Of a stretch of 64,000 nt of DNA, positions 1-64,000 are shown piece after piece. Numbering within the stretch: position 1 is the stretch's first letter; every line of letters begins with the position of its first letter. The stretch comes from Asticcacaulis sp. ZE23SCel15 (GTDB lineage Bacteria; Pseudomonadota; Alphaproteobacteria; Caulobacterales; Caulobacteraceae). Position numbers and translations under genes: made by a program. Location of the stretch: contig NZ_CP130044.1 of assembly GCF_030505395.1 (NCBI RefSeq), positions 2,651,001 through 2,715,000 on the forward strand, read 5' to 3'. Under the pieces are notes generated by a model. That model ran no database searches. It was not told the origin of the DNA and saw only the letters and a program-made list of their open reading frames with translations.

Positions 1-1
1 G

Positions 2-418
2 GATGTGCGCACCGATACCTACCGCGCATCAGGCGCGGGTGGCCAGCATATCAACAAGACTGACTCGGCGGTGCGTTTAACCCACATTCCGACGGGTATT
101 GCGGTCGCCTGTCAGGCCGGTCGCTCTCAGCATGCCAACCGTGATGAGGCTTGGAAGATGCTGCGGGCGCGGCTTTATGAGGTCGAACTGCAAAAGCGTG
201 AGGCGGCGCAGCAGGCGCTTGAGGATCAGAAAACCGATATCGGCTGGGGGCATCAGATCCGATCCTATGTTCTGCACCCCTACCAGATGGTCAAGGACCT
301 GCGCACCGATGTCGAGACTTCGGATTCGCAAGCTGTGCTGGATGGTGATCTCGATCCCTTCATGGCCGCGTCTCTGGCGCAAAGGGTCGGGGCCACGCGC
401 GACGGTGCTGAAGTCTAA
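2..418 (+). CDS. prfB: Peptide chain release factor 2, C-terminal part (cut by window edge)
   Basis: This is the C-terminal part of RF2, which releases the finished peptide at UGA and UAA stop codons. The open frame runs in from the left edge, so the start and the stop-codon recognition domain lie outside the window. The visible part begins at the catalytic domain: the GGQ motif, which enters the peptidyl transferase centre, is at residues 13-15 of the visible peptide, in the family context [12 protein letters not shown]. The tail '[15 protein letters not shown]' is typical of RF2 and RF1. A strong hairpin terminator follows 11 bases after the stop. Any programmed frameshift would lie near the missing 5' end and cannot be judged. 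Confidence 0.96.
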
Positions 419-428
419 ATCTGGAATC

Positions 429-461
429 AAAACCCCTGAGATTACATCTCAGGGGTTTTTT
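429..461. terminator. Bidirectional terminator between prfB and yihY-like gene
   Basis: A 10-bp stem (431-440 with 448-457, AACCCCTGAG / CTCAGGGGTT) has a 7-base loop and is followed by T residues to 461, with A residues on the other side. It ends prfB and probably also the opposing gene. The TAA stop of the minus-strand yihY-like gene (442-444) lies inside the loop. Confidence 0.88.
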
Positions 462-1356
462 GTGTTTTGACGCGTCGGTGTTTTGCGGTGATGTGTGAAC
501 CAAAATAGCGGCTGTACACTTGGGTGAATTCAGCGCCGAAAAAGAAAATCTGCGTCGAATAATAGATCCACACCAGAACCACGATCAGCGACCCTGCCGC
601 GCCATAGGTGGAACTGAGCGCGCTTTGACCGAGATAGATGCCGATAAAAAACTTGCCCACCGAGAACAACAAAGCGGTAATGACAGCGCCGATCCAAACG
701 TCTCGCCATTCGATATGGGCATCTGGCAACATCTTGAAGGTCATCGCAAACAAAAATGTGGTGACGGCAAATGATACGGCCAGATTAAAACTGTGCAGCA
801 TGAAGGCTGGCAGTACGTTAGCGAACATACCGCCAAACGCCGCCAGTGCCGCTGAAACCACCAGTGATATCAGCAGTAAAAACCCAATGCCGACGATTAG
901 GGCAAATGACAGAACCCGTTTTTTCAGGAACCATGTCCAGTGGTCGTTTTCCTTACTTTCGACATTCCAGATCGCATTAAGTGCGTCTTGTAATTGCGCG
1001 AAAAAGCCGGTGGCTGAGATAATCAGTGTGGCAAATCCGATCAGGGTTGCGACAATGCCCGCCTCACGATTGTGGGAGTTGGTCATGATCGTTTCAATGG
1101 CCTGCGCGCCGGTATCACCGATAAGGTTTCTGATTTCGGTGACAAGCTGAAGCCGCACCGAGTCTTCGCCAAACGCCAGCCCGGCTACGGACACGACGAT
1201 GAGCAACAGCGGGCCAATCGACAGGACGCTGTAAAAGGCAAGGGCGGCCCCCAGACGCGGGGCTTTGTCGGCCAGCCACTCGTCAAAGGTCTCCCGCAGC
1301 AATCGCCACATGAAGTTTAAGGTCAGTTCGGGTCTGTCGGATGAAGCTTCAGGCAT
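442..1356 (-). CDS. YihY/BrkB family inner-membrane protein
   Basis: This 304-residue protein belongs to the YihY (formerly 'ribonuclease BN', BrkB/virulence factor) family of multi-pass inner-membrane proteins, whose biochemical role is not settled. Six long hydrophobic segments are visible, around residues 35-62, 100-120, 148-175, 190-208, 217-243 and 255-279. Family signatures 'LGAALAFYSVLSIGPLLL' near the N-terminus and the 'YGAAGSLIVVLVWIYYS' region near the C-terminus are present. The ATG at 1356 gives a normal family length. The gene is alone, convergent with prfB, and its stop codon sits in the loop of the shared terminator. The family is certain, the function is not. Confidence 0.9.
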   Translation of the reverse strand: MPEASSDRPELTLNFMWRLLRETFDEWLADKAPRLGAALAFYSVLSIGPLLLIVVSVAGLAFGEDSVRLQLVTEIRNLIGDTGAQAIETIMTNSHNREAGIVATLIGFATLIISATGFFAQLQDALNAIWNVESKENDHWTWFLKKRVLSFALIVGIGFLLLISLVVSAALAAFGGMFANVLPAFMLHSFNLAVSFAVTTFLFAMTFKMLPDAHIEWRDVWIGAVITALLFSVGKFFIGIYLGQSALSSTYGAAGSLIVVLVWIYYSTQIFFFGAEFTQVYSRYFGSHITAKHRRVKTQKTPEM

Positions 1357-1421
1357 GAGAGTCCGTGATTTAATGCCCCATCATACAGGTGCCGTTGGCG
1401 ATTGTGTGATTAAATCTCCAT

Positions 1422-1463
1422 AAAAAAGACCGTAAGAAATTGAAGTTTCTTACGGTCTTTTTT
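1422..1463. terminator. Terminator after the bactofilin gene
   Basis: A perfect 18-bp stem (1422-1439 with 1446-1463) closes on a 6-base loop. A-rich and T-rich arms make it usable in both directions. It lies just downstream of the minus-strand bactofilin stop and upstream of the yihY-like gene. Confidence 0.9.
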
Positions 1464-1489
1464 ATGTACCAATATGTTAGCGTGAATGC

Positions 1490-2059
1490 TTAGTAAGATG
1501 GTTTAAGATCTGACAGGGCGTTCATGTCATAGCTGCTCAGTGACGGTGCGCCGTAGTCAGGCGTGGTTGCATATTGGGCGGCTGCGGGCTGAACCGGAGC
1601 CGGGGCTGCATGAAGGGTTTCGGGGCGGGCGCGCGATTGCAGGCAACGGCCGACGAAGTAAGCGCCGACATCGATCGACAATTGTTCATGGGTGATGTCG
1701 CCTTCGACATAGGCGGTGGCCGATAAGCGAACCTGCTTGCCCGAAATGCCGCCGACTACACGGCCACGGATTTCAATGGTTTCGGCTTCGATCGAACCTT
1801 CGACATTGCCGGCTTCGCCCACCACCAGATGACCGGCCTTAACGTCGCCGCGCACGGTGCCTTCAAGGTGCAGGTCGCCGGAACCGGTAATATTGCCATC
1901 AATCGTCAGGGTCGATGACAGCACCGAACCGACCTTTGGTGCGGGGGCCATCATCGGCGTTGATTTCGATGAATTCATATTGACCGCGTTGAGGTCCAGC
2001 GGCGGAGCCACAGCCGCTTCGGATTGTTGGGCGCGGGTTGGTTTAGTTTTGTTGAACAT
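1490..2059 (-). CDS. Bactofilin (polymer-forming cytoskeletal protein)
   Basis: This is a 189-residue bactofilin. Bactofilins form nucleotide-free filaments at the membrane and act as scaffolds, for example for stalk or cell-shape enzymes in Caulobacterales. The central DUF583 right-handed beta-helix is seen at about residues 50-135 as short repeated strands ('ITGSGDLHLEGTVRGDVKAG', 'GNVEGSIEAETIEIRGRVVG'). It is flanked by a disordered Pro/Ala/Ser-rich N-terminus and a Pro/Ala-rich C-terminus. Its ATG lies inside the 3' end of the upstream M23 peptidase gene (17-bp overlap), so the two are translationally coupled. This fits the known pairing of BacA-type bactofilins with LmdC-type peptidases. 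The gene ends with a strong terminator. Confidence 0.93.
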   Translation of the reverse strand: MFNKTKPTRAQQSEAAVAPPLDLNAVNMNSSKSTPMMAPAPKVGSVLSSTLTIDGNITGSGDLHLEGTVRGDVKAGHLVVGEAGNVEGSIEAETIEIRGRVVGGISGKQVRLSATAYVEGDITHEQLSIDVGAYFVGRCLQSRARPETLHAAPAPVQPAAAQYATTPDYGAPSLSSYDMNALSDLKPSY

Positions 2060-3185
2060 AATCTCCAGCCTTTACAAAGCGTGCAGGGTTTTGAGGACGA
2101 CCATTGAGCCACACTTCGTAATGAAGATGCACGCCGGTCGAGCGACCAGTAGAACCCATTGCCCCCAGTCTTTGACCGACCGCCACACGTTGGCCGGCAC
2201 GTACAGACATAGACTGCATATGAGCGTAGCGAGTTTTAAATCCATTGCCGTGGTCGATTTCGACCGCGTTCCCGTAGCCACTGCGCACACCTGAAAACGA
2301 AACTATGCCAGGCGCCGTTGAGTAGATCGGGGTAAGATAGGGGCCTGCAAAATCGAGGCCAAGATGGCTTCTGGGGCGTCCATTAATGGGATCGAAGCGC
2401 ACGCCAAAGCCTGATGTGGTGCGGACATTATAGGAGGGGCGGTTGAACGGCAGGGTCTCAGACGACTTTTGCAGGCCGCGCATATCATTGAGATTGATCG
2501 CCGCATTACGTATGCGTGACGCGAAGCCTTCGTCGACATCAAGATACTGGGCCAGCTCCTTGGAATCCTTGGCTTCCAGCAGTGGGTTGGCGTTTGAGCC
2601 GCCCTGCGCATAGGCGGCGGGATTAAGTCCAGCCAGACGGAAGGCCAGCCTTAAGCGTTCGGCGCGGGATTTGGCAAAATTCTCAGCCTTACCCACCATG
2701 CGTTCCTGCTCGGCACGGACGGCGTAAATACGTTCAATGGGCGGTAAGGCCTCATCAACGGGTGCCGGAGACAAGGTCGCAGCCGCACCGGGTACGTTCT
2801 TGAAATCTTTCAGAATATGGATCAATGCGCCGTGACGTTTTTCAACGGTTGACGCCAGTTCATCAAGCGATCCTGACGCCTGAGTCAGTTGCTTGGTGGC
2901 GCTGTCGAGGCGGGCCTGACGGTCAGCAACCCAGCGTTCGGACTGGGCCTTCATCAGGCTGATTTGTCGCTCGGATGCGCTCTCAGACAGGGCAATGAAC
3001 ATCACCGCACCTGTGGATATGGCAAGCCAGGTGACCGCGACCGAAGCCAGTACCGTAAACCCAAATTGCTTGCCTGAGCTCAGGACATAGCCACGGGTTT
3101 CGCCGTTTGAGCGAATATAGAGGTGACGTTCCGGAAAGGTTTGTTCCAGTACGTCACGAAGGCGTCCAAAGCTTTTCTTACTCAT
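2043..3185 (-). CDS. M23 family peptidoglycan endopeptidase (LmdC-like), membrane-anchored
   Basis: This bitopic membrane protein has a periplasmic LytM/M23 zinc-peptidase domain that would cut peptide cross-links in peptidoglycan. There is a short cytoplasmic N-terminus (about 40 residues), one TM helix (about residues 45-68), a coiled-coil stretch (about 70-130), and the M23 domain in the last 130 residues. The metal and catalytic motifs are intact: 'HLGLD' (HxxxD) and 'HLHYE' (HxH). The ATG at 3185 is preferred; a GTG at 3197 would add four residues, and neither has a strong ribosome site. It heads an operon with bactofilin. In Hyphomonas and Rhodomicrobium such a bactofilin recruits the LmdC peptidase, and the same job is inferred here. 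A CtrA box lies just upstream. Confidence 0.9.
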   Translation of the reverse strand: MSKKSFGRLRDVLEQTFPERHLYIRSNGETRGYVLSSGKQFGFTVLASVAVTWLAISTGAVMFIALSESASERQISLMKAQSERWVADRQARLDSATKQLTQASGSLDELASTVEKRHGALIHILKDFKNVPGAAATLSPAPVDEALPPIERIYAVRAEQERMVGKAENFAKSRAERLRLAFRLAGLNPAAYAQGGSNANPLLEAKDSKELAQYLDVDEGFASRIRNAAINLNDMRGLQKSSETLPFNRPSYNVRTTSGFGVRFDPINGRPRSHLGLDFAGPYLTPIYSTAPGIVSFSGVRSGYGNAVEIDHGNGFKTRYAHMQSMSVRAGQRVAVGQRLGAMGSTGRSTGVHLHYEVWLNGRPQNPARFVKAGDYVQQN

Positions 3186-3209
3186 CACCGCCAGCACCCG
3201 ATAGCTTGG

Positions 3210-3225
3210 TTAACTATGCCTTAAC
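3210..3225. promoter_or_regulatory. CtrA-type box TTAA-N7-TTAAC
   Basis: TTAACTATGCCTTAAC matches the CtrA consensus TTAA-N7-TTAA(C) perfectly and reads as a full site on both strands. It is 25 bp upstream of the M23 peptidase ATG. It predicts cell-cycle control of the peptidase-bactofilin operon by CtrA. The site is close to the start codon, so it could overlap the -10 region and repress, or use a very short leader. Binding is inferred. Confidence 0.6.
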
Positions 3226-3269
3226 ATCGCCATTGCGCAAGACCATAAATCCCCGTTTCTTTGGCTTTG

Positions 3270-3283
3270 GATGAAATTTCATC
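3270..3283. repeat. 14-bp perfect palindrome GATGAAATTTCATC
   Basis: A perfect palindrome lies in the 188-bp spacer between the peroxiredoxin stop and the M23 gene. It is too AT-rich and short of T-run to be a good terminator, so it may be a regulator site. No regulator is assigned. Confidence 0.4.
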
Positions 3284-3387
3284 TAAAACCGTCTGAAATT
3301 AAGGAATTTATGTCACTTCTGTGATGCTTCGTCCCGTTTTAGGAAGACTGCATCTTGGGTATCAAAATCGGTGCCGCTGGATGGCCG

Positions 3388-3879
3388 TCAGGATTTGAAG
3401 CCTTTCAGGGCCGATAATACCTCCGCGGCGTGGCCACCCACTTTTACGTTGCGCCAGACTTTGCGCACCGTTCCATCCGGATGGATCAGGAAGGTTGCGC
3501 GTTCTGTGCCCATATATTTTTTGCCGTACAGCGTCTTTTCAGCCCATAGCCCATAGGCCTGAATGGTCTGCGTGCTTTCATCAGCCAACAGTGTAAGATC
3601 AAGATCGAACTTATTGATAAAATTGGTATGTTTCTTAAGACTGTCTTTTGAAATGCCAAACAGAGCGGTGTCCAGTGCCCCAAACTCGCCAGCCAGAGCT
3701 GAAAATTCGCGGGCCTCGATAGTGCAGCCTTCGGTATTGTCCTTGGGGTAGAAAAACAGCACCACCCACTGACCTTTGAGGTCGCGCAAGGTAACATCGC
3801 CGCCCCTTGATGAGGGCAGAGTGAAATCCGGTGCTGTAAAAGGTTCAAATTCGTTTTGATTTATCTGTGCTTTTGCCAT
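3388..3879 (-). CDS. bcp: Thioredoxin-dependent peroxiredoxin, BCP/PrxQ type, 1-Cys
   Basis: This 163-residue AhpC/TSA-fold peroxidase reduces H2O2 and organic peroxides in the cytoplasm. 'FFYPKDNTEGCTIEAREFSAL' resembles the BCP active site, with the peroxidatic Cys at residue 52. The usual resolving Cys five residues later is Arg57, and no other Cys exists in the protein, so it should work as a 1-Cys enzyme with an external thiol. The start is set at 3879 (MAKAQ) because an AAAGG site precedes it; the frame is open for 26 more codons upstream, but these look non-coding. It is divergent from the AsmA-like gene across about 145 bp. Confidence 0.93.
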   Translation of the reverse strand: MAKAQINQNEFEPFTAPDFTLPSSRGGDVTLRDLKGQWVVLFFYPKDNTEGCTIEAREFSALAGEFGALDTALFGISKDSLKKHTNFINKFDLDLTLLADESTQTIQAYGLWAEKTLYGKKYMGTERATFLIHPDGTVRKVWRNVKVGGHAAEVLSALKGFKS

Positions 3880-4024
3880 GACATAGCCTTTATGGATGCG
3901 TAAGGATGACATAATCGATTCAGGTACGTTTGTGTGCCAAATTGGTTCTGCTGACACCCCTAAATCCTTAAAAAATTTTCGCCGCAGGGTTCTGCTGATT
4001 ACTCGTGAAGTTTCAAGTTTTGTG

Positions 4025-7000
4025 ATGCCGTTAACCCGCCTTGTGAAAAAGCGCTGGAGGTTAAGTCTTGCCGTTCTGTCGGGCCTGTGTCTGATCGCGG
4101 GTGGATTGCGTATCTATTCGGCGCCGGTCAGGCTTGATAATTTTAAGCCGATTATCATTTCACGACTGGAAAATGCCTTGCCGGGGCATAAGGCCGATAT
4201 CGGTCACATGGATCTGGTGTGGTTTCATGATGCCAATGCGTTGGGGTGGCGTTTTGAAGGTCTGACTATTCGCGACAGTAGGAAGCGTGTCGTGGCGTCG
4301 GCCAAATCCTTAGAGGCGGCCCTTGCGATCGATAGTCTGTTTGCCTTGCATATCGCGCCAGCGCGTCTGACGGCGAAGGATTTTTTTCTGGCGGCAACGG
4401 TATCCGAGCGCGGGCGCTATGAACTGGGCTATGAGGCCAAGGGGCAGCCGCAGGCGCGCGGTGGCGTAGCGCTTGATCGGCTGTTCCGTGAACTGGTCGG
4501 ACCGGAGAAGCTCGGCTCACCCATCAGCTATACCCGCCAGTTTGCCCTGCGCCACGGTCGTCTTGATCTGCGTCAGGTCAACTCCAATCTGGCCTGGACG
4601 GCGGATATCGGTAGTATCGACTACACCAAACGTGATGGCCGCATCCGTGCCAATCTGGGGTTATCGATCAAAAGTGGAAATCAGATATCGAAACTGACGG
4701 CGCGGGCCAGTGCAACTGAAGGCCTTAAAACCGCAGCCATTGATGCCCAGATTAGCAATCTTATCCCGTCGGCTGTATTTCCGTCGGTAGGCATGACCCG
4801 ACCGATGGCTGGGTTTCATGCACCCGTCAACGGCACCGGCACCGTGAAATACAGCGCCCGCCACGGCTTTGAGACGACCGATCTCGATATCTCAGCCGGT
4901 AAGGGCCATTACGATTTCGGAAAATCGAAGCAATCGTTTGAGGCCATGAATGTCGTGGCCACCTATGCCCGCCGTACCAAGCGCATCGATTTCAAGCGCT
5001 TTCGGGTGGTGTCGCCAATGCTGGAAGCGGACCTGTTTGGTCATGTCAAAATCTGGCCGTCGGATGCAAAAATTGGCCGGAAACTGCTGATAGATTTTGA
5101 TTTCAAGGGGCCAAAGGCCACCGGCAAGCTGGCCGACGATTTCCGGGCTCAGACTCTGAATGATGTCCATTTTACCGGTGCCTATTCACCTGATACGCGC
5201 GAGTTGTTTATCAAATCCGGTCGTGGCCGTCTGGAGACTGCCGTGGTCACCACCAAGGGGAGGCTTTATGCGGACGATAAGGGGCTGGGGGCCAATCTGA
5301 CCGCCAGAATCGACGGTGATTTTACCAAGGAAACCGTCTTTGCGTTCTGGCCCGAAGGTCTGACAAAGGCGACCCGGCTGAACCTGATTGATCGGATTAA
5401 GGTCGGCACCTTATCTAACGCCGATTTCACCTTGTCAGCCCCACCGGGCTATCTGACGGCTGATAATCTGCGCAATGAGGATTTGCGGCTCGATTTTGAT
5501 TTCCGGGATGCAACGATTGAATTTGATCCACGCCTTAAGGACGGAACCGGCCTCAAAGGCCATGCTGTACTTATGGGTAGCCGGTTTGATCTGAATGTCG
5601 AATCCGGCTGGCTGGATAAGGCGGCGATCACGGACGGGCAGGTTCTGGTGCCGAGCTTCCACTCCAGTCGCTCAGGCAGAGGCAGCCTGACCCACATCTG
5701 GATCAAAGCGCAGGCTGATGCGGTCGATGTGATCGAAGCGGTTGATCCGATTGCCGGTGGCGATCTGGCGAAGAACGGTCTTAACCGTGAGCGTCTGAGT
5801 GGTCAGGCGGATGTGCGGGTTGATATCCGTTTCCCGACGTTTCAGAACCTGAGTACAGACACGTTTGATCTGACCTTCAATGCCGACCTGACCGATGCGT
5901 CCCTGAAGCAGGCCGCGCTGGGGTGGGATCTGACAGATGCTAAGATCCGCGTGGACGGTGATTTGCGCGCCAACCGGATTGTGGCGTCGGGGCCGGGCGT
6001 GCTTGGCCCATACCGGGGTGAAATCGCCTATCACACGGCCTTTAGCAAAACCGACCCCAAAGTGACCTTCAAAGGGCAGTTTGATGCTGAGCCGTTTGGC
6101 GGCGCGCCGGATAAGCCGGTGCCGATTGAGGGCGAGTTTATCCTGACCGGCGGGGGCGATGAGGGCACCCAAGGTTCCGGTCACATACGTTCCGGCATAT
6201 TTGACGGCGATGTGGCGTGGGAAGGCACGGATGAACGCCCGAACCATGTGACCATCCGCGGTGAAACGGACGCCAAAGGTATGGCCGCGCAAGGCCTGCC
6301 GTTCATCCAGCATCTGGGGCCCAAGCTGCCCACGCAGGTGTCGCTCATCAGGTCCGGCGATATCTGGAGCGGGGAAATTCAGGCACAGGCCTTTTCCGGC
6401 GATCTGGCCTATATTGAGGGGGCAAAACCGCGGCTGGTCTATCAGTCGGTTATCACGCCGGATGAGGCCCGCGAACTGGGCCTGAGCGGGATGCCACTAT
6501 TCCGGACCCAACGGCGGCTTAGTCTCAATATCGGGCTTGACGATCAAACCCGTGAGGCGCTCATCCGGGTTGATCAGTTTGAGGCGAAACTCGGTTGGGC
6601 CAAGCGCGACGCCAGCAACGATATTGCCCGTACACTGACCGCCAAAATTGCGCCGCAGGATTGGGCATCGCTTGGGCTACCCGAAGCCTTTTTCAAGCCG
6701 TCTGAAACCATAGACGCCAAGGCTCAGTGGTTGCAAACCGGCGCGGCCATGAGCGGGCAGATCGATCTGAAAGGCCATGTTATCGACTTTACGGTGCCGG
6801 ACAATATTGTCGGATCGAACGGTTATCAGGCCCAGATACGCACCCGCGTCAATGACGGGCTTTTGACGCTGCTGGGCTATACCCATGATCGTCTGACGCT
6901 GACGGGGCAGGCCGATGTGGTCACCAGTCTTTACCGCCGTGGTGAGCGCAACGTAACCGTGGTCAATGTCTATGCTCAGGACGCCGAGCTTAAGGTGCGG

Positions 7001-8179
7001 GGCAGCGACTGGGTCAAGCCCGTGGGTGAGGCTGCCGATTTCGCCTTTGAGATTGATGATAAGGGTGCTGGGCAAGGTATGAACATCGCGCGCATCTATG
7101 GCAATGGGGCGTCGGTAAAACTGAAGGGGCGCGCCTCTTTGGATGGCGATGGCAAGATTGAATTTGCTGATTTGTCAGATATTTATCTGAAAAACTTAGC
7201 GGAGGGTTCAGTCAAATATTATGAGGCGATGCAGGGCGGACCCAGATTGATATCGGCAACTGGCCGCTATTTTGACCTGCGCCCCTGGCTTATGCCAAAG
7301 GCCAATCCCCAGACTACGGTCATAGTGGCCGATATTCCCCACGATCAGCCGGCGGACGTGCCGTCCCCGCTGTCTCCAGCGGTGCCGACCCGTCTGGTGG
7401 CGGATGTGCAAACGCTGAAACTATCGCAGGGCGGTGCGTTTCGTGATGTTAAAATCAATATGGATTGGGATGGAGCTAACGGCCTTGATGGAAGCTTAAA
7501 CGCGCGTTCAGAAAACAACAGCCTTATTCGATTTGAAGCTGAGCCCGATACGGCGGGGCAGCCCGCCTATAGCCGCTTTGAGGGGAAAATTGCCGATACC
7601 GGTGACGCTCTGAAAACGGCCTTTGCGACCACTCAGGTTCATCAGGGTGAAACCGAGATCAAGGGGGTATTTACTCGCGGTCAGGTCGATGCCACGATCA
7701 GCGGTGAGCATATTCAGGTGCGCCAGATCCCTATACTGGCGCAATTGCTGACGGTAGGGTCATTGCAGGGGCTGGCCAATACCCTGACCGGCGAAGGCAT
7801 TACCTTTGATGAGTATGAACTACCTGTGCGTTACCGGGTAAGCGACCAGCTTTTGTTCATTAAGGACGGTTACGCCAAGGGTGAGGCTGTTGGCATCAAT
7901 GTCTGGGGGACGTTCGATCGCGACAATAACTATATCGATTATCGTGGCAGCCTGCTGCCGGTCTATGCCGTCAATTCCATGTTCGGGGACGTGGCGAAAA
8001 AGGGGCAGGGGCTGGTGGGCTTAAGATACCGCGTCCGGGGCCGCCCGCCGACGCCACAGGTCGAGGTCGATCCGTTCTCGCTGGTCATACCCGGTTTCTT
8101 GCGGCAGTGGTTTGATAAGGATTTTGAGGACGAAATCCCGCCGCTGAATTTACCAGACGCGAAGAAGAGCAAAGATTAG
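4025..8179 (+). CDS. Giant AsmA-like/YhdP-type envelope protein
   Basis: This is a protein of about 1384 residues with one N-terminal TM helix (around residues 12-31, 'LSLAVLSGLCLIAGGLRIY') and a very long beta-rich periplasmic part. The C-terminal region ('YRGSLLPVYAVNSMFGDV', 'YRVRGRPPTPQVEVDPFSLVIPGFLRQWF') is the AsmA-like C-terminal domain of the alphaproteobacterial YhdP/AsmA relatives. These are thought to be bridge-like phospholipid transport proteins between inner and outer membrane. The ATG at 4025 is chosen since the TM anchor follows directly; the frame stays open back to 3896 without protein-like content. It is a single gene, ended by a GC-rich hairpin. The transport role is known for E. 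coli AsmA-like proteins and only inferred here. Confidence 0.85.
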   Translation: MPLTRLVKKRWRLSLAVLSGLCLIAGGLRIYSAPVRLDNFKPIIISRLENALPGHKADIGHMDLVWFHDANALGWRFEGLTIRDSRKRVVASAKSLEAALAIDSLFALHIAPARLTAKDFFLAATVSERGRYELGYEAKGQPQARGGVALDRLFRELVGPEKLGSPISYTRQFALRHGRLDLRQVNSNLAWTADIGSIDYTKRDGRIRANLGLSIKSGNQISKLTARASATEGLKTAAIDAQISNLIPSAVFPSVGMTRPMAGFHAPVNGTGTVKYSARHGFETTDLDISAGKGHYDFGKSKQSFEAMNVVATYARRTKRIDFKRFRVVSPMLEADLFGHVKIWPSDAKIGRKLLIDFDFKGPKATGKLADDFRAQTLNDVHFTGAYSPDTRELFIKSGRGRLETAVVTTKGRLYADDKGLGANLTARIDGDFTKETVFAFWPEGLTKATRLNLIDRIKVGTLSNADFTLSAPPGYLTADNLRNEDLRLDFDFRDATIEFDPRLKDGTGLKGHAVLMGSRFDLNVESGWLDKAAITDGQVLVPSFHSSRSGRGSLTHIWIKAQADAVDVIEAVDPIAGGDLAKNGLNRERLSGQADVRVDIRFPTFQNLSTDTFDLTFNADLTDASLKQAALGWDLTDAKIRVDGDLRANRIVASGPGVLGPYRGEIAYHTAFSKTDPKVTFKGQFDAEPFGGAPDKPVPIEGEFILTGGGDEGTQGSGHIRSGIFDGDVAWEGTDERPNHVTIRGETDAKGMAAQGLPFIQHLGPKLPTQVSLIRSGDIWSGEIQAQAFSGDLAYIEGAKPRLVYQSVITPDEARELGLSGMPLFRTQRRLSLNIGLDDQTREALIRVDQFEAKLGWAKRDASNDIARTLTAKIAPQDWASLGLPEAFFKPSETIDAKAQWLQTGAAMSGQIDLKGHVIDFTVPDNIVGSNGYQAQIRTRVNDGLLTLLGYTHDRLTLTGQADVVTSLYRRGERNVTVVNVYAQDAELKVRGSDWVKPVGEAADFAFEIDDKGAGQGMNIARIYGNGASVKLKGRASLDGDGKIEFADLSDIYLKNLAEGSVKYYEAMQGGPRLISATGRYFDLRPWLMPKANPQTTVIVADIPHDQPADVPSPLSPAVPTRLVADVQTLKLSQGGAFRDVKINMDWDGANGLDGSLNARSENNSLIRFEAEPDTAGQPAYSRFEGKIADTGDALKTAFATTQVHQGETEIKGVFTRGQVDATISGEHIQVRQIPILAQLLTVGSLQGLANTLTGEGITFDEYELPVRYRVSDQLLFIKDGYAKGEAVGINVWGTFDRDNNYIDYRGSLLPVYAVNSMFGDVAKKGQGLVGLRYRVRGRPPTPQVEVDPFSLVIPGFLRQWFDKDFEDEIPPLNLPDAKKSKD

Positions 8180-8190
8180 GCAGGTAAGGC

Positions 8191-8209
8191 TTGGGGGCAT
8201 GGCCCCCAA
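8191..8209. terminator. GC-rich hairpin between convergent genes
   Basis: An 8-bp perfect stem (TTGGGGGC / GCCCCCAA) with a 3-base loop lies between the AsmA-like gene and tyrS. A weak T-run follows only at 8219-8224, so it may be a terminator for the plus-strand gene or a stabilising hairpin. Confidence 0.5.
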
Positions 8210-8225
8210 ACCCCGGAAATTTTTA

Positions 8226-9485
8226 TCAGACCGGTTTAACCAGAATGATCTTTTTCTTGCCCTGACTGATCTTGATAACCCCATCAGGATTGAGGTCTGC
8301 CAAAGTAATATTCTGGTTGCCATCGGTGATGGCGATGTCATTGACCCGCAAGCCACCGCCCTGAGCCAGACGACGGGCCTCGCCATTGGATTGGGTAAGC
8401 CCGATCTGGGTCGTCAAGGCCGCCAGCATGATCCCGGCCTCAAGGACTGAGTTTTCCACTTCGACCGTCGGCAGGTCAGCGGATAGCACGCCTTGCTCAA
8501 ACGCTTTTTGGGCAGTGTCGCGGGCGGTTGCGGCCGCCGCTTCGCCGTGAACCATGCGGGTAGCGGCATCGGCCAGGATCTTCTTGGCTTCGTTGATTTC
8601 TGCCCCCTCCAGCTTTTCAAGGCGGGCGATTTCATCCATCGGCAGATCAGTGAACAGGCGCATGAACTTACCGACATCGGCATCTTCGGCGTTGCGCCAG
8701 TATTGCCAGTAATCGTAGGGGCTCAAAGCGTCGGCATTGAGCCACACCGCGCCACCGACCGTCTTGCCCATCTTGGCACCCGATGCGGTCGTAAGCAGCG
8801 GTGTTGTCAAACCAAACGCCGCCGACTGATTGATCCGCCGCGTCAGTTCAACGCCGTTGATGATATTACCCCATTGATCGGAGCCGCCCATTTGTAAGGT
8901 ACAGTTATAGTTTGAGTTCAGTTCACGGAAATCTACCGCCTGCATCAGCATGTAGTTGAACTCTAAGAACGTCATCGGTTGTTCGCGCTCTAAGCGCAGC
9001 TTGACCGAATCAAAGGTCAGCATCCGGTTGATGGTGAAGTGCGTGCCGAACTTGCGCAGGAACTCGATATAGCCAAAGCCCGACAGCCAGTCGTCATTAT
9101 TGACCATGATGGCGTCGGTCTTTCCGTCCCCAAAAGTCAGGAAGTTGTTGAACACGCTTTTGATGCCGTCCATGTTCGACTGGATTTGCTCATCGGTCAA
9201 AAGCGGACGCTGGGTGTCCTTGAACGTCGGGTCGCCAACCTTGGTGGTGCCGCCGCCCATGAGCACGATCGGCTTATTACCGGTCTTTTGCAACCAATAG
9301 AGCATCATGATCTGCACCAGATGGCCCGCGTGCAGCGACGACGCCGTGGCATCATAGCCGATATACCCCGTGATCGGCCCCGCAAGAAGGAGCGTATCAA
9401 GGGCCTCTGCGTCGGTGCACTGGTGGATGAAGCCACGCTCGCTCAGGACGTTAAGGAAATCGGATTTGAAGCTGGTTGCGGTCAT
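8226..9485 (-). CDS. tyrS: Tyrosine--tRNA ligase
   Basis: This 419-residue class Ic synthetase charges tRNA-Tyr. The HIGH-like signature is 'HAGH' (about residue 52), the KMSKS-like signature is 'KMGKT' (about residue 236), and the C-terminal S4 RNA-binding domain ends with '[11 protein letters not shown]...'. The length and KMGKT variant fit the bacterial TyrS type with an S4 domain. The ATG at 9485 is divergent from anmK with about 105 bp between them. Confidence 0.97.
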
Positions 9486-9590
9486 ATCTCTATCGAATGG
9501 TTGGAGAAAAAGAGCGAGCTATATGGGCCTCGACCTTAAGGGAAAGGCGTCATAACATAGACCTGCGCGAAAACCATAGGGAAGAATTGT

Positions 9591-10730
9591 ATGTCAGGGA
9601 CGGGTGTGTTTAAGGTTCTGGGCTTCATGACCGGCACATCTTTGGACGGCATAGACATGGCGGTGCTGGAGACCGATGGTGAGCAGCGCCTGACCTTTGG
9701 GCCGTGGGCTGAACGCCCCATGCCGGATGCGGTGCGCGCGGTGTTGCAAGATACGGTGAAGGCTGCGCTTAGCTGGCCGCGCGGAACGCCGGAGCCTGAG
9801 ATTTTTAACGAAGCCCGTAAGGTCATCACGGATTACCATTTCACTTCGGCGCAAGCTTTTCTGGCGGAACAGGGCCTGGGATTTAGCGATTTCGATCTGC
9901 TGGGTGTGCATGGCCAAACCGTGCTGCATGAGCGCCCCAAGGCAGGTGTGATAGGGCGGACCGTGCAGTTGTTTGATGGACAGGCCTTTGCGGACATGAA
10001 CGGCGTAAAGGTGGTGTCCGATTTCCGAGCTGCCGATATGGCCGCGGGCGGAGAGGGGGCACCGCTGGCCCCCGTTTATCATAGGGCTTTGGTGGCGCAG
10101 GCGGGCCTGGACTTGCCGGTGGTCGTCGTCAATCTGGGCGGGGTTGCCAATATCACGATCATTGATGAAGCGGGCGATATATCCGCAATGGATACGGGCC
10201 CGGCCAATGGCCTGATGGATCAATGGGTGCAAAAGCATGGCCGGGGCCACTATGATGCGGGTGGTGTGTGGGCAGCACTTGGGACGGCTGACCCAGCGCT
10301 GGTGGCGGCCTATCTCAGCCACCCGTATTTCTCAGCGTCTGCGCCCAAATCGTTAGACCGTTATGATTTTACGCTGGCGGGTGTAGACGGGTTAGGTTTT
10401 GAGGATGGTCTGGCGACATTGTGCGAATTTACGCTGGAAAGTCTGTTGCTCGCTATCCGGATGTCGGGTGTTGCCCCCAAGGCCGTCGTTCTGGCTGGTG
10501 GCGGTCGTCAAAATGCGTATCTAGTCAACAGATTACGCACAAAACTTGATCTGAGAACTCAGCTTTATCTGTCCGAAGACCTTGGCTGGCGCGGTGGGGC
10601 TATCGAGGCCGAAGCCTTTGCCTATATGGCCGTGCGCGCACTGAGGTCGTTGCCGATCTCGTACCCCACAACGACCGGTGTGCCTCAACCTTTAACGGGC
10701 GGGCGGGTGAATATACCCTCCGCCCGCTAA
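9591..10730 (+). CDS. anmK: Anhydro-N-acetylmuramic acid kinase
   Basis: This 379-residue enzyme of the ASKHA kinase fold phosphorylates and opens 1,6-anhydroMurNAc to MurNAc-6-phosphate during cell-wall recycling in the cytoplasm. The N-terminal ATP loop 'FMTGTSLDGIDMAVLE', 'GVHGQTVLHERP', 'DTGPANGLMDQW' and 'VLAGGGRQNAYLVNRL' are family signatures. The start has a good AGGGAAG site. The tyrS-anmK divergent arrangement is common in alphaproteobacteria. It converges on the hydrolase gene with only 6 bp between the two stops. Confidence 0.96.
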   Translation: MSGTGVFKVLGFMTGTSLDGIDMAVLETDGEQRLTFGPWAERPMPDAVRAVLQDTVKAALSWPRGTPEPEIFNEARKVITDYHFTSAQAFLAEQGLGFSDFDLLGVHGQTVLHERPKAGVIGRTVQLFDGQAFADMNGVKVVSDFRAADMAAGGEGAPLAPVYHRALVAQAGLDLPVVVVNLGGVANITIIDEAGDISAMDTGPANGLMDQWVQKHGRGHYDAGGVWAALGTADPALVAAYLSHPYFSASAPKSLDRYDFTLAGVDGLGFEDGLATLCEFTLESLLLAIRMSGVAPKAVVLAGGGRQNAYLVNRLRTKLDLRTQLYLSEDLGWRGGAIEAEAFAYMAVRALRSLPISYPTTTGVPQPLTGGRVNIPSAR

Positions 10731-10736
10731 ATGTTG

Positions 10737-11381
10737 TCAGGCGTTCGACAGGCGCTTATCGAGGTAAGATCCGACGCGCTGTTCGATTTCCGGCAATTGA
10801 TCGACCCAGAAGTGGGTCGCGTCCGGCACCAGTTCATGATCAATGACAATACCTTTTTGACTGCGCAGCTTGGCCACCACGCGGTCAACTTCGGACGGAG
10901 GCACCACGCTGTCGTTGGCGCCATTGACGAACAGACCTGACGCCGGGCAGGGGGCCAGAAAGCTGAAATCATAAGCATTAGTCGGCGGCGATACCGAAAT
11001 AAAACCATCGGTTTCGGGGCGACGCATCAAAAGCTGCATGCCGATATAGGCGCCGAATGAGTAACCCGCGACCCAGAATTGCGCGGCGGTCGGGTTCTTG
11101 GCCTGAAGCCAGTCAAGGGCCGTGGCCGCATCGGCAAGTTCGCCAATGCCCGCATCAAATTCGCCCTGAGATTTGCCGACACCGCGGAAATTAAAGCGTA
11201 AAACCGAAAACCCGCGCGTCATGAACAGGTGGAATAATTGCACCGTGACCGGATTATTCATGTGGCCGCCCGCCTTGGGGTGCGGATGCAGGATGAGGGC
11301 GATCGGGGCGTTTTCTGTCTTGCCTTGCGTGTAGCGGGCTTCGATGCGACCTGCGGCTCCGGCCAGAATGACTTCGGGCAT
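10737..11381 (-). CDS. Alpha/beta hydrolase (COG2945-like)
   Basis: This 214-residue alpha/beta hydrolase is of unknown substrate. The nucleophile elbow is 'GYSFGAY' (G-x-S-x-G). 'LRFNFRGVGKSQGEFDAGIGE' is the typical strand-loop of the COG2945 group. The catalytic acid lies in 'GANDSVVPPSEVD' and the His in 'PDATHFWVDQ'. The start at 11381 is preferred because an AAGGTG site precedes the ATG; a further upstream start has none. It is divergent from iscR. It is probably a cytoplasmic carboxylesterase-type enzyme. Confidence 0.85.
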   Translation of the reverse strand: MPEVILAGAAGRIEARYTQGKTENAPIALILHPHPKAGGHMNNPVTVQLFHLFMTRGFSVLRFNFRGVGKSQGEFDAGIGELADAATALDWLQAKNPTAAQFWVAGYSFGAYIGMQLLMRRPETDGFISVSPPTNAYDFSFLAPCPASGLFVNGANDSVVPPSEVDRVVAKLRSQKGIVIDHELVPDATHFWVDQLPEIEQRVGSYLDKRLSNA

Positions 11382-11422
11382 TAATTCACCTTGTGACAAA
11401 TATAACAAATTTCACGGCCAAA

Positions 11423-11447
11423 TTACTTGACTAACGCGGTCGGAATT
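11423..11447 (+). promoter_or_regulatory. Candidate IscR type-1-like site overlapping a -35 element
   Basis: About 18 of 25 positions agree with the E. coli type-1 IscR consensus, including YYGACT-N5-(A/G)GTCRR (here TTGACT-AACGC-GGTCGG). TTGACT (11427-11432) could be the -35 box of the iscR-suf promoter, which would suit Fe-S-dependent autorepression. A TCGGA/TCCGA dyad (11440-11458) overlaps the downstream side. This is inferred from sequence only. Confidence 0.35.
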
Positions 11448-11612
11448 ATTAAATCCGAATAACCTAGCGCATTAGTCGGGCATTTTGTCCGCTATCTGCG
11501 CGGGTCATAGCACAAAGTTTTCAGTTTGCGCAGATTTTTAGTCGGTGGCCGTCCGTCACCGCCTATTTGTGCAAATGACAGTCCGGTTCAGGCTTTTGGC
11601 GAAGGATTTCAT

Positions 11613-12176
11613 ATGCGTTTGTCAACCAAGGGGCGTTATGCCGTGATGGCGATGACAGATCTGGCGCTGCATGGTCAGGGTAAGCCCATATCGCTGTCTG
11701 AGATTTCGGAACGCCAGCAGATTTCGCTGTCCTATCTGGAGCAATTGTTTGCCCGACTGCGCAAAGCCGGACTGGTCAAAAGCGCGCGTGGTCCCGGTGG
11801 CGGTTATTCGCTGGCTAGGTCGTCGGATGCCTTGTTTGTCGCCGAAATCGTGGTGGCGGTTGATGAACCGATTAAGGCCACGCGCTGTGCCCTGACGTCT
11901 AATAAGCTTGGGGCCAACAAGCGGCTATCCAAAGAAAATGCGGCCCGTGAGATCGGCTGTATGCCCGGTGGTCAGCGCTGCCTGACCCATAATCTGTGGG
12001 AAGATCTGGGCCTTGCTATCCATGACTATCTGGCGAAGGTGTCGTTGAGCGACGTGATCCTTAAGCGCACCCGTAAGACGACGGACGCAGATGCGCTCAA
12101 TGTTCCGGCGTCATTCAATGGCAGTCATAAAATCAATATTGATAAGATTGCCCGCGATCAGGAGATGGTATCCTAA
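11613..12176 (+). CDS. iscR: Rrf2-family Fe-S regulator, IscR
   Basis: This 187-residue winged-helix regulator heads the Fe-S assembly operon. The Rrf2 N-terminus 'MRLSTKGRYAVMAMTDLAL' is intact. Cluster ligands are recognisable as Cys92, Cys116, Cys123 and His126. Cys92 is at the E. coli position, but an insert of roughly 18 residues separates it from the second Cys. IscR holding a [2Fe-2S] cluster normally represses its own operon; that role is inferred here. The start at 11613 has a GAAGGA site; the longer upstream frame is not protein-like. The cysteine desulfurase gene begins 5 bases after the stop. Confidence 0.93.
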   Translation: MRLSTKGRYAVMAMTDLALHGQGKPISLSEISERQQISLSYLEQLFARLRKAGLVKSARGPGGGYSLARSSDALFVAEIVVAVDEPIKATRCALTSNKLGANKRLSKENAAREIGCMPGGQRCLTHNLWEDLGLAIHDYLAKVSLSDVILKRTRKTTDADALNVPASFNGSHKINIDKIARDQEMVS

Positions 12177-12180
12177 AAAT

Positions 12181-13326
12181 ATGTCAGCCTCGACTGTTCT
12201 TTATATGGATCATGCTGCCACCTCGCCGCTCAGGCCGCAGGCGCGTGAGGCCATGCTTGCCGCGCTTGAGCTTGGGGCAAATGCGTCATCAGTGCATAGT
12301 CTGGGACGCAAGGCGAAAATGATTGTCGAAGAGGCACGCGCGCAAGTGCTTGATCTGGTGGGCGGATATGGTGCCAAGCTAGTGTTCACATCTGGTGGTA
12401 CCGAAGCCAACAATCTGGCCCTGCACCAAGCGCGGGTTCGCGATAACATCACTCACCTGATCATCAGTGACGGAGAGCACGATAGCATTTACACCGCCGC
12501 AAGCTATTTGGGTAAGGTTGTTCTGAAGTGGCCGCTGCTGCCATCTGGGCTGGCCGATCTTGAAGTCTTAAAAGCGTTGCTGGCTCAGGTTGAGGGCAAG
12601 GCGTTTGTGGCGTTGATGCTGGTCAATAATGAAACCGGCATTATTCAGCCGGTGGCCGATGCTGCTGAGATTGTCCATGCCGCTGGTGGCTGGTTGCACG
12701 TAGATGCCGTGCAGGCGACGGGGAAAATCAATATTGATTTTGACACTTTAGGCGCTGATAGCCTGACCTTGACGGCTCACAAAATTGGTGGCCCGGTCGG
12801 TGTGGGCGCTTTGGTGTATAATAGCGACCATACAATTATCCCCATGATCACTGGCGGTGGTCAGGAACAAGGCCTACGGGCCGGGACTGAAAATATCGCG
12901 GGACTGGCGGCCTTTGGGGCCTCAGCATTGGCGGCGCAGACTTGTGAACGGGTGTCTCAACAAATCGCTGTTGAGGCCGCTCTAAAAGAACTTGGCGCGC
13001 GTATCATAGGCGAGGACGTGCCGCGGGTGCCGGGTATCACCTGTTTGGCGGTGCCAGATTGGTCGTCGCAATTGCAGTTGATCCACATGGATATGGCCGG
13101 GATTTGCGTCAGTTCCGGCTCGGCCTGTTCATCAGGCAAGGTCAAACGCAGCCGTGTCCTGAACGCTATGGGGCTGGAAAACCTTTCGGGCGGGGTCTTG
13201 CGTATATCGACCGGTTGGTCTAGCCAGCCTGCGGACTGGGATCGGTTTTTAGACGTGTGGTCGGGCGGGTATCAGACCTTCGGCGCCCGCCTGAGTACTA
13301 AGTTGAATATAAAGGAACAAGCCTGA
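12181..13326 (+). CDS. Cysteine desulfurase, IscS/NifS type
   Basis: This 381-residue PLP enzyme moves sulfur from L-cysteine to an active-site persulfide for Fe-S assembly. '[10 protein letters not shown]' opens the protein. The PLP lysine is Lys201 in '[12 protein letters not shown]', and the active-site cysteine is Cys316 in '[10 protein letters not shown]', the class I (IscS) loop type. The start at 12181 follows directly after iscR. Its TGA overlaps the sufB ATG by one base. The operon also holds a class II desulfurase (sufS), so two sulfur donors are co-expressed. Confidence 0.94.
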
Positions 13327-14792
13327 TGGCTGCCGTTAAGGAAACCATTGATACGGTTCAGAAACTTGAGACCTATGAGCACGGTTTCGTCTCGGATATC
13401 GAGATGGAGTTTGCGCCCAAGGGCCTCAATGCCGATATCGTGCGTTTCATTTCCGCCAAGAAGAATGAGCCGGAATGGATGCTGCAATGGCGTCTGGAGG
13501 CGTTTGAACGCTGGCAGTCGATGGATGAGCCCGATTGGGCCAAGCTGAACTACAAACGTGTCGATTATCAGGATCTCTATTACTACGCGGCCCCTAAGCA
13601 AAAGGTCGCACCCAAATCGCTGGATGAAATCGACCCGGAACTGCTGCGCGTTTATGAGAAACTGGGCATTCCTCTGAAAGAACAGATGGTGCTGGCCGGT
13701 GTCGAGGGCGCGCCGCGCTATGCCGTCGATGCCGTGTTTGACTCGGTGTCAGTGGTCACGACCTTTAAGGATGAACTGAGTAAGTCAGGCGTGATTTTCT
13801 GTTCGATTTCAGAGGCATTACGCGAACATCCTGAACTGGTGCGTAAATATCTGGGCAGCGTTGTGCCGCAGTCGGATAACTATTTTGCCGCCCTTAATTC
13901 GGCGGTGTTTTCGGACGGATCGTTTGTCTATATCCCTCCCGGCGTGCGCTGCCCGATGGAGCTTTCGACCTATTTCCGCATCAATGCGTCGGAAACCGGC
14001 CAGTTTGAGCGCACGCTGATTATTGCCGATAAGGGATCTTACGTTTCCTATCTTGAGGGCTGCACCGCCCCCATGCGCGATGAAAATCAGCTTCATGCCG
14101 CCGTGGTTGAACTTGTGATCTTAGAGGACGCCTCGATCAAATACTCGACCGTGCAGAACTGGTATCCCGGTGATGCGGAAGGTCGCGGCGGTATCTATAA
14201 CTTCGTCACCAAGCGCGCCGATTGTCGTGAACCGCGGGCGAAAGTGTCATGGACGCAGGTGGAAACCGGATCGGCCATTACCTGGAAATATCCGTCGTGC
14301 ATTCTGCGCGGCGACGACAGCGTCGGTGAGTTCTATTCGATCGCGGTCACCAACGGCATGCAGCAGGCCGATACCGGCACCAAGATGATCCATCTGGGTA
14401 AAAACACCCGCTCACGCATCATCTCCAAAGGCATTTCGGCGGGTAAGTCGTCTAACACCTATCGCGGTCTGGTCTCGGCACATGCGCGGGCGGCAGGGGC
14501 GCGGAACTTCACCCAATGCGACAGCCTGCTGATTGGTAAAACCTGCGCGGCCCACACCGTGCCCTACGTCGAAGCCGATACCGCCAAGGCGCAGTTTGAA
14601 CACGAAGCCACGACCACGCGCCTGAGTGAAGATCAACTGTTCTACGCTATGCAGCGTGGCTTGAGCCAGGAAGAAGCGGTCGCCCTTCTGGTCAATGGCT
14701 TCGTGCGCGATGTGTTGCAGGAACTACCGATGGAATTTGCCGTTGAGGCGCAAAAACTGGTGGCCATCAGTCTTGAAGGGAGTGTGGGGTGA
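13326..14792 (+). CDS. sufB: Fe-S cluster scaffold subunit SufB
   Basis: This 488-residue SufB is the main scaffold subunit of the SufBC2D complex, on which clusters are assembled in the cytoplasm. Typical stretches are '[24 protein letters not shown]', '[30 protein letters not shown]' (shortened here in meaning, at about residues 160-225) and '[20 protein letters not shown]' near the end. An AAGGAA ribosome site precedes the ATG, which overlaps the desulfurase stop. Its stop overlaps the GTG start of the next gene. The length is normal for the family. Confidence 0.97.
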
Positions 14793-15130
14793 CGGTTACG
14801 GCTGACCTGAAACTTCGAGAATCCAATGTCGTGTGGTTTGATGGTGAAGCTGTCGACTCTGCCGGGAATCCAGTAAGGATGTATTCGGTTGTCACCCCAA
14901 TAGAGGCTGTCGAGCAATATTACGTTGATGGTGATGGGCCAATCGGGCTTCTGCCGGGAATCCGTCTCGTCGTTCTTGGTGCTGCAAATGGTGACGTCGA
15001 TTGGTTATGGCTGGAAGTGGATGATGCGACCTCGGCCTTCGTAAACGCCAATGTTTGTCTTGCTACGGCAAAACTCAAATACCTGTGTGAGGTCGGTGAT
15101 GACCTTCATATGAAAAGGTTTTCTCAATAA
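14789..15130 (+). CDS. Unrecognised 113-aa protein inside the suf operon
   Basis: This is not a known Suf component and I do not recognise the family. It starts at a GTG that overlaps the sufB stop (GTGA) behind an AAGGGAG site, and its TAA overlaps the sufC ATG by one base, so it is translated as part of the operon. The product is acidic, without signal peptide or TM helix, and looks beta-rich: an initial segment '[19 protein letters not shown]', a Gly/Asp-rich middle, and a C-terminal half with 2 cysteines (in '[16 protein letters not shown]'). The coupling on both sides suggests it is expressed with SufBCD. A link to Fe-S assembly is only inferred from position. Confidence 0.72.
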
Positions 15131-15879
15131 TGCTTAATATCCAAAACCTCACCGTCAGCGTTGACGACAAAACCATCCTTAAGGGCTTGACGCTCGATGT
15201 GCCCGCAGGTGAAGTCCACGCCATCATGGGCCCGAACGGTGCCGGTAAATCGACGCTGGGCTATACGCTGGCCGGCCGTTCCAACTATGAGGTAACGGCC
15301 GGATCGGCCACGCTAAATGGTGAAGACCTGCTGGAAAAGGCTGTGCATGAACGCGCCGCCGCCGGACTTTATCTGTCGTTTCAGTATCCGCTCGAAATTC
15401 CCGGTGTACCAGCCCTGACTTTTATCCGGACTGCTTTGAATGCTCAGCGCAAACTGCGCGGTGAGGGCGAAATGTCAGCGCCTGAGTTCCTGAAAACGAC
15501 CCGCGAAGTGGCCAAGTCGCTGAAAATCGACATGGACATGCTTAAGCGCCCGCTCAATGTTGGCTTCTCCGGCGGTGAAAAGAAGCGCATGGAAGTGCTG
15601 CAAATGGCGCTGCTCAAGCCGAAGTTTCTGATCCTAGATGAAACCGATTCCGGCCTCGATATCGACGCGCTTAAGGTCGTGTCTGAGGGCGTCAATGCTC
15701 TGCGTGCGCCCGATCGCGGGATGCTGGTCATCACCCACTATCAGCGTTTGCTGGATCATATCACGCCGGATCGGATTCATATTCTGGTGGGTGGTCGCAT
15801 TGTCCATTCGGGCGGTCCTGAACTGGCCCATGAGTTGGAAGCCCGCGGCTATGATGAGTACCTTGGTGAGGCGGCATAA
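15130..15879 (+). CDS. sufC: Fe-S assembly ATPase SufC
   Basis: This 249-residue ABC-type ATPase powers the SufBC2D scaffold. Walker A is 'GPNGAGKST' (about residues 34-42), the ABC signature region is 'VGFSGGEKKRMEVLQM', and Walker B is 'FLILDETDSGLDIDAL', as in SufC. It is soluble, with no membrane segment. The start overlaps the stop of the unknown gene and its TAA overlaps the sufD ATG by one base. Confidence 0.97.
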   Translation: MLNIQNLTVSVDDKTILKGLTLDVPAGEVHAIMGPNGAGKSTLGYTLAGRSNYEVTAGSATLNGEDLLEKAVHERAAAGLYLSFQYPLEIPGVPALTFIRTALNAQRKLRGEGEMSAPEFLKTTREVAKSLKIDMDMLKRPLNVGFSGGEKKRMEVLQMALLKPKFLILDETDSGLDIDALKVVSEGVNALRAPDRGMLVITHYQRLLDHITPDRIHILVGGRIVHSGGPELAHELEARGYDEYLGEAA

Positions 15880-16913
15880 TGGCGTTCGATCTGTTCGATC
15901 CCATAACCTGGCCGACCCGGCGGGATGAGGAATGGAAATATTCCGATCTGGCGCGTCATCTGCGCATCACGCCGCGTGAGTTGGAGGTTTCGACGGATAT
16001 CGCTGCCCCCGGCCTGACGCTGGAAGGCTTTTATGTCCATAACGTCTTTGGGGCGGACTACAGTGGCCTTGAGGCGGCGGTTATGGCCGCTAAAGGTAAA
16101 CTGTGGCTGCGGCACTGGGCGCGTGGGCGTCTGGACGGCGTGGCCGGTTTCCAGAACAAAGGCCGGATTGACCTTAAGGCCGGTGAGCATCTGATCTTGT
16201 TTGAGACCTACGAAGGTAAAGGTAACTACGCCGTTCACAGTGAGCTTGAGTTCACTCTGGCTGACGGTGCGCGTCTTGAACGGGTCGTGGTCATGGATGA
16301 GCCGGAAACGGCCACATCGGTACGTCAATCAACGATTGATACCGCACCGAATGCCCACTATGTCCAAACCGTGGTATCGACCGGGGCGGCCTTTCAGCGC
16401 TTTGAGAGCCATGTCACTCACGCCGGTCATGGGGCGCAAGTCCGCATGGATGGCGCGTACCTTTTGAAGAACAAAACCCATTTCGATTACACCACGCGCC
16501 TTGACCATCAACAGATCAATGGTGTGACGACGCAGGCGATCAAGGGGCTGGTCAAGGATCAGGCTCAGGTCGTGTTTCAAGGGCGTATTCTGGTACAAAA
16601 GGGCGCCGACGGCACCGATGCCCGTATGCGTCATCAGGCCCTGATCTTGAACGACGGGGCGCGGGTGCGTGCCAAACCTGAGTTGGAAATCTATGCCGAT
16701 GACGTCCAGTGCGCGCACGGCAATACCATCGGTAATCTCGATGAAAACGCGCTGTTTTTCTGCATGTCGCGTGGCATGGATGAAGCCACCGCCCGCGGTC
16801 TTTTGATGCAGGCCTTTATCGTACCGGTGATCGAAGCCATTGACGACGATCAATTACGTGCGGCGGTGCTGGAGTTTGTTGAGGCTAAGGCCGGAGGCTT
16901 TTATGGCGTTTGA
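15879..16913 (+). CDS. sufD: Fe-S assembly subunit SufD
   Basis: This 344-residue paralogue of SufB is the third subunit of SufBC2D. The start 'FDPITWPTRRDEEWKYSDL' has the conserved R-x-E-x-W-K/R-Y motif of SufD. The C-terminal part has 'DVQCAHGNTIGNLDENALFFCMSRGMDEATARGLLM' (about residues 276-312), which includes the functional His of the SufB-SufD interface. It is shorter than E. coli SufD, as often seen in alphaproteobacteria. Its 3' end overlaps sufS by 11 bp. Confidence 0.95.
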   Translation: MAFDLFDPITWPTRRDEEWKYSDLARHLRITPRELEVSTDIAAPGLTLEGFYVHNVFGADYSGLEAAVMAAKGKLWLRHWARGRLDGVAGFQNKGRIDLKAGEHLILFETYEGKGNYAVHSELEFTLADGARLERVVVMDEPETATSVRQSTIDTAPNAHYVQTVVSTGAAFQRFESHVTHAGHGAQVRMDGAYLLKNKTHFDYTTRLDHQQINGVTTQAIKGLVKDQAQVVFQGRILVQKGADGTDARMRHQALILNDGARVRAKPELEIYADDVQCAHGNTIGNLDENALFFCMSRGMDEATARGLLMQAFIVPVIEAIDDDQLRAAVLEFVEAKAGGFYGV

Positions 16914-18120
16914 CGTCGATAAGGCCCGCGCCGATTTTCCAATCCTGTCGCGTGAGATCAAGGGTAAGCCCCTGATCTATCTCGACAGCGGTGCCAGCGC
17001 GCAAAAGCCGCGTCAGGTGCTTGAGGCCATGAGCGCGCACGCCGCGACATCCTACGCCAATGTCCACCGGGGCCTTCATACGCTTGCCAATGAAACGACG
17101 GATGCCTTTGAAAAAGGCCGTGACACCGTGGCGCGCTTTATCAATGCGGCTCGCGTTGAAGAGGTTATCTTCACTAAATCAGCCACGGAATCCATTAATC
17201 TGATCGCTTTCAGTTTCGGCACCTTCATCAAAGCCGGCGATGAAATTTTGATCTCTGAAATGGAGCATCACGCCAATATCGTGCCGTGGCATATGCTGGC
17301 GGAGCGCACCGGCGCGGTGCTTAAATGGGTGCCGATTTTGGATGACGGCAGCGTTGATATGGCGGCTTTTGATCAACTATTGACAGATAAAGTCAAGTTG
17401 GTTGCCATTGCCCATATGTCGAATGTTTTGGGCACCATCAATCCGGTGTCCGAGATTGTTGCTAAGGCTCATGCGATTGGCGCCAAAGTCCTGATCGATG
17501 GTTGTCAGGGCGTGGTTCACTTGCCGGTCGATGTGCAGGCGCTTAACTGCGATTTTTACGTCTTTTCGGCCCATAAACTTTATGGCCCGACGGGCCTCGG
17601 CGTACTTTACGGCAAGTATGATCTGCTGGCTGCCATGCCACCCTATCAGGGCGGTGGCGAGATGATTGCCCACGTTAGCAAAGAGCGTATAACCTATGCC
17701 GAACCGCCCCATCGGTTTGAGGCCGGCACGCCCGCGATCCTTGAGGTCATTGGCCTGACGGCGGCTATCGAATGGTTATCGCAGTTTGATCGTGACGCAA
17801 CTATTGCCCATGAAATGGCGCTATATGAGCGCGCCTATGAGGGCTTGCGCGGCATCAATAGTCTGCGGGTGCATGGCCATGCGGCGCATAAAGGCTCGAT
17901 CCTGACCTTTTCTTTGGGGCAGGCGCACGCACATGACGTTGCACAAATCCTTGATCGCTACAATATAGCGGTAAGGGCCGGAACACATTGCGCCGAACCC
18001 CTGATGACGCGCCTTGGGGTGACCTCAACCGTGCGGGCGTCGATTGCGCTTTATAATACCGAAGATGAGATCGACGCTCTGATCGTGGCGGTCCAAAAAG
18101 CCCAAAGTTTTTTTGAGTAA
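16903..18120 (+). CDS. sufS: Cysteine desulfurase SufS
   Basis: This 405-residue class II cysteine desulfurase supplies sulfur to the SUF scaffold. 'YLDSGASAQKP' near the N-terminus, the PLP lysine Lys225 in 'SAHKLYGPTG', and the active-site Cys363 in 'RAGTHCAEPLM' identify it. The ATG at 16903 follows a GGAGG site and lies inside sufD; the open frame extends further upstream but only through sufD sequence. Class II enzymes normally use a SufE or SufU partner; neither gene is present in this operon. Confidence 0.96.
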   Translation: MAFDVDKARADFPILSREIKGKPLIYLDSGASAQKPRQVLEAMSAHAATSYANVHRGLHTLANETTDAFEKGRDTVARFINAARVEEVIFTKSATESINLIAFSFGTFIKAGDEILISEMEHHANIVPWHMLAERTGAVLKWVPILDDGSVDMAAFDQLLTDKVKLVAIAHMSNVLGTINPVSEIVAKAHAIGAKVLIDGCQGVVHLPVDVQALNCDFYVFSAHKLYGPTGLGVLYGKYDLLAAMPPYQGGGEMIAHVSKERITYAEPPHRFEAGTPAILEVIGLTAAIEWLSQFDRDATIAHEMALYERAYEGLRGINSLRVHGHAAHKGSILTFSLGQAHAHDVAQILDRYNIAVRAGTHCAEPLMTRLGVTSTVRASIALYNTEDEIDALIVAVQKAQSFFE

Positions 18121-18130
18121 GGTTATCGAT

Positions 18131-18532
18131 ATGTCCGACCACATCATCAATCTTCATGAGGAACCTGAGCATCCGCAGGCGGAACTGTTCGCGCGCGAAG
18201 CTCCGTCCGGCTTGTCTGAGGACGAACTGTCGCGCCTAACCGAAGACCTGATTGGGGCGTTCAAAAGCGTCTATGATCCGGAAATCCCGGTCGATATCTA
18301 TGAGCTGGGGCTGATCTACCGCGTCGATGTGTCTGATGATCGCGATGTGGCCGTGGACATGACCCTGACGGCGCCGGGCTGTCCTGTGGCGGGTGAGATG
18401 CCGGGGTGGGTTGAGCAGGCCGTTATGGGCGTGCAAGGCGTTAACAGTGTCAATGTTAATCTGATCTTTGAGCCGCCATGGGATTTATCGAAAATGAGTG
18501 ATGAAGCTAAGCTTCAGCTCAATATGTTTTGA
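18131..18532 (+). CDS. sufT: SufT, DUF59/MIP18-like Fe-S maturation protein
   Basis: This 133-residue protein has a DUF59 (MIP18/SufT) domain: 'IGAFKSVYDPEIPVDIYELGLIYRV', 'MTLTAPGCPVAGEMPGWVEQAV' and 'NLIFEPPWDLSKMSDEAKLQL' are diagnostic. SufT helps in maturation of Fe-S proteins, though its exact role is unsettled. The start at 18131 has AAGG eight bases upstream, provided by the end of sufS; an upstream TTG at 18113 is less likely. A strong hairpin lies between this gene and sufA. Confidence 0.92.
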   Translation: MSDHIINLHEEPEHPQAELFAREAPSGLSEDELSRLTEDLIGAFKSVYDPEIPVDIYELGLIYRVDVSDDRDVAVDMTLTAPGCPVAGEMPGWVEQAVMGVQGVNSVNVNLIFEPPWDLSKMSDEAKLQLNMF

Positions 18533-18535
18533 GGT

Positions 18536-18563
18536 CATGGGGGAAAACCGTTTTTCCCCCATG
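18536..18563. repeat. 12-bp stem hairpin between sufT and sufA
   Basis: CATGGGGGAAAA pairs perfectly with TTTTCCCCCATG around a 4-base loop, four bases after the sufT stop and 30 bases before the sufA start. There is no T-run after the stem, so it may stabilise the upstream mRNA or partly attenuate sufA rather than terminate. Confidence 0.6.
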
Positions 18564-18592
18564 TGCCCCCTTACGCTACAGAAAGTGAAGTC

Positions 18593-18979
18593 ATGGAAAC
18601 CGCTGTTTCTTTCCGACCCCGCCGACCAAGGCCCGCAATCGTCAGTTTGACGGACGCGGCGGCGAAGCAAGTCAAGGCGATTATGGCGAAAGCCGATAAG
18701 CCTTACGCGGGCCTGCGCGTAGGGGTTAAGGCGGGCGGCTGTGCGGGGCAGGAATATGTCCTTAGCTATGCTGAGGTGGCTGATCCGTTGGATGAGGTCG
18801 TGACCGATAAGGACGTGACCATCCTGATCGAACCCAAGGCCGTGCTTTATCTGGTCGGTACGGTCATTGACTATGAGACGACGAAACTGTCTTCGAAATT
18901 CGTCTTCAATAACCCGAATGAAACCGATGCCTGTGGGTGCGGCGAGAGCGTGACGATCACACCGGTTCAGGCGGATTAG
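18593..18979 (+). CDS. sufA: A-type Fe-S carrier protein (SufA/IscA/ErpA family)
   Basis: This 128-residue A-type carrier takes clusters from the SUF scaffold to client proteins. The three ligand cysteines are Cys50 ('KAGGCAG') and Cys114 and Cys116 ('DACGCGES'). The N-terminal 19 residues are Arg/Pro-rich and extend beyond the usual family start. ATG at 18593 is preferred over a GTG at 18563. It is the last gene of the operon and overlaps the opposing gene at 18957-18979. Confidence 0.93.
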   Translation: METAVSFRPRRPRPAIVSLTDAAAKQVKAIMAKADKPYAGLRVGVKAGGCAGQEYVLSYAEVADPLDEVVTDKDVTILIEPKAVLYLVGTVIDYETTKLSSKFVFNNPNETDACGCGESVTITPVQAD

Positions 18980-19358
18980 TATCCAGCCAGGTCAGGGCTT
19001 CATCAAGGCTTTCAAAGGTTTGTATATAATCCTTTGCGAATATATCGCCAATGCCTGCCAAACGCGGCTTATCCAGCGGGTCTTTTGAGATAAGCGCTAA
19101 TCGTTTACGTGGCGGTGGCGGAGAACCGGCCATTTCAGCCAGTGCCTGAGCGGCTCTCATCAAATCGGGCAGAGTAGTAAAGCCGTCGGCGGCGCGCATA
19201 TCCATCACCCGGTCGTAAGACCAGGGCTGGTCGATCTGGCCATAAACATCAATCAGTGCATCAATCAGGGCCGCGCCTTCGTAAGCGCCCCTGACCGTCA
19301 CCAGCAGGCGATTTTTGGTTTCGTCGATGCGGTAACTCACTCGAAAACCCGGTGGCAT
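18957..19358 (-). CDS. Uncharacterised STAS-like/SpoIIAA-like protein
   Basis: This 133-residue soluble protein has the look of the SpoIIAA-like (STAS/CRAL-TRIO-related) group: 'RVSYRIDETKNRLLVTVRGAY' as paired strands, then 'YDRVMDMRAADGF' and a C-terminal 'ESLDEALTWLD'. Function is unknown. It ends inside the 3' end of sufA (23-bp convergent overlap), and no terminator lies between them. The family call is tentative. Confidence 0.65.
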   Translation of the reverse strand: MPPGFRVSYRIDETKNRLLVTVRGAYEGAALIDALIDVYGQIDQPWSYDRVMDMRAADGFTTLPDLMRAAQALAEMAGSPPPPRKRLALISKDPLDKPRLAGIGDIFAKDYIQTFESLDEALTWLDTNPPEPV

Positions 19359-19450
19359 GATTATAGGCCTGTACGCAAAGAAATACTATGAACCGTCATA
19401 GTTTGCTGAACTTAATAAAGCCTCAAAACCTGTTGTTTTCCTGAATAGTT

Positions 19451-20194
19451 TTAATCAGAAACTATGGTCGATGGCTGGAATGGTGTGCCGGTGGCTTCGC
19501 TGATAAGCGTTTGCGTTTGAGTTTCGATCCGCGTTTGCAGCAGGGCCATGAATTCATTCTTATCAAGGCCGGTGGGAATAGCCTCCATGAACTCCAGAAC
19601 TGCTGTGCCGGGTGACTTATCATAGCGTTCTTCCTGCCAGAACAGCCCCAGATTGGTCGCCACCGGCACGACGGGCCGATTGAAATTACGGTACATGTGC
19701 CACACACCTGAGCGATAACGGTGATAGGTGCCGGGCGCTGACAAATGGCCTTCCGGATATATCAGAATGTGGCGGCCATCATCACTGGCTTTTTGTGAAC
19801 GGTCGGCCAGAGCCTTGCGGGCTTCGATGCCACCGCAATTATTGACAACAATCGCCCCCAGCTTGCGCAGAATGGTCGACATAAACGGAAATTTTTCGAG
19901 GTGATCACCCGTCACAAAAGCCAGATCATTGAATTGGGAATATATGCAATATCCATCGCCCCACGACTGGTGCTTGGCGGCAAAGATTACAGGCTGTGAC
20001 GGGATGTGTTCGCGGCCTCTAACTTCAAGCCGGATGCCAGCCAGATGCTGCATCGCCCAGACCATGCGGCGGGTATAGCGCTGAATAACCCAAAGCATCG
20101 GGCGGCGGCCCGGTAAAACTGTAAGTAGCAGCGCCATAAGGCTGTAAAATATCGAAAACAACCAGTAAGCGCTGGCGAACAGAAAACTGCGCAT
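19451..20194 (-). CDS. 1-acylglycerol-3-phosphate O-acyltransferase (PlsC-like)
   Basis: This 247-residue PlsC-family acyltransferase probably makes phosphatidic acid in the inner membrane. An N-terminal hydrophobic anchor spans about residues 5-26. The catalytic HX4D motif is 'HQSWGD', and the glycerol-phosphate binding motif is 'YPEGHLSAPG' (a variant of FPEGTRS). The final part 'PVVPVATNLG' is motif IV. It stands alone between the STAS-like gene and a diguanylate cyclase. Confidence 0.88.
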   Translation of the reverse strand: MRSFLFASAYWLFSIFYSLMALLLTVLPGRRPMLWVIQRYTRRMVWAMQHLAGIRLEVRGREHIPSQPVIFAAKHQSWGDGYCIYSQFNDLAFVTGDHLEKFPFMSTILRKLGAIVVNNCGGIEARKALADRSQKASDDGRHILIYPEGHLSAPGTYHRYRSGVWHMYRNFNRPVVPVATNLGLFWQEERYDKSPGTAVLEFMEAIPTGLDKNEFMALLQTRIETQTQTLISEATGTPFQPSTIVSD

Positions 20195-20270
20195 GGTCAG
20201 GCCTTAAGAGTTATAGCTCTCAAAGACATATAAGACTTTAGCTGATTTGGCGAGCCTGTGTTAACGCGCG

Positions 20271-21332
20271 TCAGGCAACGTTGAAATCTCTGACTTGGCT
20301 GCCTTCAGCGACGGTCACCATGTTGCGACCGTTGTTTTTTGACAGATAAAGCGCTTTATCGGCACGGTCCATCAGATCAAACGGGTCTTCGGCAAATTCG
20401 CGTTGGGCGAGGCCCACGGATATGGATACGGTACCCAGATCTTCGTTGGTCGAACGGCGTTTCAACACACGTGTTGAAATTTCCTGACGGGCTTCATCGA
20501 GAATACGAGCGACCTCGGTAGCGGTTTGGCCGGGGAACAACATGCCAAACTCTTCGCCGCCATAGCGGGCGGCAAGGGCGGGCGGGCGGCCAATACGTGC
20601 CAGGACGCTGGCAACATAGCGCAGAACCTGATCGCCGGTCTGATGACCCCAGGTGTCATTGAAGCGCTTGAAATGGTCGATATCGATGACTGCCAGCGTC
20701 AGCGGCTTTGAGACGTCATCGCCTTCACACTGCTTATCCAATTGCTCATCAAACGCCTTGCGGTTCGCCAGATTGGTCAGGGCGTCGGTCATAGCTTCCA
20801 TACGCACCTGATCAAGATGCTTACGCAAGCGATTGATTTCACGCGATGAATTGCTAAGACGCGTTTGTAATGACTGATGATGGTCAAGGACGACATTGGT
20901 TGCCGCCGACAGGTTATCGACCAGATTTTTCAGCACACCCGCATCGGCCAGATTAAGAGACTGACGTGCACTTTCCAGCGTCGTGGAATAGCTTCTCTGG
21001 GATGTTTGTACGTCACTGATGACCTCAGTGATCGTATGTAATTCTTTGGATAGCTTAAGGCCCGCGTCACGAACTTCATCATTGAGTTTCAGGCGAGCAA
21101 TGAATTTCGAGGCCAGGCTGTCGCTGATTTCTTCAGTGATTTTCTCTCCGCTGGCAACCAGTCTCAGGACTTCCTGAGCCAAGGCGCACTGCGGGTCACC
21201 GGCAACATAGAGCCAGATTTCATAGTTGAGTGGCGTCGGCCACACACCATGTTCTTCCATAAGCTTCAACGCGTCCTGCGCTAAGGCGTATGAGTTTGGA
21301 CCACGGACACTTACTTCTATGTCGTTGTTCAT
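20271..21332 (-). CDS. Diguanylate cyclase with GGEEF domain
   Basis: This 353-residue cytoplasmic enzyme would make c-di-GMP. There is no TM helix; an alpha-helical N-terminal region (to about residue 190, with coiled-coil character at 'NSSREINRLRKHLDQVRME') precedes a complete GGDEF domain with 'GGEEF' at residues 258-262. The inhibitory I-site expected at RxxD before it reads 'RPPA', so product inhibition is probably lost. The start at 21332 has an AAGGAAG site. In Caulobacterales such enzymes set motile or stalked fate; that role is inferred. Confidence 0.9.
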   Translation of the reverse strand: MNNDIEVSVRGPNSYALAQDALKLMEEHGVWPTPLNYEIWLYVAGDPQCALAQEVLRLVASGEKITEEISDSLASKFIARLKLNDEVRDAGLKLSKELHTITEVISDVQTSQRSYSTTLESARQSLNLADAGVLKNLVDNLSAATNVVLDHHQSLQTRLSNSSREINRLRKHLDQVRMEAMTDALTNLANRKAFDEQLDKQCEGDDVSKPLTLAVIDIDHFKRFNDTWGHQTGDQVLRYVASVLARIGRPPALAARYGGEEFGMLFPGQTATEVARILDEARQEISTRVLKRRSTNEDLGTVSISVGLAQREFAEDPFDLMDRADKALYLSKNNGRNMVTVAEGSQVRDFNVA

Positions 21333-21433
21333 TTGGTCTTCCTTGCGCCACCTGATTCTATGTGACAATGGCGACCTTAGCCCAACTTCTCTGACAGGCG
21401 GTTAACGCGATTGAGAATTTTTCTAAATTTTTA

Positions 21434-22888
21434 TTATTTTAAATCGACGCTACGCAACAGGAAGGCGGGGACGTGCCAGCCAAAACCCTCGGCCGTTGTC
21501 TCGTAATCGTTTGATTTTTCTTTAGTTTCAGAGACTTTCTCTGTGCGGCTGCGTCTGCGCGACGGCTTTGGTGTTTCCGGCTTGTTTTCGATAATCGCGT
21601 TTTCATTAACGGCTGATTCTGACTTAATTTCCGCTTCTGGCTCAGCTTTTACGGCTGTTTTTACCGGCTTATCTCTGTCGTTGCGACGGGGCTTGCGGTC
21701 TGGCCGCGACGATTTACGATCGCCATCCTCAGACATGGCGCTGAAATCGACATCAATAGCCAGAGCTTCCGGTTCTTTCTTAGTAAGTTTCAGAACCTTA
21801 TCGTAGTTTTTTTCGTCGGCGCCCGACAGCAGAAGATAGGCTTCGCCTGAGCGACCAGCGCGGCCAGTGCGTCCGATCCGGTGCACGTAATCGTCGGCAT
21901 GATGGGGCACATCGAAATTAAAGACGTGGCCGACATCGGGAATATCAAGCCCGCGTGCGGCCACATCGGACGCTACCAGCAAGGTCAGATCGCCTTTGCG
22001 GAAGGAATTGAGCGTCTTCATACGCAGGGCCTGATCGAGGTCGCCGTGGATTGGGGCTGCGTTAAAGCCGTGAACCGATAAAGATTTGGCTACGATATCA
22101 ACGTCGGTTTTGCGGTTGCAGAACACGATGCCGTTTTTGATTTCCAGCGTTGAAATAATAGCGCGCAACGCGATGCGCTTGGCCTTCGCCGCATTCAGGG
22201 CATTGCTGCCGGGGACGCGGTAGACAAATTGGCGGATATTTTCAGCCGTCGTGGCCGGACGAGACACCTCGATACGAACGGGATTTTTCAAAAACGCCTG
22301 AGTGATGCGGGTAATTTCCGGCGCCATAGTGGCCGAAAAAAATAGGGTCTGACGCGTAGGCGGGGTGAGCTTAAAAATACGTTCAATGTCAGGAATGAAG
22401 CCCATGTCCAGCATGCGGTCAGCTTCGTCAACCACCATGATTTGCACGCCATTGAGCATGACTTTTGAGCGTTCAAACAAATCCAGCAAACGGCCGGGAG
22501 TGGCAATCAGAACGTCGACGCCCTTATCAAGCTTAGACACCTGATCGGCCATCGACACGCCGCCAATCAAAAGCGCCCAGTTGAGCTTATGGTACTTGGC
22601 ATATTTTTCAAAGGCTTCGGAAACCTGATCGGCCAGTTCGCGGGTAGGGGCCAGAACGATGGCCCGCGGCATACGGGCGCGCGACCGGCCAGCAGCCAGT
22701 CGTTCAATCATGGGCAGGGTAAAGGCGGCGGTCTTACCCGTTCCGGTTTGCGCAATGCCAAGGACATCAAGGCCGGTCAGGGCCACGGGGATCGCCTGTT
22801 CCTGAATAGCCGTCGGCGTGTCATAGCCGGTCTCAGCTATGGCCTTTAAAACTTCGGGGCTTAATCCAAGATCGGTGAACTTTGTCAT
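21434..22888 (-). CDS. DEAD-box ATP-dependent RNA helicase (RhlE-like)
   Basis: This 484-residue helicase unwinds structured RNA. Motifs in order: Q motif 'GYDTPTAIQEQAIPVAL', Walker A 'AQTGTGKT', 'PTRELADQV', 'DEADRMLDMGF', 'FSATM', 'VATDVAARGLDI'-like 'ASDVAARGLDIPDVG' and 'HRIGRTGRAG'. A charged tail of about 110 residues rich in Lys, Arg, Glu and Ser follows the core and resembles RhlE-type tails that bind RNA or the degradosome. Transcription is leftward; no clear terminator was seen in the 100 bp after the stop. Confidence 0.95.
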   Translation of the reverse strand: MTKFTDLGLSPEVLKAIAETGYDTPTAIQEQAIPVALTGLDVLGIAQTGTGKTAAFTLPMIERLAAGRSRARMPRAIVLAPTRELADQVSEAFEKYAKYHKLNWALLIGGVSMADQVSKLDKGVDVLIATPGRLLDLFERSKVMLNGVQIMVVDEADRMLDMGFIPDIERIFKLTPPTRQTLFFSATMAPEITRITQAFLKNPVRIEVSRPATTAENIRQFVYRVPGSNALNAAKAKRIALRAIISTLEIKNGIVFCNRKTDVDIVAKSLSVHGFNAAPIHGDLDQALRMKTLNSFRKGDLTLLVASDVAARGLDIPDVGHVFNFDVPHHADDYVHRIGRTGRAGRSGEAYLLLSGADEKNYDKVLKLTKKEPEALAIDVDFSAMSEDGDRKSSRPDRKPRRNDRDKPVKTAVKAEPEAEIKSESAVNENAIIENKPETPKPSRRRSRTEKVSETKEKSNDYETTAEGFGWHVPAFLLRSVDLK

Positions 22889-22920
22889 GAAACTCTTTAA
22901 CCGGGGGCATACGCGATAAA

Positions 22921-22977
22921 CCGGCCTTATACACAGAATAGCCGTTTGGTGTAACAGCTATTCTGTGAAAAAGCCGG
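22921..22977. terminator. Hairpin downstream of parE
   Basis: An 11-bp perfect stem (22932-22942 with 22957-22967, CACAGAATAGC / GCTATTCTGTG) is extended by CCGGC/GCCGG pairs at 22921-22925 and 22973-22977. It lies after the minus-strand parE stop. It also lies just upstream of the DEAD-box start, so it may separate the two units. Confidence 0.6.
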
Positions 22978-23018
22978 TTTCTTTGAAGTTTAAAGCTTTG
23001 CGGGCAAATTCAGAACGC

Positions 23019-25139
23019 TTAAACGTCAAGATCCTCGCTGACGAACTCTGCATTTTCCTGAATATAGCGAAAGCGTAATTCAGGTTTGCGGCCCATCAGG
23101 GTCTCGACCAGACTTTCGACCGCATCCTCGCTCTCAGGCAGAACCACCCGCGCCAGGGTGCGGGTTTTGGGGTCCATGGTGGTTTCTTTGAGCTGAGCCG
23201 GCATCATTTCACCCAGACCCTTAAATCGGCCGATTTCAGGTTTCTTGCCCTTGAATTCTTTTTCCAGAATCTCAGTGCGATGGGCGTCATCACGCGCATA
23301 CACGGTCTTGGAGCCATGGCTAATGCGGTAAAGTGGCGGCATAGCCAGGAACAGGTTTCCGTTCCGGATCATGGCGGGCATGGTCCGATAGAAGTAGGTA
23401 ATTAGCAGGGACGCGATATGGGCGCCGTCAACGTCAGCATCGGTCATGATGACGATGCGTTCATAGCGAAGGTCTTCTTCCTTAAAACGCGCACCGGGCT
23501 GTACGCCCAACGCTAGTCCCAGATCGGACAGTTCCTGATTGGCCTTGGCCTTATCGCCGGTGGCCGACGCCACGTTCAGGATTTTACCGCGCAGGGGCAA
23601 AATGGCCTGAGTATTACGGTTGCGGGCCTGTTTGGCGGAGCCGCCGGCGGAGTCACCTTCAACCAGAAACAGTTCAGTATCCTTGGCATCCTGACGGGCG
23701 CAGTCAGCAAGCTTGCCCGGCAGGCGCAGCTTACGGGTCGCGGAGGCCCGCTGAACTTCCTTGTCTTTGCGCTTTTTGAGGCGTTCCTCGGCGCGTTCGA
23801 CGATGAATTGCAGCAGCTTGTCGGCCTGCTTCGGTGATGAGGTCAGCCAGTGATCGAACGGATCGGCCAGTGCCTTTTCCACCAGTTTTTGAGCCTCGGA
23901 CGACGACAGGCGATCCTTGGTCTGGCCCTGAAATTCCGGGTTTTTGATAAACACAGAGATGACGATACCGGCCTGAGCTGCGACATCTTCGGCGGTGACA
24001 ATAGCGCCGCGCTTATCGCCGGTCATTTCGGCATAGGATTTCAGTGACCGGGTGAGGGCGGCCCGTAAGCCCGCTTCGTGAGTACCGCCATCGGGCGTGG
24101 GGATGGTGTTACAGTAGGACTGGACAAAGCCGTCATGCTCACCAAACCCTGCGGCGGACCAGACCACGGCCCACTCCACGGCCCCGCCTTCGCCCTTACG
24201 CTCGACGCGGCCAGAAAAAATATCGCTGACCGTTTCGGTGTCGACCACACGCTCGGCCAAATAATCGGCCAGACCGTTCGGGAAGTAGAATTTGTCTTCA
24301 GCGGGCGTGGTGTCGTGGATCAAGGATGGTGCGCACTTCCAGTAAATCTGAACACCACGGAACAAATAGGCCTTGGCCTTGGCCATGCGATAAAGACGGA
24401 CCGGACGGAAGTGGGCGTTTTCGCCAAAGATTTCCGGATCGGGAATAAAGCGTTCGCGTGTGCCGCGTTTTTTCGAGGGGCCCAATTGTGCAATTGGCCC
24501 TTGGGGCAAGCCTCTGGAAAACACCTGCTGCCACTCATAACCGTCGCGCCAGACAGTGACTTCCAGACGCTCAGACAAGGCGTTGACAACCGATACCCCG
24601 ACCCCGTGCAGACCGCCGGAGGTTTCATAGGCCTTGCCAGAAAATTTTCCGCCAGAGTGCAGAACGGTCATGACGACTTCGAGGGCTGATTTGCCGGGAT
24701 ATTTGGGGTGAGGGTCGACGGGGATGCCGCGGCCATCATCGCGGACACTCAGATAGCCGTCGGCATCCAGTTCAACCCAGATCGCCTTGGCGTGACCCGC
24801 CACGGCTTCGTCCATAGAGTTATCAAGCACTTCGGCGAACAGGTGGTGCATCGCCTTTTCATCGGTCCCGCCGATATACATGCCGGGGCGCTTACGGACA
24901 GGCTCCAGCCCTTCCAGCACTTCGATGGCATTGGCGCCATAGCCTTCTGCGGTCATGGCGTCGGGTTGCGACGTGGCGGGGGCTTTGGCTTTAGCGGCTT
25001 TTTCAGGCGGCGTGTCATTCGCTGGACTTGGCCCCGGACTGGGGGCCGGATTAGCGGCAGGTTGAGGCTGGGCAGCATCCTGTGACGTGGGTGCGGCTCC
25101 GTTATCGAATAGATTCGGCTGGGGTACAGATGTGGACAT
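23019..25139 (-). CDS. parE: DNA topoisomerase IV subunit B
   Basis: This 706-residue type IIA topoisomerase B subunit gives the ATPase that drives decatenation of chromosomes. An Ala/Pro-rich, low-complexity N-terminus (about residues 1-65) precedes the GHKL ATPase: 'RKRPGMYIGGTDEKAMHHL', 'DNSMDEA', 'DDGRGIPVD', 'GGLHGVGVSVVNAL'. The TOPRIM domain has 'LFLVEGDSAGGSAKQARNR' and 'IMTDADVDGAHI'. The last stretch 'GRFKGLGEMMP' is typical of ParE/GyrB. Lack of the long GyrB insertion favours ParE. Confidence 0.95.
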   Translation of the reverse strand: MSTSVPQPNLFDNGAAPTSQDAAQPQPAANPAPSPGPSPANDTPPEKAAKAKAPATSQPDAMTAEGYGANAIEVLEGLEPVRKRPGMYIGGTDEKAMHHLFAEVLDNSMDEAVAGHAKAIWVELDADGYLSVRDDGRGIPVDPHPKYPGKSALEVVMTVLHSGGKFSGKAYETSGGLHGVGVSVVNALSERLEVTVWRDGYEWQQVFSRGLPQGPIAQLGPSKKRGTRERFIPDPEIFGENAHFRPVRLYRMAKAKAYLFRGVQIYWKCAPSLIHDTTPAEDKFYFPNGLADYLAERVVDTETVSDIFSGRVERKGEGGAVEWAVVWSAAGFGEHDGFVQSYCNTIPTPDGGTHEAGLRAALTRSLKSYAEMTGDKRGAIVTAEDVAAQAGIVISVFIKNPEFQGQTKDRLSSSEAQKLVEKALADPFDHWLTSSPKQADKLLQFIVERAEERLKKRKDKEVQRASATRKLRLPGKLADCARQDAKDTELFLVEGDSAGGSAKQARNRNTQAILPLRGKILNVASATGDKAKANQELSDLGLALGVQPGARFKEEDLRYERIVIMTDADVDGAHIASLLITYFYRTMPAMIRNGNLFLAMPPLYRISHGSKTVYARDDAHRTEILEKEFKGKKPEIGRFKGLGEMMPAQLKETTMDPKTRTLARVVLPESEDAVESLVETLMGRKPELRFRYIQENAEFVSEDLDV

Positions 25140-25175
25140 AAACCCTATCTTGCTGTGATTTGGGATATTAGAAAG

Positions 25176-25212
25176 AAAAAGGCCGCAAACCCTGTGGGCT
25201 TGCGGCCTTTAA
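25176..25212. terminator. Terminator after first TorF-like porin gene
   Basis: AAAGGCCGCAA pairs with TTGCGGCCTTT across an 11-base loop, with A/T-rich flanks usable in both directions. It follows the minus-strand porin-like gene and precedes parE. Confidence 0.85.
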
Positions 25213-25234
25213 ACTTAGCACAAAAGGCGTGGGC

Positions 25235-25912
25235 TTAGAAAGCGGCCTTAAGCGTTACGGCAACACGGTCCTTGTAGTTCGAACCCAGGTCGTGATCGCC
25301 GGTGTCCCAATAGCGAACGTCAACCGAGAACGCTTCGGTCAGGGCATAGCCCGCGCCGAGGTTCCAAGCGGTGTAGTCCGAACCATCTTCGATGTATTGC
25401 TTACCCATGGCGCCGGAGACCGACAGCTTTTCGGTAATCGGGTACGAAGCGTTCAGTTCCGAATAGAGCGACTTACCCGCACCGCCGAAATCCATTGAGT
25501 AGTAAGCGGCAGCACCGATAGCGCCTGCACCGATCGGATGGCTGACAGCAGCTTTCAGTTCACCGAACGACAGGTTGGTGTCTTCAGGTTGGTTCGGATA
25601 GCCGTAGTAGATACCGCCGAAGTCGAACGAGAAGTCTTTATAGGTCGGCTTTACGCCAGCATACACGTCAACTTCCAGATCGGTTTCGTCGTCACCAAAA
25701 TCTACGTTGGAAGCCCAGACGCCTGCATAGAAAATTTCGTTGGTGTAGTCGATGCCGCCCTGCACCGCTTCGTTACGGCCGGATTGGGAGACGCCGCGCC
25801 ATACGTAGTCGTTGGTGACGGCGATGTTGTAGCTCAGCGCGCCTTCGGCCATTGCGCCGCCAGCGAATACCAGACCAAGAGCCGTAGCAGCGGCGAGGAG
25901 GGACTTCTTCAT
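25235..25912 (-). CDS. TorF family putative outer-membrane porin (copy 1)
   Basis: This 225-residue secreted protein has a clear Sec signal peptide (cleavage expected after 'GGAMA', about residue 22) and a beta-rich mature part ending in Phe, as in outer-membrane barrels. 'YNIAVTNDYVWRGVSQSG', 'GGIDYTNEIFYAGVWASNVDFG' and 'DVYAGVKPTYKDFSFDFG' mark the TorF/TIGR02001 family. Its substrate is unknown. A paralogue is encoded about 400 bp upstream on the same strand, each with its own terminator, and both lie beside the amt-glnA-glnB group. Confidence 0.88.
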   Translation of the reverse strand: MKKSLLAAATALGLVFAGGAMAEGALSYNIAVTNDYVWRGVSQSGRNEAVQGGIDYTNEIFYAGVWASNVDFGDDETDLEVDVYAGVKPTYKDFSFDFGGIYYGYPNQPEDTNLSFGELKAAVSHPIGAGAIGAAAYYSMDFGGAGKSLYSELNASYPITEKLSVSGAMGKQYIEDGSDYTAWNLGAGYALTEAFSVDVRYWDTGDHDLGSNYKDRVAVTLKAAF

Positions 25913-26257
25913 TTTTATAAATCCTAGGTTTTGTTGTTTAGCGTCAGATCGAGGAGGTCATCGGAATCAGACACGATTACACAGTTAACTTTATCAAAGC
26001 CTTCGCAAATGTAGCATTTTTTCGTCACAGAACTAGACCCAGCAAACCTGCGGAAGACTATTAGCAACGCTTTGGTGCAATTTTACAACGCAGTGTTAAC
26101 GTGCATATTCGTATCATGATGAATGTAAATTTGTATTAATGCTTATGAAATTCAAAAAGATGTAGCCAAGAGCTACGAAAGTTTTCGCACACGAAGGCCT
26201 TTAACGTGGGGCGTGTTTGCGGTGCATATAAAATTGAGGCGGGAGCAATATTATCAG
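25913..26257. other. Spacer between the two porin genes, no gene seen
   Basis: About 350 AT-rich bases carry the expected promoter region of porin copy 1 and no convincing reading frame. Poly-T and AT-rich stretches (such as near 26100-26160) may help promoter activity. I could not assign a specific promoter or operator. Confidence 0.5.
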
Positions 26258-26289
26258 CAAAAAGGCCGCCTCATAAAAGGCGGCCTTCC
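26258..26289. terminator. Terminator after second TorF-like porin gene
   Basis: AAGGCCGCC pairs with GGCGGCCTT (26262-26270 with 26279-26287) around an 8-base loop. The minus strand ends in a T-run, so it should end porin copy 2. Confidence 0.85.
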
Positions 26290-26315
26290 CATTGCGTCAG
26301 TTTAGCATTTGTCGA

Positions 26316-26951
26316 TTAGAACGCGGCCTTAAGCGTCAGGGCAACGCGCTCTTCTGAGATCGGAGTGTCGACATCTGTGTCGTGGTAACGCAGGTCAACC
26401 GACAGGATGTCGGTCAGGGCGTAGCTGCCGCCGACGTTCCAGGTGTTATAGCTGCCGTAGTCACCGTAAGCGCCAGAAACGCTGATCTTGTCGGTCAGCG
26501 GGTAAGCGCCATTCACTTCAAAATAGTCTTCGAAATCTTCATCGGTGTTGAGGTAAGCTGCGGCGCCGATCGAGCCCTTACCCAGTGGGTAGCTGACAGC
26601 AGCTTTCAGTTCGGTAAAGTTGATGTCGTCTTCTTGCGGGTAGGCATAATACAGAACGCCGAAGTCAAAGGCAAAATCGCCAACGGTTGGCTTTACGCCA
26701 GCATAAAGGTCGAGTTCGTAGTCAGCATCAGTGCCGAAGTCGACGTTAGAAGCCCAGGTGCCAGCGTAGAATATGCCGTTGCTGTAGTCGATGCCGCCAG
26801 AGATGGCTGGGTTTTCGTCGGTTTGCGAAACGCCGCGCCACACGTAGTCAGTGGTGGCGGCTACGTTGTAGCTGAATTCACCTTCGGCCATTGCCGAACC
26901 CGAAGCCAGAAGTGCAGCCGAAGCGGCGGCAGCAAACAAAATCTTTTTCAT
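26316..26951 (-). CDS. TorF family putative outer-membrane porin (copy 2)
   Basis: This 211-residue paralogue of the neighbouring porin has a signal peptide ending at 'GSAMA' (about residue 22) and the same 'VWRGVSQ', 'GIDYSNGIFYAGTWASNVDFG' and 'DLYAGVKPTVGDFAFDFG' blocks, with Phe as last residue. The second ATG (26951) is chosen since the GAGGA site is 7 bases away from it and only 1 base from the first ATG (26957). It arose by tandem duplication; the two copies differ mainly in acidic surface loops. Function is unknown. Confidence 0.88.
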   Translation of the reverse strand: MKKILFAAAASAALLASGSAMAEGEFSYNVAATTDYVWRGVSQTDENPAISGGIDYSNGIFYAGTWASNVDFGTDADYELDLYAGVKPTVGDFAFDFGVLYYAYPQEDDINFTELKAAVSYPLGKGSIGAAAYLNTDEDFEDYFEVNGAYPLTDKISVSGAYGDYGSYNTWNVGGSYALTDILSVDLRYHDTDVDTPISEERVALTLKAAF

Positions 26952-27196
26952 ATCCATATCCTCAGATGGGTTGTTTTTATGTGTCCCGTTACCGAGGGCG
27001 TTTCCTGTTTTGCGTCATTTATGTAATTTTTGTGACTTTGCAATATGACCATACAGAATTAACTAGCCCTGCCAAGGGTGTGTAAGTTTAAACACGCACT
27101 GTGTGATAATTATGCAATTAACTTGTTTCTATTGCTACTTTGTAAGGGAATGTTGCAGTGCATGACGTGATAAATAAGTCGGTGCTGTAAACGCAA
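26952..27196. other. AT-rich spacer upstream of porin copy 2
   Basis: No gene is seen in this stretch of about 245 bases. It should hold the promoter of porin copy 2. There are no clear repeats. Confidence 0.45.
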
Positions 27197-27224
27197 ATAA
27201 GGCGCCCGTTACCGGACGCCTTAT
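27197..27224. terminator. Hairpin after amt
   Basis: ATAAGGCG pairs with CGCCTTAT in a stem with one mismatch near the loop (27197-27208 with 27213-27224). It follows the minus-strand amt stop. The T-run is weak. Confidence 0.65.
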
Positions 27225-27254
27225 AAGCTCATCTGAAATCAGATGTGGATAGGC

Positions 27255-28718
27255 TTAGTGATGAAGGGCTTCGTCGTGCTGTGACGAGTTGAGACCGGCT
27301 TCTTCGTCCGCTTCCGAAACCCGCAGGCCCGTCGTGAACTTACAGATGACCAAGATGATCAGAGTGCCAACAGCCGACCACACGATAGTGAAGCCAAGGC
27401 CCGCCAACTGCTTGCCAACGGTTGCACCTTCAGCAAGGCTGTTGATGGAGGCGTCAGCGAATACAGCCGTAAGAACTGCACCGAGGAAGCCGCCTGCACC
27501 ATGGATGCCGAATGCGTCGAGCGAGTTGTCGTAACCCAGGATCTTCTTAACCCAGACCGCCGAGAAGTAGCAGACCGGACCGGCGATCAGACCAATGAAC
27601 AGAGCGCCCATCGGATTGACGAAACCAGCCGCCGGAGTGATCGCCACTAGGCCCGCGACGATGCCGGACAGGATGCCCAACAGCGAAGGCTTACGGCGAA
27701 CAATCCACTCAACGATTTTCCAGGTAATACCCGATGCGAATGCGGCAACGAGGGTGTTGAGTAGGGCGGCGGCAGCGATACCGTCCGGTGTCCAGGCGGA
27801 ACCAGCGTTGAAGCCAATCCAGCCCACGAACAGCAAAGAGGCGCCGATCATGACGAAGACGAGGTTGTTAGGTGGCATTTCTTCGGTGCCGTAGCCTTTA
27901 CGGCGGCCGAGAAAGAGTGCGGCAACCAGACCGGCGACGCCGGAGTTGACGTGAACGACTGCGCCACCGGCGAAGTCAAGCACGCCCATTGTGCCGAGGT
28001 AACCACCACCCCAGACCTGGTGACAGATCGGAGCGTAGACGAATACCGACCACAGAGCCATAAACAGCAGCAGGCCCGACAGCTTGATACGCTCTGCGAA
28101 CGCACCGGTGATCAGGGCTGGTGTGATGATGGCGAAGGTCATCTGGTAGGCAATCCACAGCATTTCAGGCAGGTAAGGGGCTGCGCTGAAGGCGGTGGAG
28201 GAGGTGACACCCTTAAGCATAAGAACATCAAAACCACCAATGAACTGGTTCATGAAATCGGCTGATTGACCGAACAGCGGGGCGCTAACCTTGCCGAAAG
28301 CGATCGAATAGCCGACCACCAGCCAGAGCAGGCCAGCGACGCAGGACACGGCAACCGATTGGGTTACGGTGGCGATGACGTTTTTCTTACGAACCATACC
28401 GCCGTAGAACAGCGCCAGACCCGGCAGGGTCATCATAAGAACCAGAGCGGTTGACAGGAAGACGAAAGCAGAGGCTGAGCCGTCCAGTTCCAGAGCGGCT
28501 TGGTGGCCGAGCAGAACAGGAGCTTCGGCGGCGGCCTCAGCTTCGGGAGCGACAGCAGCTTCGACCGCCGAAGCGGCTTCAGACATGGCTTCAGCCGCCT
28601 CAGAGGCGACCTCGGCAGCGACGGGTGCCGCGGCCATAGCCGTGCCAGCGACAGGTGCCGCCAGCATTATAGCGGCAGCACAGGCTGCGGCTCTTGATAA
28701 TTTAATCCACGTTTTCAA
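27255..28718 (-). CDS. amt: Ammonium transporter with Ala/Glu-rich N-terminal extension
   Basis: This 487-residue Amt/MEP/Rh channel moves ammonium across the inner membrane. After an apparent signal peptide (to about residue 29) there is an unusual Ala/Glu-rich segment (about 30-67), then 11 TM helices. Family marks: 'MTLPGLALFYGGMVRKKN', 'DFAGGAVVHVNSGVAGLVAAL' and 'DAFGIHGAGGFLGAVLTAVFA' with the pore histidines. It lies downstream of glnB and glnA on the same strand but has its own upstream spacer. PII (GlnB) may gate it, as GlnK does in other bacteria. Confidence 0.95.
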   Translation of the reverse strand: MKTWIKLSRAAACAAAIMLAAPVAGTAMAAAPVAAEVASEAAEAMSEAASAVEAAVAPEAEAAAEAPVLLGHQAALELDGSASAFVFLSTALVLMMTLPGLALFYGGMVRKKNVIATVTQSVAVSCVAGLLWLVVGYSIAFGKVSAPLFGQSADFMNQFIGGFDVLMLKGVTSSTAFSAAPYLPEMLWIAYQMTFAIITPALITGAFAERIKLSGLLLFMALWSVFVYAPICHQVWGGGYLGTMGVLDFAGGAVVHVNSGVAGLVAALFLGRRKGYGTEEMPPNNLVFVMIGASLLFVGWIGFNAGSAWTPDGIAAAALLNTLVAAFASGITWKIVEWIVRRKPSLLGILSGIVAGLVAITPAAGFVNPMGALFIGLIAGPVCYFSAVWVKKILGYDNSLDAFGIHGAGGFLGAVLTAVFADASINSLAEGATVGKQLAGLGFTIVWSAVGTLIILVICKFTTGLRVSEADEEAGLNSSQHDEALHH

Positions 28719-28899
28719 AGTATCCCCCTTGGTTAAGCGGATGTTGCACAGGCGAACAGTGCCGCCTTATGCCTTCAACTCAAAGGCTTTTTATCATGTT
28801 AAAGATACGTAAAGGGGTGCGGGGTGCGCGATTGCGTCATTTATGTGTCAATTTGAACCGTATTGGTGCTTAAAGATATGTTTTGAAAGTGGTTGCTTA

Positions 28900-28930
28900 T
28901 GAAATTAAAATAATAACATTTGAAATTAAA
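28900..28930. repeat. Two copies of TGAAATTAAA, 21 bp apart
   Basis: TGAAATTAAA occurs at 28900-28909 and again at 28921-28930, exactly two helical turns apart, some 180-210 bp upstream of amt. It may be a tandem binding site. It could also be chance in AT-rich DNA. Confidence 0.4.
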
Positions 28931-28953
28931 TGTCAGGTTTGAATTGAGCAAAA

Positions 28954-28982
28954 ATTAAGCCGCCCAAAATGGGCGGCTTAAT
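28954..28982. terminator. Terminator after glnA
   Basis: TTAAGCCGCCC pairs with GGGCGGCTTAA (28955-28965 with 28971-28981) around a 5-base loop. The minus-strand side continues in T residues. It lies 31 bases after the glnA stop. Confidence 0.9.
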
Positions 28983-29012
28983 CAATTATTTCAAACGATT
29001 ATGAGTTCGAAA

Positions 29013-30419
29013 TTAGCACTTGTAGTACATTTCAAACTCGACCGGATGCGGACGAAGTTCCATGTTCATGACTTCTTCCATCTTAAGCTCGATGTAGGAG
29101 TTGATGAAATCGTCATCCATCACGCCGCCCTTTTTGAGGAAGGAGCGGTCGGCGTCGAGGCAGTTGAGGGCTTCGCGCAAGGAACCGCAAACTTCCGGCA
29201 CCAGTTTTTGCTCCTGGGGCGGCAGGTCGTACAGGTTCTTATCGGCAGGTGCGCCCGGATCGATACGGTTTTCGATACCGTCAAGGCCAGCCATAAGCAG
29301 GGCCACGAAGGTCAGGTAAGGGTTGCCCATCGGATCAGGGAAGCGGGCTTCGAGGCGCTTGCCCTTCGGTGAAGAGACCCACGGAATACGGATCGAGGCC
29401 GAACGGTTGCGGGCCGAATAGGCCAGCTTAACCGGCGCTTCGTAACCCGGAACCAGACGCTTATAGGAGTTGGTAGTCGAGTTGGCAAAAGCGTTGATGG
29501 CTTTGGCGTGCTTGATGATGCCGCCGATGTACCACAGGCACATGTCGGACAGGCCTGCATACTTATCGCCAGCGAACGACGGCTTGCCGCCTTTCCAGAT
29601 CGACATGTGAACGTGCATGCCCGAACCGTTGTCACCAAACATTGGCTTAGCCATGAAGGTGGCCGATTTGCCGTAGGCATGGGCTACGTTTTGAACGACG
29701 TACTTATAGAGCTGAAGACGGTCGGCCATGGTCAGCATGTCCGAGAACTTCAGGCCCAATTCGTGCTGAGCGGGCGCCACTTCGTGGTGGTGCTTCTCGG
29801 TTTCCATACCGAGTTCTTCCATCACCGCCAGCATTTCGCCGCGCAGATCCTGGCAGGAGTTGATGGGGTTGACCGGGAAGTAGCCACCCTTAGGGCCAGG
29901 GCGGTGGCCCATATTGCCTTCTGGGTAAACCTTAGCCGAGTTGTGCGGCAGTTCGGTCGAATTGAACGCATAGCCGGTGTTGTCCGGAGAAATCGACCAG
30001 CGCACGTCATCAAAGATGAAGAATTCGGCTTCAGGACCAAAGAAGGCGATATCGCCGATGCCGGACGATGCCAGATAGGCCAGAGCCTTTTTCGCCATCG
30101 AACGCGGATCGCGGTTGTAAGGCTCGTTGGTGTCGGGGTTCACAACGTCGCAGAACAGGAAGAGGGTGGTCTGCTGATAGAACGGATCGATATAGGCCGT
30201 TTTCAGGTCGGGACGCAGCTTCATGTCCGACTCGTTGATCGCCTTCCAGCCGGCGATGGACGAACCGTCAAACATGGTGCCGTCTTCGAGGAACTCTTCG
30301 TCGACCAGACCGATGTCAAAAGTGACGTGTTGCATTTTGCCGCGGACATCAGTGAAACGAACGTCAACATATTTGACGTCCTTTTCTTTGATGAGGTTTA
30401 GAATTTCATTTGCAGTCAT
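29013..30419 (-). CDS. glnA: Glutamine synthetase type I
   Basis: This 468-residue GSI makes glutamine from glutamate, ammonia and ATP as a cytoplasmic dodecamer. '[18 protein letters not shown]' starts it, '[10 protein letters not shown]' and '[12 protein letters not shown]' hold metal and substrate residues. The adenylylation tyrosine is Tyr397 in 'NLYDLPPQE', so GlnE control is expected. The final '[11 protein letters not shown]' is usual for proteobacterial GSI. The gene is 41 bp after glnB and has its own terminator. Confidence 0.98.
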
Positions 30420-30460
30420 TTGAGACGCCCCGAAACCTTGAGTTTAATAATGAAGAGAAA

Positions 30461-31239
<779 letters not shown>

Positions 31240-31324
31240 GCGGTCGTGGCGGAACTGGTAGACGCACTGGGTTTAGGTTCCAGCGCCGAGAGGCGTGGAG
31301 GTTCGAGTCCTCTCGACCGCACCA
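31240..31324 (+). tRNA. tRNA-Leu (anticodon TAG)
   Basis: The acceptor stem GCGGTCG/CGACCGC closes the gene. The D-loop has GGTAGACGC, the anticodon loop reads TTTAGGT (TAG), a long variable arm marks it as class II, and GGTTCGAGTCC is the T arm. ACCA is encoded at 31321-31324 and a T-run follows. Length is 85 bases. Confidence 0.95.
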
Positions 31325-31493
31325 TTTTTTCTCCGATAAATTTGGATTTCTAGTGGCGCTCAGCGGCAGGGCCGCTCGGCGGCGCGCAGCCTGCGCTCCC
31401 ACTTGGTCGCTAGTCGCTACACTTAGGTTCGAGTTTTCGGCGGCTATATGACCGATCACCAGCACCCGGTCGGATGCTGTGAAAGCTTTCCGA

Positions 31494-31958
31494 CTAAACC
31501 GGCTTAGAGACCATCAGCCAGAATACGACGACAATCGCCGGAAAGGCGAGGCTGCCCAGCGTAATCCACCAGCGGTCTAATCGCCAATAGCGCTCAGGTA
31601 GTGAGGTGCCGGTATCAACCGCAATGCGGGCCATATCGCGCATCTTGATTTGCATCCACACCACCGGCACCCAGCACAAGCCCGCGAAGACGTAGAGCAA
31701 AAGCCCCCACAATATCCAGAGATCCGTCAGGCTGTAGCCGGCCATGTGGACCATATAAAGCCCGCTCAAAAGCTGAATGATCACCGCAGGGGTCGTGAAC
31801 AGCCAATCGGCAATAACCACATGACGCACCGCGAAATAGATATCGCGCGTGTCTTTGCTTCGATTCGCCACGAACATGTAAAAGGCGCTGCCTATGCCTG
31901 TGCCAAACAGTATGGTTGAACTTAAGACATGCATCCATTTGATCAGTTCGTAGCTCAT
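31494..31958 (-). CDS. DUF2269 family membrane protein
   Basis: This 154-residue inner-membrane protein has four hydrophobic helices (about residues 5-27, 48-70, 78-102 and 130-152). 'IKWMHVLSSTILFGTGIGSAFYM' and 'RHVVIADWLFTTPAVIIQLLSG' are typical of DUF2269. Function is unknown. It is divergent from the DUF393 gene; no link beyond position was seen. Confidence 0.85.
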   Translation of the reverse strand: MSYELIKWMHVLSSTILFGTGIGSAFYMFVANRSKDTRDIYFAVRHVVIADWLFTTPAVIIQLLSGLYMVHMAGYSLTDLWILWGLLLYVFAGLCWVPVVWMQIKMRDMARIAVDTGTSLPERYWRLDRWWITLGSLAFPAIVVVFWLMVSKPV

Positions 31959-32043
31959 GGTTTTTCTTTACCTTTATGCCCGCTGGAGATGGCAGGTTTA
32001 ATACGCTATATCAAACAGATTGCGATAGAGAGGAAGTCTGGAC

Positions 32044-32460
32044 GTGCGTGATGATTCTGATCCCGAAGGCGTCTGGTTTATCTACGATAGGGATTGCCCG
32101 GTCTGCGCTATGTCGGCGGAAATCGTTAAATTAAGGCGCAATTTCCGGCTGCACCTTATCAATGCCCGTGATGAGGGGGCGCATGATTTTGTGAAGCAGA
32201 TTGATGCGGCGGGATTTGATCTGAATCAGGGCATGGCGATTATCTATCAATCCCGGATCTATATCGGGGATGAAGCCTTAGCCTTGATTGCAGCCCTGAG
32301 CGATGACCGGCGCATATGGGGTTGGATAGTTCATCATATCTTTAAGTCCAGAACACGCTCGCGGGTTATGTATCCGTTTCTACGGGCCTTTAGAAATGGA
32401 TTGCTGAAGCTAAAAGGCGTGCGTCCTATTGATATGAAGGCGATGCCGCGTGACCGATAA
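32044..32460 (+). CDS. DCC-family (DUF393) thiol-disulfide protein
   Basis: This 138-residue protein of the DUF393/DCC family has the 'YDRDCPVC' motif (Cys-Pro-x-Cys, residues 18-21) and is a likely thiol-disulfide oxidoreductase. A GTG start at 32044 follows an AGAGGAAG site. Its 3' end overlaps the DUF4166 gene by 11 bp, and a third gene starts inside the stop of the second, so the three are an operon. Function is unknown. Confidence 0.87.
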   Translation: MRDDSDPEGVWFIYDRDCPVCAMSAEIVKLRRNFRLHLINARDEGAHDFVKQIDAAGFDLNQGMAIIYQSRIYIGDEALALIAALSDDRRIWGWIVHHIFKSRTRSRVMYPFLRAFRNGLLKLKGVRPIDMKAMPRDR

Positions 32461-33061
32461 GCCTATTTTTGAAGCTGTGTTCGGAGGCGCGTGGCCGCAT
32501 TTGCCGCCGGTTTTCAAAGCGCATTATGCCAATCGACCATTCAGTAGCGACATGGTGCAGGTTGATGGTCTTATGAAGGTTGAACTGTCGGCTTTAGCAA
32601 AAGCTCTGTCGCCGTTGATGCGGCTGACCAAGGCCCTAGTCCCGCAATCGGGCGATGATATTCCGGTGACTGTGACCTTCAGCAGCGAACCTGATGACAA
32701 TGGCTTTCGCTTTGATCGAGCGTTCAGATTCCCCGGTCGTAAACCCTATCATTTTCGCTCGCGCATGGTAGCCGCGGGTGAGGGCGATATTATTGAATGG
32801 ATGCCGTCGGGCATAGGCTGGCACGCGCGATATGGTTTTGATGGTGAAAAGGTGACGATGCACCATAGGGGTTACAATTTGCGTGTATTTGGGGTGTCAT
32901 TGCCGGTGCCGCTGGAATGGTTGATCGGGCGCGGCTATGCCGAAGAACGGGCCATAGATGACGCGCAGTTTGAAATGTATATGGATCTGCGTCACGCTTG
33001 GTTTGGCCGCATCTATGCCTATAGCGGTACATTCACGGTCACGAGCATGCGTTTAAGCTGA
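32450..33061 (+). CDS. DUF4166 family protein
   Basis: This 203-residue protein matches DUF4166: 'FGGAWPHLPPVFKAHYANRPF' near the start and 'VPLEWLIGRGYAEERAIDDAQFEMYMDLRHAWFGRIYAYSG' (about residues 150-195). Members often follow or are fused to saccharopine dehydrogenase-like proteins, and here the next gene encodes one. Function unknown. The start lies inside the DUF393 gene and the stop overlaps the next ATG by one base. Confidence 0.85.
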   Translation: MTDKPIFEAVFGGAWPHLPPVFKAHYANRPFSSDMVQVDGLMKVELSALAKALSPLMRLTKALVPQSGDDIPVTVTFSSEPDDNGFRFDRAFRFPGRKPYHFRSRMVAAGEGDIIEWMPSGIGWHARYGFDGEKVTMHHRGYNLRVFGVSLPVPLEWLIGRGYAEERAIDDAQFEMYMDLRHAWFGRIYAYSGTFTVTSMRLS

Positions 33062-34179
33062 TGGGTAAGGTTCTGATCCTTGGGGGATATGGCAATTTCG
33101 GTAAGCGGATTGCCGAGGCGCTGATCCGGTCAAATGTGCCCGTGATCATCGCCGGACGCGATCTGTCTAAGGCGCAGGCGTTAGCGCATCGGCTTAAGGC
33201 TATGGTACCTGACGCGGAGGTTGGGGCGGCTTTTATCAATGTTGACGACGGGCTGATTGAGACGCTGAAAAATCTGTCGCCAAAGGTTGTGGTCAATACG
33301 GTCGGGCCGTTTCAGCGGCAGGATTATCATGTCGCCCGCGCCTGTATCGCTGCGGGGATGCACTATATCGATCTTGCCGATGGGCGGGAGTTTGTTACGG
33401 GCATCACCGCGCTCGATGATCAGGCCAAGGCTGAAAACCTTTGCGTCATCAGTGGTGCCAGCACGGTGCCTGGGCTATCGTCGGCTGTGGTTGAGCGCTA
33501 CCGAAGCCAGTTCTCTGTGATAGAATCAATGATGTACGGCATCAATCCGGGTCAGAAGGCCGAGCGGGGATTGGCGACCACGAAGGGCATACTGAGTTAT
33601 GTCGGCAAAAAGCTAAAACCCGGATTGGGGCAGGGTGGTGTGCGGTATGGCTGGCAGGATGTCTACCGGCAAACCTACCCTGAGCTTGGGACGCGCTGGA
33701 TGGCTAATTGCGATGTGCCCGATCTGGATCTGCTGCCGGAGGCTTACGGCATAAAGTTCATCCGCTTTTCAGCGGGACTGGAGCATCCTTTGCTGCATCT
33801 GGGGCTGTGGGGCTTAAGCTGGCTGGTGCGGATCGGGGTGCCGCTTAAGCTTGAGCGTCATGCCGCATTGATGTTGCGCATGAGCGACCTGTTTAATGGA
33901 CTGGGTACGGCAGATGGCGGTATGCACGTTATCCTGCGCGGGACTGATGCCGCGGGGCAAATGCGTGAGGTGCGCTGGTTTATCATTGCCCGTAACGGCG
34001 ATGGCCCGCAAATCCCATGCGTCCCGGCAATCATTCTGGCGCGAGGTCTGGCACAAAATGATCGGACGGTAGCGGATATCGGGGCAGGTGCAAAAGCCTG
34101 CGTCGGGTTAGTCAATATTGATGACTATCTGGCCGAACTCCAAAGGTTTGATATGAAGATGCACCACTTTGAGAATTAG
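33061..34179 (+). CDS. Saccharopine dehydrogenase-like NAD(P)-binding protein
   Basis: This 372-residue protein starts with a Rossmann fold 'VLILGGYGNFGKRIAEAL' and the 'VVNTVGPFQ' and 'GMHYIDLADGREFV' stretches of the saccharopine dehydrogenase family. Such stand-alone members often have unknown substrates, and trans-acting enoyl or lipid roles have been suggested. It ends the DUF393-DUF4166 operon. Its last 4 bases overlap the opposing symporter gene. Confidence 0.87.
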   Translation: MGKVLILGGYGNFGKRIAEALIRSNVPVIIAGRDLSKAQALAHRLKAMVPDAEVGAAFINVDDGLIETLKNLSPKVVVNTVGPFQRQDYHVARACIAAGMHYIDLADGREFVTGITALDDQAKAENLCVISGASTVPGLSSAVVERYRSQFSVIESMMYGINPGQKAERGLATTKGILSYVGKKLKPGLGQGGVRYGWQDVYRQTYPELGTRWMANCDVPDLDLLPEAYGIKFIRFSAGLEHPLLHLGLWGLSWLVRIGVPLKLERHAALMLRMSDLFNGLGTADGGMHVILRGTDAAGQMREVRWFIIARNGDGPQIPCVPAIILARGLAQNDRTVADIGAGAKACVGLVNIDDYLAELQRFDMKMHHFEN

Positions 34180-35534
34180 TTCTGGCGATAAAAATCGTCT
34201 AATTCATCGGGGCTAGGTTCATAGGATTTACGGCCATAATAGATGTCTTCATCCAGTTCGCCCTCGGTCTTGGCAACGGCGAGGGCGACCACGGAATCGC
34301 TGATGACGTTGATGGTGGTGCGGGCCATATCCATGATGCGGTCCACGGGTAGGATAAAGCCTACAATCAGGGCGACCTGTGCCGGTGTAGCGCCAAAGGT
34401 TTGCAAAACCACGGCGGCCAGAAACAATGAAGCTGACGGTATTCCGGCGGCACCGATCGCGGATATAGTGGCGGTCACCACAATCATGGCGTAGTGGCTT
34501 AAGGTCAGCTCATAGCCAAATATACGCGCTGTGAAGACAGCCAGAACGCCAAGATAAAGCGCGGTGCCATCCATATTGATGGTCGCCCCCAGCGGCAGGG
34601 TTGAACCGGCAATTGATCGATTGACCCCCAGTTTTTGGGTGGTGCAGGCGATGGTGACGGGCAGGGTGGCGTTGCTTGAGGCCGTGGAATAGCCGACTGC
34701 GGCGGCATCGGCAACACCCTTGAAAAACCGGTTTAGTGGCAGGCGCAGCCACAGCTTGATTATCGCGAAATAGACGATAATCATATAGGTGATGAGCGCC
34801 AGATATACGCAGGCCACCAGTAGTAATATGGATTTGAAGGCTTCAAGTCCCTGGCTTGCGACCGTATAGGCGATCAGGGCGAATACGCCGATGGGGGCGA
34901 ATTCCATGACGATCTGAGTAACCTTAAGCATGGCCTCAGATGCGGCTGTAAACACATCGCCCGCCAGCTTCGCGGAAGGGCCCGCTAAAATTATGCCGAT
35001 GCCAAATATAACGGCGAAGAATATGATGGCCAGAACGTCGCCTTCAACCAGCGCGACAACCGGATTTTGCGGTATGACCTCCAGCAGCCGTTCCCGTAAG
35101 GAGGGGGTGTCGGAAGCCAGTGGTGTGGCCTCTGTCGCATCAAAGCTGATGCCCTGACCGGGCTGAAAAATATTGCCGAATATTAGCCCGACTATGTTGG
35201 CGCACATGGTCATCAGCAGATAAAGCCCGATGGTTTTCAGCCCGACCGTCCCCAGCTTTTTCGGATCGCCAAGGGCGACGACCCCGGCCACCAGCGTGGT
35301 GAAAATCAGCGGCACGATCAGCATCCGCAACAGCCGCATGAAGATATCACCGAAGGGGCCGAGATAGGTCTTGATCCAATGGGCGGCAACGCTTTTGGCC
35401 TCACCCGGAGCTATGCCTATATGCAGCCCCCAATAGATCAGCGCATGTTGCAGGCCATAGCCTGTGATAACGCCAAGGACGAGCGCCAGCATGACCCGCC
35501 CCCACAAAGGTATGCTAAACCACCATCTGAACAT
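34176..35534 (-). CDS. Dicarboxylate/amino acid:cation symporter (DAACS)
   Basis: This 452-residue multi-pass transporter of the GltP/DctA type imports glutamate, aspartate or C4-dicarboxylates with H+ or Na+. Diagnostic parts: 'RLLRMLIVPLIFTTLVAGV', 'YSTASSNATLPVTIACT' (serine-rich re-entrant loop) and 'NMDGTALYLGVLAVFTARIFG' (the NMDG substrate motif). Eight hydrophobic helices and two hairpins can be traced. Which substrate it takes cannot be read from the sequence. It is a single gene. Confidence 0.93.
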   Translation of the reverse strand: MFRWWFSIPLWGRVMLALVLGVITGYGLQHALIYWGLHIGIAPGEAKSVAAHWIKTYLGPFGDIFMRLLRMLIVPLIFTTLVAGVVALGDPKKLGTVGLKTIGLYLLMTMCANIVGLIFGNIFQPGQGISFDATEATPLASDTPSLRERLLEVIPQNPVVALVEGDVLAIIFFAVIFGIGIILAGPSAKLAGDVFTAASEAMLKVTQIVMEFAPIGVFALIAYTVASQGLEAFKSILLLVACVYLALITYMIIVYFAIIKLWLRLPLNRFFKGVADAAAVGYSTASSNATLPVTIACTTQKLGVNRSIAGSTLPLGATINMDGTALYLGVLAVFTARIFGYELTLSHYAMIVVTATISAIGAAGIPSASLFLAAVVLQTFGATPAQVALIVGFILPVDRIMDMARTTINVISDSVVALAVAKTEGELDEDIYYGRKSYEPSPDELDDFYRQN

Positions 35535-35668
35535 GCTGTGCTCCCGATCATATGACGGCTGACTGTGGCACAGGCGTAAAGATGCGGCAACCGTGCCCAG
35601 CGCTTTGGGGCGGCCTTTGGATTGTCATGAAATTGGCCCGAAAAAGCGAGAAAACTGGCTATATACCG

Positions 35669-35697
35669 TTGACCTTGAGGCGTATCATGCCATAGAT
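35669..35697 (+). promoter_or_regulatory. Candidate housekeeping promoter of tig
   Basis: TTGACC (35669-35674) and ATAGAT (35692-35697) are 17 bp apart, about 115 bp upstream of the tig ATG. This resembles the Caulobacter sigma-73 pattern. It is inferred. Confidence 0.4.
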
Positions 35698-35810
35698 GCG
35701 CTTCTTTTGAATTTCCGCACCGGCGACTTTGCCGGTCGGTCGTGTTTTGTCTGAATTGTGCGTCCGGCAAGGGCTGGAAAGGGCGCGGTTCTAAAAGGTA
35801 CTGAAAATCG

Positions 35811-37148
35811 ATGCAAGTCGTTGAAAAACTGAATGAAGGCCTGTCGCGCGTCTACGAAGTCACGATCGCTAAAGATCTACTGACGCAAAAGCTGAACGCC
35901 AAAATCGCCGAAGTTGCCCCCAAAATGAACGTGAAGGGCTTCCGTCCCGGCAAGGTGCCGCCGGCCCATGTCAGAAAGCTTTACGGCAAGGAATTGATGA
36001 GCGAAATCCTTCAGGAAACGCTCACTGAAACGACCCAGTCGGCGCTGGATCAAAATAAAGTGCGTCCGGCCAGCCAGCCTGAACTGACCCCGCTCGGCGA
36101 TATCGAAGCGGTCATCAAGGGCGAATCTGATTTTGCTTACCAGATCGCGGTTGAGCAAATGCCGGATTTCGAGCCGGTTGATGTGGCCACGCTCGAACTG
36201 ACCCGCCCGGTCTATGAGCCGACCGAAGACGAAATCAATGAAGCCCTGAACGGCATCGTATCGCAGCAAAAGCAGTATGAGCCCAAGGGAGGCAAAGCCC
36301 CGAAGGCTGCCGACGGCGACAAGCTGAACATCGATTTTGTCGGTAAGGTTGACGGCGAAGTGTTTGACGGCGGCTCGATGGAAGGTGCTGATCTGGTCAT
36401 CGGTTCCGGCCAGTTCATTCCGGGCTTTGAAGAGCAACTGATCGGCGCCAAAAAGGGCGAAGAGCGCGTATTGAACGTGACCTTCCCGGCTGATTATGGT
36501 GCGGCCAACCTGGCCGGCAAAGAAGCGACGTTCGAGACTAAGGTCAATGAAATTTCGGCGCCGAAAGATGCCGTGGCGGACGATGACTTCGCCAAGGGCC
36601 TCGGCCTCGAAGGTCTGGATGCGCTCAAGGGCCTCCTGAAGACCCAGATCGAGCAGCAATATAAGACCGCTGCTCGTTTCAAGATGAAGCGTGCTCTGCT
36701 TGATATTCTTGATGAAAAGCATTCGTTCGATCTGCCGCAAAAAATGCTGGACGCTGAGTTTGCCGGTATCTGGCAGCAGGTTGAGCAGGACAAGGCCGCG
36801 GGCCAACTGTCCGAAGAAGATGTCGGCAAGTCTGAGGACGATCTTAAGGCCGAATACCGCAAGATCGCTGAGCGCCGCGTGCGTCTTGGCCTCGTGCTCG
36901 CTGAAATCGGCACCCGTCAGAACGTGACCGTATCGGATCAGGAACTGGCTCAGGCCATCGCTCAGGAAGCCCGCAACTATCCGGGCCAGGAGCGTCAGGT
37001 GTTTGAATATTTCCGTTCAAACCCGGCGGCATCCGCTCAGCTTCGTGCGCCGCTCTATGAAGAAAAGGTCGTTGATGCGATCTTTGAACTGGCCAAGGTA
37101 TCGGAAGCACCGATCACCAAGGAAGAGCTTTTGGCCGAAGACGAGTAG
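35811..37148 (+). CDS. tig: Trigger factor
   Basis: This 445-residue ribosome-bound chaperone helps new chains fold. The ribosome-binding N-terminus has the signature 'KGFRPGKVPP' (residues 43-52, versus GFRxGKxP). A FKBP-type PPIase domain follows (about 160-245, 'GDKLNIDFVGKVDGEVFDGG'), then a helical C-terminal arm. The tig-clpP-clpX-lon order is a classic proteostasis group. Ends with a long hairpin terminator. Confidence 0.96.
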   Translation: MQVVEKLNEGLSRVYEVTIAKDLLTQKLNAKIAEVAPKMNVKGFRPGKVPPAHVRKLYGKELMSEILQETLTETTQSALDQNKVRPASQPELTPLGDIEAVIKGESDFAYQIAVEQMPDFEPVDVATLELTRPVYEPTEDEINEALNGIVSQQKQYEPKGGKAPKAADGDKLNIDFVGKVDGEVFDGGSMEGADLVIGSGQFIPGFEEQLIGAKKGEERVLNVTFPADYGAANLAGKEATFETKVNEISAPKDAVADDDFAKGLGLEGLDALKGLLKTQIEQQYKTAARFKMKRALLDILDEKHSFDLPQKMLDAEFAGIWQQVEQDKAAGQLSEEDVGKSEDDLKAEYRKIAERRVRLGLVLAEIGTRQNVTVSDQELAQAIAQEARNYPGQERQVFEYFRSNPAASAQLRAPLYEEKVVDAIFELAKVSEAPITKEELLAEDE

Positions 37149-37218
37149 GGCCACAGGCCCTACGACCCGGAACTTGGAGTAAGCTTCACAGCCGGTGTTA
37201 AGTGTTGAAATTATTAGG

Positions 37219-37285
37219 GTGCAGGGACTGCGCTCAAGAAGCGCTAGCGTTAGCGCAACTTGAATGTCTTCCCTGCATCTTTTTT
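37219..37285 (+). terminator. Long hairpin terminator after tig
   Basis: GTGCAGGGA pairs with TCCCTGCAT (37219-37227 with 37270-37278) and is followed by a run of six Ts (37280-37285). The hairpin's inner part is the 31-bp repeat at 37228-37258, which forms its own stem. Confidence 0.7.
37228..37258 (+). repeat. 31-bp element shared with the lon upstream region (inverted)
   Basis: The 31 bases here match the reverse complement of 43302-43331 with one mismatch and one gap. Both ends contain GCGCT/AGCGC arms that can pair. The copy is 149 bp upstream of the clpP ATG, inside the tig terminator hairpin. It looks like a small mobile or REP-like repeat, or a shared regulatory hairpin. Confidence 0.65.
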
Positions 37286-37343
37286 GCGCTTGAAAAGCTG
37301 TGGGTAAATTGCCAGTTTGTAAAAGGGGTTCGCTGGGTGTCCA

Positions 37344-37371
37344 CTTTCGTTTAAGAGTTTTAACCCTATAT
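37344..37371 (+). promoter_or_regulatory. Candidate heat-shock (sigma-32) promoter of clpP
   Basis: CTTTCG-N14-CCCTATAT is a fair match to the RpoH pattern CTTGAA-N13/15-CCCCATNT, 36 bp upstream of the clpP ATG. The -10 half is better than the -35 half. Confidence 0.4.
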
Positions 37372-37406
37372 ACGAATCCACAAGCCAATTTTGATCAGGG
37401 GCAATT

Positions 37407-38039
37407 ATGCGCGATCCTATCGACAATCTGACTATGAATCTGGTGCCTATGGTGGTGGAGCAATCCAGCCGCGGTGAGCGCGCCTACGATATCTTCTCGC
37501 GTATGCTGAAAGAACGCATCATCTTCCTGACCGGCCCGTTTGAAGACGGTATGGCCAGCCTGATCTGCGCGCAGCTTCTTTTCCTTGAGTCGGAAAATCC
37601 GAAGAAGGAAATCGCGATGTACATCAACTCGCCCGGCGGTCAGGTGACCTCGGCCCTGGCGATCTATGACGTCATGCAGTACATCAAATCGCCGGTATCA
37701 ACGGTCTGCATCGGTATGGCTGCATCGGCCGGTTCGCTGATCCTGCAAGCCGGTGAAGCCGGTCAGCGCTTCTCCCTGCCCAATTCCAAGATCATGGTCC
37801 ACCAGCCTTCGGGTGGCGCGCGCGGTATGGCGTCGGACATCGAAATTCAGGCCGAAGATATCCGCAAAACCAAGAAGCTGCTCAACGAAATCTACGTCAA
37901 GCACACCGGTCAAAGCTATGAAACGATCGAGCGCACGCTGGATCGTGACCGCTATATGACCGCCTTGGAAGCCAAGGACTTTGGTCTGGTCGACCACGTT
38001 TACGAAAAGCGTACTGATACGGTCGAAGTCGTTAAGTAG
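37407..38039 (+). CDS. clpP: ATP-dependent Clp protease proteolytic subunit
   Basis: This 210-residue serine protease forms the double heptamer used by ClpX (and ClpA). '[20 protein letters not shown]' has the nucleophile Ser107, and 'MVHQPSGG' has the His. '[19 protein letters not shown]' replaces the usual IDD segment. In Caulobacter ClpXP degrades CtrA. The last 8 bases overlap the opposing HAD gene, so it is not in direct operon with clpX. Confidence 0.96.
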
Positions 38040-38661
38040 GCTTGCCCGTAAACACCCTGTAATACCCCTTGTCGGCGGCTTTGATCATCTCAAAGTCGCC
38101 GCTTGTGTCTCCGAAGGCTGTCGCGAGTTGCATTGATTCGCCGTAAACCGCTTTCAGGCGCGCAACCTTTTCTGGCCCCCGGCAGTTCAGTCCGTTGAGA
38201 TTGGGCAACAGCCGGTCGTCGGCAGAAAATCCAAGTTTGCTGCCGATCACAAGGTCCGCCCCCAGATATGCCCCGAACGCGCCGACCAGTATGTCCGGAG
38301 AGGCCGTGACGATCACACGCAGGCGATCCGGCTGTTTTTGTTCGTCCCATGCGATCAGAGCGTCGGGCCGGAACAGCTTATCCTTATGGCTATCTGCGAA
38401 GGCTGCGATCATATCTTGAAGCTCTGAGCGCCTTATGCTGCCCAGTAATTTATGGATCAGCCGGGATTTTAATGCCCCCCGGTCTTTGGTCTTTATATAG
38501 TGCGTGATCAATGACGGGCTTGAGGCAAACGCCCACGCAAGCTTGGGGTAACCGCAATGCCAGACCAGAAAGGCCGTAAAGCTGTCCTTATAGGTCAGGG
38601 TGCCGTCAAAATCGAAGGCGGCGATTTGAGGGGCGGGTGCTTCATTTGCGGAAGGCATCAA
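38032..38661 (-). CDS. HAD-IB family hydrolase between clpP and clpX
   Basis: This 209-residue HAD superfamily phosphatase has motif I '[14 protein letters not shown]' (DxDGT), motif II 'VIVTASPD' and motif III/IV '[12 protein letters not shown]' (GDxxGD). This pattern resembles the HAD-IB (SerB/phosphatidylglycerophosphate phosphatase-like) group. The substrate is unknown. It is antisense to, and between, clpP and clpX, and its 3' end overlaps clpP by 8 bp. Start at 38661 or 38658 (adjacent Met). Confidence 0.88.
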
Positions 38662-38933
38662 CAGGGCCGTTTATGAGTGTGGCTTTTATTCCTCATATTC
38701 CATCCTATATAGAAATTCATCCCGCTAATTGTGGTCGGGGACACTAAAACCCCAAAGGATGCGGTTGAGGCGTGGTCTAAACTGTGCATAGATCGCCATT
38801 AGACCCGTATGTTACGCGGATATGTAGCGAAAATAGCCTTTTTTTAATCCCTAAGAAGGCATAGTGTCGGTTTGAAGCGGGAACGTGTGTCGTACTTGGA
38901 CCCACGGGCCGCGCATGAGGTGAGAAAGCGCTT

Positions 38934-40193
38934 ATGACGAAAGCCGCCAGTGGCGATAGCAAAAGTACCCTTTACTGCTCCTTCTGCGGAAAGAGCCAGC
39001 ATGAGGTACGTAAACTAATAGCGGGGCCGACCGTCTTCATCTGTGATGAATGCGTTGAGCTGTGCATGGACATCATTCGTGAAGAGCACAAGATCGCTTT
39101 CGTGAAGTCCAAGGACGGCGTGCCGACCCCCAAAGAGATTCGTGAAGTCCTCGACGACTATGTGATTGGCCAGTCTCAGGCCAAGAAGGTTTTGTCGGTC
39201 GCGGTTCACAACCACTATAAGCGCCTGAATCATGCCGCTAAAGGCAATGATGTTGAACTGGCCAAGTCCAACATCATGCTGATCGGGCCGACCGGTTCGG
39301 GTAAGACGCTGCTGGCTCAGACTTTGGCGCGCATCATTGATGTGCCGTTCACTATGGCCGACGCCACCACCCTGACCGAAGCCGGTTATGTCGGTGAAGA
39401 CGTCGAAAACATTATCCTGAAGCTGCTGCAATCGGCGGATTATAATGTCGAACGCGCGCAACGCGGCATCGTCTATATCGACGAAGTTGATAAGATCTCG
39501 CGCAAATCCGACAATCCGTCGATCACCCGCGACGTGTCGGGTGAAGGCGTTCAGCAGGCGCTTTTGAAGATCATGGAAGGCACGGTTGCAAGCGTTCCGC
39601 CGCAAGGTGGCCGCAAGCATCCACAGCAGGAGTTCCTGCAAGTGGACACCACCAATATCCTGTTCATCTGTGGTGGCGCGTTTGCTGGTCTGGAAAAGAT
39701 CATTTCCAGCCGTGGCAAGGGCACCTCGATCGGGTTTGGCGCTACGGTTAAAGACCCGGAAGAACGTCGCTTGGGCGAAGTCCTGCACCAGGTTGAGCCT
39801 GATGACCTGATGAAGTTCGGCCTGATCCCGGAATTTATCGGCCGTCTGCCGGTTCTCGCGACCCTCGAAGACCTTGATGAGGCTACCCTTGTCAAGATTT
39901 TGACGGAACCAAAGAATGCGTTGATCAAGCAATATGCGCGGCTGTTTGAGATGGAAAACGTCACCCTGACCTTTACGGAAGAGGCGCTGTTTGCTGTCGC
40001 TAAGAAGGCCATTGTGCGTAAGACCGGCGCGCGCGGTTTGCGCTCGATCCTTGAGGCCATTCTGCTCGATACCATGTACGAACTGCCGAACATGCAGGGC
40101 GTCGAAGAGGTTGTCATTAATGGCGAAGTCGTCGAAGAACGCTCACAGCCACTGCTTATCTACGCCGAAAAGCGTGGCGGCGGCGCGGCTTAA
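38934..40193 (+). CDS. clpX: Clp protease ATP-binding subunit ClpX
   Basis: This 419-residue AAA+ unfoldase hands substrates to ClpP. The N-terminal zinc domain has '[11 protein letters not shown]' and 'CDECVELC' (four Cys ligands). Walker A is '[12 protein letters not shown]', Walker B is '[10 protein letters not shown]', and the pore loop '[10 protein letters not shown]' is present. '[11 protein letters not shown]' is also diagnostic. A strong terminator follows 24 bases after the stop. Confidence 0.97.
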
Positions 40194-40216
40194 CTTTTGC
40201 CTATGTTTAAAATATT

Positions 40217-40246
40217 ATGCGCTCCTTACGGAGCGCATTTTTTTTA
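40217..40246 (+). terminator. Terminator after clpX
   Basis: ATGCGCTCC pairs with GGAGCGCAT (40217-40225 with 40230-40238) around TTAC, followed by eight or nine Ts. It isolates the HNH gene from clpX. Confidence 0.92.
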
Positions 40247-40258
40247 TTTGAGGACAGA

Positions 40259-41062
40259 ATGGAGTTTCTACGGCCAGTTTTCAAAAGACGAGTTGCGGAT
40301 TTGTTATCGGAAGCAGGCGTGGATATTTCCAATTGGGGAGCCAGTAACAACCCTAAATACTGCTTTGAGTGGTCATTCATTGATGATGAACGGCTTGTCC
40401 TGAACCTCTGGTACGATAATATGGAAATTCTAGGCAAGTCTGTGTCGCATAATATGAATTTTAGAGCTGATGCCTTACAGAATAGGATTAATAATCCTAA
40501 GAAAGGTTGGCATAGACGTGGCCTTAAAATAGATGAGCACTTGCAAATAGCAGTTACAAAAAATATACCGGTGAGAATTATTCTTTTAGAAGGTGATAGG
40601 CGGAAAACTAACGATGAGAATGAGCAGGCGTCTTATGTCTACTACAGGCATCTTGATTCCCAATTTTGGAGCATTTCTCATTATGATTTCGACAGCGGTG
40701 AATGTGTCATTGAACGCGGTAAATATTGCGATCAATTTTCTCAAGGTATTACAGATTATATACGTCAGAAAGACGAATATTTAGTCAATTGTTACTTTAG
40801 AGACCGAGCTAAACGGCAACTCGTCTTGGAGCGAGCAAAGGGAAGATGTGAATACTGTGGAACGGCTGGCTTCCTGATGGAGAATGGGGCCGCTTATATC
40901 GAGACGCATCACATTACGCCACTCTCAGAGTTTGGAGCTGATGAGGTATGGAATATGATCGCCTTGTGTCCAACGCATCATAGAGAAGCTCATTATGGAC
41001 TAAATAGACATGAACGGGCTCATCAATTTAGGGCATTCATCAAATCGATTCGCATCGATTGA
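40259..41062 (+). CDS. HNH endonuclease of foreign character
   Basis: This 267-residue protein has a C-terminal HNH nuclease domain: zinc-type Cys pair 'CEYC' (197-200), catalytic 'THHITPL' (His217-His218) and 'LCPTHHREAHYG' (Cys237, His240-241). The N-terminal 190 residues ('VSHNMNFRADALQNRINNPK', 'VRIILLEGDRR') form a domain I cannot assign; it could bind or sense DNA, as in orphan McrA-like restriction enzymes. Start at 40259 has a GAGGA site. Base and codon use is visibly AT-richer than all its neighbours, and just after its stop begins the 3' stub of another gene, so it is likely acquired. A defence role is plausible but unproven. Confidence 0.85.
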   Translation: MEFLRPVFKRRVADLLSEAGVDISNWGASNNPKYCFEWSFIDDERLVLNLWYDNMEILGKSVSHNMNFRADALQNRINNPKKGWHRRGLKIDEHLQIAVTKNIPVRIILLEGDRRKTNDENEQASYVYYRHLDSQFWSISHYDFDSGECVIERGKYCDQFSQGITDYIRQKDEYLVNCYFRDRAKRQLVLERAKGRCEYCGTAGFLMENGAAYIETHHITPLSEFGADEVWNMIALCPTHHREAHYGLNRHERAHQFRAFIKSIRID

Positions 41063-41074
41063 TATCCTAAAGGA

Positions 41075-41323
41075 GTGAAAGCGACCGCCGACGCGGGGGC
41101 TATAAAGGCGGGCTATAATCTGGTGCGTCTGCCTTATGAGATCAAAATACTGTTTGAGGAATGGCTTAGGCTTAATTTTCCGGATCGGGCCAATAAGGTG
41201 TTGAACCATATCCGCCAATGCCGGGATGGCAAACTGAATGACCCGCAATTCGGCAGCCGCATGACGGGGCAGGGGCCTTATGCTGATCTGATCGCCCAAA
41301 GGTTCGCGCTGGCGGTCTAGCGC
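41075..41323 (+). pseudogene. 3' remnant of a PA0069-type radical SAM protein gene
   Basis: The open 81-codon frame encodes only the last part of a PA0069 family radical SAM protein: 'AGYNLVRLPYEIKILFEEWL', 'FPDRANKVLNHIRQCRDGK' and 'GPYADLIAQRFALA' are the family's C-terminal blocks. The roughly 270 N-terminal residues with the CxxxCxxC cluster motif are missing. Homology begins about 15 bases after the HNH stop codon. The stub may carry a GTG start at 41075 but is unlikely to make a useful product. Most likely the HNH gene replaced the 5' part. The stop lies at 41318-41320. Confidence 0.8.
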
Positions 41324-41421
41324 CACGGACTGAGCTGGAAACCAAGTAATCTCGATTACAGTCAGTTCCGCGGCGGTGATCCGCAAATGGCTCTATTTTA
41401 AGAGCGCGCATTTATATCCGT

Positions 41422-42582
41422 TTAAAGCTTAACCGTCGCGCCACCGTTATCGGCGCTTTTGTACATGGCCTGAATGATACGCATGTCGCGCAGGCCCATT
41501 TCGCCGGGAGTGCGGTGTGGTTGACCCGTACGGGCGGCGGTTGAGAAGCCGTCGAGCTGAGCGGCAAACTGCACCAGAGAATCGCCAGCGCGGATCGGGC
41601 GGGTGGCGTCGGTATGGATCACGCCGCCAACGCTGCTGTAATCCGTGGCGGGATTAAGCGCGATATAGCCCTTGGTGCCGAGTATACGCTGCTGGCTGGT
41701 GTAGGCAAAGGTATAGGATGACGACCCTTGCGCGGTGATGCCTGACGCGAACATCAACCGCCAGTCAACGCCGCCTTCGACCTCAGTAAAGCGTGGATCG
41801 CCTGCCGGTGTTGTATAGACGGCCGAGACGGCAATCGGTGGTTCATCGACATACATCAGGCAGCCGTTGAGCGCATAGATGCCGATATCATACATCGACC
41901 CGCCGCCGCCCAGCGCCTTTTCCAGCCGCCATTTGACCGGCGGGTAAGACGGGTCGGCCGGAAAGCCGGTTTCGCCAGAGAAATAGCGGATATCCCCGAT
42001 TTCACCGGCGCGCAGACGGCGCAGGGCTTCCACATTGTTAGGCTCGAAATGCACGCGGTACGCCACGCCCAATTGCCGGTTGGCGGCTTTGGCTGCGGCG
42101 ACCATCGCTTCACATTCCGCAACGGTTGAGGCCATCGGCTTTTCGCACAAAACATGCTTGCCGGCCTTGAGCGCGCGGATGGTGTATTCAGCATGCAGGC
42201 CGACCGGCAAGGCGATGTAAACGCAATCGATGTCTTTATCATCGGCGATCTTGTCGAAGTTTTTGTAGTCATAAATGCGGTTGACGCCGTAACGCGCCCC
42301 GATATCGCGGGCTTTTTCAGGGTTACCGGACACCAATGCTGTCACGGCGGATTGAGACGCAGCTTGCAGGCCCGGCAATACCTGCCCAATCGCAAAAGAC
42401 CCAAGCCCCACGACCGCATAGCCCATGCGCTTGGCAGGTGGTTCCGGCATCTGAGGATTGCCGCGCAGGGGCTGACCCTTGGCGACCACCTCCGCCTGAG
42501 CGGCACCCGCTACGGATGCGGCGAGAGGGGCTACGCTTGCCCCCAGCAATAAACGGCGACGGTCGATTTCAAATCCGCTCAT
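41422..42582 (-). CDS. Gfo/Idh/MocA family oxidoreductase with Tat signal
   Basis: This 386-residue NAD(P)-dependent sugar oxidoreductase resembles glucose-fructose oxidoreductase. A twin-arginine signal 'DRRRLLLGASVAPLAAS' (cleavage near 'AQA', about residue 30) implies folded export to the periplasm with its cofactor. The Rossmann part begins 'YAVVGLGSFAIGQVLPGL' and 'CEKPMAS' is the conserved catalytic EKP. Zymomonas GFOR is exported the same way. Substrate is unknown. The start has a good AGCAGATC-spaced GGGAAG site. Confidence 0.9.
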   Translation of the reverse strand: MSGFEIDRRRLLLGASVAPLAASVAGAAQAEVVAKGQPLRGNPQMPEPPAKRMGYAVVGLGSFAIGQVLPGLQAASQSAVTALVSGNPEKARDIGARYGVNRIYDYKNFDKIADDKDIDCVYIALPVGLHAEYTIRALKAGKHVLCEKPMASTVAECEAMVAAAKAANRQLGVAYRVHFEPNNVEALRRLRAGEIGDIRYFSGETGFPADPSYPPVKWRLEKALGGGGSMYDIGIYALNGCLMYVDEPPIAVSAVYTTPAGDPRFTEVEGGVDWRLMFASGITAQGSSSYTFAYTSQQRILGTKGYIALNPATDYSSVGGVIHTDATRPIRAGDSLVQFAAQLDGFSTAARTGQPHRTPGEMGLRDMRIIQAMYKSADNGGATVKL

Positions 42583-42670
42583 GATCTGCTTCCCTGATAA
42601 GTTTAGCGTGATTATTTTCGTTGGACGTTAGCGTTACCATTGTTTCAGAAAAGGTCAAATCAGACGGTAT

Positions 42671-43129
42671 TTAGCGCCGCAATTTTTGAGAGCGGTTTAT
42701 GGTCTGATCCAGAGTTTGCAAAAACTGCGACCGGTTAGCGTTTGAGAACGGCGGCGGACCGCCGGTAATCTCGCCAGTCGAGCGGATATGTTCCATGATA
42801 GAGCGTTGGGCCAGGGCGGCGCCTATTGAATCCTTAGTAAAGGCGCGGCCATTGGGGGCAATGGCATAGGCGTCTTTGGCCAGAACTCTGGCCGCTAAAG
42901 GGATGTCGTTGGTGATGACGATATCCCCGGCCACCGCCTGATCGGCGATCCAGTCATCGGCAATGTCGGGGCCCGCATCGACGATCATCCGCTTGATTAG
43001 CGGTGACTGCGGAATTTGGATGAAGCTGTTGGAGACCACAAAGGTCGGCAGGGTGTAACGCGCGGCGACTTTGTAGGTTTCATCTTTTACCGGGCAGGCG
43101 TCGGCATCTATGTAGATCGTCAGGGTCAT
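42671..43129 (-). CDS. YaiI/YqxD family (DUF188) protein
   Basis: This 152-residue protein is of the UPF0178/YaiI family, a PIN-like NYN-fold group with putative nuclease function. 'IYIDADACPVKDETYKVA', 'DDWIADQAVAGDIVITNDIPLA' and 'GPPPFSNANRSQFLQTLD' are the standard blocks, and the conserved acidic residues (D7, D9, D54-like and D72-like) are present. It lies alone, upstream of lon on the other strand. Confidence 0.9.
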   Translation of the reverse strand: MTLTIYIDADACPVKDETYKVAARYTLPTFVVSNSFIQIPQSPLIKRMIVDAGPDIADDWIADQAVAGDIVITNDIPLAARVLAKDAYAIAPNGRAFTKDSIGAALAQRSIMEHIRSTGEITGGPPPFSNANRSQFLQTLDQTINRSQKLRR

Positions 43130-43163
43130 GAAGACCTCATACCAGACCAGGCTTTTGGCGTCC

Positions 43164-43191
43164 CTTGATTATTATCCGATCTATCCCACAT
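43164..43191 (+). promoter_or_regulatory. Candidate heat-shock (sigma-32) promoter of lon
   Basis: CTTGAT (43164-43169) and (T)CCCACAT (43184-43191) are separated by 14-15 bp, a good match to the RpoH pattern CTTGAA-N13/15-CCCCATNT. The lon ATG is about 190 bp downstream. It is inferred. Confidence 0.5.
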
Positions 43192-43301
43192 AGAAGTTCA
43201 GGCTCATCCACAGCGTGTTCGGACAAATGGCTATCGGATGGGGGCTGAATCACTCTAACCTTGCAGGGCTAGGGATATCGGGCTTTACTGTCTATTTAAG
43301 T

Positions 43302-43331
43302 TTGCGCTAACGCAGTGCTTCTTGAGCGCAG
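43302..43331 (-). repeat. 30-bp element shared with the clpP upstream region
   Basis: It matches the reverse complement of 37228-37258 with one mismatch and one gap. It can form a stem through GCGCT/AGCGC. It lies in the lon leader, 47 bp before the ATG. Confidence 0.65.
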
Positions 43332-43377
43332 ATCAGAAGTAATTTTCCGGCTCAGGTTTCCTGATTAGGAGTATGTA

Positions 43378-45774
43378 ATGTTTGATGTTTTGACAATTCC
43401 GGTTCTGCCGCTGCGCGACATTGTGGTTTTTCCGCACATGGTTGTGCCGCTGTTTGTCGGCCGGGATAAGTCAGTGCGTGCCCTTGATGAGGTCATGAAG
43501 GGCGATAAGCAGATCCTGCTGGCCACCCAAAAAAATTCCTCCGATGATGATCCTGAAGCCGACGCGATCTACGATATCGGCGTACTGGCCAATGTGTTGC
43601 AATTGTTGAAATTGCCTGATGGCACTGTAAAGGTGCTGGTCGAGGGCAAGTCGCGCGTGAAGATCAAGCGCTTCACAAAGACCGACAGCTATTATGAGGC
43701 TGAATCCTATGCGCTGGAGCCCAGCCTGTCGGAAGGCCCTGATCTTGAAGCGTTGGTGCGCGCAGTTTCTGAGCAGTTTGAAAACTATATCAAGCTGAAC
43801 AAGAAAATTCCGGCCGAAGCTGTGGCGACCCTGGCTGAAATTTCCGAGCCCGACGTGTTGGCTGATTCTATCGCCGCCCATCTGGTGATCAAGATTGCCG
43901 ATAAGCAGAACCTGCTGGAGCAGCTTTCGGTCACCAAGCGCCTTGAGAAAATCTATGCCCTTATGGAAGGCGAAATCTCCGTCCTCCAGGTCGAGAAGAA
44001 AATCCGCTCACGCGTCAAGCGCCAGATGGAGAAGACACAGCGCGAATATTACCTGAATGAGCAGATGAAGGCCATTCAGCGCGAACTGGGTGAGCAGGAC
44101 GAGGGCAAGGACGAATTGGTCGAGCTTGAGAAGAAGATCAAGGCGACCAAACTGTCCAAAGAAGCCCGCGACAAGGCGATGGCTGAGCTGAATAAGCTAC
44201 GCCATATGTCGCCTATGTCGGCGGAATTGACGGTGGTGCGCAACTACCTCGACTGGCTGCTGGCCATTCCATGGGGTGCTGCCAAGACCAAGCCGATCAA
44301 GCTGGATAAGGCTGAGGAAATCCTCGATGCCGATCACTATGGTCTGGAAAAGGTCAAGGAGCGCATCCTCGAGCATCTGGCCGTGCAGGCGCGTATGGGC
44401 ACGCTTAAAGGGCCGATCCTGTGCCTTGTTGGGCCTCCCGGTGTCGGTAAGACGTCACTCGGCAAATCGATCGCCAAGGCGACGGGGCGCGAATTTGTGC
44501 GCATCTCATTAGGCGGGGTGCGTGACGAATCCGAAATCCGCGGTCACCGCCGTACCTATATCGGCTCCATGCCCGGTAAGATCATTCAGTCGATGAAAAA
44601 GGCCAAGACGACGAACGCCTTCTTCCTGCTGGATGAGATCGACAAGATGGGCGCTGACTGGCGCGGTGATCCGGCCTCGGCCTTGCTTGAGGTGCTTGAT
44701 CCGGCGCAGAACTCGACCTTCAACGACCATTATCTTGAGGTCGATTATGACCTGTCCAAGATCATGTTCGTGACGACGGCCAACTCGCTCAACATGCCGC
44801 AGCCCTTGCTCGACCGGATGGAGATCATCCGCATCCCCGGCTATACTGAGGATGAAAAGGTTGAGATCGCCAAGCGTCATATCCTGCCGGTGCTGGCCAA
44901 AGAACATGGCTTGTCGGCTGAGGAATGGATCGTGCCGGAACAGGCTATCCGTGATCTGATCCGTTATTACACGCGTGAAGCCGGTGTGCGCTCATTAGAG
45001 CGTGAACTCAGCAATCTGGCGCGTAAGACCATTCGCGATCTGGCCAAGGAGAAGGTCAAATCGATTACGGTCGATGATGAGCGTGTGGCCAAATACGCTG
45101 GTGTGCGTAAGTTCCATTACGGTGCCACCGATGAAGAAGATCTCGTCGGTATGGTCACAGGGCTGGCGTGGACGGAATTTGGCGGTGATATCCTTACCAT
45201 CGAAGCCATCAAAATGCCCGGTAAGGGCGGCATGAAGGTCACCGGCAACCTCAAAGAGGTCATGAAGGAATTGGTCTCTGCGGCCAATTCCTACGTGAAG
45301 GCTTTGGCGCCGAAATTCGGTATCCTGCCGCCGGTGTTTGATAAGACCGATGTCCATGTCCACGTCCCGGAAGGAGCAACGCCTAAAGATGGCCCCTCGG
45401 CCGGTGTGGCTATGGTCACCGCTATGGTGTCTGTGCTGACGGGTATTCCGGTACGCAAAGATCTGGCTATGACGGGTGAAATTACCCTGCGTGGGCGGGT
45501 GCTGGCGATCGGCGGGCTGAAAGAAAAGCTGCTGGCGGCGTTGCGCTCTGGCATCAAAACCGTGCTCATCCCGAAAGAGAATGAGAAAGACCTGATTGAT
45601 CTGCCAGCCAATGTAAAGTCGGGGCTGGAGATCATCCCGGTATCTCTGGTTGAGGATGTCCTGAAACACGCCCTGACTAAGCCGCTCGAATCTATTGAGT
45701 GGGTGGAGCCGGTGGTGGTCGCAGGCGCTGCGGTTGCCGCCATTGATGATCCGGATGCACTCACCGCACATTAA
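43378..45774 (+). CDS. lon: ATP-dependent protease Lon
   Basis: This 798-residue AAA+ serine protease degrades misfolded and short-lived proteins (in Caulobacter also DnaA and CcrM). The N-terminal substrate domain starts 'VLPLRDIVVFPHMVVPLFVGRD'. Walker A is 'GPPGVGKTSLGKS' (about residue 351), Walker B 'FLLDEIDKMG', and the catalytic serine is Ser674 in 'PKDGPSAGVAMV' with the Lys further on. A normal-length LonA. It has its own promoter and a strong terminator. Confidence 0.97.
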   Translation: MFDVLTIPVLPLRDIVVFPHMVVPLFVGRDKSVRALDEVMKGDKQILLATQKNSSDDDPEADAIYDIGVLANVLQLLKLPDGTVKVLVEGKSRVKIKRFTKTDSYYEAESYALEPSLSEGPDLEALVRAVSEQFENYIKLNKKIPAEAVATLAEISEPDVLADSIAAHLVIKIADKQNLLEQLSVTKRLEKIYALMEGEISVLQVEKKIRSRVKRQMEKTQREYYLNEQMKAIQRELGEQDEGKDELVELEKKIKATKLSKEARDKAMAELNKLRHMSPMSAELTVVRNYLDWLLAIPWGAAKTKPIKLDKAEEILDADHYGLEKVKERILEHLAVQARMGTLKGPILCLVGPPGVGKTSLGKSIAKATGREFVRISLGGVRDESEIRGHRRTYIGSMPGKIIQSMKKAKTTNAFFLLDEIDKMGADWRGDPASALLEVLDPAQNSTFNDHYLEVDYDLSKIMFVTTANSLNMPQPLLDRMEIIRIPGYTEDEKVEIAKRHILPVLAKEHGLSAEEWIVPEQAIRDLIRYYTREAGVRSLERELSNLARKTIRDLAKEKVKSITVDDERVAKYAGVRKFHYGATDEEDLVGMVTGLAWTEFGGDILTIEAIKMPGKGGMKVTGNLKEVMKELVSAANSYVKALAPKFGILPPVFDKTDVHVHVPEGATPKDGPSAGVAMVTAMVSVLTGIPVRKDLAMTGEITLRGRVLAIGGLKEKLLAALRSGIKTVLIPKENEKDLIDLPANVKSGLEIIPVSLVEDVLKHALTKPLESIEWVEPVVVAGAAVAAIDDPDALTAH

Positions 45775-45796
45775 AAGCGCGTCCCCTTAAAGACAG

Positions 45797-45832
45797 GCCG
45801 GTCTGATTCGTGAGAAACAGACCGGCTTTTTT
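45797..45832 (+). terminator. Terminator after lon
   Basis: GCCGGTCTG pairs with CAGACCGGC (45797-45805 with 45818-45826) and is followed by six Ts. It lies 23 bases after the lon stop. Confidence 0.92.
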
Positions 45833-45952
45833 GTGCGCTGCATCACGGAAGTGTAACGATAAGAAAATGGCCGTGAGGTATAAAAAGACGATAAAATCGC
45901 CTGAAACCCTTAAAAAAACACGGTTTGCGGTGCACAAACTGCAATTTGGGTT

Positions 45953-45982
45953 TTGACCTGACGGTTTTTTTGTAGTCTCTAT
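45953..45982 (+). promoter_or_regulatory. Candidate promoter of hupB
   Basis: TTGACC (45953-45958) followed 18 bp later by CTCTAT (45977-45982) resembles the alphaproteobacterial housekeeping pattern, about 90 bp before the hupB ATG. It is a weak inference. Confidence 0.3.
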
Positions 45983-46073
45983 CGGGTTCACCTTTGAGCG
46001 ACCCTTTGAATATAAGTCGCGGTGATCAAGGGTTAGTTTTAGCAAACCTATACTGATGGTAGGGAGAAGATAT

Positions 46074-46352
46074 ATGACGACGAAAGCTGAACTCGTGGCA
46101 TCGATTGCCGAACAGGCCGGCCTGACCAAAGAGCAAGCCAAAAAGGCACTCGACGCATTTACCGACAGCGTTTCGGATGCTCTCAAAAAAGGCGAAGAAG
46201 TCCGTCTCGTGGGCTTTGGCACCTTCCTGGCTGTCAAGCGCGAAGCTGGCACGGCCCGCAATCCGCGCACCGGTGAAACCGTTGCCCGTCCGGCCAGCAC
46301 GACCGCGCGTTTCCGCGTTGGTGAAGGCCTGAAGTCTGCGCTTAACAGCTAA
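46074..46352 (+). CDS. hupB: DNA-binding protein HU-beta
   Basis: This 92-residue HU protein bends DNA and shapes the nucleoid. 'MTTKAELVASIAEQAGLTK' and 'RLVGFGTFLAVKREAGTARNPRTGE' (with the intercalating NPRTG arm) are typical. The start at 46074 has an AGGGAGAAG site; six codons further upstream are open but unneeded. The gene stands directly after lon, as in many proteobacteria. Confidence 0.96.
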   Translation: MTTKAELVASIAEQAGLTKEQAKKALDAFTDSVSDALKKGEEVRLVGFGTFLAVKREAGTARNPRTGETVARPASTTARFRVGEGLKSALNS

Positions 46353-46411
46353 GACTTATGTGAGACGGTTTTGGCTGCGCGCGCCTCGGATGGGGATAAA
46401 TGCGCACCAGA

Positions 46412-46440
46412 CCGCTTCAATGACTTGACTTCTGAAGCGG
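46412..46440. repeat. Inverted repeat after hupB
   Basis: CCGCTTCA and TGAAGCGG form an 8-bp stem with a 13-base loop, between hupB and tRNA-Val. There is no T-run, so a terminator role is uncertain. Confidence 0.4.
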
Positions 46441-46506
46441 GGGCGGGCAAAGGCTCACCTCCACTTCAGAGACCGCACAGATATACGATGTCATGCGGCT
46501 TTAAGG

Positions 46507-46582
46507 GGGCGATTAGCTCAGCTGGCAGAGCGGCTCGTTTACACCGAGTAGGTCGGCGGTTCGATCCCGTCATCGCCCACCA
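46507..46582 (+). tRNA. tRNA-Val (anticodon TAC)
   Basis: The acceptor stem GGGCGAT/ATCGCCC, D arm AGCTCAGCTGGCAGAGC, anticodon loop TTTACAC (TAC), T arm GGCGGTTCGATCCCGTC, and encoded ACCA (46579-46582) give a 76-base class I tRNA-Val. Confidence 0.95.
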
Positions 46583-46692
46583 AAATCTTATTCATGACCA
46601 AAGTCCTCCGCTACGCTTAGTGTACTTTGTCATGGGACTGAATGGAAAATCAGCTCGAAGCGGTTTCTTCGCTAATTTTTACTTTTTTCATT

Positions 46693-47295
46693 TCAGTTTG
46701 ACGGTGTGCCGCTATGAAAGCGGAACTCTGTGTCCGGATCGGCAATCAGGGCTTGTTCCACCTGGCGTATCGCTGTGATGCGGGCCGCAATATCACTGGC
46801 GTCACCATAAAGATGCGCCAGCTTCAGATATCCAGTGAAATGACGGCCTTCACTTTCTAACAAACCTTTGTAAAATTTGCCAAGTTCATCATCTAAGTGA
46901 GGGTAGAGCGCGTTGAAGCGTTCACACGACCGCGCTTCAATAAAGGCTGAGATCACCAGTATATCGGTCAGCATGCCGGGCTCAGTCCGGCGCACCATCT
47001 GCCGCAGGCCAGCGGCGTAGCGCGACGCCGAAAGCGTACGCAAAGCCACGCCGCGCTTTTTCATCAGTTTCATGACCTGCTCGTGATGCACCAGTTCTTC
47101 GCGGGCCAGCCGAGACATCGCGTTCATCAGCACCTCACGCGTGCAGTACTTGGCCATCAGGTTCAGCGCGTTGGTGGCGGCCTTATATTCGCAGTTCTTG
47201 TGGTCGAGCAGCAGTATGTCCTGATTGACAAGTGCGGCGTCGATCCAGGCCTGCGGCGTTGCTGAGCCCAAAAAGTCTGTAATCTCTGAAATCAT
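46693..47295 (-). CDS. miaE: tRNA-(ms2io6A)-hydroxylase MiaE
   Basis: This 200-residue di-iron ferritin-like monooxygenase hydroxylates the 2-methylthio-isopentenyl-adenosine at position 37 of tRNAs. 'DHKNCEYKAATNALNLM' and 'REELVHHEQVMKLM' supply Glu and His iron ligands, and 'ISAFIEARSCERFNAL' and 'LLESEGRHFTGYL' supply the second half. Normal length. It is a single gene, and an O2-dependent modification suggests aerobic life. Confidence 0.93.
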   Translation of the reverse strand: MISEITDFLGSATPQAWIDAALVNQDILLLDHKNCEYKAATNALNLMAKYCTREVLMNAMSRLAREELVHHEQVMKLMKKRGVALRTLSASRYAAGLRQMVRRTEPGMLTDILVISAFIEARSCERFNALYPHLDDELGKFYKGLLESEGRHFTGYLKLAHLYGDASDIAARITAIRQVEQALIADPDTEFRFHSGTPSN

Positions 47296-47419
47296 TTGGT
47301 TCCCATGCCAAAAAGAGCCAGGCGGGGCAATCGAAAATCAACAACTCGGAATGGATTAAGGTTTTATTCACCAAGGTTCGACAGTCTGATTTTACAGTGT
47401 GTGTGCGTGCGCGTGATTC

Positions 47420-47431
47420 TGGCAAAATGCC
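47420..47431 (+). promoter_or_regulatory. Shared upstream motif TGGCAAAATGCC of flagellin 1
   Basis: The same 12-base motif, with T/C at one position, lies 51 bp (here) and 46 bp (48375-48386) before the two flagellin starts. The spacing does not fit sigma-54 (-24/-12). It may be a shared promoter or regulator site. Confidence 0.4.
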
Positions 47432-47470
47432 GGATAAATTAACTCCTAACCAGAATGGCAAGGATCGCCC

Positions 47471-48313
47471 GTGTCAGTTGTGACCGCCAATACAAACACA
47501 GGTGCTATGGCAGCACTTCAGGCCTTGAATGCGACCGCGCGACGGGTCCATGAGGTGGAAAGCCGCATAACCACAGGCCTCAAAGTTGCGACCGCCAAGG
47601 ACAACGGTGCGGTATATGCGATTGCGGTGATGCAGCGATCAGAAGTGTCTTCACTGGATGTTTTGCAGAGGTCTTTGGAACGGGCCAGTTCTGTCATCGA
47701 TGTGGCCATGAGTGCCGGTGAGACGGTGGCCGATGTCCTCAATGAAATGAAAACGCGCGTGATCTCAGCCGCGGATACATCGCTTGACACAACCGCGCGC
47801 ACGACCATGTCGGAAGACTTCATGGATCTTATCCGTCAAATCTGGCACGCAGTTAAAAACGCCGAGTTTGATGGTACGAACCTGATCGACGAAGGGGCTG
47901 ACGATATGGTTGTGCCGGTATCGCTTACACAGGACACCATCACCGTTCAGGCACAAAATCTGTCGCTAGGGGTCGATGGCCTGTGGTGGAATATGCCAAT
48001 TGCGTCAGCAACCCTGCCGTTTACGACGGCCACAGAGGCGGCCGATTTTATCCCGGCGATGGATATTGCCATTCAGCGCGTGAGTTTAAGGCTGTCGGCG
48101 CTCGGTAGTGCCGCCAAAGCGATCGACGGGCAGTCGCAGTTTTTATATAAATTACAAGACGCGATGACAGAGGGGGTTGGCAATCTGGTTGATGCCGATA
48201 TGGCGAAGGAAAGTGCACGAATGACCTCTGTGCAAACCCGCCTTTCACTGGGGCAGCAGTCATTAAGCATTGCCAACCGCGCACCCAGCATGATTTTGGG
48301 ATTGTTTCAATAA
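47471..48313 (+). CDS. Flagellin (copy 1)
   Basis: This 280-residue flagellin lacks the variable D2/D3 domain, as in Caulobacter FljJ/FljK-type filament proteins. The N-terminal block 'AALQALNATARRVHEVESRITTGLKV' and the C-terminal 'SLGQQSLSIANRAPSMILGLFQ' form the coiled D0/D1 core and export signals. A GTG start is used with an AAGG site 7 bases upstream. It is distant from any other flagellar gene in the window, so probably a satellite flagellin. The partner gene follows 107 bp downstream. Confidence 0.92.
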   Translation: MSVVTANTNTGAMAALQALNATARRVHEVESRITTGLKVATAKDNGAVYAIAVMQRSEVSSLDVLQRSLERASSVIDVAMSAGETVADVLNEMKTRVISAADTSLDTTARTTMSEDFMDLIRQIWHAVKNAEFDGTNLIDEGADDMVVPVSLTQDTITVQAQNLSLGVDGLWWNMPIASATLPFTTATEAADFIPAMDIAIQRVSLRLSALGSAAKAIDGQSQFLYKLQDAMTEGVGNLVDADMAKESARMTSVQTRLSLGQQSLSIANRAPSMILGLFQ

Positions 48314-48374
48314 GTCGTCGCTTAACACGGCCTTTACCCAAACGTAATAAATTGCAGCCTAAGCGCAATCTTAC

Positions 48375-48386
48375 TGGCAAAACGCC
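48375..48386 (+). promoter_or_regulatory. Shared upstream motif TGGCAAAACGCC of flagellin 2
   Basis: This is the second copy of the flagellin-gene motif at 47420-47431, at a similar distance from its start codon. Confidence 0.4.
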
Positions 48387-48420
48387 ACTTATCTGACTCG
48401 AATGAAAAGGAGGCGCGCCT

Positions 48421-49266
48421 TTGACTGGCATGTCCATCCTTACCAACCGAGCGGCTTTAACGGCGTTGCAGAATTTAAATGCAACGGCGGCTCAGCTTGC
48501 GGCGACCCAAAACCGTATTTCCACGGGCCTTAAGGTTTCCAGCGCCAAGGACAACGGCGCGGTTTGGGCCATCGCCAATTATCAGCGCTCCCAGATTTCA
48601 TCGATTGATGTCCTGCAAACCTCGCTCAATCGCGGCAAGTCGGTCATCGATGTGGCCATGGCCGCGGGTGAGTCAATCTCAGACATCTTCACCCTGATGA
48701 AAGAGAAAGCGCTGGCGGCGTCGGACACGTCGCTGGACACCACGGCGCGTGCGGCCCTGTCAGAAGAGTTCATGACCCTGGCCAAACAGGTGGATCGCAT
48801 ATCCAAAACGTCTTCGTTTAATGGCACAAGTTTGATAGCGAACGGCGATAACAATATCAGTGTGCTGGCGGGACTTGGCGGCGACACAATGAACATTCGG
48901 GCACAGGATATGTCTCTGGCAGGCTTGTGGGGCAGTGTTCCGGGGCATGGGGCGGTGACGCTGGGGCCGATAACATCGGCGGCCGATGCGCAAAAATTCA
49001 TCGACGCCACCAACTTTGCGATTAAGACCACCAGCCTTAGTCTGGCAAAAATGGGCACGGATTCAAAGATGCTGGATCGCCAATCGACCATGCTCTATAA
49101 AATTCAGGACGCCATGGAGGCCGGGGTCGGTAACCTGGTCGATGCTGATATGGCCAAGGAAAGCGTCAAGTTACAGGCGCTCCAGACCAAAATGCAGTTG
49201 GGGATCATGGCGTTGTCGATGGCGAACCGAAGCTCCCAACTTATCCTTGAACTGTTTCGGCGTTAA
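48421..49266 (+). CDS. Flagellin (copy 2)
   Basis: This 281-residue flagellin is a paralogue of copy 1 and shares the core 'AALTALQNLNATAAQLAATQNRISTGLKV' at the N-terminus and 'LGIMALSMANRSSQLILELF' at the C-terminus. A TTG start at 48421 is preferred because AGGAGG is 7 bases upstream; the ATG at 48430 is 16 bases away. The two copies differ mainly in the middle and first few residues. Their tandem arrangement next to each other, outside a flagellar cluster, points to recent duplication. Confidence 0.9.
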   Translation: MTGMSILTNRAALTALQNLNATAAQLAATQNRISTGLKVSSAKDNGAVWAIANYQRSQISSIDVLQTSLNRGKSVIDVAMAAGESISDIFTLMKEKALAASDTSLDTTARAALSEEFMTLAKQVDRISKTSSFNGTSLIANGDNNISVLAGLGGDTMNIRAQDMSLAGLWGSVPGHGAVTLGPITSAADAQKFIDATNFAIKTTSLSLAKMGTDSKMLDRQSTMLYKIQDAMEAGVGNLVDADMAKESVKLQALQTKMQLGIMALSMANRSSQLILELFRR

Positions 49267-49609
49267 AAAGACCAGATACATGCTTGCATTTTCAGTGCGT
49301 TGCTTGTAAAGGCAGCGCTCCGGCGTGGAAATTCGTTTCCACTCCGTTCTGTCCGAGACCTTCGGGGAGCAGGGGCCACCTGTTCCATAAACTTCCGGGA
49401 GCCCCCGGAGACCGAAAATAGACGGGACGCGACACGCCATCAAGATTGCACGATTTCCTGCATTAAAGGAAGCGCGTGCGGCCTTTGGGTGATTAGCTTC
49501 TCATCATGGACAGTGACAAACCGCATTGGGGTAACCCAACGCGAATTTGTCGTTTGTTACGTTTTTCGGGAATTCCCCTGAAAAGCATCACCTCAATTGG
49601 AGGCCGCAA
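49267..49609 (+). promoter_or_regulatory. Long leader of rplJ-rplL, probably the ribosomal L10 leader
   Basis: The 343-base spacer has no gene and holds several strong hairpins: GTGGAAA-TTCG-TTTCCAC (49325-49342, UUCG tetraloop) and TCCGGG/CCCGGA (49394-49409). This is where alphaproteobacteria have the L10(L12)4-binding autoregulatory leader. A match to the L10-leader model was not tested. The promoter likely lies near its 5' end. Confidence 0.5.
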
Positions 49610-50125
49610 ATGGACCGCGCACAAAAAGCCAGTTCGATCGAAGAGCTTAAGGGCATCTTCGCTGACTCAGGCGTCGTGGTTGTGACCCAGTATTCGGGTC
49701 TGACCTTTGTGGAAATGGCTGAACTGCGCAACCGTCTTCGTAAAGAAGGCGCTGTGCTTAAGGTGTTTAAGAACCGTCTGGCTCAAAAAGCTCTGGCCGA
49801 TGGCGCTGGTGAAAAGGCTGAAGCCCTTTTCAAAGGCCCTGTCGCTCTGGCCTATGGTCCCGACCCTGTGACTGCCGCTAAAATCGCCGCTCAATACGCC
49901 AAAGAGAATGACAAGCTCAAGCTCATTGGCGCCATCATGGGCAACGATGTTCTGAACGAAACCGGCGTGAAGGCTCTGGCCACACTGCCGTCGCTCGACG
50001 AACTTCGCGGCAAGCTTATCGGTCTTATTCAGGCGCCTGCGACCCGTATCGCTGGCGTTCTGCAAGCACCGGCGGGTCAATTGGCGCGCGTTTTCAACGC
50101 GTACGCTACCAAAGACGCCGCTTAA
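49610..50125 (+). CDS. rplJ: 50S ribosomal protein L10
   Basis: This 171-residue L10 anchors the L7/L12 stalk to the ribosome. 'MDRAQKASSIEELKGIFADSG' and 'VFKNRLAQKALADG' are typical. The start at 49610 follows a GGAGG site. The rplK-rplA pair that precedes rplJ in many genomes is not here; two flagellin genes are. Confidence 0.96.
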   Translation: MDRAQKASSIEELKGIFADSGVVVVTQYSGLTFVEMAELRNRLRKEGAVLKVFKNRLAQKALADGAGEKAEALFKGPVALAYGPDPVTAAKIAAQYAKENDKLKLIGAIMGNDVLNETGVKALATLPSLDELRGKLIGLIQAPATRIAGVLQAPAGQLARVFNAYATKDAA

Positions 50126-50170
50126 TCAGCTCATACCACTCACAAACCTATACCCTTTAAAGGAAATACA

Positions 50171-50554
50171 ATGTCTAAGATTGAACAATTGGTCGCCGAC
50201 CTGTCCACCCTGACTGTTCTCGAAGCTGCTGAACTGTCGAAGGCTCTTGAAGAAGCATGGGGCGTTTCTGCCGCTGCTCCGGTTGCCGTTGCTGCTGCTG
50301 GTGGCGCTGCTGCCGCTCCGGCCGAAGCTGCTGAAGAGCAAACCGAGTTCACCGTTGTCATCGTTGACGGCGGCGACAAGAAGATCAACGTGATCAAGGA
50401 AATCCGTGGCATCCGTTCGGACCTCGGTCTGAAGGAAGCCAAGGATCTGGTCGAAGGCGCGCCTCAGAACGTTAAAGAAAACATCTCCAAGCAAGAAGCT
50501 GCCGAAATCAAGGCAAAGCTTGAAGCTGCTGGCGCCAAGGTTGAAGTTAAGTAA
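50171..50554 (+). CDS. rplL: 50S ribosomal protein L7/L12
   Basis: This 127-residue stalk protein recruits GTPase factors. The N-terminal dimer domain, Ala-rich hinge (about residues 35-55) and C-terminal domain '[29 protein letters not shown]' are complete. It follows rplJ by 45 bp and ends at a strong terminator. Confidence 0.97.
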
Positions 50555-50585
50555 TTTTGGCCTTGGCCATATTGCTTTAAACATT

Positions 50586-50617
50586 CAGGCTCGAAGGGAA
50601 ACCTTCGGGCCTGTTTT
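50586..50617 (+). terminator. Terminator after rplL
   Basis: CAGGCTCGAAGG pairs with CCTTCGGGCCTG (50586-50597 with 50602-50613, one G-T pair) around a GAAA tetraloop, followed by TTTT. Since rpoB lies further on with its own promoter region, it may separate or attenuate the two units. Confidence 0.85.
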
Positions 50618-50637
50618 CGTTATGGGCGGAGTGAGGC

Positions 50638-51102
50638 ATGACACAGGCGCTTTTGCGCACGTTTGATTTCCTCAGTGAGGTCATGCCGCGTGAGCCGTCA
50701 TGGCGGGTCATAGGGTCTGCGGCCCTGTGGCTGAGCGGCGTCCCGATTGTGCCTCTGCCCGCAGATGTCGATGTGGTGGCATCGTTTGAGGTGATTGAGG
50801 GCGTGCGTAAAGCTTTAAAGGTGTCATTGCCGGTCGCATCCAGACCTGATGAGCGCTTTCGTTCTCATCGGTTTTTTCAGTATAAGCCCGATGGTGGGGT
50901 TGTGATTGATTTCATGGGGGATCTGGAAGTTTTCAGCGGTGAATGGGAATGCTTGCGTTTTGAAAGTTGTGTTTCGACGGGCGGAGTTTTCGTGCCTGAC
51001 CTGCATGAGCAGATGGCCATTCTGCGTCGGTTTGGCCGACCGAAGGATTTACAACGGATTGAGACGGTTCAGGTTTTCTTAAGTGACTCGTCCTGTGGAT
51101 GA
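50638..51102 (+). CDS. Putative nucleotidyltransferase-fold protein between rplL and rpoB
   Basis: This 154-residue protein resembles small nucleotidyltransferase-fold proteins of the MNT/AbiEii group: 'WRVIGSAALWLSGVPIVPLPADVDVVAS' (about residues 22-49) contains the G-S-x5-x-G and D-x-D pair (Asp42/Asp44-like), then 'FDPDG'-type 'PDGGVVIDFMGD' gives a third acid. It may be a toxin-type or modification enzyme, but no partner antitoxin is seen. ATG at 50638 lies 20 bases after the terminator. It sits where rpoB normally follows rplL. Confidence 0.6.
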   Translation: MTQALLRTFDFLSEVMPREPSWRVIGSAALWLSGVPIVPLPADVDVVASFEVIEGVRKALKVSLPVASRPDERFRSHRFFQYKPDGGVVIDFMGDLEVFSGEWECLRFESCVSTGGVFVPDLHEQMAILRRFGRPKDLQRIETVQVFLSDSSCG

Positions 51103-51114
51103 TTTTTAACCATA

Positions 51115-51142
51115 TTGACAGGGCGTTTTCATCCGCTACTCT
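51115..51142 (+). promoter_or_regulatory. Candidate promoter inside the rplL-rpoB interval
   Basis: A perfect TTGACA (51115-51120) is followed 16 bp later by TACTCT (51137-51142), about 75 bp before the GTG start of the next gene. It would drive that gene separately. Confidence 0.45.
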
Positions 51143-51218
51143 GTGGATAATTCGGGTGGCGGCAACGACCTGTGAGGGGTTGATAAGGCTGTCGGGATCG
51201 CCATGTGGGAGGCGGGCC

Positions 51219-51848
51219 GTGATAACTTTTAAAAAGCAAGTAAAGTCAGCGATTAAGCGGTTTGTGGCCACACCCTATTTTCTTGGGGTGCTTATCTTTA
51301 TGTTTGGGGTGTGGATTGCCTTATCCAGCAATGCTTTGGGGGCGGCGACGGTTTTTTGCGGGCAGGGCTGGTTTCGTCCGGTTTGCGCCTATGGCGGGTT
51401 GGCCGGTGTGGCTTCACCTACCGAAGAACGGTTCTGGGTGGCGGCTTCATCACGTGTGGACGGGGAGGGTTTGCGCCAGTATCTGCGGATTTACCCGGAC
51501 GGTGAGTTTGCCCGTGAAGCCGCCTTGCGCCTGCAAAGCTGCCGCCGTGTCGAGCGTGAGAACTGGGACGGTGAGGAAAAAACCCTGCCCCTGATGGTCT
51601 TGACGGCTCTAGTGCCTTCGGTTTCGCAAGTGGCAGCCAAGGATATCGCCATCGCGTCGGGGAAAACCGATGCGGCGGTTATGTGCCGGAACTACGAGGC
51701 CGGTCAGTACCGGCTCAGAAAGTCAGATGTCCGGCCTGAGCACTGGAGTTGTTCGGCGCGCGGGCGGGGTGTGGTTTGCGGATTTGAAGGCGTCGCGGTC
51801 TGTCAGGTTCAGACCCGCTTTGTCGAGGTTCATGAGGACTGCACATGA
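51219..51848 (+). CDS. Unrecognised single-TM protein between rplL and rpoB
   Basis: I do not recognise this protein. GTG at 51219 is the preferred start because GGGAGG lies 6 bases upstream and a promoter lies before it; an ATG at 51099, overlapping the preceding stop, would add 40 low-quality residues. The 209-residue product has one TM helix at about residues 19-42 and an outside part with many cysteines (about nine in all). A stretch 'YLRIYPDGEFAREAALRLQSC' resembles the short repeat found at the end of caspase-like and SPOR-linked proteins. Cysteine-rich outer part suggests a disulfide-stabilised periplasmic domain. Confidence 0.6.
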   Translation: MITFKKQVKSAIKRFVATPYFLGVLIFMFGVWIALSSNALGAATVFCGQGWFRPVCAYGGLAGVASPTEERFWVAASSRVDGEGLRQYLRIYPDGEFAREAALRLQSCRRVERENWDGEEKTLPLMVLTALVPSVSQVAAKDIAIASGKTDAAVMCRNYEAGQYRLRKSDVRPEHWSCSARGRGVVCGFEGVAVCQVQTRFVEVHEDCT

Positions 51849-52200
51849 TTTCAGAGCGGCTTTGACGACCTGAAATTTTATTTCTTGACATTTTCAAAAA
51901 ATATTGATGATGCCCTCTTCACATGTGGGGATAAGTGCGCTATGGCGTGCTCTCTTGGATTGCGACTCGCTTTGCGTTTCGCGCATCCTGCGAATTTACC
52001 TGATGGCTGACATTATGCTCTTTTCGTCGGCGAAGGGTTTGGCTTAGATCGCAAAGCCATAAAAACAAAGCGTCTGAGGCGATTTATCGCTTCATAAAGA
52101 GCGGACGCAAGGCAACTTTTACATCCTTTGGGATGTGACGACACCTTGAACCCCCGGATGTTCTGCATCCGAAATACAGCGTTTCCACGCAAGGACAAAA
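51849..52200 (+). promoter_or_regulatory. rpoB upstream region with candidate promoter
   Basis: This 352-bp spacer has no gene. TTGACA at 51885-51890 is a perfect -35 box but the -10 (TGATGC or GATGAT) is weak. The rest forms several small stems, such as GGATGT...TGCATCC near 52135-52170, and may be the leader of rpoBC. An AAGGA ribosome site precedes the rpoB ATG. Confidence 0.4.
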
Positions 52201-56277
<4,077 letters not shown>

Positions 56278-56301
56278 CCCTCAAAAGGGTAATCCTTAAA
56301 A

Positions 56302-56321
56302 GGGGCAGGGGAACCTGCCCC
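56302..56321 (+). repeat. Hairpin in the rpoB-rpoC spacer
   Basis: GGGGCAGG pairs with CCTGCCCC around a GGAA loop. No T-run follows. A second hairpin, GGGTGCC-CGA-GGCACCC, sits at 56351-56367, just before the rpoC ribosome site. They may influence mRNA processing or rpoC translation. Confidence 0.6.
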
Positions 56322-56382
56322 GCCATCACCTGATCGACCTTTAATTTTAGGGGTGCCCGAGGCACCCACATGGAGCAACTGG

Positions 56383-59300
56383 ATGAACCAGGAAGTCCTC
56401 AATATTTTCAATCCGGTCCAGGTCGCCCCGACCTTCGACCAGATCCGCATCACTCTGGCATCGCCTGAAAAGATCCTTTCGTGGTCGTTCGGTGAGATCA
56501 AGAAGCCGGAAACCATCAACTACCGCACGTTCAAGCCTGAGCGTGATGGTCTGTTCTGTGCGCGTATCTTTGGCCCGACCAAGGACTATGAGTGCTTGTG
56601 CGGTAAGTATAAGCGCATGAAGTACAAGGGCATTATCTGCGAAAAGTGCGGCGTGGAAGTCACTCTGTCGCGTGTTCGTCGTGAGCGCATGGGCCACATC
56701 GAACTGGCCTCGCCGGTCGCCCACATTTGGTTCCTGAAGTCACTGCCGTCGCGTATTTCCATGTTCCTCGACATGGCGCTTAAGGACGTAGAGCGGGTTC
56801 TGTACTTTGAAAACTACATCGTTACGGAACCGGGTCTGACCGCGCTTAAGCTTAACCAGCTTCTGACCGAAGACGAATATTATCGCTGTCAGGAAGAATT
56901 CGGCGACGACAGCTTCACGGCTGAAATCGGTGCCGAAGCTATCCGCAATATGCTGATGTCGATGAACCTCAGCGAGATTGCCGATAAGCTGCGTTCGGAT
57001 CTGGCCGATAATCCTTCGGAAATGAAGGCCAAGAAGGCGTCCAAGCGCCTTAAGCTGATCGAAGCGTTCATGGAATTGGGCAACAAGCCTGAATGGATGA
57101 TCCTGACGGTTGTGCCGGTCATTCCGCCTGAGCTGCGCCCGCTGGTGCCGCTGGATGGTGGCCGTTTCGCGACCTCCGACCTGAACGACCTCTATCGCCG
57201 CGTCATCAACCGGAACAACCGTTTGAAGCGTCTGATGGAACTGCGCGCACCGGACATCATCATCCGTAACGAAAAGCGTATGTTGCAGGAATCGGTTGAC
57301 GCCCTGTTCGACAATGGTCGTCGTGGTCGTGTCATCACCGGTGCCAACAAGCGTCCTCTGAAGTCGTTGGCCGATATGCTGAAGGGTAAGCAGGGCCGCT
57401 TCCGTCAGAACCTGCTGGGCAAGCGCGTCGACTATTCGGGTCGTTCGGTTATCACCGTGGGCCCGGAACTGAAGCTGCACGAGTGCGGTCTGCCCAAGAA
57501 GATGGCGCTGGAACTGTTCAAGCCGTTCATCTATGCCCGTCTGGATGCCAAGGGCCTGTCCGGCACCGTTAAGCAATCCAAGCGCATGGTCGAGCGTGAG
57601 CAGCCGCAGGTTTGGGATATCCTCGAAGAGGTTATCCGCGAACATCCGGTCATGTTGAACCGCGCCCCGACGCTTCACCGTCTTGGGATTCAGGCGTTTG
57701 AGCCCAAGCTGATCGAAGGTAAGGCGATCCGTCTGCATCCGCTCGTCTGTTCGGCCTTTAATGCCGACTTCGACGGTGACCAGATGGCTGTCCACGTCCC
57801 GCTGTCGCTGGAAGCTCAGCTCGAAGCCCGCGTCCTGATGATGTCGACCAACAACATCCTGTCGCCGGCCAACGGTAAGCCGATCATCGTGCCGTCGCAG
57901 GATATCGTGCTGGGTCTCTATTATCTTTCGCTCGTGAAAGAAAAAGAGCAGGGCGAAGGCATGATCTTTGCCGACCTGAACGAAATTCAGGCCGCCCTCG
58001 ATGCCGGTGTTGTCTCCATGCACGCCAAGGTCAAGTGCCGCTTCACCGAAGTCGATCCTGACGGCGAAACCCGCACCCGTGTCATCGACACGACGCCGGG
58101 CCGCATGAAGATCGCCGCTCTGCTGCCGCGTCACGCCTCGATCGGTATCCGGGTTCTGGAAAAGAACCTTACGAAAAAGGAAATCGGCAACCTGATCGAC
58201 GTGGTTTATCGCCACTGCGGTCAGAAGGCGACCGTGATTTTCGCTGACCAGATGATGGCGCTGGGCTTCAAAGAGGCGGCGCGCGCCGGTATCTCGTTCG
58301 GTAAGGACGACATCGTTATTCCGGATTCCAAGAAGGGTATCGTCGAAGAAACCCGTAACCTGGTTGAGGAATACGAGCAGCAATATGCTGATGGTCTGAT
58401 CACCAAGGGCGAAAAGTACAATAAGGTCGTTGACGCCTGGTCGAAAGCTACCGACCGCGTGTCTGACGAAATGATGAAGGAAATCAGCCGTAAGCACCTC
58501 AATGCTGATGGTACTGAAAAAGAGATCAACTCGATCTACATGATGGCCAACTCCGGTGCCCGTGGTTCGCAGGCCCAAATGAAGCAGCTTGGTGGTATGC
58601 GCGGCCTTATGGCCAAGCCGTCGGGCGAAATCATTGAAACGCCGATCATTTCGAACTTTAAAGAAGGCCTGTCGGTTATGGAGTACTTCAACTCCACCCA
58701 CGGCGCCCGTAAAGGTCTGGCCGATACCGCGCTGAAGACGGCCAACTCCGGTTATCTGACCCGCCGTCTGGTTGACGTCGCTCAGGACTGTATCATCATG
58801 GAGCCGGATTGCGGCACGACGAAGGGCATTACGCTCCGCGCCGTGGTCGAAGGCGGTGACGTGCTGGTATCGCTGGGCGCACGCGTTCTGGGCCGCACCA
58901 CGGCTGAGGATATCAAGGACGTGGCGACTCAGGAAGTCGTGGTCGAAGCGGATACCTATGTCGACGAAGAAGTGGTCGAGCTGATCGAAGCTTCGGGCGT
59001 TCAGTCGGTTAAGGTGCGTTCGGTCCTGACTTGTGAGGCGGAACTCGGTGCCTGTGCGGCCTGCTACGGTCGCGATCTGGCCCGCGGTACCCGCGTCAAT
59101 ATGGGCGAAGCGGTCGGCGTCATTGCGGCGCAGTCGATCGGCGAACCCGGCACGCAGCTTACCATGCGGACCTTCCACATCGGCGGTACCGCTCAGGTGG
59201 CCGAGCAGTCGTTCTATGAAACGACGGCGGACGGCGTGATCAAGCTGACCGGCGGCAACACGGTTAAGGGCACCCACGGTGACCTGATCGCCATGAGCCG

Positions 59301-60570
59301 TAACGTCATGATCACGGTTCACCATGATGGTAAGGATCGTGAAACCTATAAGGTGCCTTACGGTGCGCGCCTGCGTATCGTGGACGGCTCCGAGGTCAAA
59401 AAAGGCCAGCGTCTGGCGGAGTGGGACCCCTATACCACCCCGATCATCACCGAAGTCGGCGGTAAAATCCGGTTTGAAGACCTCACTGACGGCATGTCGG
59501 TGCGTGAAGAAACCGACGAAGCTACCGGCATCACCAACCGCGTGGTCGCTGACTGGCGTGCCTCGCCGCGTGGGTCTGACCTGCGTCCGGGCATGGGCAT
59601 TGTCGATGATGCCGGCGCCTATAAGCGTCTGGCCAACGGCACTGAGTTGCGTTACCTCCTGCCGGTCGGGGCTATTCTCTCGGTCGGTAACGGTGACGAG
59701 GTTCGTCCGGGTGAAATCCTGGCACGTATCCCGACCGAAGGTGCCAAGACCCGCGACATCACCGGTGGTCTGCCGCGCGTCGCCGAACTGTTCGAAGCTC
59801 GCCGTCCGAAAGACTGTGCTGTCATCGCCGAAATGGATGGCCGCGTAGAATTTGGTCGCGACTATAAGAACAAGCGCCGCATCAAGATCACGCCGGAAGA
59901 TGGTTCAGAAGCCGTCGAGTTCCTGATCCCGAAAGGCAAGCATATCTCGGTTCACGATGGTGACTTCATCCAGAAGGGTGACTACATCATCGACGGCAAC
60001 CCCGATCCGCATGATTTGCTGCGTATTCAGGGCGTTGAATCCCTGGCTGAGTATCTGGTCAACGAAGTTCAGGACGTTTACCGTCTGCAAGGCGTGCCGA
60101 TCAACGACAAGCACATCGAAGTCATCGTGCGTCAGATGCTGCAAAAGGTGGAAATCCTTGAGCCGGGCGATACCGGCCTCATCAAGGGCGATCACCTGGA
60201 TAAGACCGAGGTTGATCTTGATAATGCCAAGACGGAAAAGCGCGGTGGCCGTTTGGCGGTCACTCAACCGATCCTGCTCGGTATCACCAAGGCGTCTCTG
60301 CAAACGAAGTCGTTCATCTCGGCCGCTTCGTTCCAGGAAACGACCCGCGTCCTGACCGAAGCTTCGGTCAACGGCAAGGTCGATACTCTGGACGGCTTGA
60401 AAGAAAACGTCATCGTCGGTCGTCTGATCCCGGCCGGTACGGGCGCTTACCTGCGCTCGCTCCAGCGCATCGCGCTTAAGCGTGATGAGCAACTGGCCCA
60501 GACCCGTGAAGAGACGATGGAGCCGCTGCCGGCGGAAATTTTGCTCGAAGCGCCTGCGGCTTCCGAATAA
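56383..60570 (+). CDS. rpoC: DNA-directed RNA polymerase subunit beta'
   Basis: This 1395-residue subunit carries the catalytic magnesium in '[12 protein letters not shown]' (about residue 465) and the zinc ribbon '[20 protein letters not shown]' (about 70-90), plus a second Cys set in '[17 protein letters not shown]'. Start at 56383 is chosen for the usual MNQEVLNIF sequence and the GGAG site upstream; a GTG ten codons earlier lacks support. It is co-transcribed with rpoB and ends at a strong terminator. No rpsL-rpsG-fusA follows. Confidence 0.98.
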
Positions 60571-60592
60571 AATCGGCAGCTTAATATAAATT

Positions 60593-60630
60593 AAAGCCCT
60601 TGAGCCTTGCGGTTCAGGGGCTTTTTTTTA
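60593..60630 (+). terminator. Terminator after rpoC
   Basis: AAAGCCCCTGAAC-type stem: AAAGCCCTTGAGCC pairs (with G-T pairs) with GGTTCAGGGGCTTT around a short loop, followed by seven Ts. It ends rpoBC. Confidence 0.9.
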
Positions 60631-60637
60631 AATTGAC

Positions 60638-60681
60638 AATATGTCACCTGCAGGTTACATGTAACCCGTAGGTGACATATT
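60638..60681. promoter_or_regulatory. Double-dyad operator over the promoter of the small HTH operon
   Basis: A near-perfect 44-bp palindrome is made of four copies of ATGTNACC in alternating orientation: ATGTCACC (60641-60648), GGTTACAT (60653-60660), ATGTAACC (60659-60666), GGTGACAT (60671-60678). They form two 20-bp dyads, each with a 4-base spacer, that share 2 bases at the centre. A TTGACA -35 box (60633-60638) and a possible TACATG -10 (60656-60661) are covered. A ribosome site GGAG follows at 60682. The likely binder is the HTH protein encoded by the second gene of the operon. Confidence 0.75.
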
Positions 60682-60691
60682 GGAGCGCGTC

Positions 60692-61141
60692 ATGACGGAT
60701 AATGATCGTCTTATTCAGCAGGCAGAGCGACTGGGTCATTTACGCCGGTTATTCCTGATTGGTCAGGCTGTTGGCTATATCGGATGGATAGGGTCAAGCG
60801 GACTTGAATATGTCAGGGCTCCACTTATTGATCCGTTTATACTGAAATTTGTGCAGAACATGTGCTGGCCTTTGTGGCTTGTCAGTCTGCTGGCGACCTT
60901 GTTGCTGATGCGTCGCACGGCTATAGATCGTCAACTGGGGGCCTTGCTGGATGATGAGCGCACATCGGGCTTAATCAAAAGCGTCTTTCAAACCAGCTAT
61001 TGGGTTCTGCTGATCGCTGTAGCGCTCGTCTATGCCGCCACCTTTGTGGCCGAGGTTGATATACGCGCTATAGCGCCCGTCCTGTTATCGATCGGGGTCG
61101 CCGTACCGTCCCTGACCTATGCTTGCCTTTATCGCGGCTGA
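60692..61141 (+). CDS. Four-TM membrane protein, first gene of HTH operon
   Basis: This 149-residue protein is not recognised. It has four hydrophobic segments: about residues 21-42, 54-74, 103-120 and 126-146, and a short charged N-terminus. The start at 60692 (ATG) has GGAG 6 bases upstream; TTG at 60680 is less likely. It is followed after 3 bases by the HTH regulator gene. Such membrane-protein plus YozG-type regulator pairs are common as small accessory operons, but the function is unknown. Confidence 0.75.
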   Translation: MTDNDRLIQQAERLGHLRRLFLIGQAVGYIGWIGSSGLEYVRAPLIDPFILKFVQNMCWPLWLVSLLATLLLMRRTAIDRQLGALLDDERTSGLIKSVFQTSYWVLLIAVALVYAATFVAEVDIRAIAPVLLSIGVAVPSLTYACLYRG

Positions 61142-61144
61142 TAA

Positions 61145-61357
61145 ATGAGCGTTCTGAAAAACCACCTGAAAGAGTATCGGTCAGCGCGTAACCTGACCCA
61201 GGCCGATCTGGCCGTGATGGCTGGGGTCTCGCGTAAGACAATCAATACCATTGAAAATGAAGTCTTTGTCCCTTCAGCTATATTGGCCCTGAAACTGGCC
61301 CATGTGCTCGAATGTCGCGTCGAAGACCTTTTCTATCTTGAAGGGATCGTCGAATGA
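61145..61357 (+). CDS. XRE/Cro-type HTH regulator (YozG-like)
   Basis: This 70-residue protein is almost only an HTH domain: 'LKEYRSARNLTQADLAVMAGVSRKTINTIE' (helices 2 and 3 of the XRE fold, about residues 8-37), then 'PSAILALKLAHVLECRVEDLFYLE'. It matches small YozG/Cro-like regulators. It should bind the double dyad upstream and repress its own operon. Its stop overlaps the start of the 54-aa gene (ATGA). Confidence 0.9.
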   Translation: MSVLKNHLKEYRSARNLTQADLAVMAGVSRKTINTIENEVFVPSAILALKLAHVLECRVEDLFYLEGIVE

Positions 61358-61518
61358 ACTGGATGGAAGCCCACAACAAATTCAAAGAAAAGCGGCGCAG
61401 TGCTCAGGAGGGACGCCGTAAGGCTATGATGGAACTGGCTATACAAATCAGCCTATGGAGCGGCGCTCTGGCGGTTATGGGATTGCTGGCTAGGTTTTAC
61501 ACTGAAACATCTAAATAG
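61354..61518 (+). CDS. 54-aa single-TM protein, third gene of HTH operon
   Basis: A small gene starts at ATG 61354 within the stop of the HTH gene (ATGA overlap) and ends at 61516-61518. It encodes 54 residues: a charged N-terminal half 'NKFKEKRRSAQEGRRK' followed by a TM-like segment at about residues 28-47 ('LAIQISLWSGALAVMGLLA'). The sequence is not recognised. The tight overlap makes translation likely. Its last 8 bases overlap the opposing flavoprotein gene. Confidence 0.7.
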   Translation: MNWMEAHNKFKEKRRSAQEGRRKAMMELAIQISLWSGALAVMGLLARFYTETSK

Positions 61519-62702
61519 CCTGACCGGCCGCCCAGCCCGATGACCACGCCCATTGGAAGTTATAACCACCCAGCCAGCCGGTAACATCCAGCGCTTCGCC
61601 AACGAAGTATAGTCCTTCACACAACTGGCTTTCAAAGGTCTGTGACGAGATATCCTTGGTGTCGATGCCGCCAAGCGTGACTTCGGCGGTACGGTAGCCT
61701 TCGGTGCCGTCCGGGATCAGGCTCCACGGCTGAATGTGCGATAATATGCCCTTGATCTTTACGTCGGACATGTCGGCGATCTTGGTCTCGTTCGTTTCAG
61801 CACTAAGACCCTGAGCAGCCATGATTTTCTCTGCCAGGCGACGCGGCAGGATTTCAAACAGGGCCGTATGTAGAGATTGACGGGTTTTGCGCTTGGCCCG
61901 GAACCACTCCATCAGATCCATGTCGGGCCGGAGGTCGACCTCAAGCGTTTGCCCCATCTGCCAATAGTTGGAAATTTGCAGTATAGCCGGGCCGGACAGG
62001 CCGCGATGGGTGAACAAAAAGCCGTCTTCAAACTTGGTCTTGCCAACCTTAACGCGCGCCTGCATCGAAACACCGGCCAGATCAAGCGCCTGAAGCTTAT
62101 CGGGGCTAAGCGTCAGGGGCACCAATCCTGCCCGCATAGGGGTGATCACATGGCCGAACTGCTTGGCGGTCTCATAGGCAAAAGGCGACCCCAGTTTCGG
62201 GATCGACAAGCCGCCGGTGGCAATGACCACTTTTTTGGCTTTGACGGTCTCATTGGTCGTGGTGATATCAAAACCGGCGTCGTTTTTAGTAATCGCGGTG
62301 ATGGCCGTTTGCAGCCACAGTTCGCCGCCATTATCGCGCAATTCATTCAGCAGCATGTCGATGATGTCCATGGCGGACTTATCGCAGAACAACTGGCCTT
62401 CGGTTTTTTCGTGATAAGGAATTTTATGGCGCTCAACCAAGCCTACGAAATCGCGCGGTGTGTAGCGCTTTAAAGCTGAAATGCAAAAGCGTGGATTTTG
62501 CGACAGGTAGTTGTGCGAGTGCGCGCGCAGGTGCGTAAAGTTACAGCGCCCACCGCCGGAGATACGAATTTCTGGCCGGGGCGTCAGCCTGCTCCAGCAC
62601 GACGACTTTTTTTCCACGTTTCGCGGCTTCGATCGCGCACATAAGGCCTGCGGCACCGGCGCCGATGATGGCAGCATCATAGTATTTTGGGGAAGAGGAC
62701 AT
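61511..62702 (-). pseudogene. Frameshifted BaiN/HI0933 family flavoprotein
   Basis: Homology covers a full HI0933 family NAD(P)/FAD-dependent oxidoreductase: the FAD-binding start 'YYDAAIIGAGAAGLMCAIEAA' from ATG 62702, then 'ISGGGRCNFTHLRAHSHNYL', and the end 'VGEALDVTGWLGGYNFQWAWSSGWAAGQAI'. At 62569-62580 the frame breaks: the original frame would read PAR NSY and end at TAA (62541-62543), giving only 53 residues, while the rest lies in another frame. Compared with the family consensus (A-P-G-Q-K-I-R-I-S) one base seems missing from a T-run and one from a C/G-run. This is either a real inactivation or a sequencing error at homopolymers. Confidence 0.85.
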
Positions 62703-62864
62703 GAAATCTCAAAAAATTGCGTTAATTTTGTTTAGTCGCATTTTTACGACGAACCGGCAGCCACTTCGTCTAAAATGCTTTGGCTTACGCAACGTCATAC
62801 TTGTTCTGCCGAAAATCCGGCGTAAGGTCGCAGCCACCTATATAAGCCTGTTCAGGAGGATACC

Positions 62865-63170
62865 ATGTCCGATTTGGTCACCATCACAGAAAAAATCAAA
62901 TCTTCGGTCGGAGAGGACTCCGGTTTGGGGAAAATCGTCAAGCTCGACTTCGGTGATGCCGGAAAAATCCTGATCAACGCCGCTCAGGTGCCCAATGTGG
63001 TCAGCAACGACGATGGCGCGGCTGATACCACGGTCATCATCGGATTGGATGATCTGGTGGCTATGGCCAAGGGTCAGCTTGATCCGATGATGGCCTTCAT
63101 GCAGGGCAAGATGAAGATCCTTGGCGATATGAGTGTCGCGCAGAAACTGGCGCCATTGTTGAAGGGCTAA
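62865..63170 (+). CDS. SCP2 sterol-binding-like protein
   Basis: This 101-residue protein matches the SCP2 (sterol carrier protein 2-like) fold: 'GKIVKLDFGDAGKILINAAQVPNVVSND' then 'TTVIIGLDDLVAMAKGQLDPMMAFMQGKMKILGDM'. It probably binds a hydrophobic ligand such as an acyl chain. ATG at 62865 has a CAGGAGG site. Single gene; a REP-like hairpin follows its stop. Confidence 0.85.
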   Translation: MSDLVTITEKIKSSVGEDSGLGKIVKLDFGDAGKILINAAQVPNVVSNDDGAADTTVIIGLDDLVAMAKGQLDPMMAFMQGKMKILGDMSVAQKLAPLLKG

Positions 63171-63214
63171 GCGCATTCCAAAAAGTGTAAGCGGTTTTTG
63201 GATTAAATGCGCGT
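63171..63214. repeat. REP-like hairpin between convergent genes
   Basis: GCGCATT...CAAAAA pairs with TTTTTG...AATGCGC around a GC-rich loop, an imperfect palindrome of about 44 bases. Its shape, GCGCATTCC-AAAAAGTG...CGGTTTTT...ATGCGC, resembles a repeat common in alphaproteobacterial genomes between genes. It may end transcription from both sides. Confidence 0.6.
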
Positions 63215-63222
63215 CTGAAAAA

Positions 63223-63918
63223 CTAGCCCGGCCCGGATTGGTTAGGCGCACTTGTGGCGATAACCCGATCCGCCACATAGGGGTTTGACTGACGCTCCTG
63301 ATGAAAGCTCGACATCGGGCCGTGTCCGGGTACGAACTGGACGTCGCCCAGCGGCCATAACCGCGTGGTGATCGCGTTGATCAGATCAGCGTGATTGCCG
63401 CGCGGAAAGTCCGTTCTGCCAATTGAGCCCTTGAACAGGACATCACCGACCTGCGCGAAGTTTGACGGACGGTGGAAGAAAACGACATGGCCGGGCGTGT
63501 GGCCGGGGCAGTGATAAACTTCCCATTCAGTATCACCCAAGGTGACCGTATCGCCGTTTTCCAGCCAGCGGTCGGTTTCAAACACCCGCATGCCTTCGAC
63601 GCCGTAGCGCTGACCGGCTTCGGGGATGCGGTCGATCCAGAACTGATCGTCGCGGTGCGGGCCTTCGATCATCGCCCCCGTGCGCTCTTTGAGTTCAGCC
63701 GCTCCACCGGCGTGATCGGCATGACCGTGGGTGATCCATATTTTATCGACGCTCAACCCGCGCCGTTTGATTTCCGCCAGTACCGCATCAAGGTCACCGC
63801 CCGGATCGATCACCGCGCATTTGTTGGTCTTCGTACACCAGACGACCGTGCAGTTTTGCTGCAGCGGGGTGACGGGGGCGACAAACAGGCGGATAGGGGC
63901 ATCGGACACGGCGGGCAC
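63223..63918 (-). CDS. MBL-fold metallo-hydrolase (glyoxalase II-like)
   Basis: This 231-residue metallo-beta-lactamase fold enzyme has the binuclear metal motif 'THGHADHAGG' (HxHxDH), then 'CPGHTPGHV' (third His) and 'VPGHGPMS' (fourth His). It resembles YcbL-type glyoxalase II homologues. The substrate may be S-lactoylglutathione or another thioester. Start at 63918 lies close to the terminator of the gene at the right edge. Confidence 0.92.
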   Translation of the reverse strand: MPAVSDAPIRLFVAPVTPLQQNCTVVWCTKTNKCAVIDPGGDLDAVLAEIKRRGLSVDKIWITHGHADHAGGAAELKERTGAMIEGPHRDDQFWIDRIPEAGQRYGVEGMRVFETDRWLENGDTVTLGDTEWEVYHCPGHTPGHVVFFHRPSNFAQVGDVLFKGSIGRTDFPRGNHADLINAITTRLWPLGDVQFVPGHGPMSSFHQERQSNPYVADRVIATSAPNQSGPG

Positions 63919-63928
63919 TCCAAAAGAA

Positions 63929-63960
63929 AAGGCCCCTGTGTTCTAAAACACAGAGGCCTT
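63929..63960. terminator. Terminator near the right edge
   Basis: AAGGCCCCTGTGTT pairs with AACACAGAGGCCTT (one mismatch) around CTAA. The minus strand reads into a T-rich tract, so it should end the leftward gene at the window edge; it may also act rightward. Confidence 0.88.
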
Positions 63961-63982
63961 AAACTCTACAGTAGATTACATC

Positions 63983-64000
63983 CTATTTCTTATCGTCGAT
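63983..64000 (-). CDS. C-terminal end of a leftward gene (cut by window edge)
   Basis: The last 18 bases read in reverse as five codons (I-D-D-K-K) and a TAG stop, then about 20 bases to a strong terminator on the same strand. This placement suggests the end of a real gene. The product cannot be named. Confidence 0.35.
   Translation of the reverse strand: MDDKK

Follow-up and report, generated by a model that had tools for sequence, protein, structure and literature searches.

Background

In front of a small operon of Asticcacaulis sp. ZE23SCel15, which codes for a membrane protein and a 70-aa XRE-type protein, copies of one half-site stand in alternating orientation, and the question they raise is which protein would read them and with what effect on the genes behind. 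For most small XRE proteins whose genes adjoin that of a small membrane protein, no role has been assigned to our knowledge.

Two described systems offer points of comparison. In PMC3709268, CylR2 of Enterococcus faecalis is described as bound, in the inactive state, to the promoter of the cytolysin genes. CylR1 is there a suspected membrane protein, needed for induction by an unknown route, and the two are discussed as a possible two-component system without phosphorelay. For the C protein C.Esp1396I, PMC3758141 reports that two dimers cooperatively fill a 35-bp operator, giving a tetrameric repression complex with a bend centred on TATA.

Methods

The window is a stretch of 64,000 nt of Asticcacaulis sp. 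ZE23SCel15 (NZ_CP130044.1, 2,651,001-2,715,000, forward), and all positions are given in window coordinates unless a locus is named. For the XRE protein within the family, the test set consisted of 30 loci, the best of the family search. A scan of species genomes with the XRE alignment provided 479 relatives, of which the best 80 were analysed; 78 of these 80 named relatives had at least 400 bp of upstream DNA. A dyad pair was defined as two GTNAC-N6-GTNAC dyads within 2 kb upstream, with at most one mismatch per dyad. Start sites were taken 7 bp after the -10 element, using the best of 16-18 bp spacers.

Results

The twin dyad and its operon

The operon lies behind rpoC, in the order membrane gene, XRE gene, 54-aa gene, and its features are as follows.

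56353-60570, rpoC, the preceding gene, with RNA_pol_Rpb1 domains
60593-60624, plus strand, terminator-like hairpin between rpoC and the operon, a 14-pair stem followed by a T run
60633-60638, plus strand, predicted -35 box TTGACA, assigned by sequence; TTGAC precedes dyad 1 in 12 of 13 readable family loci
60637-60682, candidate twin operator as a whole, a 46-bp inverted repeat
60641-60660, dyad 1 (core 60643-60658), in the -35/-10 spacer, conserved in relatives
60656-60661, plus strand, predicted -10 box TACATG, 17 bp past TTGACA at the junction of the dyads, assigned by spacing
60659-60678, dyad 2 (core 60661-60676), over the predicted start site, its centre 35.5 bp past the first T of TTGAC
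60682-60685, plus strand, GGAG, 6 nt before the ATG at 60692 and probably the ribosome-binding site from which the membrane gene is translated
60692-61141, plus strand, membrane protein of 149 aa with a DDERT motif, modelled as four long helices
61145-61357, plus strand, XRE (HTH_3) protein of 70 aa, proposed repressor, CylR2-like predicted fold
61354-61518, plus strand, 54-aa protein with one hydrophobic segment, its start overlapping the XRE stop

The half-site ATGTNACC occurs four times, at 60641(+), 60653(-), 60659(+) and 60671(-), over a total span of 38 bp. ATGTNACC-N4-GGTNACAT is found without mismatch at 60641-60660 and at 60659-60678; both 20-bp dyads have a 4-bp spacer, read ATGTNACCN4GGTNACAT with no mismatch and have the AT at 60659-60660 in common. 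This agrees to the base with the original prediction, which described four alternating half-sites in 38 bp with equal 4-base spacers and a shared 2-base centre. Also the 44-bp near-palindrome described there (60638-60681) was recovered, 40 of its 44 positions being unchanged in the reverse complement, and it can be extended to an inverted repeat of 46 bp (60637-60682) with arms of 23 nt each, 60637-60659 and 60660-60682, which are 91% complementary. One detail had to be corrected: the dyads were said to cover the TTGACA box, but 2 bp separate the end of the box from the first 20-mer and 4 bp from its GTCACC core, and the outer arm of the palindrome overlaps only its last two bases.

Allowing up to two mismatches, the 20-mer is expected 0.18 times in the window, where two perfect copies are observed; none of 100 shuffles reached two. 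No other place in the 3.77-Mb genome matches it with 0 or 1 mismatch, the next best site having two. The looser core GTNACN6GTNAC is by itself not unusual, with two or more matches in 7 of 100 window shuffles, so that the rarity lies in the flanks, in the adjacency and above all in the conservation. Exact sites of the form GTNACCN4GGTNAC number four in the genome, two of them being the window dyads, and the reversed-pattern control also gives four.

The predicted -10 hexamer is weak, agreeing with TATAAT in three of six positions, and the identical hexamer occurs in several relatives; a promoter scan of the window did not report an operon promoter with this element. By Pfam the four neighbouring genes are rpoC and genes of an HI0933-like flavoprotein, an SCP2 protein and a protein of metallo-beta-lactamase fold, and no restriction or methylation gene was found among these four. 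The flavoprotein gene (minus strand, 61511-62702) is apparently split into the overlapping frames 62541-62702 and 61511-62680, which appears to be a frameshift or a sequencing error.

The encoded proteins

The XRE protein passes PF01381 (HTH_3) with 47.6 bits against a curated cut-off of 23. Its structure model (pLDDT 94) has five helices and a short strand pair, and is best matched by CylR2 (2xiu, E 4e-6, 0.7 A over 60 residues; 1utx also 0.7 A). CylR2 and DR_2454 are the nearest solved structures, followed by C.AhdI, and C.BclI was also matched. DR_2454 of Deinococcus radiodurans (PDB 9k3w, named 'PbsX family') has the same fold and 50-51% identity over 60-63 columns; its recognition stretch, VSRQTINALETGKYDPS, is like that of a paralogue in the Asticcacaulis genome itself (locus L165, VSRQTVNAIETEKYDPS), which has no dyad pair. 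In NCBIfam the protein is weakly similar, below cut-off, to antitoxins of the Y4mF and HipB types, and its nearest named relatives are from Asticcacaulis. The label 'YozG-like' used in the original prediction fits only loosely, the nearest solved structures being those just named and pairs with an SRQT or SRQA helix being the ones without dyad.

For the membrane protein, four long helices were modelled with pLDDT 88, and no match among PDB folds was obtained at E<=0.001. A Pfam scan of the 149-aa protein gave no match, DUF2178 (PF09946) included. The latter matched weakly in 3 of 13 close homologues (best E 4.4e-4) and is absent from the 25 families listed, of 38, for 30 diverse partners, so that an assignment to DUF2178 would be a weak one. 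In the alignment of the 30 diverse partners, conservation of 90% or more is found only at M1, D88 and E89, and the DDERT motif would be cytosolic, because positive residues flank D88/E89. An open reading frame with at least two hydrophobic segments directly precedes the XRE gene in 30/30 family loci and in 74/78 named loci, by a hydropathy count which does not speak of homology. At one family locus (L065) this frame is an unrelated-looking one of eight segments, which leaves 29 of 30 possible partners. The pairing in these loci fits a sensor-type role of the membrane protein, and a putative functional link to the XRE protein is drawn from gene order and analogy. Two further arrangements were also seen: in two genomes of genus g3 (L166 and L167) the twin dyads are followed by two membrane genes in tandem, of 5-6 hydrophobic segments each, and only then by the XRE gene, which we read as a duplicated partner, and in Asticcacaulis (L050, L052-L055, L057) a single-segment protein of 48-67 aa was noted by eye behind the XRE gene, none being seen in other genera among the loci listed. 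By tblastn, a small frame like the 54-aa one follows the XRE gene in three other Asticcacaulis loci.

Conservation of the dyads

A homologue of the membrane protein was found in 14 of 199 Caulobacteraceae genomes. Twin dyads stand ahead of the membrane gene in 13 of these 14 loci, with TTGAC just upstream in 12 of the 13 (L017 has TTGTC); in the fourteenth, L013, only part of the protein was aligned, and the twin site of its genome (G149) is visible in L057. When the 199 genomes were scanned with the 34-bp twin pattern having a 2-bp gap, 43 of them matched with up to three mismatches (reversed control 13) and 36 with up to two. At least 34 of these 36 sites lie within 1.5 kb of an XRE match by a tally made by eye; of the remaining two, one is beside the membrane gene in G154 and one, in G075, is unrelated. 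Among the matches listed, none of the seven three-mismatch sites is near an XRE match.

Starting from the XRE gene, 28 of the 30 loci from Caulobacteraceae have a dyad pair, with a 2-bp gap in 26 and a 4-bp gap in two, the latter gap being also that of the further loci L160 and L161. The two misses are L065, with one dyad, and L072, with a pair that has two mismatches in all. Among the named relatives the pair stands upstream of the XRE gene in 71 of 78 loci, 57 of them perfect in the core, as compared with 1/78 in downstream stretches and 3/1560 in dinucleotide shuffles, none of these perfect. Four of the seven loci without a pair have one exact dyad and three (L145, L147, L152) have none; L147, from a Pseudoalteromonas isolate, is a clear negative, with neither pair nor exact single dyad upstream. 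Orthologous operons without the dyad had been named in advance as what would refute the proposal, and what was found instead is a pair kept in 28/30 family and 71/78 named loci. By this phylogenetic footprint the 70-aa XRE protein, proposed from the outset as a natural candidate, is very probably the binder.

The best 80 relatives are mostly from Alphaproteobacteria, with the gammaproteobacterial Kangiella, Pleionea and Pseudoalteromonas. Metagenome-assembled genomes among them carry the labels, as deposited, Gemmatimonadota, Armatimonadetes, Bacteroidales and Spirochaetia. The loci under the last two labels resemble each other closely and fall into one group with a Rhodobacteraceae locus, so that binning errors are likely. 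In a sample of 385 genomes of the class, the strict twin pattern was met once (in the Asticcacaulis genome itself) and a pattern with embedded TTGAC once (L185), counts from which no more follows than a sparse occurrence in these genomes. An autorepressing XRE protein is in principle ordinary; what deserves attention is a candidate operator nearly constant across two proteobacterial classes, with one dyad fixed at the start site and the other re-placed, and with controls at hand.

Promoter layouts

Layouts were classed by the best-scoring dyad pair, since TTGAC itself passes as a one-mismatch half-site. Of 71 pairs so classed, 38 have TTGAC inside dyad 1 (GTAACCTTGACGTTAC and variants, with a 16-20 bp gap in 33 of the 38), 20 have a 2-bp gap, nine have gaps of 4-10 bp and four are of other kinds. 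TTGAC, looked for only up to 14 bp from the start of dyad 1, was found in 64 of the 71 loci, all belonging to the three main layouts, and was missing within this distance in seven. In all 64 the centre of dyad 1 lies past the first T of TTGAC, by either 1.5 or 14.5-18.5 bp (window, 17.5). The centre of dyad 2 lies 33-38 bp past that T in 57 of 64 (window, 35.5), the seven exceptions having it at 22.5 (four loci), 40.5, 42.5 or 43.5 (one locus each); the predicted start site falls inside dyad 2 in 59 of 64. Since the dyads lie on the promoter and the start site, both should, judged from these positions, block the polymerase. In four Kangiella loci the 17-bp spacer between TTGACA and TAAAGT is nearly filled by dyad 1, and L125 has an extra dyad upstream of its TTGAC-bearing one.

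Spacing between dyad centres runs from 18 to 43 bp across loci, with gaps of 2-27 bp, so that one cooperative contact geometry cannot fit all of them. On the tree at least 12 changes of architecture are needed; because the alignment is short (65 columns) and few forks are supported, no count of layout origins was drawn from it.

Site and regulator

Five membrane-XRE pairs with another recognition helix, two in the Asticcacaulis genome itself (L165, L168) and three in relatives (L162, L163, L164), have no dyad pair upstream. Their recognition stretch has SRQT (four pairs) or SRQA (one pair) in place of SRKT; the L165 stretch is the one given above, and L168 has one stray one-mismatch dyad, downstream of the XRE start. 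Presence of the dyads depends on the type of recognition helix, as far as these five pairs go. Exceptions in gene order were found as well. In G154 regulator and membrane gene are unlinked and each has a dyad: the XRE gene (L065) has one, with TTGAC in its middle, and follows the unrelated-looking eight-segment membrane gene, and the membrane gene (L018), on a different contig, has twin dyads and no XRE gene in the 3.4 kb examined. In L129 twin dyads stand 49 bp ahead of the XRE match itself. Taken together with the paralogous pairs, these loci show the site going with the regulator whatever the order of the genes.

Some of the paralogous pairs carry elements of another kind. Upstream of the XRE paralogue of L168 (G000:C1:3530506), at 989-1008 of that locus, a dyad ATGTAAGGN4CCTTACAT stands just before TTGAC, with a further CCTTACAT downstream of it, and this dyad is likely a parallel operator that follows another code. 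In L163, L164 and L165, repeated GACAAG, CTTGTC and CTTGACA were noted by eye around the promoter that precedes the membrane gene; they are perhaps the operator of SRQT-type regulators.

Stray sites

With up to one mismatch, TGTNACCN4GGTNACA has 130 sites in the 37 system-bearing genomes of Caulobacteraceae, each of which has at least one, and 37 sites in 37 genomes without it, 20 of which have one; the latter come from two other genera, in which weaker XRE matches are present. Within Asticcacaulis, nine genomes with the system hold 45 sites, 16 of them the operon's own dyads, and the rest amount to 3.2 per genome, against 43 sites or 2.7 each in 16 genomes without it. A large regulon, considered on the ground of such stray sites, was rejected, as they show no excess in this genus. 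Of five stray sites in the Asticcacaulis genome under study, four have an open frame over them (L199, L200, L202, L203) and one does not (L201), and the site sequences of L200 and L201 recur in two genomes without the system, G060 and G153. Stray counts being alike with and without the system, the operator is most likely private to its own operon as regards strong sites, and weaker targets are possible.

Discussion

With considerable confidence we propose that the four half-sites are a twin operator of the downstream operon, at which dimers of the XRE protein would repress their own synthesis and, hence, that of the membrane partner. One dimer of the 70-aa protein would sit on each GTNAC-N6-GTNAC dyad, and two dimers would probably fill the operator cooperatively. 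With both dyads filled, the -35/-10 spacer, the -10 box and the start site would be covered and RNA polymerase shut out. Dyad 2 may serve as the anchor at the start site, the placement of dyad 1 varying by lineage and staying on the promoter. The membrane protein, a likely sensor by analogy, would respond to something at the membrane and free or hold the repressor through its cytosolic D88-E89 motif (DE-T), as was proposed for CylR1/CylR2.

Among other accounts of the same dyads, a switch of the C-protein kind, in which at low dose a dimer on dyad 1 recruits the polymerase and at high dose a second dimer represses, borrows some strength from the match of the XRE model to C.AhdI and C.BclI and from the further dyad of L125, and adjacent dyads filled cooperatively are also the arrangement that PMC3758141 describes for C.Esp1396I. 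We nevertheless find it unlikely, as the centre of dyad 1 lies 1.5-18.5 bp past the first T of TTGAC in the 64 loci where TTGAC was found up to 14 bp from dyad 1, and such a position speaks for a block and not for recruitment. The dyads could also belong to a different host regulator, the XRE protein binding elsewhere: half-sites of the form GTNAC are generic enough to look like sites of other families, and our linking of XRE protein and dyads is drawn from the DNA. This is very improbable to us, given that the sites track the XRE gene through Alpha- and Gammaproteobacteria, are missing from the tested paralogous pairs and are present at both unlinked parts in G154.

XRE antitoxins autorepress, and the operon might accordingly be seen as a toxin-antitoxin-like unit, with the XRE protein as antitoxin and autorepressor and one of the membrane proteins as toxin; the sub-cut-off likeness to Y4mF and HipB and the small single-segment protein behind the XRE gene would suit it. 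We give this no more credit than a foreign regulator, arguing that in L008-L011 conservation is much higher for the XRE protein (80-88%) than for its partner (40-44%) and that the two genes are apart in G154. As for the palindrome acting as RNA or as a cruciform, to which a 46-bp inverted repeat lends itself, it lies mostly upstream of the predicted start, and relatives part the dyads by 2-27 bp with each dyad intact, which does not allow a single hairpin; this we consider extremely improbable. Autorepression by the XRE protein thus remains the preferred reading.

Like CylR1/CylR2, the operon pairs a small membrane protein with a small XRE protein, whose predicted fold is the one of CylR2 (1utx and 2xiu, both at 0.7 A). 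According to PMC3709268, the CylR regulator genes run against the cytolysin operon that is their target, and the two promoters overlap; in the window, unlike there, the candidate operator would drive the pair itself, beginning with the membrane gene, and our search for sites gave no other target. The membrane protein has four helices in the model, against the three predicted for CylR1 in that source. With C.Esp1396I and C.AhdI the system shares XRE-fold dimers and two adjacent dyads, the XRE model matching C.AhdI and the cooperativity being described for C.Esp1396I. Unlike C proteins of restriction-modification systems, it has a membrane partner and no restriction or methylation gene among its four neighbours, and dyad 1 is on the promoter in 64/64 measured loci, not upstream of -35 as for activation.

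In open-licence PMC literature we found no paper on DR_2454 and none on DUF2178 or on GTAACCTTGACGTTAC; in that on CylR2, PbsX, XRE in Caulobacter and YozG, a membrane-XRE twin-operator system was not recognised among the matches listed. By the present results one membrane-XRE pair gains a concrete candidate DNA target, conserved in two classes of Proteobacteria, along with a proposed promoter logic and a negative control of its own. Three promoter layouts around one unchanged site also make a natural series on how operator placement tunes an autorepressor. A wider reading is tempting, and rather doubtful at present: the loci would represent a sparse, far-reaching chromosomal family of phosphorylation-free signalling in Alpha- and Gammaproteobacteria, perhaps in other phyla, in which a membrane protein with the DE-T motif directly captures a CylR2-fold repressor from, or releases it to, a nearly unchanging twin operator, the start-site dyad being fixed and the other having moved in evolution, either to the -35/-10 spacer or to a place where it encloses the -35 box (GTAAC-CTTGAC-GTTAC). 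If this is true, one protein-DNA code gives differently tuned switches.

Two Caulobacteraceae loci show irregular regulator genes. In L159 (G118) the XRE frame is several residues short in the helix-turn-helix, an adjacent four-helix partner is missing and only a two-mismatch dyad is present, so the locus looks like a decaying copy. In G166 (C44:17796-17987) an XRE match beside twin dyads is read through one TAG stop, possibly a broken regulator next to an intact operator.
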